Source of the DNA: Chloroflexota bacterium
GTDB taxonomy: Bacteria; Chloroflexota; Dormibacteria; Dormibacterales; Dormibacteraceae
Reading direction: 5' to 3'
DNA: 43,730 bases
Assembly (NCBI GenBank): GCA_005883575.1
Contig: VBFH01000001.1
Coordinates: 1 to 43,730 of the forward strand
The notes beneath the pieces were generated by a model. It was not told where the DNA came from. It saw only the letters and a program-made list of their open reading frames with translations, and searched no databases. Positions 1-43,730 of the stretch are shown one piece after another. Positions within the stretch are counted from its first letter, which is position 1. Each line of letters begins with the position of its first letter. Made by a program: the position numbers and the translations under genes.

Positions 1-75
1 CGGCGACAGCGTCCTCACCTCTGCCGGCATCACCGAGTCGAACAACTCCGCTTGACCGTCGCGCAGCCTGAGCAT
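1..75 (-). CDS. IS transposase, N-terminal fragment (runs off window)
   Basis: The first 25 codons of the same DDE transposase as at 20666-22009. The ATG at 73-75 is preceded on the minus strand by AGGAGG with a 5-nt spacer. The base difference at position 50 changes one Gly codon of the complete copy (in GQGEL) to Ala; the rest of the read is in frame. The gene continues beyond position 1, so whether this copy is functional cannot be told. Confidence 0.8.
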   Translation of the reverse strand, partial: MLRLRDGQAELFDSVMPAEVRTLSP

Positions 76-180
76 CAAAGCCTCCTGAGACGTGAGCTGG
101 ATCGTGAGCAGAGACGAACGCGCTCGTCTATTGTCCCGGCTGATGCCTCACTGCGGCGAATCGTTTTTCAGGGGGATGTA
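1..180 (-). mobile_element. IS5-like element, partial copy (transposase-start end)
   Basis: These bases match 21935-22114 with only two differences (positions 50 and 88), so this is the 5' (transposase-start) end of a second copy of the IS found complete at 20570-22114. The rest lies outside the window. The outer end carries the same 18-bp terminal inverted repeat, TACATCCCCCTGAAAAAC read from the minus strand (163-180). Beyond it the sequence is G then CTAA, a YTAR-type target as at the other copy. Both copies point the same way. Because of the near identity, transposition was recent. Confidence 0.9.
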
Positions 181-185
181 GCTAA

Positions 186-762
186 TCAGAGGAAGGTTCG
201 TAGCACGACACCCAGGCGCGTGTCGGCAGCAATAACTACGTCTTTGAAACGATCCATCGCGGCCTCAACCTGCTGCAAGCTCGTCGGTATCGTGAACTTG
301 CCGCCTGCCGTCACCATCTCCTCGATCAACTGTCGGAGCTCATCGTCTCGGACGCGCTCTTTGAGTTGCTGAAATTCGACTTGGGTAACAAATGACTCCT
401 GATTCAGGTCGGGACCGAGTTGAAAGAACTTTCCATGTGTTTTCGACCGGCCACTTCGGATTGCGCGCCCTCGCTGAGCCGACCCATCCGCCGTTCTGCC
501 AGCGCAGCCAGCGAGCACGAAAGGTCTTGCGGGTCACGTCGATGAACCCGGCAAGCTGTTCCTCTCGCCACCAGGTTGTCGGTGTCAGGCCGTCGACCTT
601 CAGCCGACCGTCGGACAGCGCGTGCTCGCCGAGCGCGACAAGCGCCATGCCGTCCGCGTCGGACAGCGCGCCACATCTCCACGCTGCGACTACTGCTCGA
701 CGCCATCGCAGAACATGAGCAAGTTCTTTGTTACGCTCAAGCCGTAGGGCGGTCACTGGCAT
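186..762 (-). pseudogene. Frameshifted HTH-like protein of the ssrA-adjacent island
   Basis: Two overlapping reading frames join into one plausible protein. The first (762 down to about 435) gives an N-terminal part with TWWREEQLAGFIDVTRKTF and WLRWQNGGWV, resembling a winged-helix or DNA-binding segment. The second (about 440 down to 186) gives a helical, charged C-terminal part beginning near FFQLGPDLNQ and ending RLGVVLRTFL. The break falls near AAAGTTCTTTC at 429-441; loss of a single T would restore one frame of about 190 residues. I do not recognise the family. The start may be ATG 762 or GTG 756, the latter 8 nt from GGAGG. The stop codon lies 5 bp from the inserted IS. It is the last gene of the island; decay or a base-calling error are both possible. 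Confidence 0.5.
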
Positions 763-777
763 GACCTCCCGTCTTCA

Positions 778-815
778 GACGGCGGGTCAGGGCGGGCCCG
801 CCGTCTTCGTTTTTA
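778..815 (+). terminator. Hairpin with T-tract (plus-strand orientation)
   Basis: A 9-bp stem (778-786 with 797-805) is followed by TTCGTTTTTA. On the plus strand this is a good intrinsic terminator, yet no plus-strand gene precedes it. The left arm can also pair with CCGTCT just upstream (769-774), so two exclusive foldings exist. It separates the Topo VI-A-like gene from the frameshifted gene. Confidence 0.45.
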
Positions 816-840
816 GTAGTCGCGGCGCCGAGGCCGGCGG

Positions 841-1707
841 TCATGCCGGTTTCCCCCAAGTTGCGAGTGCAATTTCCAGGCTCTGCCGCTCCACCGCCTC
901 GACCCCGCGCACCCGGTCGAGTCGATCAGGGTCGATATGGCGTTCGATGCAATCCGTGACCAGTTGACGAAGGCGCGTCGCGCTGATGGCATCAATCTCC
1001 ACGCTCTCGCCCTCGAATCCCCGGTGGTGCGTGCTCGTTTTGGTGGGTCGGGTCAGGAGCTTCCATTTCGTGATCTGAGCGGTCGTCACGGCGACCCGCT
1101 TGAAATGAATGTCGGCGTCGGGAGCGAAGCCGCGAAGCCTGCGCTCCACGTCCTGTGCGCTGAGCAGCCCGCTGGGGTCGTGGTCGCCGAAGTGGTACAG
1201 GTACGTCGGCTTGTCGATGGCGATGATGTCTTGCGCCACGCTCCACAGGAATGTTTCGCTGGCGAATCCACGGACCACGTTCAGCGGCACGTCCCACTCG
1301 CTGGTGACGGCGCTCAGGATTCCGGCGATGGCATCCTTCTCCGCGAACACCTCGACGTAAGCGTCCTGGTCGTTCCACAGCGCGCGGCGGAACATGCGGA
1401 CCATCGCGATCCGCGCATCCTCCATACCGTTGAAGCTTCGAGGCTTGATCTGCCAGCGGGTCCCATCCGTGATCCAGGAGTAGGGGATCACGCCGTCCCG
1501 ACGAAGCTGGAGAAGCAGTCTGGAAATCACCTTGTAGCTGGGGTCGGTCTTTGCGATGAGCCCAGCCGCGACCGACCGATAGAACACCCCGCGCACCGTC
1601 ATCGGCTGCTCGGCCTCGACAATGTCCACGAGGCCGAGCTTCAGCGAGTTGATCTCCTGCTGCGTCCGTCGGGCCTTTACGGGGCTAGACCCATAAAGCT
1701 CGGCCAT
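841..1707 (-). CDS. Orphan Topo VI subunit A / Spo11-like protein
   Basis: 288 residues with the two domains of the Topo VI-A/Spo11 family in the right order. The N-terminal winged helix (about 30-85) has VRGVFYRSV, where Tyr43 sits at the position of the DNA-cleaving tyrosine. A TOPRIM-like domain (about 115-200) has Glu123 in FAEKDA and the acidic motif GDHDPSG (Asp175, Asp177). The protein is shorter than Topo VI-A (about 350-390 aa), and no B-subunit ATPase is encoded nearby. Stand-alone versions (Mini-A) are known from bacterial and archaeal mobile elements, which fits its place beside ssrA. I chose ATG 1707, which overlaps the upstream stop (TGATG) and has AAGGTGG upstream; GTG 1710 is also possible. 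Strand cleavage is inferred from motifs only. Confidence 0.7.
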   Translation of the reverse strand: MAELYGSSPVKARRTQQEINSLKLGLVDIVEAEQPMTVRGVFYRSVAAGLIAKTDPSYKVISRLLLQLRRDGVIPYSWITDGTRWQIKPRSFNGMEDARIAMVRMFRRALWNDQDAYVEVFAEKDAIAGILSAVTSEWDVPLNVVRGFASETFLWSVAQDIIAIDKPTYLYHFGDHDPSGLLSAQDVERRLRGFAPDADIHFKRVAVTTAQITKWKLLTRPTKTSTHHRGFEGESVEIDAISATRLRQLVTDCIERHIDPDRLDRVRGVEAVERQSLEIALATWGKPA

Positions 1708-1991
1708 CACGCCACCTTGCTCGGGCGCTTGCGTTCGGGCGCCGTGGATCGGTGCTTGCGAATCAGCGCGGAAGCCTCGGGGGTGACCGGTTCGACCTGC
1801 ACCTGGTCCGCGTCGGCCTCCAAGCGACGAGCGATGTAGGCGTCTATGTCCAGCCGGCGGATGCGGCGGGCGCGTCGGCTGATGAGCAGGCTCGGAAGTT
1901 CGCCGCGAGCCAAAAGAAGCTCGACGGTCCGCCGCCCGGTGCTAAGTAGCGCCGCCGCTTCATTGATATCGACGAGGAGCGACGTACTCAT
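1707..1991 (-). CDS. Small excisionase/MerR-type HTH protein
   Basis: 94 residues. The N-terminal 50 residues (DINEAAALLSTGRRTVELLL ... RIRRLDIDAYIARR) have the layout of the helix-turn-helix 17/excisionase family: a short winged helix in which a recognition helix is followed by basic wing residues. The C-terminal 40 residues are basic and probably disordered. Its start overlaps the stop of the upstream HTH gene (4 nt, ATGA) and its stop overlaps the Topo VI-A-like gene, so the three are translationally coupled. Proteins of this type act as excisionases or as transcription factors on mobile elements; the sequence does not decide which. Confidence 0.65.
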   Translation of the reverse strand: MSTSLLVDINEAAALLSTGRRTVELLLARGELPSLLISRRARRIRRLDIDAYIARRLEADADQVQVEPVTPEASALIRKHRSTAPERKRPSKVA

Positions 1992-2203
1992 CGGACTGGC
2001 TCCAACCGCTCGAGGTGCCGGACGATCAAGAAGGCCATTTCCGGGTCGCAGGGACCGCCGTGGATGACGCGCGAAAGCTGAGCTTCGTCTACGCCAATTC
2101 GCCGGGCGAACTCACGGATCGTGAGGCCCACATCGTCGATCTCGCGGGCCACTTCCGAACCGTTGATAACGGCGACGCGTCTGGTGCGTCGAGATTTGAA
2201 CAC
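1988..2203 (-). CDS. Small XRE-like HTH regulator
   Basis: 71 residues with a Cro/CI-type helix-turn-helix: LTIREFARRIGVDEAQLSRV is the typical helix 2-turn-helix 3 stretch, at about 27-46. The GTG start is preceded by GGAGG, 10 nt away, which sits in the loop of an inverted repeat (2204-2233). It is the first gene of the three-gene island operon and the obvious candidate for its repressor. The target site is unknown. Confidence 0.65.
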   Translation of the reverse strand: MFKSRRTRRVAVINGSEVAREIDDVGLTIREFARRIGVDEAQLSRVIHGGPCDPEMAFLIVRHLERLEPVR

Positions 2204-2233
2204 GGGACACCAACCTCCGTTGAGATTGGTCCC
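2204..2233 (-). promoter_or_regulatory. Inverted repeat holding the ribosome binding site of the island operon
   Basis: GGGAC at 2204-2208 and GTCCC at 2229-2233 flank ACCAA/TTGGT-type arms. The GGAGG ribosome binding site of the XRE gene lies in the loop. It could be an operator for the adjacent regulator or an RNA hairpin that limits translation. No convincing -10/-35 pair was seen upstream. Confidence 0.4.
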
Positions 2234-2363
2234 TTTTCACCTACACCCACTTGGACCGCGCAGGGGATGGGTCGTTAACCGCGACGTACGGTAGCAGACT
2301 GCCCGACTGCGAGTCAAACGAATGTTCGCGCCCGGCGCCTGGCTGCGACCGCCCCCTGAGCCG

Positions 2364-2387
2364 AGTTTGGGCGTCAGTTTGGGCGTC
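2364..2387. repeat. Tandem 12-bp direct repeat beside the ssrA 3' end
   Basis: AGTTTGGGCGTC occurs twice in tandem (2364-2375, 2376-2387), 27 bp from the CCA end of the tmRNA gene on its downstream side. Short direct repeats beside a tRNA/tmRNA 3' end are what integrase arm-binding sites look like, but no integrase gene is in the window. Confidence 0.5.
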
Positions 2388-2413
2388 AAACCGCCCGATC
2401 CGAATACGAAACT

Positions 2414-2791
2414 TGGTGGAGGCGGCGGGAGTTGAACCCGCGTCCGAAGCAGCTTCCTCCAGGACTTCTACGAGCGTGTCCGGGATTTTGGTTCTCGCTT
2501 GGCGGCTCCTCCCGACGGGATCCGCTTCTGCCAGCCACGGTGACGGTCCCACCTCAAGGCCGCGGCGCCCCTGAGATGGCGATCCGGTCTATGTGACGTC
2601 GCTCCTCGGTTCGCCGGAAAAACCGCGGGCGGCGCCCGGGATCAATGTCCCGGGGCTTCAGTCCTTACTGCTTACGCAGCGAGGGCGAAAGCGTTGGTCT
2701 TGTTGGCGTTTGTAAACGCTGCGCTGTAACGCACGCGGCTCTCGGCTCGCAATCCCGAAGCTCAACTGCCCCGTCGAGACCGGACGCCCCC
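2414..2791 (-). ncRNA. ssrA: Transfer-messenger RNA (tmRNA)
   Basis: 378 nt. The 5' end reads GGGGGCGTCCGGTCTCGACG and the 3' end GTTCAACTCCCGCCGCCTCCACCA; the first seven bases pair with CGCCTCC before ACCA (one G-U). The T arm GCGGGTTCAACTCCCGC is typical and CCA is encoded. The tag frame lies at 2672-2707. With SmpB (encoded at 5112-5573) it rescues stalled ribosomes and marks the nascent peptide for proteolysis. Its 3' end is a classic integration site, and here it borders a mobile-element remnant. Confidence 0.95.
2672..2707 (-). other. tmRNA proteolysis tag reading frame
   Basis: Resume codon GCC at 2705-2707, then a frame encoding ANKTNAFALAA and TAA at 2672-2674. The ALAA end matches the usual degron recognised by ClpXP-type proteases. 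Confidence 0.9.
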
Positions 2792-2934
2792 ACGAAGCTG
2801 AACCTGGTTGCATTGAGATCTTACCCGGCCGCTCCCAGCTGGAAACCCGAAAGCCTGGGCGAACTATGATCTGGACGCTCGCCGCTTGGGCCGGGTGGCG
2901 GAGCTCACAGGTGGAGGCCGCGGAGGGTCTCAAC

Positions 2935-3249
2935 ATGGTCCGTCACCGAATGCACGTGGTTGCTGAGATGGGCAAGTACCGCGAAGCCATGGCTTGGATC
3001 TCCGAGATGAACGCCGCGAGCCGCAAGCTGGGCCTGCCCGAGGCCACGGCCTGGTCACCGATTTCGGGCGAATTCAACTACATCATTCTCGAGACCGAAT
3101 ACGAGGACCTCGCCAGCTTCGATGCCTCGCAGAACAAGTTCCAGAGCGATCCCCAAGCCATGGCCGTGTTTCGCCGGGGAATCGATTGGGGCTCGCACTC
3201 CCATTGGCCAAAGGACGAAGTGCTGATCTCCGCTCCGACGATCGCATAG
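2935..3249 (+). CDS. Small dimeric alpha/beta-barrel-like protein
   Basis: 104 residues from ATG 2935, which has GGAGGG 8 nt upstream; a longer frame starts at 2866 but that part has no such support and runs towards the tmRNA promoter region. The sequence (MVRHRMHVVAEMGKY at the start, a central helix, EFNYIILETEYEDLASF in the middle) has the beta-alpha-beta pattern of NIPSNAP/ABM-type ferredoxin-like barrels. No catalytic motif is evident. It is followed 34 nt later by the R2-like oxidase gene in the same direction and may be co-transcribed with it. Confidence 0.65.
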   Translation: MVRHRMHVVAEMGKYREAMAWISEMNAASRKLGLPEATAWSPISGEFNYIILETEYEDLASFDASQNKFQSDPQAMAVFRRGIDWGSHSHWPKDEVLISAPTIA

Positions 3250-3282
3250 ATGACTGACTCCCTTCTGGTCTAATGGACGCCA

Positions 3283-4206
3283 ATGATGGCCGTCGACCTC
3301 GATCGCATCGGCCGCGCGAGCCTGAAGGAGCTGGGCGACATCCGCATCGACGACGTCCTCTCCTTCATCGACCGCGGAATCGAGAACATGCCCAGTTACA
3401 TGGATCTGTACCGCCGCTGGGAGGCACAGCAGTGGTCGGTCGGCGACATCGACTTCAGCCTCGACCGCCAGGACTGGCTCGAGGCGACCGATCTGGAGAG
3501 AAAGGCCACCCTGTGGTCGCACCGGCTCTTTTTCAACGGTGAGGAGCGCGTCACCTCTACCCTCGCTCCCTTCGTGTGGGCCGCGCCGAGCCCCGAGATC
3601 GAGGTCTTCCTGTCCACCCAGATGGTCGATGAGGCGCGGCACACCGTCTTTTTCGAGAAGTGGTGGCGCGAGGTTGCTGGGACTGATTCCCGCGACATGA
3701 CGGAGCTGCTGAAGGAGATCCGTCCAGAGGCCAACGAGGGCTACAACATCCTTTTCTACGACCGCCTCCCCGCGACGGCGCAGCGGCTGGCCAGCAATCC
3801 CAGGGACTTCGATGCATTCGTCGAGGGCGTGACGCTCTATCACATCGTGATTGAGGCGACGATCGCCCTGACGGGGCAGCGTTTCGAGCTGGAGTCGATG
3901 CGCGAGCAGGGCCTGACCGAACGCGGCTTTTATCGCGGCTTCACCGCGGTCGCTCGCGACGAGTCGCGCCACGTCAACTTCGGCATCAAGGTCCTGCAGG
4001 ACGCCGTGCGTGAAAACGCCGATCGCTACGCGCCGCTAATCCAGAAGACTCTCGTCGAGTGCTTGCCCCTGATCACTGGCACCCTCGATCCGCCCGACCC
4101 GCGCTATATCACTGAGTTCGGCCACACCGAGAGCGAGATCGTCCAGTTCGCCTTTGATTCGTTGAACAAACGCCTGCGTGCGATTGGAATCAACCTCGCC
4201 GCCTGA
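3283..4206 (+). CDS. R2-like di-metal oxidase (ribonucleotide reductase R2/R2lox superfamily)
   Basis: 307 residues, the size of R2-like ligand-binding oxidases. Metal-ligand positions of the ferritin-like four-helix bundle are visible in order: Glu87 or Glu88 (NGEERV), E117xxH120 (DEARH), Glu191 (VIEATI), E227xxH230 (DESRH). These would bind an Fe/Fe or Mn/Fe centre. No class I reductase large subunit is nearby, and the C-terminal tail lacks an obvious R1-binding extension, so an oxidase role (R2lox-like) is more likely than dNTP synthesis. The substrate cannot be read from the sequence. The next gene starts inside its last 10 codons. Confidence 0.75.
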   Translation: MMAVDLDRIGRASLKELGDIRIDDVLSFIDRGIENMPSYMDLYRRWEAQQWSVGDIDFSLDRQDWLEATDLERKATLWSHRLFFNGEERVTSTLAPFVWAAPSPEIEVFLSTQMVDEARHTVFFEKWWREVAGTDSRDMTELLKEIRPEANEGYNILFYDRLPATAQRLASNPRDFDAFVEGVTLYHIVIEATIALTGQRFELESMREQGLTERGFYRGFTAVARDESRHVNFGIKVLQDAVRENADRYAPLIQKTLVECLPLITGTLDPPDPRYITEFGHTESEIVQFAFDSLNKRLRAIGINLAA

Positions 4207-4705
4207 GCTCCGCGGCAGGCGCGTCGTCCTTCGTCCCGTGCAGGCAGGCGACGAAGCAACACTGATGGAGATCTTCAGCGACCCAACGGTGGCGACGTGG
4301 TGGGGCGACCCCAGCAAGGCCGTCGCCGACACCATGAACGCCGGCGAGGACGAGGCTCACTACCTTATCGAGCATGACGGCGAGACGATCGGCATGATCC
4401 AGTCCTACGAGGAAAGCGATTCCATGTACCGCCACGCCGGCATCGATATCTCGATTCGATCGGCCTGGCAGGGCAAGGGCTTAGGGCCCGAGGCGATCAA
4501 AACCCTGGCCCGCCATCTGATCGACGAACGCGGCCATCACCGGCTGACGATCGACCCGGCCGCCCACAACACCAACGCCATCAAGGCGTACGAAAGCGTT
4601 GGTTTCAAGCCTGTTGGCCGCATGCGCAAGTACGAGCGGGGGCCGGACGGCCAATGGCACGACGGCCTGCTCATGGACATGCTGGCTGAGGAGCTCCAGG
4701 ACTAA
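4178..4705 (+). CDS. GNAT N-acetyltransferase (AAC(6')/RimJ-like)
   Basis: 175 residues. The GNAT fold is seen from RGRRVVLRPV (beta 1) through the acetyl-CoA pyrophosphate loop SAWQGKGLGPEAI (Q/RxxGxG/A type, about residues 96-108) to NTNAIKAYESVGF, the usual motif B. It resembles the RimJ/aminoglycoside 6'-acetyltransferase branch, but the acceptor cannot be predicted. The GTG start lies 29 nt inside the preceding R2-like gene. Its stop overlaps the stop of the convergent VOC gene. Confidence 0.75.
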   Translation: MRLESTSPPELRGRRVVLRPVQAGDEATLMEIFSDPTVATWWGDPSKAVADTMNAGEDEAHYLIEHDGETIGMIQSYEESDSMYRHAGIDISIRSAWQGKGLGPEAIKTLARHLIDERGHHRLTIDPAAHNTNAIKAYESVGFKPVGRMRKYERGPDGQWHDGLLMDMLAEELQD

Positions 4706-5112
4706 GGCTTTTCGCGCATCCAGGGTGTCATCGTGACGCCGACCAGCAACCCCTCAGGGCTGACGAGCCGCGTCACGACCTGGCCCCACGGTTCGGTCCG
4801 GTTGCGGACGAGAAGCTTGTAGCCCCGCCCCTCGAGCTCACGCGTGGCCGCCTCGACATCTACTACGTCGAACTCTAGCCACGCCTGCGGCGTGACGACA
4901 TCGGCCGGCCATCTGCTGCTTCCGAAGCAAGACTCCGCCGCCTGCGCCAGCGGCCATACGGCGAAAGCCCGCGCACCGTCCAACTCCTCGGTATGCCGGT
5001 ACTCACCATCTTCGACCTTGAATGTGAGGCCCAACACGTCTTCGTAGAGCTGCCGCGACGCGTTCACATCTGACGCGATGGGCCCGAACCCAGCGATGAA
5101 CAGAACTTTCAT
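4702..5112 (-). CDS. VOC-superfamily protein (glyoxalase/bleomycin-resistance-like)
   Basis: About 136 residues with two beta-alpha-beta-beta-beta modules: FGPIASDVNASRQLYEDVLG opens the first and WLEFDVVDVEAATRELEGRG the second, ending VSPEGLLVGV. This is the pattern of the vicinal-oxygen-chelate fold. The usual His/Glu metal ligands are not clearly complete, so it may bind a ligand rather than catalyse. Two ATGs are adjacent (5115, 5112); the second has better spacing from AGGAGG. The start overlaps the smpB stop, so it is the last gene of the fmt-smpB unit. Confidence 0.7.
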   Translation of the reverse strand: MKVLFIAGFGPIASDVNASRQLYEDVLGLTFKVEDGEYRHTEELDGARAFAVWPLAQAAESCFGSSRWPADVVTPQAWLEFDVVDVEAATRELEGRGYKLLVRNRTEPWGQVVTRLVSPEGLLVGVTMTPWMREKP

Positions 5113-5573
5113 CATCCCCTCCTGACTGCCCGCGCTATCTCGCGTTTCGCTTCACGCTCCGCGATCGCCTCGCGCTTGTCGTACTGCCGCTTCCCGCGCG
5201 CAAGGCCCACCTCCACCTTCGCGTGGTTGCGTGAGAAGTACACCCGCAGCGGGATGAGCGTGTAGCCCTTCTGCTTCACCTTGCCGATCAGGCTCGAAAT
5301 CTCCTTCCGATGCAGCAGCAGCTTGCGCGAGCGCATCGGTTCGTGGTTCATCAGGTTCCCCTGCGCGTACGGCGAGATGTGCACGTTCTCGAGCCAGGCC
5401 TCGCGCCCATCGATCCGCACGAAGCCATCACGAAGGTTGGTGCGGCCGTTGCGCACCGACTTCACCTCGGTCCCGGTGAGCATCACCCCCGCTTCGTATT
5501 TCTCGTCGATGAAGTAGTCGTGGTACGCACGCCGGTTGACGGCGACGTCCCTTTCGTCTTTGTTTCTGTTCAT
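5112..5573 (-). CDS. smpB: SsrA-binding protein SmpB
   Basis: 153 residues, the normal length. Family signatures: NRRAYHDYFIDEKYEAGVML, TGTEVKSVRNGRTNLRDGFV, LLLHRKEI and the basic tail KRQYDKREAIAEREAKREI that enters the decoding centre. SmpB folds as an OB barrel, binds the tRNA-like domain of tmRNA and delivers it to stalled ribosomes. Its partner ssrA is 2.3 kb away. The start overlaps the fmt stop (ATGA). Confidence 0.97.
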   Translation of the reverse strand: MNRNKDERDVAVNRRAYHDYFIDEKYEAGVMLTGTEVKSVRNGRTNLRDGFVRIDGREAWLENVHISPYAQGNLMNHEPMRSRKLLLHRKEISSLIGKVKQKGYTLIPLRVYFSRNHAKVEVGLARGKRQYDKREAIAEREAKREIARAVRRG

Positions 5574-6415
5574 TGCGCCCTGCGTGCACCCGGGCCATCG
5601 CCCAGCACCTGCTTCGCCGGCGCGGGTTTCTTACCCGGCAGCTGGATGACGTCCGGCACGTAACGATCGCCCTCGACGTGGCCCTTCAAGACCTTGACGC
5701 GACCACGCGGGGTCGGCAGGGTCACACCTGGCCACGGCTGCAGCGCGCGAACTCGACGATCGATCTCGTTCGCGCCCGCATCCCAGCTCAACTCTCCCTC
5801 CTCCCTGCTCAACTTTGGCGCGACCGTCGCCTGCTTGTGGTCCTGGCCGACGACGCTTAGCTCATCGAAGCTCGCCAGCGTGTCGGCCAGGAGCTCCGCC
5901 CCCATGTCGGCGAGCCGTGAGGTCAGCGCAACCGCATCCTCGCCGGCACCGATCGGCGTCGCGCGCACCCCGAGGACCGGACCGTGATCGAGCTGCTCAT
6001 CCATCTTCATGATCGTGACGCCTGTCTCGCGATCACCCGCGAGGATCGCGCGGGCGACAGGTGCCGCCCCGCGCCACCGCGGCAGCAGCGAGGCGTGGAC
6101 GTTGACCGCGCCCAGGCGTGGGATTGCGAGCACCGAGCCCGGAAGGATCTGACCGTAGGCCACGACCACGAGAAAGTCCGGAGCGAGAGCGCGCAGCCGC
6201 TCCACGGATTCAGGGTCGCGGATCTTCTCCGGCTGGTACACCGGCAGAGCCAGCTCACGGGCCGCGACCTTCACCGGGGGCGGGGTCACCTTCATCCGAT
6301 GACCTGGTCGGTCAGGCTGCGTCACCACGAGCAAGATGTCATGCCCGGCGAAATGCAGCGCTCGCAGCGAGGGCACGCCAAACGCGGCCGTGCCGGCGAA
6401 GATGATCTTGTAGAG
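5570..6415 (-). CDS. fmt: Methionyl-tRNA formyltransferase
   Basis: About 281 residues. It formylates Met-tRNA(fMet) with 10-formyl-THF. Seen: TQPDRPGHRMKVTPPPVK, AYGQILP, the formyl-THF/active-site stretch NVHASLLPRWRGAAP and a short C-terminal tRNA-binding domain. The first beta strand, KIIFAGTAAFGVPSL, is conserved in the family but lies upstream of the only standard start (GTG 6376). In that frame the codons after the def stop are GCG GCG CTC TAC AAG ATC ATC TTC, with no ATG, GTG or TTG. By alignment with known Fmt proteins the start would be CTC at 6413-6415 (GGGGTAGG upstream), or ATC at 6404-6406. A sequence error is also possible. It follows def by 6 nt and is in the same frame. Confidence 0.9.
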   Translation of the reverse strand, partial: LYKIIFAGTAAFGVPSLRALHFAGHDILLVVTQPDRPGHRMKVTPPPVKVAARELALPVYQPEKIRDPESVERLRALAPDFLVVVAYGQILPGSVLAIPRLGAVNVHASLLPRWRGAAPVARAILAGDRETGVTIMKMDEQLDHGPVLGVRATPIGAGEDAVALTSRLADMGAELLADTLASFDELSVVGQDHKQATVAPKLSREEGELSWDAGANEIDRRVRALQPWPGVTLPTPRGRVKVLKGHVEGDRYVPDVIQLPGKKPAPAKQVLGDGPGARRAQ

Positions 6416-6421
6416 CGCCGC

Positions 6422-6940
6422 CTACCCCGAGGCCGCCGCCACGGCCTCTTCCTTGTCCTCACCGATCAGCTCCTCGACCCGACGCAGCGTGTCGAGGCTC
6501 GTCAGCCTGTCGGTGAAGAGGATGCCGTCGAGGTGGTCGAGCTCGTGCTGGAAAGCCCGGGCTGTGAACCCGGTTGACTTGACGCGAATCTCCTTGCCGT
6601 GCCGGTTGCGGCCTTTGACGACCACCGTCTCCGCACGCTCGACCTCGCCGACCCATCCCGGGTAGCTGAGGCAGCCCTCGTAACCGACCTGGGCGCCCTC
6701 CTTCTTGACCAGCTCTGGATTGACCAGGCCCCAGATCTGCTTGTCGTCGCCTTTGACCACGCAAACCCGAAGCGGCACGCCGATCTGGTTGGCCGCCAGC
6801 CCGGCTCCAGGGGCGTCGAGCATGGTCTCGGTCAGGTCGTCGAGCAGCCGCTGGATGGACACGTCGACGCGCGTGACCTTCTTCGCCTTTTCGCGCAGGG
6901 CTGGATGCTCGAATGTGAGGATCGGCCGAACCACGGGCAC
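6422..6940 (-). CDS. def: Peptide deformylase
   Basis: 172 residues with all three motifs: GAGLAANQIG (45-54), EGCLSYPG (metal ligand Cys90) and QHELDHLDG (His132, Glu133, His136). It removes the N-formyl group that Fmt adds, and the two genes are adjacent. The second motif has Tyr where most family members have Val or Ile (EGCLSVP). Def is normally an Fe(II)/Zn cytosolic enzyme. It is followed directly by fmt. Confidence 0.97.
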   Translation of the reverse strand: MPVVRPILTFEHPALREKAKKVTRVDVSIQRLLDDLTETMLDAPGAGLAANQIGVPLRVCVVKGDDKQIWGLVNPELVKKEGAQVGYEGCLSYPGWVGEVERAETVVVKGRNRHGKEIRVKSTGFTARAFQHELDHLDGILFTDRLTSLDTLRRVEELIGEDKEEAVAAASG

Positions 6941-6982
6941 GATTCTACCCGCGGGGTGCGAAAACCCAACCTGCCGCCGGAA

Positions 6983-7420
6983 TTACACCACCCATCGCGA
7001 ACGCAGCATCACGTCCCGGCCTTCGATCTCGTCATAGCCTTTGAACGCCTGGATCCGGGTCGGCCGCAGGCGGAAGAACATCCAGCCGTCCATCTCCCGC
7101 GGGTCCCAACCCATCGCCGCCTTGAACCCGCCGGCGAGATCCGCTGCATCCTCGACGGCGGCGCTGTCGATCATCTGCGCCTCGATCACGATCGCGTTCG
7201 ACGGGTCGCCGCCGGCCAGCGTCACCAGCGGATTCATGGACATGTTGCGCGCGGTCTTGCTCGCGCCCAGCGTCGTCACGACAAGCTCATGTCCGTCCCA
7301 CCAGCCGGACACCGCGATCACGTGCGGCCGGCCTCCGATCTCGGCGGTGGCGAGCCAGTATTGGCCCTGCTTCTCAAACGCCTCGAGGACATCCCTCTTG
7401 CGTTCCTCCGCGCTTCTCAC
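6983..7420 (-). CDS. PPOX-family flavin/F420-type split-barrel protein
   Basis: 145 residues. The pattern GQYWLATAEIGGRPHVIAVS, a central strand pair with LVVTTLGASKTARNM (cofactor-phosphate region) and a terminal FFRLRPTRIQAF is the pyridoxamine-5'-phosphate oxidase-like split barrel used by FMN- or F420-dependent reductases and haem-binding relatives. The substrate is unknown. Its GTG start abuts the priA stop (TAG|GTG), so it is co-transcribed in the priA-def-fmt string, without an obvious functional link. Confidence 0.7.
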   Translation of the reverse strand: MRSAEERKRDVLEAFEKQGQYWLATAEIGGRPHVIAVSGWWDGHELVVTTLGASKTARNMSMNPLVTLAGGDPSNAIVIEAQMIDSAAVEDAADLAGGFKAAMGWDPREMDGWMFFRLRPTRIQAFKGYDEIEGRDVMLRSRWVV

Positions 7421-9403
7421 CTAGGTGACCGGGTCGATGTCATAACTCCAATCTTTGCCGCGAGGTGCGAGGTGCCGCGCGCGCTCGAGCCCGTCCCCCT
7501 TCAGCGTCACCTGCCAACGGTACTCGCCGCGCAATCGATGAATGAATGCGGGCGACGGCCCCATTACGCGGATGCCTTCGACGCCTTCTTGCAGTAGACC
7601 GGTGGCGATGGCCTCCGCAGCGTCGCGTGCGGACGCGGCCGCGCGGCCGTCGTCGCGATCGGTCCGGGTCAAGACAGCGAGCTCGGCGTAGGGCGGGAAC
7701 ACGAATGCCTTTCGCGCGGGCAGCTCGGCTTCGTAGAAGCCTGTGTAATCCCCTGCCGCGGAGCAGCGAAGGCTGTAGTGCTCCGGATTGCTCGTCTGCA
7801 CGATCACGCGCGAAGGTCGGCCGTCGCGGCCCGCGCGCCCGGCCACCTGCGCCACCAGCGCAAACGTGTTCTCGGCCGATCGGTAGTCCGGGAAATGCAG
7901 CGGCAGGTCGGCGTCGACGACACCGACGCACGTCACCGCGGGCAGGTCGAGGCCACGGGTCACAAGCTGCGTGCCGACCAGGATGTCGGCGCGGCGCTCG
8001 CTGAACGTCTCCCAGACGCGGAAGTAGGAGTCAGGCCCGCGCGCGATGTCGCTGTCCAGTCGCAAGACCCTCGCCGTCGGCCACAGCCTCTTGACCATGC
8101 CTTCCAGCCGCTGCGTGCCCATCCCCAGGCCGCGGATGTTGCGGCTGCCGCACTGGTCGCACACCGATGGCATGGTGCGCGCGTAGCCGCAGTAATGACA
8201 GACCAGGCCAGCGATTTCAGCGTGCTGTACGAGCGAGACGGAGCAGCCGAGGCACTGCACCGAGCGGCCACAGTCGCGGCACATCACATAAGTCGCCAGG
8301 CCGCGCCGGTTGAGGTACAGGATCGTCTGCTGCTCGGCCTCGAGGGCCTTTGTCACCGCCTGGACCAGGGTCCGCGACAACGGCTGGCGGTTGCCCTCGG
8401 CGCTCTCGTCCCGCATGTCGACCAGCTCGACCTCGGCGTCGCGCCCGCGGACCCGCCACGCCATGGTGGCCAGCGCCACCCCACCTTTTACCGCTTCGTT
8501 GTACGTCGCAACGGACGGCGTTGCCGAGCCCATGACAAGACGCGCACCTGTGACCGAGGCGAGGCGCCGCGCCACCCAGCCGGCTTCATATCGCGGGGTC
8601 CGGTCCTGCTTGTACGCGCCAGAGCCCTCCTCATCCAGGCAGATCAATCCGAGGCGGGGAATCGGCGCGAACACCGCCGACCGGCTGCCGAGGACGACGC
8701 CGGCCTCGCCCCGGCGGGTGCGCCACCACTGCTGGGCGCGCTCGAGCTCGGTGAGCTGCGTGTGGAGCACGGCGACGGGTGCGTCCAGCCGAGCCCGGAC
8801 TCGCTGTACCAGCTGAGGGGTCAACGAGATCTCCGGCACCAGCAGCAGCACGCGCAGTCCTTCCGCGATCGCTTGCTCTGCTGCGGCTAGATAGACCTCG
8901 GTCTTGCCGCTGGCGATGACCCCGTGCAGCAGGGTCACGGCATTCGCGCCGATGACCTCGAGGGCGGCATCCTGCTCCGCGGTCAACGTCACCGGCTCGG
9001 CCGGGGGTGCCGGGCCGGTGGCAAGCTCGAGCAGGCGCGTGTGACGCCGCTGGCGCGTCGACGCCTGCGAGCCCGCCAAACCGGTACCTCGGACGCGCGG
9101 CGGCAGCATCGCGCGGATGCACTCGATCAGCGGCACCCAGTAGTGGTCTGCCACCAACCGCGCGAGCTCGACCTGGTGCGGCAGCAGCAGCGGCTCTTCG
9201 CCCGCGCCCGCGATTGGTTTGGTGTCGACGCCCGGATCGTCAGTACCGAGCGAGACCACGAAACCGTAGGTGTTGCGCCGCCCAAACGGGACTGTGACGC
9301 GGTGTCCCGGCACGAGGTCGATGCCTTCGGGCACCCTGTAGGTGTAGGTTTCGCGGGCGATCCCGCGGGCCGCCTCGACCGCCACCTCTGCGTAGAGAGC
9401 CAA
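7421..9403 (-). CDS. priA: Primosomal protein N' (PriA helicase)
   Basis: 660 residues. Order: N-terminal 3'-DNA-binding domain; helicase lobe 1 with Walker A GVIASGKTEV (161-170) and Walker B region LDEEG (256-260); GSATPS; a cysteine-rich zinc insertion with eight Cys (CRDCG, CLGC, CHYCG, CDQCG); helicase lobe 2 with TRGLDLP and QVAGRAGRDGR. PriA reloads the replisome at collapsed forks. The Walker B box reads DEEG instead of the usual DEEH; the Asp-Glu pair needed for Mg-ATP is kept. TTG start one base after the coaBC stop. Confidence 0.95.
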   Translation of the reverse strand: MALYAEVAVEAARGIARETYTYRVPEGIDLVPGHRVTVPFGRRNTYGFVVSLGTDDPGVDTKPIAGAGEEPLLLPHQVELARLVADHYWVPLIECIRAMLPPRVRGTGLAGSQASTRQRRHTRLLELATGPAPPAEPVTLTAEQDAALEVIGANAVTLLHGVIASGKTEVYLAAAEQAIAEGLRVLLLVPEISLTPQLVQRVRARLDAPVAVLHTQLTELERAQQWWRTRRGEAGVVLGSRSAVFAPIPRLGLICLDEEGSGAYKQDRTPRYEAGWVARRLASVTGARLVMGSATPSVATYNEAVKGGVALATMAWRVRGRDAEVELVDMRDESAEGNRQPLSRTLVQAVTKALEAEQQTILYLNRRGLATYVMCRDCGRSVQCLGCSVSLVQHAEIAGLVCHYCGYARTMPSVCDQCGSRNIRGLGMGTQRLEGMVKRLWPTARVLRLDSDIARGPDSYFRVWETFSERRADILVGTQLVTRGLDLPAVTCVGVVDADLPLHFPDYRSAENTFALVAQVAGRAGRDGRPSRVIVQTSNPEHYSLRCSAAGDYTGFYEAELPARKAFVFPPYAELAVLTRTDRDDGRAAASARDAAEAIATGLLQEGVEGIRVMGPSPAFIHRLRGEYRWQVTLKGDGLERARHLAPRGKDWSYDIDPVT

Positions 9404-9404
9404 C

Positions 9405-10634
9405 CTACCTGGTCAGCTTCGGCAGCACCAGATCAAGAATGCGGTCGGCCATCTCTCGCTTGGTCGCCTTCTCGAGCTCGTACCGCGACCCGTCCGCGAA
9501 CAAGAGCACGCCCGCGTTGTAGTCGCTGCCAAAACCGATGTCGCGGCGTGAGACGTCGTTGGCGACGATCGCATGCAGTCCCTTTCGCCTCAGCTTCTCG
9601 ACTCCTTTTGCATCGAGGTCCGAGTCTTCCGCCGCGAAGCCGACTCGAAACACGCCCGCCAGCGATTCGTCGCTGGCGAGCGACGCAACGAGGTCGGGCA
9701 TGGGCTCGAGCTGAAGGGTCAGGCTCGGAGTTTCCTCGCGCCGGATCTTGCGTTTCGCCGTCGCCGCAGGCCGGAAATCACCGACCGCTGCGGCCATCAG
9801 CAAGACGTCGGCGCCCCGCAGCTGGGAGCGGAGCTCGGCCAGCATCTCCCGCCCGGTGTCGACCCGCTGCACCTCGACACCGTGGTGCGGCGGATGCGAG
9901 GCCGCTGTCACGAGCATGACGCGAGCTCCTCGATCAGCCGCTGCTGCCGCGAGGGCGAAGCCCATCTTGCCGCTCGAGTAGTTGCTGATGAAGCGCACCG
10001 GGTCGATCGGCTCGCGCGTGCCGCCGGCGGTGACCACGACCCGGCGGCCGGCAAAGTCGTATCGCGACCTGGCCGCGTGCACCATCGCGTTGAAGATCGC
10101 CTGCGCGCCGGCCAGCCGTCCCGTCCCGACGTGGCCGCTTGCCAGATGTCCCGACTCGGGCTCGACCAGCGTCACCCCGCGGCGGCGAAGTGTCGCGAGA
10201 TTGTCCTGGACCGCGGGTTTCGACCACATCGCGTCGTTCATCGCCGGCGCCACTATCACCGGGCAGCGGGCGGCAAGCAGGGTCGCCGTGACGATGTCGT
10301 CGGAGCGGCCCGACGCGATCCGGCCGATGACATTCGCGGTCGCGGGCGCGACGAGGATGAGCTGGGCCCAATCGCCGAGGGCGACGTGAGGCTCCGGTGA
10401 ACCATCGGCCGCCCACAACCCGGTCAGGGCGGCGTTGCCGGTCACGCCCTGAAAGGTGGGAGCGCCGACGAACCGCATCGCGGAAGGAGTCATCGCCACG
10501 CGGACCTCGCACCCAGCTTGGTTCAGCGCGGACGCGAGGTCGACCACCTTGTAGGCAGCAATTCCGCCCGAGACCAGCAGCGCGACGCGCAGACCGCGCA
10601 GCTCATCAGGGACCGGCGTCGGATCCAGGGGCAC
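9405..10634 (-). CDS. coaBC: Bifunctional phosphopantothenoylcysteine decarboxylase/synthetase
   Basis: 409 residues. The N-terminal flavodoxin-like CoaC half has VSGGIAAYK, PHVALGDWAQ (active-site His), APATANVIGR and the APAMN motif. The C-terminal CoaB half begins RVVVTAGGTREPIDPVRFIS, with SNYSSGKMG and AAAVGDFRP followed by the KRKI lysines. Together they turn phosphopantothenate and cysteine into 4'-phosphopantetheine. In the substrate flap, where E. coli CoaC has ACGxxGxGR with a catalytic Cys, this protein has ASGHVGTGR. It follows gmk by 3 nt; the rpoZ gene often found between the two is not there. Confidence 0.95.
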   Translation of the reverse strand: MPLDPTPVPDELRGLRVALLVSGGIAAYKVVDLASALNQAGCEVRVAMTPSAMRFVGAPTFQGVTGNAALTGLWAADGSPEPHVALGDWAQLILVAPATANVIGRIASGRSDDIVTATLLAARCPVIVAPAMNDAMWSKPAVQDNLATLRRRGVTLVEPESGHLASGHVGTGRLAGAQAIFNAMVHAARSRYDFAGRRVVVTAGGTREPIDPVRFISNYSSGKMGFALAAAAADRGARVMLVTAASHPPHHGVEVQRVDTGREMLAELRSQLRGADVLLMAAAVGDFRPAATAKRKIRREETPSLTLQLEPMPDLVASLASDESLAGVFRVGFAAEDSDLDAKGVEKLRRKGLHAIVANDVSRRDIGFGSDYNAGVLLFADGSRYELEKATKREMADRILDLVLPKLTR

Positions 10635-10637
10635 GGG

Positions 10638-11207
10638 CTAAGTTTGCCGCTCCCGAGCGCGGCGGATGAGGTCCAGGATCTCGCCGGTCGCCCGTTCGAT
10701 ATCGTCGTTGGTCACCACGTGGTCGTAGTGAGAGACGTAGGTCATCTCACGCTCAGCGATCTGGCGCCGCGACGCGAGGTCTTGCGCCGACTCGCTGCCG
10801 CGCTGCTCCTGGCGATGCTTGAGCTCCTCTTCGGTCGGGGCGACGACGAAGATCAGGATTGCGTCCGGCAGCAGCTGGCGCACCTGCTCCGCACCCTGGA
10901 CGTCGATCTTGAGCACCATGTCTTGGCCCGCGTCCCGAGCGCGCTCGACGCGATCACGAAACGTGCCGTACAGATGGCCGTTGTAAGTGGCGTGCTCGAG
11001 GAACGCACCCTTCTCGGCCAAAGACTCGAACTGGTCACGCGTGAGGAACGTGTAGTTCTCGTCAGGCTTCTCCCCGGGCCTTGGCTTTCGGGTCGTCCCC
11101 GACACCGAGTACTTGAGCTTGGGGTCGACCTCGAGCAGACGACGGATCAGGGTGTCTTTGCCCACGCCCGAGGGACCGGAGATGACGATCAGCAGTCCGC
11201 GCTTCAT
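10638..11207 (-). CDS. gmk: Guanylate kinase
   Basis: 189 residues. P-loop GPSGVGKDTL at 11-20, the GMP-binding stretch SVSGTTRKPRPGE (35-47) with TFLTRDQFE, and the lid arginines around RRQIAEREM. It converts GMP to GDP with ATP. The ATG overlaps the stop of the upstream pseudouridine synthase gene (ATGA), so the two are translationally coupled. Confidence 0.97.
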   Translation of the reverse strand: MKRGLLIVISGPSGVGKDTLIRRLLEVDPKLKYSVSGTTRKPRPGEKPDENYTFLTRDQFESLAEKGAFLEHATYNGHLYGTFRDRVERARDAGQDMVLKIDVQGAEQVRQLLPDAILIFVVAPTEEELKHRQEQRGSESAQDLASRRQIAEREMTYVSHYDHVVTNDDIERATGEILDLIRRARERQT

Positions 11208-12088
11208 GGCACCGACGCCCAGAAATCCTCGAAGTCCCGGGGCGGGGAGGCCTCGAAGGTCATCTCGACGCCGCTGCGCGGGAGGCGAAGGCGCAACCGC
11301 CAGGCATGCAGCATGGGACGGGCCACGCCTGCCTCGCGACCGCCGTATTCGCTGTCTCCGGCGACCGGATGCCCGAGCGCCGCGAGGTGGACACGGATCT
11401 GATGCGTGCGGCCCGTGTCGAGGTCACAGCGCAAAAGCGTATGGGTTCCCCTCCGCTCGACGACCTCGTAGCGCGTCCGCGCGTACCGCCCACCGGCCAC
11501 CACGGCCATCCGCTTTCTCTCTCGCGGATGCCGCCCGATCGGACCCTCCAGATCGCCCGCGTCGGACTTCATTCGCCCGCGGACGATGGCCAGGTAGGTT
11601 CGGCTCAGGGCGCGATCGCTCAGCTGCGTGGCGAGCGCGCGATGGCTGACGTCGTTCCGCGCCGCCACGATCAAACCGGACGTTCCCTTGTCGAGGCGAT
11701 GGACGATGCCCGGGCGGGTTTCGCCGCCGGCCGCCGACCATTCACCACCGAGTCCGAGCAGGGCGTGGACCAGCGTGCCCGAGTGATGGCCCGGGGCCGG
11801 GTGCACGACCATGCCGGCGGGCTTGTTGATGACCACGAGGTCGCTGTCCTCATACACGATGTCGAGGGGGATCTCCTCGGCGGCCGCGCTGCGCGCTTCG
11901 CGTGGCTTCGGAACGTGGAATTCGACCACGTCTCCCGCGGCTACGCGGTCCGAGGGGCGCGAGGGCTTGCCGTTGACCAGCACGGAAGCGTCCTTGATCA
12001 GGCGAGCGGCCGCCGATCGGCTCAGGTCCGGCGCGTGCTCGGCCAGGAATCGATCCAGCCGCGGCGAGGCCGCCGAGGCGACGATCAG
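11204..12088 (-). CDS. rluD: RluD-type 23S rRNA pseudouridine synthase
   Basis: 294 residues when read from CTG 12088. The S4 RNA-binding domain (about 10-65) includes RLDRFLAEHAPDLSRSAAAR and VLVNGKPSR; the catalytic domain has the aspartate motif GIVHRLDKGTSGLIVAA, then YLAIVRGRM and TGRTHQIRVHLAALGHPVAGD. The first standard start, GTG 11983, would cut the S4 domain in half. Upstream of it the frame has no ATG, GTG or TTG, but a CTG overlaps the lspA stop as CTGA, the same geometry as the ATGA/GTGA/TTGA overlaps elsewhere here. I therefore infer a CTG start. The exact uridines modified are unknown (RluA/C/D family). Confidence 0.9.
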   Translation of the reverse strand: MIVASAASPRLDRFLAEHAPDLSRSAAARLIKDASVLVNGKPSRPSDRVAAGDVVEFHVPKPREARSAAAEEIPLDIVYEDSDLVVINKPAGMVVHPAPGHHSGTLVHALLGLGGEWSAAGGETRPGIVHRLDKGTSGLIVAARNDVSHRALATQLSDRALSRTYLAIVRGRMKSDAGDLEGPIGRHPRERKRMAVVAGGRYARTRYEVVERRGTHTLLRCDLDTGRTHQIRVHLAALGHPVAGDSEYGGREAGVARPMLHAWRLRLRLPRSGVEMTFEASPPRDFEDFWASVP

Positions 12089-12537
12089 GCGCTTGGTTTG
12101 CGTAACAAATAGCCGGCGATCATCAGCACGACGCCGATCGAGACCGCCGAGTCCGCAACATTGAACACCGGCCAGAAGTGAAAGTTGATGAAGTCGGTCA
12201 CGGTGCCGTTGACGAGCCGCTCATAGCCGTTGCCGACGGTGCCGCCCATGATCAGCCCCAGCACCGCGTACGTCCACTCGCTGCCGGAGTTCCTGAAGAC
12301 GTAGACGGCGAGGCCGATCGCGACCACGACCGACGCTATCAGAAAGATCCCCGCGCCCGCCGGTGCGAAACCGAATGCGGCGCCAGAGTTGTGGACGTTG
12401 GTGATGCCCACGACATGGTCGACCAATGAAACCTCCGTGCCGAATGGAACCTGCGACGCGACCATGCTCTTCGTCAGGCGGTCGGCGATGAACACGGCCA
12501 GGGCCACGATGACGAAGATCAGCCGTGCGGTGTTCAG
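12085..12537 (-). CDS. lspA: Lipoprotein signal peptidase (signal peptidase II)
   Basis: 150 residues from CTG 12537; four membrane segments. Motifs: ADRLTKSMV after TM1, NVHNSGAAFGF, GNGYERLVNGTVTDFINF and VFNVADSAVSIG, with the two catalytic aspartates in VTDF and VADS. It cleaves prolipoproteins after diacylglyceryl transfer. The only standard start (GTG 12507) would leave just eight residues of TM1. CTG 12537 overlaps the ileS stop as CTGA and gives a full, normal first segment (NTARLIFVIVALAVFIADRL). GNGYERL replaces the commoner GNxxDRL. Confidence 0.93.
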   Translation of the reverse strand: MNTARLIFVIVALAVFIADRLTKSMVASQVPFGTEVSLVDHVVGITNVHNSGAAFGFAPAGAGIFLIASVVVAIGLAVYVFRNSGSEWTYAVLGLIMGGTVGNGYERLVNGTVTDFINFHFWPVFNVADSAVSIGVVLMIAGYLLRKPSA

Positions 12538-15374
12538 CTTCGCTTGAGCCCGATCCAGATCTGCTCTCCTTCGATCATCCCCTGCTCGCCGTCAAAACCG
12601 TCCTCGCGACCTGGCGCGAGCGTGACCGAAAGCGTCTCGGCCTTGATGTAGTCGGCGTGCCGCTGAATCGCACGCACGAGCAAGCCGTCAGCGTCATAGC
12701 GCGTGTCGATGCGGTCCTCCACATTGAAGCCCAGCCGCTTGCGGCGGTCCTGGATCACCCGCACGACCTCACGCGCAAGTCCTTCCAGCTTGAGTGGTTC
12801 GGTGATCTCGGTGTCGAGCCGCGCCTCGGGCGCACCGAAGGTCACCCTCTTCACGTTGAGTTCGTCGCGGATGATCGCGACGATGTCCTCCGGCAGCTGG
12901 TCGCCCGGCAGCGCGATCCCGGCAAGCGGCTGGCGCACCTTCAACCGCGCGGCGTCGCGGGCGGCGAGCCCAGCCTCCACCGCCTGGCGCGCGCGCGCCA
13001 TGTCGGCCTCGACCTGGGCGTCCTCGGCTCCGACTGTCTCGGGAAAGTCCGACAGGTGGACCGATCTGTCGTCGGATAGGTTGCGGTAGATCGCGTCGGC
13101 GGTGAACGGAGCGAACGGCGCCATGAGCGCGGCCACAGTACTGAGCGCCTCATAGAGCGTCTGGTACGCAGCTAGCTTGTCTCTGTCCGACTGCGACTTC
13201 CAGAAGCGCCGGCGCGAGCGCCGGATGTACCAGTTCGACAGGTCGTCGACGAAGCGGTGAATGCGGCGCGCCGGTTCGACGGCGTCGTACGCGTCGAGAC
13301 CCGTGTTGACGCTTGCCACCAGGTTGTTCAGCTTGGACATCAGCCAGCGGTCCAGGACGTGTCGCTCTCCCAATGGGACTGGCGGCTGGGCTGGATCGAA
13401 CTTGTCGAGCCGGGCATAGGTGACTAGAAACGAGAAGCAGTTCCATAGCGGGATGAAGAACTGCTGCACCGTCTCCTTGAGCGCGGCGTCGCCGGTGCGA
13501 TAGTTCTCGCCCACCTGCGTAGAGGTGTAGAAGTACCAGCGCACGGCGTCCGATCCGAAGGTGTCGAACAGGTAGTTCGGATCGAGCACGTTGCCGCGCG
13601 ACTTGGATGCTTTCTTGCCCTTCGGATCGACGACGTGGCCGAGGCAGATCACGTTGCGGTACGAGTTCTGCTTGAAGAGGAGCGTGGAGATCGCGAGCAA
13701 TGTGTAGAACCACCCGCGCGTCTGGTCGACGGCCTCGGAGATGAAGTCCGCGGGGAAGGTCTCCTCGAACAGCTCCTTGCCCTGGCGCGGATATCCCCGC
13801 TGTGCGAACGGCATCGAGCCCGAATCGAACCACGTGTCGAGAACCTCGGGCACGCGGCGCATCGTCCCTGCGCACTTCTCGCACTTCAGCGTCACGGTGT
13901 CGATGAACGGTCGGTGCAGGTCCGTGTCCTCGCTGAGGCCGAGCTCGGCGGACGAGCTGACGCACCGCTGCTCGCCGCAGCCCTCGCAGATCCATATCGG
14001 CACCGGCGTGCCCCAGTACCGGCTGCGCGAGAACTGCCAGTCGATGTTGTTTTCGAGCCAGTCGCCCATGCGGCCGGTCTTGATGTGAGCAGGGACCCAG
14101 TTCGTGGCGGCGTTGTTGGCAATCAGCTCCTCTTTGCGATCGGTGGTGCGGATGTACCAGGCGTCGAGCGCGTAGTAGATGAGGGGGGTCCCGCAGCGCC
14201 AGCAGAACGGGTAGGTGTGGAGGATGGTCTCCGCTTTGTAGAGAAGTCCGCGCTGCTTGAGGTCATCGGTGATCACCGGGTCGGCCTCCTTCACATGCAG
14301 CCCCGCGAACTTCTCGACGTAGGGCAGGAACTTTCCGTCCAGGCCGACCGTGTGCTTGAACGGAATCCCTTTCTCCTGGCACAGGCGGAGGTCGTCGACG
14401 CCGTAGAGGGCGGAGGTGTGCACCACGCCTGTGCCTTCCTCGGTGGAGACGAAATCCGCGTCGACGACGTAGTGGGCGCGGCCCTGGTCGGGCACCGAGT
14501 AGGGATAGAGCGGCTCGTACTCGAGCCCGACCAGGTCGCGTCCGGTTATGCGCTCGACGACTTCCGGCGATTCTTTGAGGACGGTCAGCAGGGCCTCCGC
14601 CAGGATCAGATACTCGTCGCCCTCCCTGACTTTGATGTAGACGATGTCGTTGTCGACCGCCAGGGCGACGTTCCCCGGAAGCGTCCAGGGGGTGGTGGTC
14701 CAGGCGAGGATCGACGTGGTGGGGTCCTTCTTCAGGCGGAAGCGGATGTAGACGCTTGGGTCGGGCACGTTGTCGCGGTACCCCTGCGCCAGCTCGTGGC
14801 TGGATAGCGGCGTGGCGCAGCGCGAGCAGTACGGCGCGACGCGAAAGCCCTTGTAGATCAGGTTTTGCCGCCACATCTCGCTGAGCGCCCACCACACCGA
14901 CTGGATGTACTCTGGGGTCAGCGTCCAGTAGGCGTGGTCGTAGTCCTGCCAGAAGGCCATGCGTTCGCTGAAGACTCGCCAGTCCTCGACGTACTCGTAG
15001 ACGCTCTGGCGGCATAGCTCGTTGAATTTCTCGACCCCGATCTCGTTCTCGATCTCGAACTTGCCCGAGATGTTGAGCTTCTTCTCGACCTCGATCTCGA
15101 CCGGCAGACCGTGCGTATCCCAACCCGCCTTCCGTTCGACGTAGAAGCCCTTCATCGTCTTGTAGCGCCCGAAGAGGTCCTTGAAGGCCCGGGCGAGGAT
15201 GTGGTGGGTCGCCGGCTTGCCGTTGGCGGTCGGGGGGCCCTCGTAGAAGACAAACCGCGGTTTACCCTCACGCACCTCGAGCGAGCGCTCGAACGTGCCC
15301 TCTTCCTTCCAGCGCTTCATGAGCTGGATCTCCAGCTCCGGGAAGCTGACTCTTTGATCGACCTTCTCGAACAC
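12534..15374 (-). CDS. ileS: Isoleucyl-tRNA synthetase, type 2-like
   Basis: About 946 residues from GTG 15374 (GGAG 5 nt upstream; GTG 15380 is an alternative). Close in pattern to the Thermus/actinobacterial IleRS: YEGPPTANGKP, AGWDTHGLPVE, TTTPWTLPGN (editing domain), DVLDTWFDSG-type VLDTWFDSGSMPF, then KKASKSRGN as the KMSKS loop and a C-terminal anticodon-binding domain. Where class I enzymes have HxGH, this one has ATHH (15201-15212). IleRS2 enzymes with a swapped GxHH motif are known to be extremely resistant to mupirocin, and ATHH has its histidine at the same third position. A T-box leader precedes the gene. The stop overlaps lspA. Confidence 0.96.
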   Translation of the reverse strand: MFEKVDQRVSFPELEIQLMKRWKEEGTFERSLEVREGKPRFVFYEGPPTANGKPATHHILARAFKDLFGRYKTMKGFYVERKAGWDTHGLPVEIEVEKKLNISGKFEIENEIGVEKFNELCRQSVYEYVEDWRVFSERMAFWQDYDHAYWTLTPEYIQSVWWALSEMWRQNLIYKGFRVAPYCSRCATPLSSHELAQGYRDNVPDPSVYIRFRLKKDPTTSILAWTTTPWTLPGNVALAVDNDIVYIKVREGDEYLILAEALLTVLKESPEVVERITGRDLVGLEYEPLYPYSVPDQGRAHYVVDADFVSTEEGTGVVHTSALYGVDDLRLCQEKGIPFKHTVGLDGKFLPYVEKFAGLHVKEADPVITDDLKQRGLLYKAETILHTYPFCWRCGTPLIYYALDAWYIRTTDRKEELIANNAATNWVPAHIKTGRMGDWLENNIDWQFSRSRYWGTPVPIWICEGCGEQRCVSSSAELGLSEDTDLHRPFIDTVTLKCEKCAGTMRRVPEVLDTWFDSGSMPFAQRGYPRQGKELFEETFPADFISEAVDQTRGWFYTLLAISTLLFKQNSYRNVICLGHVVDPKGKKASKSRGNVLDPNYLFDTFGSDAVRWYFYTSTQVGENYRTGDAALKETVQQFFIPLWNCFSFLVTYARLDKFDPAQPPVPLGERHVLDRWLMSKLNNLVASVNTGLDAYDAVEPARRIHRFVDDLSNWYIRRSRRRFWKSQSDRDKLAAYQTLYEALSTVAALMAPFAPFTADAIYRNLSDDRSVHLSDFPETVGAEDAQVEADMARARQAVEAGLAARDAARLKVRQPLAGIALPGDQLPEDIVAIIRDELNVKRVTFGAPEARLDTEITEPLKLEGLAREVVRVIQDRRKRLGFNVEDRIDTRYDADGLLVRAIQRHADYIKAETLSVTLAPGREDGFDGEQGMIEGEQIWIGLKRS

Positions 15375-15380
15375 TCTCAC

Positions 15381-15609
15381 TCCACGGGGACGCGTATTGG
15401 CTGCGCCTGGGACGAGTCTTCGGGAAGACCCGCGGTCCCACCCAGATTCCCGAGGCTGCCACCTCGGACCCTCTTTGGGTTTCGGCTCGGGCCATCGGCC
15501 GCCGGGCTCTCAGCCTTGCCGGAAGCGCGCCCTGCGCGCGCCCGGCCCCGGCTCTCTGTCGGCCGTTCAGACGGACCTAACTGTCTCCGTCAACGCCAAG
15601 TGAGATTGG
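15381..15609 (-). promoter_or_regulatory. T-box leader of ileS
   Basis: The minus strand carries TGGGTGGGACCGCGG (plus 15430-15444), the T-box that pairs with the uncharged tRNA acceptor end. Just upstream is CCGAGGTGGCAGCCTCGG, a hairpin like stem III, and further 5' a short stem-loop GACGGA...TCCGTC (about 15561-15582) that could be a small Stem I. No T-tract follows the T-box, so control of translation start rather than termination is likely, as in actinobacterial ileS leaders. I could not place an Ile specifier codon with confidence. A possible -10 (TAAAAT, 15610-15615) would start the RNA near 15603. Confidence 0.7.
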
Positions 15610-15638
15610 ATTTTACCTGGACCGTGCAAGCGCGGACG

Positions 15639-15890
15639 TCAGCGGAGGCTGCTCAGCACGTTGATCAGGATGATCGCCGCCACCCACACGACAAGGGGCG
15701 AGAGGTCGATGCCGGACATGGGCGGGAGGATGCGTCGGATCGGCGCCAGCACCGGCTCGGTTACCCGCCAGGCAAAGCGGGACACCGGGTTGGTCGGGAA
15801 CGGGCTGACGAACGAGAACACGACACGGATCAAGACGATGATCAGGAAAACCTGGACGAGGAAGACGAGGATCTGGACGACTGCACCCAT
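15639..15890 (-). CDS. yggT: YggT family membrane protein
   Basis: 83 residues, two membrane segments (about 5-27 and 60-80). The YggT signature PFPTNPVSRFAWRVTEPVLA is followed by PIRRILPPMSGIDLSPLV. The family sits in division clusters of many Gram-positive and cyanobacterial genomes and affects nucleoid or division-site organisation in some; its biochemical role is not settled. The ATG overlaps the yggS stop (TGATG). sepF, often between yggS and yggT, is missing. Confidence 0.9.
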   Translation of the reverse strand: MGAVVQILVFLVQVFLIIVLIRVVFSFVSPFPTNPVSRFAWRVTEPVLAPIRRILPPMSGIDLSPLVVWVAAIILINVLSSLR

Positions 15891-16531
15891 CAGGCCGGCC
15901 GGGGCCCGAAGAGAGCTTCCCCGAGTCTCAACATCGTGCTGCCGGCGGCCACCGCCGCCTCGAAGTCTCCGCTCATACCCATAGAAAGGATAGGGAGGGC
16001 TCTTCCCAGGCGCTGCTGAGCCTGGTCGCGCAGGGTTCGGAGCTCGCGGAAAGCCGGCGTGGGTTCGCCCTCGGCCGGTCCCATGGCCATCAGGCCTTGC
16101 AGGTCGAGCATCTCAGCGACCTCATTGATGAGGTTGTTCGCCTCGGCCGGGTCGACGCCCGTCTTCCGCTTCTCGCGCGCCACGTTGATCTCCACGAGCA
16201 CCTTCTGCTCGACGTTGATTCGCGCGAGGGCATCTGCGATGCGTCTCGAATCGACCGACTGAATGAGCGCAAACCGACCGGAGGCCACGCGGACCTTGTT
16301 GGTCTGGAGGTGGCCGATCAAATGCCACTCCGCGCCCTTGACCTTCTCCATCTTCGCCAGCGCTTCTTGGACGCGGTTTTCGCCGAGGACTTTGAGCCCG
16401 GCGTCGAGTGCCGAATGGCACACCTCGGGCCCGAAGCCCTTGGTCACGGCGACGATTGTGATTTCGTCTGGGTTGCCACCGGCCCGCGCGATCCGCTCGC
16501 GGACCGAGGCGATGTTCTTGGCGACGCTCAA
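15890..16531 (-). CDS. yggS: PLP homeostasis protein YggS (PLPBP)
   Basis: 213 residues from TTG 16531, which overlaps the pgeF stop as TTGA; longer frames upstream lie inside pgeF. The alanine-racemase-like TIM barrel is seen in ITIVAVTKGF (PLP lysine in TK), LGENRVQEALAKM, WHLIGHLQTNKV, VDSRRIADAL and LSMGMSGDFEAAVAAGSTMLRLG, the phosphate-binding end. It binds PLP and balances amino-acid and B6 pools; it has no known enzymatic reaction. Confidence 0.95.
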   Translation of the reverse strand: MSVAKNIASVRERIARAGGNPDEITIVAVTKGFGPEVCHSALDAGLKVLGENRVQEALAKMEKVKGAEWHLIGHLQTNKVRVASGRFALIQSVDSRRIADALARINVEQKVLVEINVAREKRKTGVDPAEANNLINEVAEMLDLQGLMAMGPAEGEPTPAFRELRTLRDQAQQRLGRALPILSMGMSGDFEAAVAAGSTMLRLGEALFGPRPA

Positions 16532-17235
16532 GTGAGGGCGACGATGGCCCCAAACCTTGTCCCGTCGGGATGGCGGCGGTGGGAAGGAAAGAGGTAGCTC
16601 TCCTTGGTGCACATGCCGATGTCGTATATGGCCTTCACTCCGGCGTCCTCGAGCTGAGCACGGTTGGCGGCGGCAAGGTCCAGGAGCAAGCGGTCGCCGG
16701 CGCCCTTGCTGACGAATCGCCGATCGAACTGCGACGCGACCTCGGGTCCGACCTCGTAGCAGCGGCCGCAGATTCCAGGACCGATGCCGGCCCGGATGTG
16801 AGCGCAGCCGTACTCGCGTTCCATGAGTAGCACCGCGGCCGGGGCCACTCCGGCACCGGTTCCACGCCAGCCCGCATGGACAAGGCCCCCGACCCTCTTT
16901 TCAGGATCCCACAAGGCGATCGGGTAGCAGTCGGCAAAGGTCGCGAAGATCGCCACGCCGCGGCGATTCGTCACGAGCGCGTCCACGTCGTCGACCGAGC
17001 CTCCCGGCTCGTCGACGCGAGCCACGTCGGCGCCGTGCACCGCACCGATCGTCGTCAGCTCGACGCCGTCGAGGCCGAGAGCGTGCGCGAATGCGTGTCG
17101 CGCGCCCATCACCGGCTCCCGGTCGGGGGCGTGCTTCAGCCCGACAGAGCCGACCGCGAGCGTGGAGAAGCCGTGTACGAAACCAGGTTCGTCGGCCAGC
17201 TCAGGGATCTGCAGCGCGGCAGGCGTCGCCCTCAC
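16528..17235 (-). CDS. pgeF: PgeF/YfiH family (peptidoglycan editing factor, laccase-domain)
   Basis: 235 residues. Copper/zinc-site motifs of the family: GAVHGADV (His), FADCYPIALWDP (Cys) and LVHAGWRGTGAGV (His), then GPGICGRCYEVG. In E. coli the family removes wrongly incorporated L-Ser from UDP-MurNAc-peptide; other members are described as purine nucleoside phosphorylases or polyphenol oxidases. The place between nrdR/ftsZ and yggS is the usual Gram-positive order. The start is GTG 17235. Confidence 0.9.
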   Translation of the reverse strand: MRATPAALQIPELADEPGFVHGFSTLAVGSVGLKHAPDREPVMGARHAFAHALGLDGVELTTIGAVHGADVARVDEPGGSVDDVDALVTNRRGVAIFATFADCYPIALWDPEKRVGGLVHAGWRGTGAGVAPAAVLLMEREYGCAHIRAGIGPGICGRCYEVGPEVASQFDRRFVSKGAGDRLLLDLAAANRAQLEDAGVKAIYDIGMCTKESYLFPSHRRHPDGTRFGAIVALT

Positions 17236-17280
17236 GCCAGAAAGACTACGAACGCCGGCTGCGTCGGTGTACCGGAGAGT

Positions 17281-17292
17281 CCGGATATCCGG
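17281..17292. repeat. 12-bp perfect palindrome between pgeF and nrdR
   Basis: CCGGATATCCGG sits in the 136-nt gap between pgeF and nrdR, with further TCCGGA elements around it (17327-17334). It could be a regulator site for the downstream pgeF-yggS-yggT unit. It does not match the NrdR box pattern. Confidence 0.35.
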
Positions 17293-17371
17293 GGTTTGCG
17301 CTCGACTTCAGCTCGGTTCGTCCGGACTATCCGTGTGTCGGCGTCCCCACTGGCCGGTCTGGCCACCCCCC

Positions 17372-17833
17372 TCAGGAACGCCGGGAGCTGAGTACCTGCT
17401 CGATCTCGCGCTTGACCTGCTGGAGGTCCATGAACTCGCGGTAGACGGAGGCAAAGCGGATGTACGCAACCTCGTCCAGGTCCCGCAGGCGGTCCATCAC
17501 CATCTCTCCGATCTCCTGGCTCGGGATCTCCACCCGGCCCGAGCGCCGCAGCTCCGCCTCGATGTCGTCCACGATCGCACGCAGCCGCTCCGGCGAGATG
17601 TCGCGCTTTTCGGTCGCCTTCTTCAGGCCGTTGAACAGCTTCTGGGGGTCAAAGTCCTCACGCCTGCCGTCCTTCTTGGTGACGAAGAACGGCACCGTCT
17701 CGATGCGCTCATACGTGGTGAACCGCTGCCCGCACTGCAGGCATTCGCGCCTCCGGCGGATCGCCTCGCCGACCTCCGAGTCGCGCGAATCGACCACCTT
17801 CAGGTCGTGGTGACCGCAGTACGGGCAACGCAA
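17372..17833 (-). CDS. nrdR: Transcriptional regulator NrdR
   Basis: 153 residues. A zinc ribbon (CPYCG at 3-7, CLQCGQRFTTYER at 31-43) is followed by an ATP-cone (about 49-139: VTKKDGRREDFD ... LDEVAYIRFASVYREF). NrdR senses ATP/dATP and represses ribonucleotide reductase genes. It sits 18 nt after ftsZ, linking dNTP control with division genes. No nrd operon is in this window apart from the R2-like oxidase at 3283, which lacks a visible NrdR box. Confidence 0.96.
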   Translation of the reverse strand: MRCPYCGHHDLKVVDSRDSEVGEAIRRRRECLQCGQRFTTYERIETVPFFVTKKDGRREDFDPQKLFNGLKKATEKRDISPERLRAIVDDIEAELRRSGRVEIPSQEIGEMVMDRLRDLDEVAYIRFASVYREFMDLQQVKREIEQVLSSRRS

Positions 17834-17851
17834 CGAACAACTCCTCTGTGA

Positions 17852-18952
17852 CTACATCCGGTTGCGCAGAAACGCTGGGATGTTGATGTCGCCGAGCTCC
17901 TCGAGACCGAACTCGGGTCGCTCGATCGTACGACGCGCCGTTTCCTGCCTCGCTTCCTGCTGCGTCTTGCCGCCGAACCCGGTGGCGATGACAGTGATCT
18001 TGATCTCGCCGCCCATGGTGTCGTCGCGGACGACGCCGAAGATGATGTTGGCGCCCGGGTCGGCCGCCGCACGCACGATCTCCGCGGCCTTCTGGACCTC
18101 TTGCAGCGTGATGTCCTTGCCCGCGGTGATGTTGAAGAGGATGCCCTTGGCCCCGTCGATCGAGGTCTCGAGCAGAGGGCTGGAGACCGCCTGCTTGGCG
18201 GCGTCCTCGGCCCGGCTGTCGCCGGCGCCATGGCCGATTCCCATGAGCGCCTCACCGGCGTTCTCCATGATCGCCTTCACGTCGGCGAAGTCCAGGTTGA
18301 TGACACCCGGCTGAGTTACCAGGTCCGAGATGCCCTGGACGCCCTGGCGCAGGACGTCGTCCGCCATCCGGAACGCTTCCTCGAGCGTGGTCTTGGAGCT
18401 GGCCACCTGAGCCAGCCGGTCGTTGGGTATGACGATCAGCGCATCGACCTGGCCGCGGAGCGCCTTGATGCCTTCTTCCGCGGTGTCGTTGCGGATGCGG
18501 CCTTCGAAGGAGAACGGACGCGTGACCACGCCGATGGTCAGCGCGCCGGCTTCCTTGGCCATCTCGGCGACGATCGACGCCGAGCCGGTGCCCGTGCCGC
18601 CGCCCATGCCGGCGGTGATGAAGACCATGTCCGACTCCTGGACGACCGCGGACAGCTCGGTGCGGCTCTCGTCAGCCGCGTCGCGCCCGCGCGTCCAGTC
18701 ACCGCCGGCGCCGAGGCCGCGAGTGATCTTGTTGCCGATCTGGACTTTGACGTCGGCCTGGCAGCGCTCGAGCGCCTGCTTGTCCGTGTTCACGGCGATG
18801 AACTGGACTTTGAGCGCCTTCGAGATCATGCGATTGACGGCATTGCCGCCGCCGCCGCCGCAGCCGACGACCTTGATCCGCGCTCGCCCCTCGTGCAATT
18901 CGCTCTCTTTCATGACGATCAGGTGGTCCTCCTTCGAATTTGCTCTGGCCAT
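17852..18952 (-). CDS. ftsZ: Cell division GTPase FtsZ
   Basis: 366 residues. GTP-binding GGGGGN at 32-37, tubulin signature GGGTGTG at 117-123, T7-loop stretch VINLDFADVKAIM, then a variable linker and a C-terminal peptide DINIPAFLRNRM that would bind FtsA and other tethers. The T3 region has GAGGDWTRGRDAA where the usual form is GAGGNPEIG. It forms the Z-ring. It follows ftsA by 31 nt and probably shares its promoter. Confidence 0.97.
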   Translation of the reverse strand: MARANSKEDHLIVMKESELHEGRARIKVVGCGGGGGNAVNRMISKALKVQFIAVNTDKQALERCQADVKVQIGNKITRGLGAGGDWTRGRDAADESRTELSAVVQESDMVFITAGMGGGTGTGSASIVAEMAKEAGALTIGVVTRPFSFEGRIRNDTAEEGIKALRGQVDALIVIPNDRLAQVASSKTTLEEAFRMADDVLRQGVQGISDLVTQPGVINLDFADVKAIMENAGEALMGIGHGAGDSRAEDAAKQAVSSPLLETSIDGAKGILFNITAGKDITLQEVQKAAEIVRAAADPGANIIFGVVRDDTMGGEIKITVIATGFGGKTQQEARQETARRTIERPEFGLEELGDINIPAFLRNRM

Positions 18953-18983
18953 GGCGAGCTCAAGCTGGTTCTTGGTGTGTTCT

Positions 18984-20216
18984 CTAGAAAAAATCTCGCA
19001 GCCACCTCACTGTTTTTTGATACGTGTTGCCGAAGGTGACCGGCTGGCGCGTGTTCCCGTACACGGCGCGAGCACGCGCCCCCCACTTCACCAGCCCGGC
19101 CGCGACGGCGAACGACGGGCCATGCGCTTTGTCGGCGAGGCCCGCGAGCGCAAGCGGTTGGCCGAGGCGCGCGGCAGTGTTGAACACCGACTGGGCGGCG
19201 TCCATCGTGCCCATCAAACGCGAACCGCCGCCCGCCACGACGACACCCGCCGGCAGCAGCGGCTCGAAGCCTGACTTGCGCACTTCCTCGCGCGCCATCT
19301 GAAAGATCTCGAGCATGCGCGGGCCGATGATCTCGGCCAGGAACTTACGGGGCAGCGCCTGGATACGGTCGCCGCCGACCTGCCTGACCTCGACTTTCTC
19401 TCCTTGGTCGATGACGTCCGGCAGGGCGTGGCCGTAGTTGAGCTTGAGCCCCTCGGCCTCGTCGAGGGTCGTCCGCAGGCCAATCGCGATGTCGCTGGTG
19501 ACGTGGTTGCCGCCGACCGGGAGGACCGCGAGGTGGCGAGCCGAGCCGTCGTTGTAGACGACGACGTTGGTCGTGCCCGCGCCGATCTCCACCAGGCAGA
19601 CGCCCAGCTCGATCTCCTGCGATGTGAGCACGCCTTCGCCTCCCGCGAGCCCGGCGCAGACCACGTCTTCAACGTCGAAGCCGGCGCCATGGACGCACTT
19701 GATCACGTTCTGGACCGCGGTCTGGGCGCCGGTGATGATGTTGGTCTCGACCTCGAGGCGATGGCCCGTCATCCCCACCGCGTCTCTCACGCCGTCCTGG
19801 CCGTCGACGGTGTAGGCGCGTGGGATCACGTGAATGACCTGGCGGTCGGAGGCGACGCTGATCGCCCTGCTCGCCTCGACGACACGCTGCACGTCGTCAT
19901 CGCTGATCTCGTGGTCGGGGTGGGCGACCGCGACGACCCCGGTCGAATTCTGGCTCCAGAGGTGGGTGCCGCCCAGGGAGACGACCACGGACTCGATGCG
20001 ATGTCCGGCCATGCGCTCGGCGGCCACGGTGGCGGCCTGGATGGAGGCGATGGTCTTTTCGAGGTTGACGACAACGCCTTTGCGCAGGCCGTCGGACGGG
20101 CTCTCGCCCACGCCGAGGATGTCCACGGGGATCCCCGGGTCGTCAGATTCTGCTATGACCACGGCGACCCGGGATGTGCCCAGGTCGAGACCGACGGTTT
20201 TCTTCCGCCGCGGCAA
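18984..20216 (-). CDS. ftsA: Cell division protein FtsA
   Basis: 410 residues of the actin/Hsp70 fold. Phosphate 1 loop VGLDLGTSRVAVV at 8-20, the inserted 1C domain (VVNLEKTIASIQAATVAAERM), phosphate 2 VEIGAGTTNVVVY, adenosine motif AGVVVAGGGSRL, and an amphipathic basic/aromatic C-terminal end (QKTVRWLRDFF) that suits membrane attachment. FtsA anchors FtsZ filaments. The start is TTG 20216, reading PRRKKTVGLDLG. The gene lies just beyond the IS, 353 nt away. Confidence 0.95.
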   Translation of the reverse strand: MPRRKKTVGLDLGTSRVAVVIAESDDPGIPVDILGVGESPSDGLRKGVVVNLEKTIASIQAATVAAERMAGHRIESVVVSLGGTHLWSQNSTGVVAVAHPDHEISDDDVQRVVEASRAISVASDRQVIHVIPRAYTVDGQDGVRDAVGMTGHRLEVETNIITGAQTAVQNVIKCVHGAGFDVEDVVCAGLAGGEGVLTSQEIELGVCLVEIGAGTTNVVVYNDGSARHLAVLPVGGNHVTSDIAIGLRTTLDEAEGLKLNYGHALPDVIDQGEKVEVRQVGGDRIQALPRKFLAEIIGPRMLEIFQMAREEVRKSGFEPLLPAGVVVAGGGSRLMGTMDAAQSVFNTAARLGQPLALAGLADKAHGPSFAVAAGLVKWGARARAVYGNTRQPVTFGNTYQKTVRWLRDFF

Positions 20217-20271
20217 AACTGTGCTGGAACGCCTCCTGGAACGTGTGGATGTTGAGGGCGGGTTGCCGGGG

Positions 20272-20303
20272 ATTATATAGGCTCACCAACTCGCGTGGGA
20301 CAA
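20272..20303 (-). promoter_or_regulatory. Probable ftsA-ftsZ promoter
   Basis: In the 353-nt gap between the IS and ftsA (20217-20569) the minus strand has TTGTCC (20298-20303) and TATATAAT (20272-20279), 18 nt apart when TATATA is taken as -10. It lies about 55 nt before the ftsA start. The rest of the gap is less GC-rich than the genes and shows no gene. The promoter lets ftsAZ be expressed independently of the upstream dcw genes despite the IS. Confidence 0.55.
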
Positions 20304-20569
20304 GATTTTGTGGGTAACCGCGCTTTGGTGGCTAGCCCTTGTGTTTTTTGGCTGTGAAGAAGGCGTGGGCTGGGTCTGGCGGCAGTCGTGAATCGCTGGA
20401 GACCAAGCTTTGAAGCTTACACGAATTCACTTGATTCAGCGAACAGAATTTTGTAGACTCGTTTCAGGTCCACCATTCTCGCCCAACGCTCCTCCCCGGC
20501 GCGATGTTCTGGCCCTGGACTAGTGTCGCGGCCGTGGAGGCGGGTGAGACCCGAGAGGTCCGGACTAAC

Positions 20570-20587
20570 TACATCCCCCTGAAAAAC
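20570..20587 (+). repeat. IS terminal inverted repeat, left
   Basis: TACATCCCCCTGAAAAAC; identical to the reverse complement of 22097-22114 and of 163-180. Confidence 0.9.
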
Positions 20588-20665
20588 CCGTAGCCGAGAG
20601 AGCGGTCATCGGAGCCGGTGCAGTTTGGTCGGACTGGGTGGAACTGGTTTCGATGGCGGGACGGC

Positions 20666-22009
20666 TCACGTCGCTAGCGCTGCCATCCGGCCGATGTTAC
20701 TGGCCAGAACTCCGTAACCGGACCAGATCCGCGCACCACCGAGACCTTTGAGTCTGGTCCGATTCCAACCAAACCGCCTCTTCAGATGACTGATACGGCC
20801 TTCGGCACCCGCACGCCAGCGATATCGCCGACGCCATGCGCGCGTCGACTCGATGGCATCGGCTTGTCCAACGCGCGGGATCACCTTGTCAGCGATGCCA
20901 GCGGCGGCGATGATCTGGTCGGCGGTTTCATTGCCGAAGCCGCGATCGGCGAGCACCGTAGCGATACGCATCCCGGTCGCCAAGGCCTGGGTCAGCAAAG
21001 AACCCAGAGTGTGAGTGTCGTGAGGGTTGCCGAGATGAACCTCATGGGCGACCACGAAGCCTTCGGGTGTGTCACCGACGGCAACCTTGTAGCCGAACTC
21101 GGTCGGATTACGCAACTTGCCGCGCCGGATCGGACGAGCGTCGACATCACAAAGCGAGATCATTCGGTTGGGAATCGCGCTCTCGCCCCCAACCCGACGT
21201 CTGCTCTGGTCCACCACGCGTTCGGCGCGCTCGACATCGCTGGCCAGCCGGCTGATCGCAGCAGCGACCTTCTTGGGCGCTTTCTTGGCCCGGCGCCGAG
21301 CATTGCGAAGCACTCGCTTGGCTTGCCGGACCGTCCTCTGCGCGAGGCTGGCCAAGGCCCCAGTCAGCTTCAAAACAGTCGATCTGCTGCCTGGCCGGCC
21401 CAACCCGAGCGACATCCGGCGAGCTATCTTCGCGGCGCTCCTGGAGCGGTTCCTAAAGCGGGTGCCACACGCCAATCCCGCCTCCTTCACTGCCTTCACC
21501 GCTCGCGACATCCGGTCGATTGCATGCGCGCACAGCCCAGAGTCGGTTGGGTATCGAATGTCGGCCTCCATCACCGTGCAGTCGACCCGCAGCCGCCGGC
21601 TGCGCAGCAGCTTGCGCTGCACCGCCGCCTGTAGTGCTTCCCGGTTCAGCTCTTCCACGATTTCGGGCCCGAAGCGCCGGGTCAGCTTAAGCACCGTCGT
21701 CGAGTGCGGAACACGCTCACTCAAGCCGATGCGGCAGAAGCGCCGCCATGAGATGGAGTCGGAAACCTCCTCCACCAGCGTCTCGTAGCCCAGCCCGTAG
21801 CGATGCTTCAGGTACATCAGGCGCAGGTAGGTCTCGATCGGTATCGTCGGCCGCCCAATCGAGCAGGCAAAACGCGCAACGAACGGCTCCAGGAATCGCT
21901 CATCGTCGAGAAGCTGATCCACCGCCGCCAGCTCCGGCGACAGCGTCCTCACCTCTGCCGGCATCACCGAGTCGAACAACTCCCCTTGACCGTCGCGCAG
22001 CCTGAGCAT
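20666..22009 (-). CDS. IS5-like DDE transposase
   Basis: About 447 residues. The N-terminal DUF772-type helical domain (PTIPIETYLRLMYLKHRYGL, ISWRRFCRIGLSERVPHSTT) is followed by an RNase H-like catalytic core: first Asp in RVDCTVMEADIRYPTDS, second in VLADRGFGNE, and Glu in AGAEGRISHLKRRFGWNR. A basic region around 195-260 (many Arg/Lys) separates the first two. ATG 22009 has AGGAGG with 5-nt spacing; TTG 22012 is also possible. It moves the element by DDE cut-and-paste. The gene looks intact. Confidence 0.92.
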   Translation of the reverse strand: MLRLRDGQGELFDSVMPAEVRTLSPELAAVDQLLDDERFLEPFVARFACSIGRPTIPIETYLRLMYLKHRYGLGYETLVEEVSDSISWRRFCRIGLSERVPHSTTVLKLTRRFGPEIVEELNREALQAAVQRKLLRSRRLRVDCTVMEADIRYPTDSGLCAHAIDRMSRAVKAVKEAGLACGTRFRNRSRSAAKIARRMSLGLGRPGSRSTVLKLTGALASLAQRTVRQAKRVLRNARRRAKKAPKKVAAAISRLASDVERAERVVDQSRRRVGGESAIPNRMISLCDVDARPIRRGKLRNPTEFGYKVAVGDTPEGFVVAHEVHLGNPHDTHTLGSLLTQALATGMRIATVLADRGFGNETADQIIAAAGIADKVIPRVGQADAIESTRAWRRRYRWRAGAEGRISHLKRRFGWNRTRLKGLGGARIWSGYGVLASNIGRMAALAT

Positions 22010-22096
22010 CAAAGCCTCCTGGGACGTGAGCTGGATCGTGAGCAGAGACGAACGCGCTCGTCTATTGTCCCGGCTGATGCCTCACTGCGGCGAATC

Positions 22097-22114
22097 GTTT
22101 TTCAGGGGGATGTA
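22097..22114 (-). repeat. IS terminal inverted repeat, right
   Basis: GTTTTTCAGGGGGATGTA on the plus strand; the inverted partner of 20570-20587. Its last base is one base from the TAG stop of the neighbouring gene. Confidence 0.9.
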
Positions 22115-22115
22115 A

Positions 22116-22895
22116 CTAGACAGTCTTCGAGCAGACCTGTTCGGCTTTACTGATCCTATCGACGTCAGGCTTCAAGTACTGAGCGATCGCGGCGAACTTC
22201 TGCAATCCCTGCAGGATTAGCGTTCTGCTGTTCGCGTCGTAGCCGCTGATCGCGAGCGCGACTCCTTGCTCCATGCCTGTCCAGTCGTCCTTGAACTGCT
22301 GCACCGGGCGGCCGATGCATGGCGGAATGTCGCGTTGGTTGCTAGTCATCGCGTTGTCCACGTCGACCATGGCTTTGTCGAGGGCGATCAGCGCATCCTT
22401 GCATGGAGGCGGGAGCGTGGAGGTGCACTTCGATGTCACGCCAGGCAGAGCCTGATTGGCTTCGACCAGCGACGGCCCGAGGTCCACATTCAGGAAGCGA
22501 TCCGCGCGCTCGTAGTCCGAAATCAAAGGTGTGGGCGAGACCTGCACCGACGCGACGGTGTTGGTGTTCGCGTTCAGCTGTCCGTACACGGCAACAGCGC
22601 CGATCGCGATGATCACGATCAGCAAGAGTCCGGTCATGTAGATCCACAGCCGAGAGCTCGGCGGCGCCGGTGTGGTCCACGCCGGCGTGACCGAGGGTTG
22701 CTCGGCGACAGGCGCGGGTGGCGCGGGCGCTGGAGCGTCGGGCGGCGCCGCGAGCCAGGTTGGCGGTTGGTCCAGCCAGGCGGGCTGGCCGGCCGCCGGA
22801 CCGGGAGCAGTGGGCATCGGCTGCCACGCCTGTCCGTCCCACCAGTAATGCCCGTCGGGCGAGATCTGCGGCTGTGCCGGTTGGGGCGTGGACAT
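22116..22895 (-). CDS. DUF2510-type membrane-anchored protein
   Basis: 259 residues. An N-terminal WW-like DUF2510 motif (SPDGHYWWDGQAWQPMP, about 12-28), a Pro/Ala-rich stretch (30-90), one membrane helix (IYMTGLLLIVIIAIGAVAVY, about 85-104), then an outer domain with four Cys (CTSTLPPPC, PPCIGRP, EQVCSK). DUF2510 is common in actinobacterial envelope proteins and is not assigned an activity. The TAG stop is one base from the IS end; since the CTAG target supplies it, the natural C-terminus is probably preserved. Placed between ftsQ and ftsA, where this gene is not usual. Confidence 0.7.
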   Translation of the reverse strand: MSTPQPAQPQISPDGHYWWDGQAWQPMPTAPGPAAGQPAWLDQPPTWLAAPPDAPAPAPPAPVAEQPSVTPAWTTPAPPSSRLWIYMTGLLLIVIIAIGAVAVYGQLNANTNTVASVQVSPTPLISDYERADRFLNVDLGPSLVEANQALPGVTSKCTSTLPPPCKDALIALDKAMVDVDNAMTSNQRDIPPCIGRPVQQFKDDWTGMEQGVALAISGYDANSRTLILQGLQKFAAIAQYLKPDVDRISKAEQVCSKTV

Positions 22896-23010
22896 CGGTC
22901 GTGGATTGTGCGGGAATCGGGGGTCAGTTGCTCCCCGCTTAACGCGCCTAGCGCGCTTCTGAGGATCCTCTCAGCGAGCTCGCAGATCGGACCCAGACGG
23001 CAAGTAGATC

Positions 23011-24156
23011 GTGCTTGGCGTGGAGCGGGCAGCACTCGCGGTGGTCAGGGAGCCAAGTGTCGACATCGTGGTTCCCGTCTACAACGAAGAGCTCGACCTC
23101 GAGCACAGCGTCCGGCGTCTGCGGGCCTATCTCGACGCTTGCTTCCCGTTCCACGCCAACGTCACCATCGCCGACAACGCAAGCACCGATGACACCCAGG
23201 CCATCGGCGAGCGCCTCGCCGCGACTGTGCCAGGTGTGAGCTACATGCGGCTCAGCGACAAAGGTCGGGGCCGTGCTCTGGCCGCCGCGTGGCTGCTGAG
23301 CAAGGCCGAGGTGGTCGGGTACATGGACGTCGACCTGTCGACCGACCTCGGGGCGCTGCTGCCGCTGGTCGCACCGCTGATCAGCGGGCACAGCGACGTC
23401 GCGGTCGGCAGCCGCCTGGCGCCCGGGTCGCGCGTGCGCCGGGGCGCGAAGCGCGAGCTGATATCGCGCTGCTACAACGCACTCCTCCGGGTCGCTCTCG
23501 GTGCGCGGTTCAGGGACGCGCAGTGCGGCTTCAAAGCCATCCGCACCGAAACGGCGCGGCGGCTCGTGCCCCGGACCGAAAATCGCTCTTGGTTTTTCGA
23601 TACGGAGCTGCTCGTGCTCGCGCAGCGCGCGGGCCTTCGCATCCACGAAGTTCCGGTCGACTGGGACGACGACCCGGACAGCAGGGTCAGCATCCTCCCC
23701 ACCGCGCTCGAGGACCTGGGCGGCGTGTGGCGCCTGATGCGGTCAGGCCCCTCGCGGATCGTGCGGTTCGCCACGGTGGGCATCGCGAGCACGCTCGCTT
23801 ACGGCCTCATCTACCTGGCCCTCCGCGAGCTGGCCGCGCCGTGGCTCGCAAACCTCGTCGCCCTGATCGTCACGGCAGTTGCCAACACCGCCGCCAACAG
23901 GCGCTTCACGTTTGGAGTCCAGGGCCGTCGGGGGGCGGCGACCGATTACGCCGCGGGCCTGACCGCCTTCCTGATCGCACTCGTCCTGACCACCGGAGCC
24001 GGCGACGCGCTTCGCCACCTCATGCCGGGCGCGCCGCACCTGCTCGAGGTCGCGGCCATGACCGGGGCGAACCTCATCGCGACTCTGTGTCGGTACGCGA
24101 TGTTCCGCGGCTGGATGGATTCGCGGCTACAGGTAGTGGCGGCGAATAGCACCTAG
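23011..24156 (+). CDS. GT2 glycosyltransferase fused to GtrA membrane domain
   Basis: 381 residues. Residues about 17-235 are a dolichol-phosphate-mannose-synthase-type GT2: VDIVVPVYNEELDLEHSVRR, NASTDDT, the DxD-type motif MDVDLS and RDAQCGFKAIR with FFDTELL. Residues about 245-370 are a GtrA domain with four membrane helices (IVRFATVGIASTLAYGLIYL onward). Such fusions charge polyprenyl phosphate with a sugar and help carry it across the membrane for wall or glycan modification. It is the only plus-strand gene inside the dcw region and ends over a decayed sbp gene. The start may be GTG 23011 or GTG 23041. Confidence 0.88.
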   Translation: MLGVERAALAVVREPSVDIVVPVYNEELDLEHSVRRLRAYLDACFPFHANVTIADNASTDDTQAIGERLAATVPGVSYMRLSDKGRGRALAAAWLLSKAEVVGYMDVDLSTDLGALLPLVAPLISGHSDVAVGSRLAPGSRVRRGAKRELISRCYNALLRVALGARFRDAQCGFKAIRTETARRLVPRTENRSWFFDTELLVLAQRAGLRIHEVPVDWDDDPDSRVSILPTALEDLGGVWRLMRSGPSRIVRFATVGIASTLAYGLIYLALRELAAPWLANLVALIVTAVANTAANRRFTFGVQGRRGAATDYAAGLTAFLIALVLTTGAGDALRHLMPGAPHLLEVAAMTGANLIATLCRYAMFRGWMDSRLQVVAANST

Positions 24157-24299
24157 GTTGTTAAAGATCCGGACGCCGAAGATCGAGTCCATGCGGCCAG
24201 CAACGCGACGGCGGTGTAGCGCGCGTAAGTGATCGGGATCGTGACCGGAAGGAGAAGACCCAGGATCATGCCGAGGATCGCGACGACGATTACTTGCAT
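24127..24299 (-). pseudogene. Remnant of sbp (DUF1290 small basic membrane protein)
   Basis: From ATG 24299 the frame reads MQVIVVAILGMILGLLLPVT then IPITYARYTAVALLAA, the N-terminal half of the DUF1290/Sbp family found next to ftsQ-ftsA-ftsZ in Firmicutes and Actinomycetota. It then runs out of frame; shifting by one base at GCCGCATGG restores MDSIFGVRI, the next conserved block. The shifted frame stops at 24127, within the convergent glycosyltransferase gene, so the second membrane half is gone. A 1-bp deletion and a 3' truncation are therefore both visible. The ATG overlaps the ftsQ stop by 10 nt. Confidence 0.7.
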
Positions 24300-25219
24300 G
24301 GGCTTGGCGACGGCGTCGGGGCGGGCGACGGCAGCGGTGACGCCGGGGCCGGCTGGCGCGACTTGTACCCGACCGCCGGTTCCGATGGGTTCATGACGTT
24401 CACGTACAACAGGTCGGGGGAGTCGTATCTGACGTTGCCGTTGCCAGAGATCGCCTTCAGCGCGGTCAGCTTGTCACGGAGGCTCGCGAATTCCTCGGGC
24501 GTCAGAACGCGGCCAAAGTAAATCTTCCATCCGCGCTTGGCGATGAGGGTCAGGTCGCCGCACGAATCGAAGATGAAGCCTCCGACGTCCTGTCCGATCA
24601 GCGTCGGCATCGCCCGCTGGATGTTCACCAGCGCTGTCAGAAGCTGCGGGTCGAGTGCCCGTTCCCCGATATGCGGATCGCCGACCCCTGGGCCCTGGAT
24701 GTCGACCAGGCCTCCGGAAGTGGGCGTGGAACCAAGCACGATCGCCTGGCTCGAGAGCAAGAACAGCTTGCTCGACGTACCGGCGTGATAGACGGCGATC
24801 GGCTCCCACTCGCTCACCTGGATCACGACCGAGCCCGGCAGCTCGGGCTCGACGGTGGCGGTTCTGATCCAGACCTGGTTGAGGAGGTGATCGCGAGCGG
24901 ACTCGCCGTCGATGGCGAGCACCGACCCGTGGCTCGAGATCCCGGCGGCGGTTGCGACCTGGCTCGCGTTCAGATGATGCGCGCCGGTCACCTCGACCGA
25001 GCGCAGCCCTAGCGCGGGGCCGAACCAGAGCCAGATCAGGAGCGACGCCTCCAGGCCCGCCGCGGCGACCGCCAGCCCCCGCCATGCCCAGTGGACGTCA
25101 GGCGGACGGAGCGCCTTTTCCGACCGAGTCCAGAGCTGTCCCTTCAGAGGCTCAGTCCGCTCGAGTCCATACGGCCATGGCGCCCGGGGCAAGACCGAGC
25201 TACGCCGGCGGAACTTCAT
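24290..25219 (-). CDS. ftsQ: Cell division protein FtsQ (DivIB)
   Basis: 309 residues from ATG 25219, overlapping the ddl stop (ATGA). Basic cytoplasmic N-terminus (1-50), one membrane helix (about 58-80, VAAAGLEASLLIWLWFG), a POTRA domain beginning LRSVEVTGAHHLNASQVATA, then the beta domain (WIRTATVEPELPGSVVIQVSEWEP is the strand before it) and a Pro/Ser-rich end. It joins FtsL/FtsB-type partners to control septal synthesis by FtsW/FtsI. Confidence 0.9.
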   Translation of the reverse strand: MKFRRRSSVLPRAPWPYGLERTEPLKGQLWTRSEKALRPPDVHWAWRGLAVAAAGLEASLLIWLWFGPALGLRSVEVTGAHHLNASQVATAAGISSHGSVLAIDGESARDHLLNQVWIRTATVEPELPGSVVIQVSEWEPIAVYHAGTSSKLFLLSSQAIVLGSTPTSGGLVDIQGPGVGDPHIGERALDPQLLTALVNIQRAMPTLIGQDVGGFIFDSCGDLTLIAKRGWKIYFGRVLTPEEFASLRDKLTALKAISGNGNVRYDSPDLLYVNVMNPSEPAVGYKSRQPAPASPLPSPAPTPSPSPCK

Positions 25220-26169
25220 ATCGCGGCGGGCCCGACGTGATGCGCGTGCCGGCCGACTGCGTGCCCGACGAGGCGCATGCACAGCTCATCGAAGGCGATG
25301 CCCGCCGCCCGCGCGGCGTCAGGCAGGAGCGAGAGCTCGGTGAGACCCGGCACGGTGTTGACCTCGAGCACCCAGGGCGTGTCGCCCGCGTCGACGATGA
25401 TGTCGACCCGCGCCATGCCCGAGCAGCCGAGCTCGCCGAAGGCGCGCGCGGCCGCATCTGAAGCCGCGGCACGGGCGACCTCTGGGATGCGCGCCGGGAT
25501 GATGTGGTGCGACTTCCCGGCGGTATATTTGGCGTCGTAGTCGTAGACCGGGTTCTCGCTCACGATCTCCAGCGTTGGAAGGACCTGCAGCTCGGGCGTG
25601 GCCAGGACACCCACCGTGATCTCGGTGCCGACCGCAAACCGCTGCACCAGGACACGCCGGTCGTAACGTGCCGCGAGGACCAGTCCGCTGGCGACTGCGT
25701 CAACATCCTTGGCGATGGTCAAGCCGATCGTCGACCCCTCACGGACGGGTTTGATGACGAACGGCAGACCGAACTTCGAAACCAGCCGCTCGACCACCTC
25801 GGCGGCGACACCCTGCTTGATCTCGATCTCCTCGAACTCGGGCACGTGCAGGCCCACGCCCGCCATCACCTTACCTGCGCGCGACTTGTCCATGCACAGC
25901 GCCGAGGCAAGAACTCCCGAGCCCGTGTACGGCAGCGCGAGCAGCTCGAGCATTCCCTGCACCGTCCCGTCCTCGCCGAGGCGGCCGTGCAGCGCGTTGA
26001 ACACACACTCAAAGCCGCCGTCGCGCAGCACGTCCCAGGTGTTGCCGTCGAGGTCGACCTGCGTCACCTTATGGCCGCGTCCACGCAACGCGTTGGCGAC
26101 CTGCTCTCCGGAGCGCATCGACACCTCGCGCTCCGCCGACTTCCCTCCTCGGAGCACGGCAAGCTTCAC
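25216..26169 (-). CDS. ddl: D-alanine--D-alanine ligase
   Basis: 317 residues of the ATP-grasp fold. Motifs: GGKSAEREVSMRSG (8-21), ALHGRLGEDGTVQG, ALCMDKSRAG, PFVIKPVREGSTIGL, and metal ligands in ARVDIIVDA and VLEVNTVPGLTELSLLP. In the ligand loop the reads are EGSTIGL and YDYDAKYTAG, the latter the omega-loop YDYxxKY type of D-Ala ligases rather than D-Lac. It makes the dipeptide added by MurF. The GTG start overlaps the murB stop. Confidence 0.96.
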   Translation of the reverse strand: MKLAVLRGGKSAEREVSMRSGEQVANALRGRGHKVTQVDLDGNTWDVLRDGGFECVFNALHGRLGEDGTVQGMLELLALPYTGSGVLASALCMDKSRAGKVMAGVGLHVPEFEEIEIKQGVAAEVVERLVSKFGLPFVIKPVREGSTIGLTIAKDVDAVASGLVLAARYDRRVLVQRFAVGTEITVGVLATPELQVLPTLEIVSENPVYDYDAKYTAGKSHHIIPARIPEVARAAASDAAARAFGELGCSGMARVDIIVDAGDTPWVLEVNTVPGLTELSLLPDAARAAGIAFDELCMRLVGHAVGRHAHHVGPAAI

Positions 26170-27032
26170 TTCCAGCGCCCCACCATCTCGACCTCGGGCT
26201 CGAGCTGGATCCCGAACCGCCGCTTCACCTCGACCATCACCCGCTCGATGAGACGTCGCACGTCGGCGGCGGTCGCGCCGCCTTCGTTGACGATGAAGTT
26301 GCCGTGGAGCGTCGACACGATGGCTGCGCCTTCACGGGCGCCCTTCAGTCCTGCCGCCTGGACCAGTCGACCCGCCGAGTCGCCTGTCGGGTTCTTGAAG
26401 ACGCTGCCGCAGTTCTTGGTCTTGATCGGCTGCGTCTCGCTGCGCTCGCGGGTGAGCTTCGCCATGAGCCGCTTGGCCTCCTCCCCATCCCCTCGCTGCA
26501 GCTGCACCGTGGCGGACACGACAAGCGCGCCTTTCAAGGCGCCGTCACGCAGCGCGGAGGTTCGGTAGCCGAGCGTGAGCGCCGGAGGATCCCAGGTCTG
26601 CTTGCCCGCGCCAGGCACAAAGCCTTCGGCCGAGACAAGCACCTCGCGTATCTCTTTGCCCCAGCAGCCCGCGTCCTGATAGACGGCGCCCCCGACCGTT
26701 CCGGGCACGCCGATCGCGAACTCGAACCCGCGCAGGTTCGCGTCGGCGACGATCCGGGCGAGCCGCATCATCTTCAGGCCGGCGCCGGCCCGGACCCGGG
26801 TGCCCTCGATCTCGTGCTCGCGATTGACCACCCGGATCACAAGACCCTCGATGCCCCGGTCGGCGATCAAGAGGTTCGTTCCCGCGCCCAGCAGTAGATA
26901 AGGAATGTCGCGCTGGCAGCAACCCTCGATCGCCTTCTCGATCGCTTCCGGCCGTCCCAGCTCGAGGAAGAACTCGGCCGGACCGCCGATGCCGAACGAG
27001 GTCCGGGACGCGAGGGTCTCGTCCGCCTTCAC
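26166..27032 (-). CDS. murB: UDP-N-acetylenolpyruvoylglucosamine reductase
   Basis: 288 residues from GTG 27032 (VKADETLASRTSFGIGGPAE); longer frames upstream run through murC. FAD-binding: LLLGAGTNLLIADRGIEGLV and GVPGTVGGAVYQDAGCWG. Catalytic region NCGSVFKNPTGDSAGRLVQ, and the terminal GATAADVRRLIERVMVEVK. The Ser of GSVF is the proton donor in the family. It makes UDP-MurNAc, the MurC substrate. It follows murC by 28 nt. Confidence 0.95.
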   Translation of the reverse strand: MKADETLASRTSFGIGGPAEFFLELGRPEAIEKAIEGCCQRDIPYLLLGAGTNLLIADRGIEGLVIRVVNREHEIEGTRVRAGAGLKMMRLARIVADANLRGFEFAIGVPGTVGGAVYQDAGCWGKEIREVLVSAEGFVPGAGKQTWDPPALTLGYRTSALRDGALKGALVVSATVQLQRGDGEEAKRLMAKLTRERSETQPIKTKNCGSVFKNPTGDSAGRLVQAAGLKGAREGAAIVSTLHGNFIVNEGGATAADVRRLIERVMVEVKRRFGIQLEPEVEMVGRWK

Positions 27033-27060
27033 GCCCGCCAGCGCTCGCAGCCAGGTGAGG

Positions 27061-28353
27061 CTAGACCTTGTGCGCCAGCTCATCGCCCAACTTCTTGATG
27101 TCACCCGCGCCCATAAGCAGGACCAGGTCGTCCGGGCCGACGATCTCCGATAGTGCTTCCTTCGCCTTTGCGAAATCTCCGACAAAGATGCCGTGAGGGA
27201 TCTGGTGGGCGAGGTCTTCGGCGCGGACACCGGAAACGTTTTCCTCGCCAGCGCTGTAGACATCGAGCACGTAGACCCTGTCGGCGCCCCCAAACGCTCG
27301 CGCAAAGTCATGCATCAAGGCATGGAGCCGGGAATAGCGGTGAGGCTGAAAGACGACGAGCAGGCGCCGGTGTCGCAGCTCGCGCGCCGCCTCGATCGTG
27401 GCCCGCACCTTGGTCGGGTGGTGGGCGTAGTCGTCATACACCGCGGCGCCCTGGAAGATGCCGAGGAACTCCATGCGCCGGTGGGCGCCCGGGAACGTAT
27501 GCAGAGCCGACGCGATGTCGTCGAATCCGATGCCAATCTCGAGCGCCATCGCGGCGGCGCCGGTGGCGTTCTGGATGTTGTGCCGCCCAGGCTGCCGCAA
27601 GTTGATGTGGCCGAGAAGGTCCGCCCCCCGGTAGATCGGAAACGGGCGCACCGGCTCGCATCGATAGGTCGCGCCGTGGCGAAATCCGTACGTGACCTTT
27701 CGCGCTCTGGGCTTCAGCTCGCGCGCCAGCTCGTCGTCCGCGCACAGCACGGCAATACCGCTTGCCGGCAGACCTTCGATGAACCATTGGAAGAGGTCGC
27801 GCACAGCGCTGAGGTCGCGGAAGTGATCCGGATGGTCGAGCTCGATGTTCGTCACGATCGCGCGCTGGGGACGATGAAGCGTGAGCGTGCCGTCGGACTC
27901 GTCCGTCTCGGCGACCAGCCAGTCTGACTTCCCTGCGCGAGCGCTCGATCCATCACCCACGAGCACGGTCGGGTCATAACCCGCGGTGACCAGGATGTGA
28001 CCGACCATGTGCGTGACCGTCGTCTTGCCCGCGGTGCCGGCGACCGCGATCGAGTCCGACTCGTTGATCAGCTGCGCGAGCATCTCGGCGCGGCTCAGCA
28101 CCTTGACCGCCATCGCCCGCGCGGCGTCGAGCTCGGGCGACCTCTTGATCGCCCCGCTGTAGACGAGGAGATCCTGGCCGAGCACGTGCTCGGGGTTGTG
28201 GCCGACCAGGATCTTGACGCCCGCCTCCTCCAGCTCGGCGGTCGTCTCGGACTCCTTGAGGTCGCAGCCGCTTACGTCGTCGCCGCGGGCGAGGAAAACG
28301 CGCGCCAGCGCAGAGACGCCAGCCCCGCCCGCGCCCATCAGATGAACTCTCAT
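27061..28353 (-). CDS. murC: UDP-N-acetylmuramate--L-alanine ligase
   Basis: 430 residues from ATG 28353, overlapping the murG stop (AAATGA). N-terminal Rossmann-like domain (VHLMGAGGAGVSALARVFL), P-loop AVAGTAGKTTVTHMVGHIL, TNIELDHPDHF, GRHNIQNATGAAAMAL, DDYAHHPTKVRATIEA and VFQPHRYSR. The P-loop reads GTAGKTT, one of the usual Mur ligase forms. It adds L-Ala to UDP-MurNAc. A longer in-frame stretch upstream is only murG read in another frame. Confidence 0.96.
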   Translation of the reverse strand: MRVHLMGAGGAGVSALARVFLARGDDVSGCDLKESETTAELEEAGVKILVGHNPEHVLGQDLLVYSGAIKRSPELDAARAMAVKVLSRAEMLAQLINESDSIAVAGTAGKTTVTHMVGHILVTAGYDPTVLVGDGSSARAGKSDWLVAETDESDGTLTLHRPQRAIVTNIELDHPDHFRDLSAVRDLFQWFIEGLPASGIAVLCADDELARELKPRARKVTYGFRHGATYRCEPVRPFPIYRGADLLGHINLRQPGRHNIQNATGAAAMALEIGIGFDDIASALHTFPGAHRRMEFLGIFQGAAVYDDYAHHPTKVRATIEAARELRHRRLLVVFQPHRYSRLHALMHDFARAFGGADRVYVLDVYSAGEENVSGVRAEDLAHQIPHGIFVGDFAKAKEALSEIVGPDDLVLLMGAGDIKKLGDELAHKV

Positions 28354-29396
28354 TTGCGATTGACCACTTCGTGCAGCACAGCTAGAACGCGCTGCGCTGC
28401 GTCCCGGCGACCCGCTGCCGCCGAGGCCTTCGCCATCGAGCGCATGCGCTCCGGATCGAGACTGTCGATGGTCTTGACGAGCGTTTCGCCCGTCAGGTCG
28501 GCGTCGGCAATTCGGACCGCCGCGCCGGCCTTGACCATGGCCTCGGCGTTCTCCTCCTGGTGGCCACCGCCGAACGTGCCCGGGACTAGCACCATCGGCA
28601 GCCCAACCGCCGCCGCCTCGGCGATGGTGCCCACCCCGGCGCGACCGACGATGAGGTCCGCGCGTGTCATAAGCGCGGGCATGTCGTCCGCGAACGCGAG
28701 ACCCAAGTAGCGATCGCGTGCGTGGCGCGCGATCCCTTCCGCGCCCTGCTGTCCGGCGACGTGCACGACTTCCTCGAACCGGGCGCAGAGCGCGTCGAGC
28801 GCAGACCATGTCGCCTCGTTGAGGCGGCGCGCGCCCTGGCTTCCACCCGTGACGAGCAGGCGGCGTGGCGGAACGTTCGGAGTCCGAGGCGCGAAGCCTT
28901 CGCGCAGCGGTACACCTGTGAGCACGACCTGGCCGTCCTTCAATCGCTGCTCGGTGCCGGGCAGCGTCGTGCATATCGCCGCGGCGCCCGCCGCGAAGTA
29001 CCTGGTCGCAAGTCCCGGCCGCACGTCCTTCTCATGCAGCACGTAAGGAATGCGGCGCATCCGGGCGGCCGCCACCGCGGGCGCCATGACGTAGCCGCCC
29101 ATGCCAAGCACCACGTCGGGCCGAAACCGGTCGACGATGCGCAGAGCGGCGCGAACGGCCGTCGGGATGAGGTACGGCAGAGCCAGGTTCTTCCACAGGG
29201 CATCGCGGTCGAAGCCGCGAACACGCACCGTCTCGAGCTCGAAGCCCGCCGCCGGCACCAGCCGTTCTTCCGGACCACCGGCGCGCCCGACGAGCAGAAC
29301 GGCGCCGCCTGGCTCCTCACCGCGAAACGCTCGCGCGACGGCGAGCGCCGGATACAGGTGCCCGCCGGTCCCGCCGCCAGCGATCAAAAGTCGCAT
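28350..29396 (-). CDS. murG: Lipid II synthase MurG (GlcNAc transferase)
   Basis: 348 residues of the GT-B fold. N-terminal GGGTGGHLYPALAVARAF (7-24) and MGGYVMAPAVAAA; the HEKDVRPGLATRYF region holds where E. coli has HEQN; C-terminal donor site VTGGSQGARRLN and GRAGVGTIAEAAAVGLPMVLVP. HEKD instead of HEQN is a small change in the first family motif. It turns lipid I into lipid II at the inner face of the membrane. It overlaps ftsW by 80 nt. Confidence 0.95.
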   Translation of the reverse strand: MRLLIAGGGTGGHLYPALAVARAFRGEEPGGAVLLVGRAGGPEERLVPAAGFELETVRVRGFDRDALWKNLALPYLIPTAVRAALRIVDRFRPDVVLGMGGYVMAPAVAAARMRRIPYVLHEKDVRPGLATRYFAAGAAAICTTLPGTEQRLKDGQVVLTGVPLREGFAPRTPNVPPRRLLVTGGSQGARRLNEATWSALDALCARFEEVVHVAGQQGAEGIARHARDRYLGLAFADDMPALMTRADLIVGRAGVGTIAEAAAVGLPMVLVPGTFGGGHQEENAEAMVKAGAAVRIADADLTGETLVKTIDSLDPERMRSMAKASAAAGRRDAAQRVLAVLHEVVNRK

Positions 29397-30534
29397 CCGA
29401 CCTCCGATTGTTCCGCAATGCCGAACCCGAGCCGTGGCGGGCGATGCTGAGCAGGATGCCGACGCCCGCCAACGTGGTCGCCAGCGCCGTGCCGCCGTAA
29501 CTGAAGAACGGCAGCGGCACGCCTGTGATCGGCAGGGTGTTGGTCACGGTGGCCATATTCAGCAGCGCCTCGAACGTGACCCACGTCGTGATCGAGGCCG
29601 CGAGCGCCATGCCGAAGCGGTCGGGCGCCCGCAGGGTGGCCCGGTAGCCGCGGATACCAAAGACCAGGAACCCGAGCATCACGAGCGTTGTCCCGATCAG
29701 TCCTGTCTCCTCGCCCACGATCGCGAAGATGAAGTCCGTGTGCGCCTCGGGCAGCCAGCCGTACTTTTCGATCGAGTGTCCGATGCCCACGCCGAAAAGG
29801 CCGCCCGACGCGAGCCCGTAGAGCGATTGCGTGGCCTGGAAACCGGCGCCCAGGGGATCCGCCCACGGATTCCTGAACGATGTCAGCCTGCCCATTCGAT
29901 ACGGCTCGAGCAAGGTCACGGCGATGAAGGCAAGGCCCAGGCCGCCGGCGAGAAGGATGATGTGCCGGAGCCGGCCGCCTCCCGCCCAGTAGGCGCTTAG
30001 GAAGATGCCCACGGTCACGATCGCTGTCCCGAGATCCCTCTCGAGCATCAAAAGCACGAGGATCCCCGCCAGCATCGCGACGAAGGGAACGAACACGTGC
30101 TGGAAGTCGCCCATCCGCTGGGAGTTGCGGTCGATCCAGTGCGCGATGAAAACTGAGAACGCGAGCTTGCCGAGCTCTGACGGCTGAAACGTGCCGAGGG
30201 GTCCCGCGTCGAACCAGCGCCGGGCCCCGTTGACGCTCACCCCCAGGTGCGGCACGAGCACGAGCAGCATCAGCAGCGCCGCGGCGATCGCACCCGCCGG
30301 AGCAAGGGGCCGGATGCGCCGGTAGTCGAGACGCCCCAGAACGAAGAGGGCGACGAAGCCGATGAGCATCCAGGCCGCCTGTCGCTCGGCGTAGTAAAAC
30401 GCCGACTGGTGCTGCGTGTAGGCGAACGCGACGCTCGCGCTCGTGACCATGACGAGGCCCCCCGCGCACAGCGCGACCGTGGTGAAAAGCAGCAGCCGGT
30501 CCGGCTGTTGCCGTTCCTTGGCCGTGGAGCTCAA
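29317..30534 (-). CDS. ftsW: Septal peptidoglycan polymerase FtsW (SEDS)
   Basis: 405 residues from TTG 30534, overlapping the murD stop as TTGA. About ten membrane helices. SEDS hallmarks: GARRWFDAGPLGTFQPSELGKLA (about 105-125), LMLERDLGTAIV with the catalytic Asp region, HTDFIFAIVGEETGLIG and the end GVPLPFFSYGGTALATTLAGVG. The C-terminus is a basic tail of about 50 residues that overlaps the start of murG. It works with FtsI. Its partner genes flank it on both sides. Confidence 0.95.
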   Translation of the reverse strand: MSSTAKERQQPDRLLLFTTVALCAGGLVMVTSASVAFAYTQHQSAFYYAERQAAWMLIGFVALFVLGRLDYRRIRPLAPAGAIAAALLMLLVLVPHLGVSVNGARRWFDAGPLGTFQPSELGKLAFSVFIAHWIDRNSQRMGDFQHVFVPFVAMLAGILVLLMLERDLGTAIVTVGIFLSAYWAGGGRLRHIILLAGGLGLAFIAVTLLEPYRMGRLTSFRNPWADPLGAGFQATQSLYGLASGGLFGVGIGHSIEKYGWLPEAHTDFIFAIVGEETGLIGTTLVMLGFLVFGIRGYRATLRAPDRFGMALAASITTWVTFEALLNMATVTNTLPITGVPLPFFSYGGTALATTLAGVGILLSIARHGSGSALRNNRRSDATFDRWRRDRRAPVSGARRRASVSR

Positions 30535-31787
30535 GCCGCAAACCGTTGGCGGACCAGCTCTTTGAACTGGTTGCCGCGATCCTCGAAGTCTTTGAACATG
30601 TCGAAACTCTTGTAGGCGGGGCTCAGCAGCACGACCCCACCCTCGCGCGCGAGGCCGGCCGCCATCGAGACGGCTTCGTTCAGCGTCTGTGCGCGAAGCA
30701 CCTTCGGATGCGCCCCCAGCTCCTTCGCCAGCTCGTCCGCCGACGCACCGATGAGGATCACCGCCTCGGTGTTCGCAAGCACGTCGGCGACCCACTGGCG
30801 CAGGTCGAAGCCACCTCCGTAACCGCCCGCGATCAGGATCACGGGCGCGCCGGGAAACGCGCTCAGAGCGCCGCGGCCCGCGTCGGGGTTCGTGGCCTTG
30901 GAGTCGTTGTACCAGCTCACGCCCTCCCACTCTCCGACGAGCTCGAGTCGATGCTCCACGCCCTTGAAGTTGCGGATCGCTTGGTTGATGGCGTCGTCCT
31001 TCAGCCCGGCGATGCGGCCGATCGCCGCCGCGGCGAGCGCGTTCTCCATGTTGTGCCTGCCGGGCAGTGGCATCGGCGGCTGCGGCTGGTGGCGGTCGAA
31101 CCACAGCACTTGGCCACGCGCACGTCGGGCGAGCCCGCTCACCAGCGCGTCGCGACTGTTCAACAGCGCTTGGTCGGCGTCCTCGATCGCTCGCGCCTTG
31201 AGGTCCACGTACCGCTCGAGCGTCCGATGGCGGTCGAGGTGGTCGGGGGTGATGTTGAGGATCACGCCCACGTGCAGGTGAGGCCTCTGCACCGACTCGA
31301 GCTGAAAGCTGGAGAGCTCCAGCACGACCCAGTGCTGCGGGGTGATCTCATCGACGCGGTCGAGCACCGTGTCGCCGATGTTTCCGCCGACGATGACCGG
31401 GCGCTCGCCCGCCGCCAGGACATCGCCCGTGAGCGCAGTCGTGGTGGTCTTGCCGTTGGTGCCAGTGATGCCGACGACGGTGCCGCGACAAAGACCTAGG
31501 AAAAGTTCGATCTCGCTCGAGACCTGGATTCCGCGGGCGCGGGCCTGGTTCAGCAGCTCTGAGTCCCACGGCACGCCGGGGCTCGCGTAGACCACATCGA
31601 TCCCGTCCAGCACTGCCTCGTCGTAACCGCCCAGGCTCAGCTCTACCCCGGACGGCATCTGCGCGAGCGCGGATTGAAGCTCGGCGGCGGGCTTGCGGTC
31701 GGCGACGCGAACTTTCTCGCCCGCGGCAGCGAGATGCGCCACAAGCGCGACGCCGCTGCGCGCCGCGCCGATCACCAGGGCGGTCAC
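30531..31787 (-). CDS. murD: UDP-MurNAc-L-Ala--D-Glu ligase
   Basis: 418 residues. Domain 1 MTALVIGAARSGVALVAHLA; P-loop VGITGTNGKTTTTALTGDVL; substrate motifs LELSSFQLESV, LNITPDHLDRHRT and GRHNMENALAAAAIGR; C-terminal KGVEHRLELVGEWEGVSWYND with SKATNPDA. It adds D-Glu to the nucleotide precursor. GTG start overlaps the mraY stop (GTGA); the stop overlaps ftsW. Confidence 0.96.
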   Translation of the reverse strand: MTALVIGAARSGVALVAHLAAAGEKVRVADRKPAAELQSALAQMPSGVELSLGGYDEAVLDGIDVVYASPGVPWDSELLNQARARGIQVSSEIELFLGLCRGTVVGITGTNGKTTTTALTGDVLAAGERPVIVGGNIGDTVLDRVDEITPQHWVVLELSSFQLESVQRPHLHVGVILNITPDHLDRHRTLERYVDLKARAIEDADQALLNSRDALVSGLARRARGQVLWFDRHQPQPPMPLPGRHNMENALAAAAIGRIAGLKDDAINQAIRNFKGVEHRLELVGEWEGVSWYNDSKATNPDAGRGALSAFPGAPVILIAGGYGGGFDLRQWVADVLANTEAVILIGASADELAKELGAHPKVLRAQTLNEAVSMAAGLAREGGVVLLSPAYKSFDMFKDFEDRGNQFKELVRQRFAA

Positions 31788-32722
31788 ACTTGAAGCCGCA
31801 CGAGAGCAACCGCGGCAAGCGCCGAGAGGAGCCCCGCGCCCCAGAACGTGAGCGCGATGCGGTTCTCAGACCAACCCTCGTGGTGGAACGTGTAGTGGAT
31901 CGGGGTCATCGTGAAAACGCGGCGTCCGCCGCTGGCCTTGAAGTAGGCCACTTGAATGATGACAGACAGGGTCTCGAGTACGAACACGAGAGCGACCAGG
32001 AGGAGCAGTAGGAGCACGCCTTGCTGGATGGCCATCGCGGCAAGCGCAAAGCCGATCGCGAGCGCGCCCGTGTCGCCCATGAACACGCGTGCGGGATAGC
32101 GGTTGAAGATCAGGAACGCTGCGAGCGCTCCGCACAAGGTCATGCCGACCGCTTTTTCGCCTGACGGCGCGCCGGGGAGAAAAAGCACTGTCGCAACGAT
32201 CGCGATGATCGAGAGGCCGGCGGCGAGGCCGTCCATGCCGTCGGTGATGTTCACGGCGTTCGCGGTCGCCACCACGGCGATCACGGCGAGCGGAAAGACC
32301 ACCCACGGCGTGACCGGAAGGAACAGCTGCGGTTCGCCCTGTACGGTCGCGAGCCATGCCACCGGTATGGCGAGCACGAGCTGGATCGGGAACTTGAGCC
32401 GCGCCGGGATGCCGCGGGTGCCGACCCGGAGCTTGCTACGGTCGTCGGCGAAACCGATCACGCCTCCGGCAACGAGGCCCGCGACCGAGGGAAGCCCGCC
32501 CGCGTGGCCCGCGGCCGTCGCGAGCAGTCCGCCGAGGATCGCGAGCGCGGCGAACACGATTCCTCCGCCCGTAGGCGTGCCCGCCTTCTGCTGATGTGAG
32601 TCGGGCAGCTCCTCCTGGATCACCTGGCCGGAACGCAGGCGCCGCAGTGTCGCGATCGCCCGCGGATAAAGGACGAGGGCGAGGAGGAAAGACACGGCGA
32701 AGGTCGTGAGGTCTAGAAGCAC
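31784..32722 (-). CDS. mraY: Phospho-MurNAc-pentapeptide translocase
   Basis: 312 residues, about ten membrane helices. Motifs: SHQQKAGTPTGGGIVF (42-57), GFADDRSKL, the Mg/nucleotide motif NAVNITDGMDGLAAG, FMGDTGALAIG and the histidine loop TMTPIHYTFHHEGWSE. It moves phospho-MurNAc-pentapeptide onto undecaprenyl phosphate to make lipid I. It is shorter than E. coli MraY (360 aa) but has all catalytic blocks. It lies 16 nt after murF. Confidence 0.96.
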   Translation of the reverse strand: MLLDLTTFAVSFLLALVLYPRAIATLRRLRSGQVIQEELPDSHQQKAGTPTGGGIVFAALAILGGLLATAAGHAGGLPSVAGLVAGGVIGFADDRSKLRVGTRGIPARLKFPIQLVLAIPVAWLATVQGEPQLFLPVTPWVVFPLAVIAVVATANAVNITDGMDGLAAGLSIIAIVATVLFLPGAPSGEKAVGMTLCGALAAFLIFNRYPARVFMGDTGALAIGFALAAMAIQQGVLLLLLLVALVFVLETLSVIIQVAYFKASGGRRVFTMTPIHYTFHHEGWSENRIALTFWGAGLLSALAAVALVRLQV

Positions 32723-32738
32723 AAGCCGGCTTCTCTCG

Positions 32739-34076
32739 TCAAGCTGCCGTCAGTTCCGCGACGAGCTCGTCGAGACGGACGCCGTGCGAGGCCTTGACCA
32801 GCACTCGATCGCCCGGCACTGCGTTGTGGCGGACCCAATCCACGGCGGCGGCTCGATCGGCCACCACCTCCGCGCCGGCCGCTACGGCCATCTGGCGCGC
32901 GTGTGCGCCCTCGACCACGCACACCGCATCGAAAACTTCCCGCGCCCGCTGCCCGACCAGACGATGGGACTCTTCGGCTAGTGGACCGAGCTCGCGCATC
33001 TCGCCCAGCACCGCGAGCAGCCGGCCGCTTCGCGCCTTTTGGGCGGCAACATCGAAAGCGGCAAGCATCGACTCGGGGCTGGCGTTGTAGGCGTCGTCGA
33101 TGAGCGTGTAGCCAGCCGGCGTGTCGATCTCCTCGAGGCGATGCTCGACGCGCACCTCGGCGAGAGCATCGGTGCCGATCTCGAGCGGAACGCCCGCGAA
33201 GTCGCCGGCGGCGAGGGCTGCCGCGGCGTTCAGCGCCTGGTGCTTGCCGTCGAGCAGCAGGCGGACGTCGATGCCGCGAATCGAAAAGCGTGAGCCGCCT
33301 TCGCCCAGCGGCTCGTACTTCTCCACGCGGTAATCGCCGGAGTGCTCTCCAAAGCTGGCTACGTGCGCCGAGGTCATCTGGGCAAGCAGCGGATAGAACT
33401 CGTTGTCGGCGTTCAGGACGGCAAGCCCCTTATCTGGCAGCGCCTCGACGAGCTCCCCTTTCCCTCGGGCGAGGTCCTCACGCGACTTGAAGAACTCGAT
33501 ATGGACAACACCGACGTTGGTCACGATTCCGATCACGGGTTTGGCGAGCGCCGCGAGCCGCGCGATGTCACCAGCGCGCTGCATGCCCATCTCGAGGACC
33601 AGCGCGGAGTGATGCGGCTCGAGGCTCAGGATGGTCAGGGGCACACCCGTCTCGGTGTTCAGGTTGCCTTGCGTCCGGAGCACGTTGAAGTGCCGCGAGA
33701 GGATCGCCGCCACCATCTCTTTGGTCGATGTCTTGCCGTTGCTGCCCGTGACGCCGACGACGAGCGGCTGGACGCGGCGCAGGGCGAGGGAGGCAAGGGC
33801 GAAGAGCGCGTTCCACGTGTCGGGCACGACCACCTCGACGATGCCGCTGGGGATTTCCCTCTTTCGCTCCACGACCACGGCGGCCGCTCCCCGCGCGATG
33901 GCGTCCGCGACGAACTGGTGGCCGTCCATCTCCGCGCCGCGAAGGGCGAAGAACAGGCCACCATGCTGCACCTCGCGCGAGTCGGTGTGGAAGCTGGAGA
34001 ACGTCTCCCCGACCTGGGTGCCGCCGACCTCGCCTCCGCCCGTCGCCTCGAGGATCTCGAGGAGGCTGAGCCTCAT
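32739..34076 (-). CDS. murF: UDP-MurNAc-tripeptide--D-Ala-D-Ala ligase
   Basis: 445 residues. N-terminal substrate domain (FHTDSREVQHGGLFFALRG), P-loop VGVTGSNGKTSTKEMVAAIL, LEMGMQRAGDIARL, GKHQALNAAAALAAG, and the ending LVKASHGVRLDELVAEL. It adds D-Ala-D-Ala made by Ddl. It directly follows ftsI across a 173-nt gap, where relatives would have murE. Confidence 0.95.
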   Translation of the reverse strand: MRLSLLEILEATGGGEVGGTQVGETFSSFHTDSREVQHGGLFFALRGAEMDGHQFVADAIARGAAAVVVERKREIPSGIVEVVVPDTWNALFALASLALRRVQPLVVGVTGSNGKTSTKEMVAAILSRHFNVLRTQGNLNTETGVPLTILSLEPHHSALVLEMGMQRAGDIARLAALAKPVIGIVTNVGVVHIEFFKSREDLARGKGELVEALPDKGLAVLNADNEFYPLLAQMTSAHVASFGEHSGDYRVEKYEPLGEGGSRFSIRGIDVRLLLDGKHQALNAAAALAAGDFAGVPLEIGTDALAEVRVEHRLEEIDTPAGYTLIDDAYNASPESMLAAFDVAAQKARSGRLLAVLGEMRELGPLAEESHRLVGQRAREVFDAVCVVEGAHARQMAVAAGAEVVADRAAAVDWVRHNAVPGDRVLVKASHGVRLDELVAELTAA

Positions 34077-34249
34077 GTATCTGCGGTCCGCAACATGCAG
34101 GAGCTCACGATCGGTATCAACAGTAAGTGGAGCGGAAGCCCGGATTCATTCCGGGCGTCCCCCCAGCGCGAGCTCCTGTAACTGATGCACGGTCTGTGGA
34201 ATCCGAGAGGAGGCCCCCGGGGGAGATCCGCAGATCTCCCTCACGATCT
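34077..34249 (-). ncRNA. Structured murF-ftsI intergenic region (candidate RNA element)
   Basis: 173 nt without a convincing gene. Minus-strand RNA can form three stems: GGGAGATC/GATCTCCC with a 4-nt loop (34221-34240), GCCCGGA/TCCGGGC with a 5-nt loop (34138-34156), and a long-range 9-bp CAGGAGCTC/GAGCTCCTG (34098-34106 with 34170-34178) that encloses the second. None is followed by a T-tract, so it is not a simple terminator. It sits where murE is expected. It may be a scar, an mRNA stabiliser or a regulator of murF. Confidence 0.3.
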
Positions 34250-36013
34250 TCAGTGCGGGTCCGGTGTTATATGCCAGTCGACGACGATTGTTTGGGCTAT
34301 CTGCTTCCAGATCGGCTCAGCCGTCATGTAACCGTCATTCAAAGTCCAGTCACGCTCACTGCCGGGATAGTGAGGCTTGCGCACCACGACGAGCATCGTG
34401 AACTTCGGGTGCTGCGCCGGGAGGAAACCGACAAAGGACGTCCACACGTCCTGCGTGTACTTGCCGTTGACCGGGATCTGCGACGTGCCAGTCTTCCCAG
34501 CCTGGTCGAGCTCAAAGCCGCGAATCCTCGAAGTCCAGCCCGAACCCTTTTGCACGACCTGCTCCATCATCGCGGTCATCTTGGCCGCAGTCGCCGGGGT
34601 GATCACCTGGCGTTGGGACTGAAGGAGCAGCGGGTTGATCTGGGTGCCCATTCGCTCCACAAGGTGCGGCGGCGCGTATTTGCCTCCGTTCGCGACGACG
34701 TTGGTCGCTGCCAGCATCTGGACCATGTTCACGTCGATGCCCTGACCGAACGACGTGGTCGCGTACTGCGCGTCCTGCATCTGTGCCGCCGATGGCAGAG
34801 GTATGAAGCTCTCGCCCGCGACGTCGATGCCGCTCGGCTGCGTCAGGCCAAAAGCCTGGAGGTTTTTGTAATAGGCATCGTGGCCCACGGCGAGCATCGC
34901 CTTCATCGCTCCGACGTTCAGCGAGTGCTCGAGAACGTAGGTGTAGTCGATGTTGCCGTGGTTGCGGCGGTCCCAGTCGTAGATCCAGAAGCCGTCGACC
35001 TTGAGGTATCCGGGATCGTTGATGACCGTCGTCGGCGTGATCGCACCGGCGTTGAGCGCGCCTGACAGCGTCACGACCTTCATAACCGAGCCCGGCTCGT
35101 AGACATAGCTGAGGACGTTGTCCTTGAACAGCGCCGCGTCGGTGTGGTTGAAGTCGTTGGCGTTGTAGCTCGGGTAGTCGGCCCAGGCGACGATGCCGCC
35201 GGTTGCCGGATCCATGATCAGAACGCTGCCGCTCTCCGCCTTGTCTCGCTTCACGCCCTCGGCGAGCGCCTGCTCGGCGGCGTACTGCACGCTGGCGTCG
35301 ACCGAGAGGACAAGGTCTGATCCGGGGACAGGGTCCTGGTGGGTGTGCGAGCCCAGCACGATCTCGCGGTTGGAGAGGTCTCGGTAGCTCGAGATGTATC
35401 CCGGCGTGCCCGCAAGGACCTTTTGATACTTCTCCTCGAGACCGTACCTGCCGGCGCCGTTCCAATCCACGAAGCCGAGGAGGTTGGCGGCGAGGGTGGT
35501 GCCGCTCGCTATCCCAGGGAGGTAGGAGCGCTGCGTCTCCTCCTGGAGGCCGACACCCGGCAGCTTGAGCGTCCTGAGTTTGTCGGCTTTGGCTTTGGGG
35601 AACCGCCGCGCGATGTAGGCGAACTTCGAGCTCGACTGCAGCGTCGTCATCACCTTGGCCTGGTCGACGCCGAGCACCCCGGCTAAGCCCGTGGCGACAC
35701 GGTCACGGTCGGCGGCGACGATCTGGTCAGGTGACACAAAAGCCGAGTAGACGGTGGTATTGACTACGAGCTGCGTCAGGTTGCGGTCGAAGACCGCGCC
35801 GCGCATCGCCGGCAGCTGGACGAACTCGCGGTACTGGGCCTGCGCCTGCACCGTCAGACGGCCATGCTGCGCCACCTGCCAGTACGCAAGTCGCGACCAC
35901 ACCATGCCCGCGAGCACGATTGCGAGCGCGAGCATCGACAGGACGCGGAGGCGGGCCGAGCCAACGCGATCGACGGTTCCGGGGCGTCTCGCGGAGAGAG
36001 CCCTGGTGGACAT
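34250..36013 (-). CDS. ftsI: Septal transpeptidase FtsI (class B PBP)
   Basis: 587 residues. Short cytoplasmic end and one membrane helix (about 22-44), pedestal domain with RGAVFDRNLTQLVVNTTVYS, and a transpeptidase domain with SVMK (309-312, nucleophile Ser309), SLN (364-366) and KTGTS (507-511). YEPGSVMKVVT fits the family's EPGSxxK. It crosslinks septal peptidoglycan made by FtsW. No PASTA domain is present at the C-terminus. The start abuts the ftsL stop. Confidence 0.95.
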   Translation of the reverse strand: MSTRALSARRPGTVDRVGSARLRVLSMLALAIVLAGMVWSRLAYWQVAQHGRLTVQAQAQYREFVQLPAMRGAVFDRNLTQLVVNTTVYSAFVSPDQIVAADRDRVATGLAGVLGVDQAKVMTTLQSSSKFAYIARRFPKAKADKLRTLKLPGVGLQEETQRSYLPGIASGTTLAANLLGFVDWNGAGRYGLEEKYQKVLAGTPGYISSYRDLSNREIVLGSHTHQDPVPGSDLVLSVDASVQYAAEQALAEGVKRDKAESGSVLIMDPATGGIVAWADYPSYNANDFNHTDAALFKDNVLSYVYEPGSVMKVVTLSGALNAGAITPTTVINDPGYLKVDGFWIYDWDRRNHGNIDYTYVLEHSLNVGAMKAMLAVGHDAYYKNLQAFGLTQPSGIDVAGESFIPLPSAAQMQDAQYATTSFGQGIDVNMVQMLAATNVVANGGKYAPPHLVERMGTQINPLLLQSQRQVITPATAAKMTAMMEQVVQKGSGWTSRIRGFELDQAGKTGTSQIPVNGKYTQDVWTSFVGFLPAQHPKFTMLVVVRKPHYPGSERDWTLNDGYMTAEPIWKQIAQTIVVDWHITPDPH

Positions 36014-36547
36014 CTAGTGTTTCGTCGCCGCCTGCACGTCGCGCGTGCCGCCGACGGTGTTCACGACGAGGGCCACAGCGCGGAGCCAGAGCGGCGTCGT
36101 GTCGGAGGCCGAGGCGCCGACCGGCGCCTCCAGGTCGACCGCGACCTCGGTGCCCTGCACGTAGCTCGACGGCACGACGCGCTGCATACCGCTCTGCGCG
36201 GCCTGCTGCTGAACCTGGGCGGGCGCGTGCAGCGTCACCTCTTGATAGCGGAGCTGGTCTTGCTCGGCGATGAGCTGCCGCTGCTGGTCCTGCAGCCTGG
36301 TGATGTCATAGGACGCCTGCGTGATCTGCGCCGCGATCGCAAGGTAGAAGAGGAGGACGATCACGACCGCCCCGACCGCCATGTAGGCATGGCCGAACAT
36401 GTTCAGCCGCAGCCGTTCTGCCGCGACCGCTCCGGCCACATGGACAAAACCGCGCGTACGCCGTCGCCGCCGGGGCGGGTTGGCAACGTGTGATACCGCG
36501 CTGTTCGCGCCCAGGCGCCGTCGAGTGAGTATTCGGGTCGATGTCAA
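36014..36547 (-). CDS. ftsL: FtsL-like division protein
   Basis: 177 residues, called by position and layout as the sequence of this family drifts. Basic cytoplasmic N-terminus (1-48), one membrane helix (about 55-75, AYMAVGAVVIVLLFYLAIAA), then a coiled coil with heptads (ITRLQDQQRQLIAEQDQLRYQ, about 82-110) and a tail of about 60 residues. FtsL bridges FtsQ and FtsI/FtsW. The start is TTG 36547 with GAGG about 9 nt upstream. The tail after the coiled coil is longer than in classical FtsL. Confidence 0.8.
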   Translation of the reverse strand: MTSTRILTRRRLGANSAVSHVANPPRRRRRTRGFVHVAGAVAAERLRLNMFGHAYMAVGAVVIVLLFYLAIAAQITQASYDITRLQDQQRQLIAEQDQLRYQEVTLHAPAQVQQQAAQSGMQRVVPSSYVQGTEVAVDLEAPVGASASDTTPLWLRAVALVVNTVGGTRDVQAATKH

Positions 36548-36605
36548 GACGTTTGCCTCATTGATTGGATTGACGTTTAGGAGACAGTCCCTCCAGCGCT
36601 TTGCT

Positions 36606-36640
36606 CCACCTCCCCATCGATGGGGTGGACGCTTTTTTTA
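36606..36640 (+). terminator. Terminator-like hairpin, plus-strand orientation
   Basis: CCACCTCCCCATCGATGGGGTGG followed by ACGC and seven T (36633-36639) is a strong intrinsic terminator only if transcribed on the plus strand, that is, antisense to the dcw operon. No plus-strand gene ends here. Confidence 0.5.
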
Positions 36641-36643
36641 TTG

Positions 36644-36677
36644 CCTGGTGGCCGGAGGGGTTAGGCCGGCCACCAGG
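36644..36677 (-). repeat. 12-bp perfect hairpin between rsmH and ftsL
   Basis: CCTGGTGGCCGG pairs exactly with CCGGCCACCAGG across a 10-nt loop, 11 nt after the rsmH stop. On the minus strand it is followed by CAATAAAAAAAG, with no T-tract, so it would act as an mRNA-protecting or pausing structure rather than a terminator. Confidence 0.5.
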
Positions 36678-36687
36678 ACTTGTGAAG

Positions 36688-37611
36688 TCAGACTCTTTCC
36701 GCGACCCGGAGGCGGGCGGACCGGGCGCGGGGGTTGGCGGCCACCTCCTGCTCGGAGGGCCGCGTCGGATGCCGGGTGATGATGCGGAGGGTGGCCCGGT
36801 GGCCGCAGGTGCAGACTGGCTGCTGGGGTGGGCAGATGCAGTCTTTGGACTCGACGTTGAAGAATGACTTGACCAAGCGGTCTTCCAGGGAGTGGAAGCT
36901 GATCGTCGCCATACGACCACCGGGTTTGAGTGTCGAAAGAGCTGCTCGCAATCCGGTTTCGATCTCTCCAAGCTCATCGTTGACGGCGATCCGCAAGCCC
37001 TGAAAGGTCCGCGTCGCCACATTGATGTCACGAGGCCATGCTCGGCGCGGAATGGCGGCCTCAACCGCCTGAGCCAGGTCGCGGGTGGTGCGGAGCGGGC
37101 GCCGCGCCACGATGAACTGTGCGATCCGGCGGGCCCAACGCTCCTCGCCGTACTGCCGTAGGATCCGCTCGATCTCGGCGACGTAGTATTCGTTGACGAT
37201 CTTCGCCGCGGTGAGATTCGAGTCCGGGTCCATTCGCATGTCGAGCGGCCCGTCGGCGCGGAAGCTGAAGCCGCGCGTCGGGTCGTCGACCTGGGTGCTG
37301 GAGAGACCGAAGTCGAAGAGGATCAGGTCCGCTGGACTGAAACCGCGATTCGTCGCGATCTCGTCAAGCTGGGAAAAGGTTCCGTGAACCAGTACTGCCG
37401 CGTCGCCGAATGAAGCCAGCGACTCCTGCCCGGTCCGGACCGCCGCGGGATCGCGGTCGATCCCGAGCAGCCGACCGCCAGGTGTGATCCTCTCCAGGAT
37501 TTGGCGGGCGTGGCCCGCCTGCCCGAGGGTGCAGTCGATCGCGACCGCCCCCGATCGGGGCTGGAGCAGCTCTATTACCTCTTGTGAAAGTGCTGGAACG
37601 TGCGGACTAAT
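36688..37611 (-). CDS. rsmH: 16S rRNA m4C1402 methyltransferase RsmH (MraW)
   Basis: 307 residues when read from ATT 37611. N-terminus SPHVPALSQEVIELL matches the family's HxPVLxxEV; SAM-binding DCTLGQAGHARQILERI, GIDRDPAAV, LILFDFGLSSTQVDDPTRGF and FRADGPLDMRMDP; then TFQGLRIAVNDELGEIE and SFHSLEDRLVK. No ATG, GTG or TTG occurs between an in-frame TGA and the conserved block; the first internal ATG would remove about 120 residues including the SAM site. ATT overlaps the mraZ stop (CATTAG), and AUU is a known rare start. C-terminus has a Cys group (CICPPQQPVCTCG), typical of the family. Confidence 0.9.
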   Translation of the reverse strand: MSPHVPALSQEVIELLQPRSGAVAIDCTLGQAGHARQILERITPGGRLLGIDRDPAAVRTGQESLASFGDAAVLVHGTFSQLDEIATNRGFSPADLILFDFGLSSTQVDDPTRGFSFRADGPLDMRMDPDSNLTAAKIVNEYYVAEIERILRQYGEERWARRIAQFIVARRPLRTTRDLAQAVEAAIPRRAWPRDINVATRTFQGLRIAVNDELGEIETGLRAALSTLKPGGRMATISFHSLEDRLVKSFFNVESKDCICPPQQPVCTCGHRATLRIITRHPTRPSEQEVAANPRARSARLRVAERV

Positions 37612-38038
37612 GTCCTGAGATCACCCTGTCAGCGAATTCTGTGAAACGCCCTTGCGCGTCGGCGCTGTAGCTGTCCCATCGGCCCTCGGGCCAGATTTCC
37701 ACCCTCGAACCGGCCCCGATCACCACCGCTGTCGACGGAGTCTCGATCCCCGCCAGCCGGCGCTGCTCCGGGAGCAGGCTGATCCGTCCCTGGCCATCGG
37801 GCTCGAACGGATCCGAGAGCGGATAGAGCGTCCTCGACAAGGCGCGATGGTCCGGGCCTGGAAGCGGGCTGCGCAGCTCTTCGCCCAGCGCCGCCCAGAG
37901 GTCCGGCGGATAGATCGCCAACACCTGGTCCTGACCGACCGAGACGAAGCTGCCCTCGCGCAGCTGCTTGCGGAACGAGGCGGGGATCGCCAGCCGCCCT
38001 TTGTCGTCCACCCTCACCCGATGCGCTCCAGTGAACAC
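37607..38038 (-). CDS. mraZ: Transcriptional regulator MraZ
   Basis: 143 residues with two SpoVT/AbrB-like repeats: VRVDDKGRLAIPASFRKQL (9-27) and PFEPDGQGRISLLPEQRRLAG (about 75-97); the DDKGR and DGQGR boxes contact DNA. MraZ binds GTGGG-type repeats upstream of its own operon. Such repeats occur at 38269-38283. The GTG start directly follows the TGA of a small upstream ORF, with GGGAGG 8 nt before it. It heads the dcw cluster. Confidence 0.95.
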   Translation of the reverse strand: MFTGAHRVRVDDKGRLAIPASFRKQLREGSFVSVGQDQVLAIYPPDLWAALGEELRSPLPGPDHRALSRTLYPLSDPFEPDGQGRISLLPEQRRLAGIETPSTAVVIGAGSRVEIWPEGRWDSYSADAQGRFTEFADRVISGH

Positions 38039-38269
38039 TCATCGGGCCTCCCAATAGTTGAGGCGACGGCGCTCGGTGCGGGCGCAAAGGCTGCAGCCGC
38101 ATCCGTGGAGCTCGAGGGGCAGACGGTTGCCGTGCTTGTCAAACCTATGGTTGAAACGCAGATCGCCGGCCTCATCGCGGCTGCGGGGAGAAGTGGCGTA
38201 GAGGAGGTGTATGGCGTGCCTTACTTGGACGTAGGGTGCGACGTATGGTCCAATGTCTGTCGGATTCAC
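38039..38269 (-). CDS. Small Cys-containing hypothetical protein upstream of mraZ
   Basis: 76 residues from GTG 38269 (GGGGAG 5 nt upstream; GTG 38272 also possible). The product starts VNPTDIGPYVAPYVQVRHAI and ends with a basic stretch carrying CGCSLCARTERRR, a possible metal- or redox-active Cys group. Most codons end in C or G, as in its neighbours. The TGA stop is followed at once by the mraZ GTG, and the promoter lies about 36 nt upstream, so it would be the first gene of the dcw transcript. I do not recognise the family; it may be a coding leader. Confidence 0.45.
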   Translation of the reverse strand: MNPTDIGPYVAPYVQVRHAIHLLYATSPRSRDEAGDLRFNHRFDKHGNRLPLELHGCGCSLCARTERRRLNYWEAR

Positions 38270-38283
38270 CACTTCTCCCCACT
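38264..38283 (-). promoter_or_regulatory. Candidate MraZ operator (two AGTGG repeats, 10-bp period)
   Basis: AGTGGGGAGAAGTGGTGAAT on the minus strand: AGTGG at 38279-38283 and again at 38269-38273, ten bases apart. MraZ proteins bind TGGG/GTGG-type repeats with a 10-bp period downstream of the dcw promoter. The site lies about 20 bp downstream of the -10 box and overlaps the ribosome binding site of the small ORF. Only two repeats are clear, fewer than the three or four usually described. Confidence 0.5.
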
Positions 38284-38304
38284 GATCACCGCGATTCGCC
38301 GCAG

Positions 38305-38333
38305 ACCCTAGCAGCGCCGTGTAAGCCTGTCAA
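38305..38333 (-). promoter_or_regulatory. Main dcw promoter
   Basis: TTGACA (38328-38333) and TAGGGT (38305-38310) with a 17-nt spacer on the minus strand. This is the best sigma-70-type promoter in the window. It serves the small ORF, mraZ and the genes that follow. The 171 nt between it and the ABC permease stop (38334-38504) contain no gene that I can see. Confidence 0.75.
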
Positions 38334-38504
38334 TACCTTTACCACAAGATCTAGAAAGGCTAAACCGGCCATCGACAAGTCCTTTCCCCATATGTTGTGG
38401 GTGAGACAGTTGCGAGGCCTAAATACGGGGCTCGAACGTGATAGTCGCGAACATTAGTTTGGTAAACCCCCCACGACCGGCACGGATCTATCGCTTACTT
38501 CTCT

Positions 38505-39341
38505 TTACCCGCTGCGCTTGAGCAAGCCCAGCCTCTTGGCTCGCCTTTCCGCCCAGCTGAAGACCAGGATCCCGGCCGGGATCAAGGCCGCCCCCATGGC
38601 CAGCAGGATGCCCACGGTGGGGAGCTGGTCCCCCACTCCCGCGCCCTCGAGAAGGCTGCGCCGCATGCCGGACAGCGCATAGGTCAGCGGACTGGCCGCC
38701 CCGGCCACCTGCAGTGGCATCGGCAGCACGCTCAGCGGGTAGTACACACCCGACACCAGGAGCATGAAGCCCTGCACCGCGAACGACATCTGCTCGCCCT
38801 TCTGGGGCGAGAGCAGCGGCAGCACCGAGGTCAGGATCGCGAGTCCGATGAGCGGGACGATTGAGGCCGCGAGCACCAGGAGCGCGCCGGCTACGTTGGC
38901 GTGCGAGAAGTCGATGTTGAAGATCGCGACCGCGACCAGCAGCACGATAAACGTGCGCGCGAGGCCGTACCCGATCGCGAACAGGCAGATGCCCATCAGG
39001 TGGGTCATCCGACGCACAGGCGCCATGAATGTGTACTCGATGGTTCCCTCCCACCGCTCCCAGGCGATGGCGTATGCCGCTTCCATGAAGACCAGCGACA
39101 GGTAGCCCCAGAGCAGTGCTCCTACGAGCAGGTAGAGCTGCGCCTTGCGCAGGTCGAATGACTCGCCTCCGGCCCCGAGCGTGCCCAGCCCTGAGGCCAG
39201 AAAGCCGATCGAGAGCACGCTGACGACGCTGTAGAAGAGCCAGACGACCTCCCAGACCCAGTAGCGCTTGTACACGTAAAGCTGTCGCTCGGCGAAGCCG
39301 AGCAACGCGCCCATCTCAGAGTGCCGGACGGTCACCGTCAC
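38505..39341 (-). CDS. ABC-2 type exporter permease
   Basis: 278 residues with about six membrane helices; SVVSVLSIGFLASGL, LLVGALLWGYLSLVFMEAAY and the typical ABC-2 stretch MSFAVQGFMLLVSGVYYPLSVLP followed by PLTYALSGMRRSLLEGAG. This is the DrrB/NodJ-like layout. With the ATPase encoded just upstream (GTGA overlap) it forms a drug- or glycolipid-type exporter. Substrate unknown. The attenuator-like leader favours an inducible resistance or export role. Confidence 0.85.
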   Translation of the reverse strand: MTVTVRHSEMGALLGFAERQLYVYKRYWVWEVVWLFYSVVSVLSIGFLASGLGTLGAGGESFDLRKAQLYLLVGALLWGYLSLVFMEAAYAIAWERWEGTIEYTFMAPVRRMTHLMGICLFAIGYGLARTFIVLLVAVAIFNIDFSHANVAGALLVLAASIVPLIGLAILTSVLPLLSPQKGEQMSFAVQGFMLLVSGVYYPLSVLPMPLQVAGAASPLTYALSGMRRSLLEGAGVGDQLPTVGILLAMGAALIPAGILVFSWAERRAKRLGLLKRSG

Positions 39342-40156
39342 GGAGCCACCTCCTCCGGCTCCTCCGCCTCGAGGGTCTTACCGGTCAGGTGCATGAAGAC
39401 GCCCTCGAGCGTGGCGCCGCCATGGATGCGGCACAGCTCGGCGGGCCTGCCGTCGGCCAGCACACGGCCGCCGTCCATCATCAACACTCGTTCGCAAAGG
39501 GCCTCCGCCTCGTTCATGTCGTGGGTGCAAACGAGCACGGTGATCTCGCGCTCCGCACGCAGCGTCTCGAGCACGGTTTGCACCTCCTTCTTCGACCGCG
39601 GGTCGAGTCCTGTCGTCGGCTCGTCCATGAGCAGGAGCGACGGCGCCGTCAGGAAGCTGCGGGCAATCGCGACCTTCTGCTGCTGACCGCGTGACAGCTG
39701 CTTCATCGGCTGGTCGATCACGTCCAACGGCAGGCCGAGAAGCTCGAGGATCTCGACCACGCGGCGCCGCGTGCCGCTGCCCGCGCTGCCGTAGAGACGT
39801 GCCGCGTAGACCATGTTCTCCCACGGGCTGAGCTCCTTGAAGAAGGCGGCCTCGACCGAGACCCGGTTGACGTGGCGGCGAACCTGAAGCGCCTCCTTGA
39901 CGACGTCCCAACCGAACACCCGGGCTGTCCCGGTGTCAGGGGTGAGCAGCGTGCCAAGGATCCGGATCAGCGTCGACTTCCCACTCCCGTTCGGTCCCAG
40001 GATGCCGGTCACGCCTCCAGGCTGGACGATCAGGTCGAGTTCGTGGAGCGCCACCTTGTCCTTCCAATCGCGTCGCCACCACGGCGCGCCAGCCTCGCGC
40101 TCGCGGCGGCGAAACGCTTTGCTGACGCCCTGGATCTCGATCGCCGGAATGCTCAT
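39338..40156 (-). CDS. ABC exporter ATPase (DrrA/CcmA-like)
   Basis: 272 residues. Walker A GILGPNGSGKST (about 50-61), Q-loop region NRVSVEAAFFKELSPWEN with no clear Gln in the usual place, signature LSRGQQQKVAIARSFL, Walker B LLLMDEPTTGLDPRS and H-loop VCTHDMNEAEAL. The C-terminal extension is short. AGGAG lies 6 nt before ATG 40156. Its transcript starts near 40438 and first crosses a 21-codon ORF and a terminator. Confidence 0.9.
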   Translation of the reverse strand: MSIPAIEIQGVSKAFRRREREAGAPWWRRDWKDKVALHELDLIVQPGGVTGILGPNGSGKSTLIRILGTLLTPDTGTARVFGWDVVKEALQVRRHVNRVSVEAAFFKELSPWENMVYAARLYGSAGSGTRRRVVEILELLGLPLDVIDQPMKQLSRGQQQKVAIARSFLTAPSLLLMDEPTTGLDPRSKKEVQTVLETLRAEREITVLVCTHDMNEAEALCERVLMMDGGRVLADGRPAELCRIHGGATLEGVFMHLTGKTLEAEEPEEVAP

Positions 40157-40233
40157 GGCTATCTCCTGAAATGAACCCCACGAGCACCGAGCTTGCGGCG
40201 TGAGCTCGCGGGGACCCCTGGACGTGAAGCGGA

Positions 40234-40278
40234 CAAAAGAAAAGGACCGTGGCGGTGCCCAACAACCGCACGGTCCTT
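40234..40278 (-). terminator. Intrinsic terminator in the ABC operon leader (attenuator)
   Basis: Stem AAGGACCGTG/CACGGTCCTT (40242-40251 with 40269-40278) extended by CGGT/ACCG inside with a one-base bulge, 8-nt loop, followed on the minus strand by TTTTCTTTTG. It stands 78 nt before the ABC ATPase start and downstream of the leader ORF, so it would stop transcripts before the exporter genes unless opened. Confidence 0.8.
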
Positions 40279-40320
40279 GCTTGAGTCTCTGGGTTCTAGG
40301 TTTCGGCTACCGGACCCGGC

Positions 40321-40386
40321 TCAATGGTGTGCGGATGGGCGCACTTCACCGATGACGGTGAAGCGTGTCTTGTTGATGCCGCCCAT
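40321..40386 (-). CDS. 21-residue leader peptide of the ABC exporter operon
   Basis: ATG 40386 with GGAG 7 nt upstream; encodes MGGINKTRFTVIGEVRPSAH followed by His and TGA. It ends 43 nt before the terminator. The spacer contains GGTCCGG (about 40309-40315), which can pair with the GGACC of the terminator's left arm. A ribosome stalled on this ORF could change the fold, as in known ribosome-mediated attenuation of antibiotic-resistance genes. It lacks a run of one amino-acid codon, so an antibiotic or general translation slowing is a likelier signal than amino-acid starvation. Confidence 0.5.
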   Translation of the reverse strand: MGGINKTRFTVIGEVRPSAHH

Positions 40387-40414
40387 TAGCACACTCCGAA
40401 AAATCCGAAATGGA

Positions 40415-40432
40415 CACACCCGAATGGGTGTG
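40415..40432 (-). repeat. Hairpin at the start of the ABC operon leader
   Basis: CACACCC/GGGTGTG, 7 bp, 4-nt loop. ATTTTT follows 11 nt later. It could be a weak terminator for the upstream peptidase gene or part of the leader fold. Confidence 0.45.
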
Positions 40433-40444
40433 CAGACGCTTCCT

Positions 40445-40473
40445 AGACTAACCGGCTCGCCTCTGCCCGTCAA
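40445..40473 (-). promoter_or_regulatory. Promoter of the ABC exporter operon
   Basis: TTGACG (40468-40473) and TAGTCT (40445-40450) with a 17-nt spacer on the minus strand. It overlaps the last codons and stop of the peptidase gene, so the exporter has its own transcript with a leader of about 280 nt. Confidence 0.65.
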
Positions 40474-42553
40474 TACCGAACCGCGATAGGACAAAAGCCA
40501 TCACGAACGCCTCCTCGCGCCATGACTCGTAGCGACCCGACGGACCCATGTGGCCCGCGCCCATCTGCGTCTTCATGACGATGGCGCAGTCGCTCCGGTT
40601 CGCGGTCCGCAACCGCGCCACCCATTTCGCAGGCTCCCAGTAGGAAACGCGGGGATCGTTGAGCCCACCGGTGACAAGCAGCGCTGGGTAGCTTGCGGGA
40701 CGCACGTTGTCGTACGGCGAGTAGCTCTTGATGTAGCTGTAGTACTCGGGCTGCGCGGGATTGCCCCACTCGTCGTATTCGTTCACGGTCAGTGGCAGCT
40801 TGTCGTCGAGCATCGTCGTCAGTGCGTCGACGAACGGGACCTGTGCGACCGCGCAGCCAAAAAGGTCGGGCCGCTCATTGAGCACGGCCCCGATGAGCAG
40901 TCCCCCCGCGCTCCGGCCGCGGATGGCCAGGCGTTCGGGAATCGTGTAACCATCGGCGACGAGCTGTAAGGCGCACGCGATGAAGTCATCAAAGGTGTTG
41001 CGCTTGCGGAGCAGCTTGCCGTTCTCGTACCACTCCCTCCCCATCTCGCCTCCGCCCCGCACATGCGCGATCGCGAACGCAAATCCGCGGTCGAGCAGGC
41101 TGAGGCGGGCGGGATCGAACATCGGGTCGTTTGAGTGCTCGTAAGCGCCGTAGCCGTAGAGCAAGAGCGGCGAGGCCTTCGTCCGCACGTGCTTGCGGTA
41201 GACGATCGAGATCGGCACGCGGACTCCGTCCGGAGCAACGGCCCACAGACGCTCGGTCAGGTAATCGTCGCGGTTGTAACCGCCGCGCACGGGCTGCTCT
41301 TTGACGATGGTCCGGTCGCGCGTCTCCATCTCGTAGTCGACTGCGGCCCACGGGGCCGTCAGCGATGTATAGAAGAACCGCATCACACTGCTGTCGTAGT
41401 TGGGGCTCGAGCCTGGAAAGGCGGTGTACGCAGCGTCAGGCTGGGCGACGATGTGCAGGTCGCCGGTCGTGCAGTTGAGCACTTCGAGACGCTCCAGGCC
41501 ATCGGAGCGCTGGCCCAGAACCACGTGGCCCTTGTGGACGTCGGTGAAATTGAGCCGGACGCCCGCGCGCTCCGGCACGACGTCGGTCCACGATTCTCTG
41601 CCGGGACTTGCCGTCGGCGCAGCCATCAGCCTGAAGTTGGTGGCACCGTCGTTGGTGAGAATCAGAAAACGATCGTCCTGGTGATCTACCGAGTACTCGA
41701 TGTCAGTGCGGCGCGGCTCGATGATCGCGGGTTCGGCTTCGGGTTCATCGCTCCGCAGGTAGTGATACTCGCTCGTCACCTGGCTGGCGGTGCTGATGAA
41801 GATATAGCGCTCGCTCTTCGAGAGCTCGATGCTGACCTCGAATCGCTCGTCATCCTCCTGAAACACGAGCACGTCCTCCTCGGTCGGCGCGCCGAGCGTG
41901 TGCCGCCAGACCTGGAACGGTCTCATGGCCTTGTCGGGCTTGACGTAGAAGAAGGTCTTGCTGTCGGCGGACCACGCGGCACCGTAGTAAACGCCTCCGA
42001 CTACGTCATCGAGGTCCGCGGCACGCGCAAGGTCGCGAAATCTGAGCTCATGGAGCTCGGATCCGTCGACGTCTGACGCGTAGGCGATGAGGTTTTCATC
42101 AGGGCTCCGCTCCACGTAGCCGAGCTCGAAGTACGGGTGGCCCTTGGCAAGCTCGTTGGCGTCGAGGAGCACCTCTTCGGGCGTGTCCGGAAGTGCGCCT
42201 TGCGCGTGCCCGGCGTCCGACTCGCCCCGGCGCCGGCAGTAGATCTCGTAGTCGAGACCCTCCACCGTCCGCGTATAGCTCCACCAGCCCTTGAAGAGGG
42301 TCGGCGCGGAGGTGTCGGTCTCCTGGACCCGGCCGATGATCTCGCGGTAGAGCTTCTCTTCGAGCTCGGCGCCACCCGCCATGACGGCTTCCGCGTAAGC
42401 GTTCTCGGCTTCCAGGTACGCGATGACCTCTGGATTCTGTTTGTCGCGCAGCCAGTAGTACGGGTCGACGCGCCGATCGCCGTGCGCCTCGAGGACGTGG
42501 GGACGCTCGGCGGCTACCGGCGGCCGGGCGGGGGTGACTTTCACCCGCTCCAC
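40448..42553 (-). CDS. ptrB: Oligopeptidase B-like serine peptidase (S9A)
   Basis: 701 residues. N-terminal signature DRRVDPYYWLRDKQNPEVIAYLEAENAY (about 29-55), then a beta-propeller, then an alpha/beta-hydrolase domain with GRSAGG (Ser548), LNDPRV (Asp633) and GAGHMGP (His668) as triad. Oligopeptidase B cuts short peptides after basic residues in the cytoplasm; substrate acidic residues were not checked. No signal peptide. The gene name is a family assignment. Confidence 0.9.
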   Translation of the reverse strand: MERVKVTPARPPVAAERPHVLEAHGDRRVDPYYWLRDKQNPEVIAYLEAENAYAEAVMAGGAELEEKLYREIIGRVQETDTSAPTLFKGWWSYTRTVEGLDYEIYCRRRGESDAGHAQGALPDTPEEVLLDANELAKGHPYFELGYVERSPDENLIAYASDVDGSELHELRFRDLARAADLDDVVGGVYYGAAWSADSKTFFYVKPDKAMRPFQVWRHTLGAPTEEDVLVFQEDDERFEVSIELSKSERYIFISTASQVTSEYHYLRSDEPEAEPAIIEPRRTDIEYSVDHQDDRFLILTNDGATNFRLMAAPTASPGRESWTDVVPERAGVRLNFTDVHKGHVVLGQRSDGLERLEVLNCTTGDLHIVAQPDAAYTAFPGSSPNYDSSVMRFFYTSLTAPWAAVDYEMETRDRTIVKEQPVRGGYNRDDYLTERLWAVAPDGVRVPISIVYRKHVRTKASPLLLYGYGAYEHSNDPMFDPARLSLLDRGFAFAIAHVRGGGEMGREWYENGKLLRKRNTFDDFIACALQLVADGYTIPERLAIRGRSAGGLLIGAVLNERPDLFGCAVAQVPFVDALTTMLDDKLPLTVNEYDEWGNPAQPEYYSYIKSYSPYDNVRPASYPALLVTGGLNDPRVSYWEPAKWVARLRTANRSDCAIVMKTQMGAGHMGPSGRYESWREEAFVMAFVLSRFGIDGQRRAG

Positions 42554-42565
42554 TCTAGAGACGGT

Positions 42566-42946
42566 CTACCCGGTGTCGCCTCGCTTGAACGCCTTTCGAA
42601 TCAGACGCTTGACTTCAGGCCGCTCCAGGTCGCCGGGCGTACGCAAAGTCACAAACCTCGTGTCCTTGCCGCCGCCCTGCAGGAGCCCGCTGCCATCGTC
42701 CAGCCCTCGGCCGCGGTAGAAAAAGATCGTCGAGTGCCGCGCGAACGTACCGATGCCGACGACGTTCGACCCGTCGACCGCAAAGCGGACGATCTTCCAC
42801 ATCATGCGGTCAGAGCGTGGGGCTTCCATCTGGTAGGGGATCTCTTCCGCGTCAGGCGCGACTTGCTTCACCGCCTTGATCGCGGCCCGTACCGTCGGGC
42901 GCACGGCAGCGGGAATCTTCTTGACCTGGGCCGAAACCGTGATCAT
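42566..42946 (-). CDS. DUF1801 family protein
   Basis: 126 residues of the YdhG/YjbR-like fold: PAAVRPTVRAAIKAVKQVAP at the start, VGIGTFARHSTIFFYRGR in the middle and a C-terminal KRLIRKAFKRG. Members are small cytoplasmic proteins, some linked with iron-chaperone-like folds, without an established activity. It is transcribed in the same direction as the peptidase 12 nt downstream. Confidence 0.75.
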   Translation of the reverse strand: MITVSAQVKKIPAAVRPTVRAAIKAVKQVAPDAEEIPYQMEAPRSDRMMWKIVRFAVDGSNVVGIGTFARHSTIFFYRGRGLDDGSGLLQGGGKDTRFVTLRTPGDLERPEVKRLIRKAFKRGDTG

Positions 42947-42962
42947 CTAGTCCGATGGTACC

Positions 42963-43385
42963 GTGCTGAAGCTCCCACCCCAGGTCGAAGCGTTCCTGCG
43001 GCAACCGAATGCGGCCGTCATCGCGTCGGTGCGGCCGGACGGATTTCCGATGACGGTGGCCACCTGGTACGACTGGGACGACGGTCGCGTCCTCGTCAAT
43101 ATGCACGCGAAGCGAGCGCGGCTTGAGTGGATGCGCCTGAACCCGAAGGTCAGCCTGACCATCTTCGACGGGGATTGGTATCGGCACGTCAGTCTGTACG
43201 GGAAGGTCGTCGCCATCGAAGAGGATGGTGACCTCGTCGACATCGACCGTCTCGCCGTGCGGTATACGGGAAAGCCGTTCCGGAACCGCAAGGCCCATCG
43301 GGTGAGCGCCTGGATCGATCCTATGGGCTGGCACGGGTGGGACCCGTCGGGCAACCTGAGCAGCCCGGGCGTTTCCGCAAGCTGA
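42963..43385 (+). CDS. PPOX-class split-barrel protein (F420/FMN-dependent type)
   Basis: 140 residues. AFLRQPNAAVIASVRPDGFP is the typical first strand pair, then VLVNMHAKRARLEWMRLNPK (cofactor-phosphate contact region), VSLTIFDGDWYRHVSLYGKV and DIDRLAVRYTGKPF. The layout matches the F420H2-dependent reductases of actinobacteria and relatives. Substrate unknown. It is divergent from the DUF1801 gene, 16 nt away. Confidence 0.8.
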   Translation: MLKLPPQVEAFLRQPNAAVIASVRPDGFPMTVATWYDWDDGRVLVNMHAKRARLEWMRLNPKVSLTIFDGDWYRHVSLYGKVVAIEEDGDLVDIDRLAVRYTGKPFRNRKAHRVSAWIDPMGWHGWDPSGNLSSPGVSAS

Positions 43386-43396
43386 TGAGGGGCGAC

Positions 43397-43507
43397 ATGT
43401 CGCCTGCCACGAGAAGACCAACCAAACGCCGCCGATGGCCGGCGCCCGGATCGGGAGGGGTTGGGCTTCTGGTGCTCGTCGGCTTGATGGTCCTGAAGCC
43501 CTTCTAG
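43397..43507 (+). CDS. Tiny single-pass membrane peptide
   Basis: 36 residues: a basic N-terminus (SPATRRPTKRRRWPAPGSG) followed by one hydrophobic segment (GVGLLVLVGLMVLKPF). GAGGGG lies 4 nt before ATG 43397 and the gene follows the PPOX gene by 11 nt. Positive charge before the helix would put the N-terminus inside. No family recognised. Confidence 0.45.
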   Translation: MSPATRRPTKRRRWPAPGSGGVGLLVLVGLMVLKPF

Positions 43508-43528
43508 GCGGGCGTCCTTCCGCTCAGT

Positions 43529-43730
43529 TCAGCCGGTTCGATTCCAGCCGCTGAGCTGTTTTTCCGAGGGACTCACGCGATCGATCTCGATGGTGAAGAT
43601 CTCGCGCGGCGTGCGGCGCTGGTAGTCGGTTCCAACGTATTTGCGCGACATACGATCGATGAACTCGAGGTTGTGGTCGGGCTGAATATCGACTACGTGG
43701 CCGCTGATGGAGACCCAGTGCCAGGGATTC
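43529..43730 (-). CDS. PPOX-class protein, C-terminal part (runs off window)
   Basis: An open frame from the window edge to TGA 43529: WHWVSISGHVVDIQPDHNLE, then FIDRMSRKYVGTDYQRRTPR and EIFTIEIDRVS. The FIDRMSRKY block is the usual C-terminal third of F420-type PPOX proteins and parallels DIDRLAVRY in the neighbouring gene. The start is outside the window. It converges with the tiny membrane peptide gene. Confidence 0.75.
   Translation of the reverse strand, partial: NPWHWVSISGHVVDIQPDHNLEFIDRMSRKYVGTDYQRRTPREIFTIEIDRVSPSEKQLSGWNRTG

Follow-up and report, generated by a model that had tools for sequence, protein, structure and literature searches.

A probable ribosome-mediated transcription attenuator ahead of an ABC exporter pair in Candidatus Dormibacterota

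What does the leader do that, on the minus strand, separates an S9 peptidase gene from a DrrA-like ABC ATPase/ABC-2 permease pair in a Candidatus Dormibacterota soil MAG? A first-pass annotation had recognized in it the architecture of ribosome-mediated attenuation, a description that proved largely right: we consider it highly probable that the leader is a ribosome-mediated transcription attenuator controlling the exporter pair. Coordinates below refer to the window, that is, the whole 43,730-nt stretch of DNA analysed (Table 1).

The leader contains the elements that the annotation had listed, namely a promoter, a hairpin before the open reading frame (ORF), a 21-codon ORF with its ribosome binding site and a strong terminator with a T-tract before the ATPase gene. 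The promoter (TTGACG-17-TAGTCT) escapes a generic promoter scan because its -10 box matches at only 3 of 6 positions; the pattern TTGAC-N17(+/-1)-TANNNT is nonetheless retained in 40 of 48 homologous leaders. ORF and terminator are separated by a spacer of 43–46 nt. Folded whole, the leader reaches -127.3 kcal/mol vs -100.1 for dinucleotide shuffles (z = -5.4). A search of a plasmid collection gave no match.

Table 1. Features of the leader and its neighbouring genes (window coordinates)
Feature	Position	Strand	Evidence or remark
S9 oligopeptidase-type gene	40448-42553	-	5' neighbour of leader
-35 box TTGACG	40468-40473	-	Sequence; conserved in relatives
-10 box TAGTCT	40445-40450	-	Overlaps stop codon of upstream peptidase gene
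Hairpin 1 (5' hairpin), CACACCC-ATTC-GGGTGTG	40412-40433	-	Nearly invariant in f1; absent from f2/f3
Shine-Dalgarno GGAG of leader ORF	40394-40397	-	Sequence and relatives
Strand 1 (GAGUGUGCUAAUGGGCG), SD/start codon region; putative anti-antiterminator with strand 2	40380-40396	-	Partner-swap test; MFE structure
Leader ORF, ATG to TGA, 21 codons, MGGINKTRFTVIGEVRPSAHH*	40321-40386	-	Co-located 20-27-codon ORF in 48/48 leaders
P3, hairpin inside ORF (GCUUCACC..GGUGAAG)	40344-40364	-	Predicted fold
Strand 2 (GCGCCCAUCCGCACAC), last ORF codons; core CCGCAC (40329-40334) pairs terminator 5' arm	40327-40342	-	Pairing profile peak and partner-swap test
P4 spacer hairpin (UUGAG..CUCAA), includes UGA stop and GGTCCGG	40281-40324	-	Present in f1a and f1b
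Strand 3, terminator 5' arm and loop (GGACCGUGCGGUUGUUGGG)	40258-40276	-	Nearly invariant in f1; pairs strand 2
Intrinsic terminator hairpin (strands 3:4)	40243-40277	-	About -21.9 kcal/mol
T-tract TTTTCTTTT	40235-40243	-	Sequence
ABC ATPase, 272 aa	39338-40156	-	PF00005; under drrA cut-off
ABC-2 type permease, 278 aa	38505-39341	-	PF01061

The two genes behind the leader, which lie ahead of mraZ and the dcw cluster, form an ABC-2 type exporter by their PF00005 ATPase and PF01061 permease. In NCBIfam the ATPase comes closest to DrrA (TIGR01188; 229.7 bits vs a cut-off of 312), and DrrB (TIGR01247) is among the best matches of the permease (27.9 vs 223). The exporter had been called DrrAB-like, which holds as a resemblance; the pair falls outside the DrrAB subfamily as curated, both scores lying far under the cut-offs. 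A search for solved structures of the permease found none.

How widely the leader accompanies this exporter was followed through its relatives, those with named records being Candidatus Dormibacterota / Chloroflexi soil MAGs. With positions 40230-40447 as query, blastn finds matches in 26 of 42 genomes of its own family (f1), spread over 6 of 14 genera, and the order peptidase–leader–ABC–permease is kept at all family loci where the ABC gene was found. The terminator motif without mismatch is confined to this family, occurring once per genome and only at the exporter locus. Permease orthologues (about 59–88% identity) are present in 53 of 110 class genomes, and in families f2 and f3 and genus g14 of f1 the ABC genes follow diverged leaders that have an ORF of 20–25 codons and a terminator, with a recognizable promoter in most and upstream genes that differ from the peptidase. 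Counted over three families, 48 genomes carry the leader ahead of the same exporter pair, with ORF and terminator in all 48 leaders; at L025 the stop codon is displaced, and L110 is without such a terminator. At ten f3 loci (L101, L102, L104-L109, L111 and L112) the ORF starts a few bases past the -10 box and therefore looks leaderless. This distribution bears on a reading in which a repressor binds hairpin 1 as its DNA operator and the terminator's sole part is to insulate the exporter from the peptidase gene. Its palindrome (CACACCC-N4-GGGTGTG) does occur once per genome, close to the predicted start site, as an operator might; yet g14, f2 and f3 lack it and still have the remaining leader, behind other genes, and an operator leaves the pairings described below unexplained, making this account highly improbable. 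Within f1, hairpin 1 could still act as an operator side by side with attenuation.

Among f1 leaders the sequence hardly changes at hairpin 1 or in the terminator's 5' arm and loop, while the terminator 3' arm varies, which suggests from the sequences that the 5' arm takes part in a second pairing. Scanning strand 3 against 14-nt windows of the 48 leaders reveals a sharp peak of pairing energy at the last five ORF codons (mean -17.5 kcal/mol), other windows giving roughly -5 to -11 kcal/mol. Since subgroups differ in the register of the 1:2 helix, column-wise covariation on MAFFT alignment A1 was set aside and a partner-swap test used instead. True 2:3 partners scored -18.8 vs -15.6 when swapped between groups (rank 2 of 40320 group permutations) and true 1:2 partners -19.8 vs -15.2 (rank 6 of 40320), ranks that are optimistic because the leaders share descent and the groups were drawn post-inspection; the control pairing 1:3 showed no effect in the same test. 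The 2:3 helix is ACCGCAC:GUGCGGU in f1, GAGACCGCAC:GUGCGGUCUC in L091, GGCCUCAC:GUGAGGCC in L104 and L112, and GGGCCGCGC:GCGUGGCCC in L095; 1:2 is represented by GUGUGC:GCACAC (f1a), GCGGUU:AACCGC (L013), GGUGC:GCACC (L015) and UGAGGC:GCCUCA (f3). Pairing profile and partner-swap test together place an antiterminator that competes with the terminator over the ORF, and covariation across groups places an anti-antiterminator at the start codon region. As judged from these comparisons, the leader has the form of a classical four-strand attenuator, whose mutually exclusive 1:2, 2:3 and 3:4 set covaries across leaders. The spacer motif GGTCCGG, listed at first pass, is present and can pair with the terminator in the window, yet this pairing is broken in several relatives; the conserved antiterminator strand is instead the CCGCAC core inside the ORF.

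Strong structure in an untranslated leader, together with the near-invariant elements of f1, would also fit a ligand-binding riboswitch or T-box beside which the ORF is accidental. We judge this very unlikely: at gathering score Rfam yields no family at the leader, here or in 12 relatives (an E-value of 10 returned chance matches only), helix registers and sequences vary freely between groups, and the ORF persists, in each of the 48 leaders and, out of class, in a fixed frame.

Whether the ORF matters as a peptide or as a track for ribosomes can be asked of its substitutions. Its span, with the 48 ORFs being our own picks, is open in its own frame in 48 of 48 leaders and in the other two frames in 19 and 27. 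Synonymous bias is absent (16% synonymous changes in frame vs 23% and 21% in the other frames), so the case for coding rests on openness, frame and position and not on protein-type selection. We read this as selection that keeps the frame open and translated and preserves RNA pairing, not as selection on the peptide; with no synonymous bias, what does the sensing is apparently the position of the ribosome and not an arrest peptide.

Nascent-peptide-specific arrest of the ErmC or MsrD type, in which the peptide senses one drug and stalls at a set codon, would draw on the recurring peptide parts, which are GE/GG-A/V-R/C and a terminal A-H in f1 and f3 and R-S-L/V-P-T in other families. These residues overlap strand 2 and P3, segments under the constraint of RNA pairing, and the N-terminal codons, the stall site required to free strand 2, differ between groups; with synonymous bias absent as well, peptide-specific arrest is unlikely. 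A classical amino-acid attenuator, where the ribosome stalls at codons of a scarce amino acid, has the identical 1-2-3-4 architecture, and several Arg codons stand at the beginning of the f3 ORFs. It is nevertheless extremely doubtful here. As had been noted at first pass, the peptide has no starvation-type codon run: none is common to the leaders, the longest same-residue run is 1–3, and early codons are Thr/Gly, Val/Ala or Arg according to group. The AUGAGGC.. start region of f3 is also explained by strand-1 pairing, and the genes controlled encode an exporter, not biosynthesis.

Attenuation by ribosome position makes predictions for the fold, which we calculated for the 48 leaders with transcripts that stop short of strand 4 and a ribosome set on the start codon, codon 5 or the stop codon. 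Mean 2:3 pairs number 8.7 with the ribosome at the start codon, 7.5 at codon 5 and 0.1 at the stop codon, the last value arising by construction, as a ribosome there masks strand 2; the start-codon ribosome gives more 2:3 pairs than the stop-codon ribosome in 48 of 48. With no ribosome, 1:2 dominates in f1a-c (about 0.1–1.6 2:3 pairs), but most of f2 and f3 are predicted to favour 2:3, so the predicted default without translation differs between families, off in f1 and possibly on elsewhere.

On the model that follows, RNA polymerase would initiate at the TTGACG-17-TAGTCT promoter and transcribe the 21-codon ORF. Without a loaded ribosome (in f1), 1:2 would pair, leaving 3:4 to form and transcription to end at 40235-40243; a ribosome that reaches the stop codon would cover strand 2, with the same outcome through the 3:4 terminator. 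A ribosome halted on or close to the start codon would instead cover strand 1 and leave strand 2 free, allowing the 2:3 antiterminator to form, the terminator to be blocked and the ATPase and permease genes to be transcribed. The comparisons above show the anatomy, its conservation and the partner-specific 1:2 and 2:3 pairings; we infer translation of the ORF and termination at this site, and for the natural inducer a compound with an early arresting effect on ribosomes (lincosamide- or pleuromutilin-like, for instance) that the exporter removes. Neither a codon run nor a conserved nascent peptide singles out one compound.

Conservation of ORF and terminator in relatives, whose absence was named at first pass as a refutation, extends across the three families and, as a terminator with an in-frame ORF motif, phylum-wide. 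Other families supplied 46 regions upstream of the orthologous ABC gene. A strong terminator is present in 31 of them (controls: 0 on the reverse complement, 2–3 in shuffles), and 15 are without such a terminator. The terminator 5' arm carries CCG[TC]G[GA] in 27 of the 31, and a complementary strand-2-like motif, GYGCCCR, precedes the terminator in 16 of these 27 vs 2.5 expected. These loci stayed outside the building of the four-strand hypothesis, the GYGCCCR motif itself having first been noticed there. At 15 of 17 loci examined, the motif falls within a short ORF in one same frame (other frames, 2 and 1). A per-locus minimum-energy test of 2:3 was weak, with values under 0.05 at 8 of 27, and the motif and frame tests are clearer. 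By these motif comparisons, other Chloroflexota families appear to share the in-frame strand-2 motif and terminator before the same pump. It is an evenly balanced proposition that all belong to one family of attenuators of ancient origin that sense ribosome position, passed down through Chloroflexota together with a single ABC exporter and reading early arrest whatever the peptide, with f3 having a version whose (near) leaderless ORF begins a few bases from the predicted transcription start.

Most known attenuators that respond to ribosome-targeting compounds come from Bacillota and Actinomycetota. The present one combines partner-specific pairing over deep divergence with a home in uncultured soil lineages, and may represent a natural sensor design that needs no particular arrest peptide. 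Read as an attenuator, the leader assigns to the exporter a function that can be tested and yields a prediction, that the compounds such bacteria meet and expel would be those arresting ribosomes at or just after initiation. A partial literature search found no published description of the present leader. The mechanistically closest systems appear to be the vmlR and bmrBCD leaders of Bacillus subtilis, a likeness that concerns mode of action. In the vmlR leader, an upstream ORF (uORF) lies inside the anti-antiterminator hairpin, and a ribosome at its start codon blocks that hairpin so that the antiterminator forms and the terminator is bypassed, a logic demonstrated experimentally (PMC9226507). 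Start-codon arrest on the uORF would let the antiterminator form here in the same way; differences are the product (an ABC-F ribosome protector there, an exporter here), the uORF (3 codons vs 21) and the added layers of NusG pausing and SD sequestration in vmlR (PMC9226507). Ribosome-mediated transcription attenuation, likewise demonstrated experimentally, acts in the bmrB-bmrCD leader on an ABC exporter, again through an anti-antiterminator, an antiterminator and a terminator (PMC4191407). Its terminator is, however, inside a 53-codon ORF and not about 45 nt past a 21-codon one, its promoter is under AbrB and its rare codons raise basal read-through (PMC4191407). Premature terminators ahead of ABC transporter genes were also described as ABC-leaders by Naville and Gautheret 2010 (PMC2965389), the accessible part of which makes no mention of Chloroflexota or of the present leader.

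Several further observations concern the surroundings of the leader. A strong GC-rich hairpin (40173-40214, minus strand) lies between the terminator and the ribosome-binding site of the ABC gene; it is missing from most other f1 leaders, and L007 and L020 have different inverted-repeat inserts at the equivalent position. Two loci are missing the exporter pair: L115 (genome G034) has kept the terminator alone, with GUCCGG replacing GUGCGG and mraZ next, and L116 (genome G020) has kept hairpin 1 alone. The same two genomes are nearly identical to the window in a block upstream of mraZ (38260-38345), which is probably the dcw promoter with MraZ boxes. A tmRNA gene lies at 2414-2791 on the minus strand.
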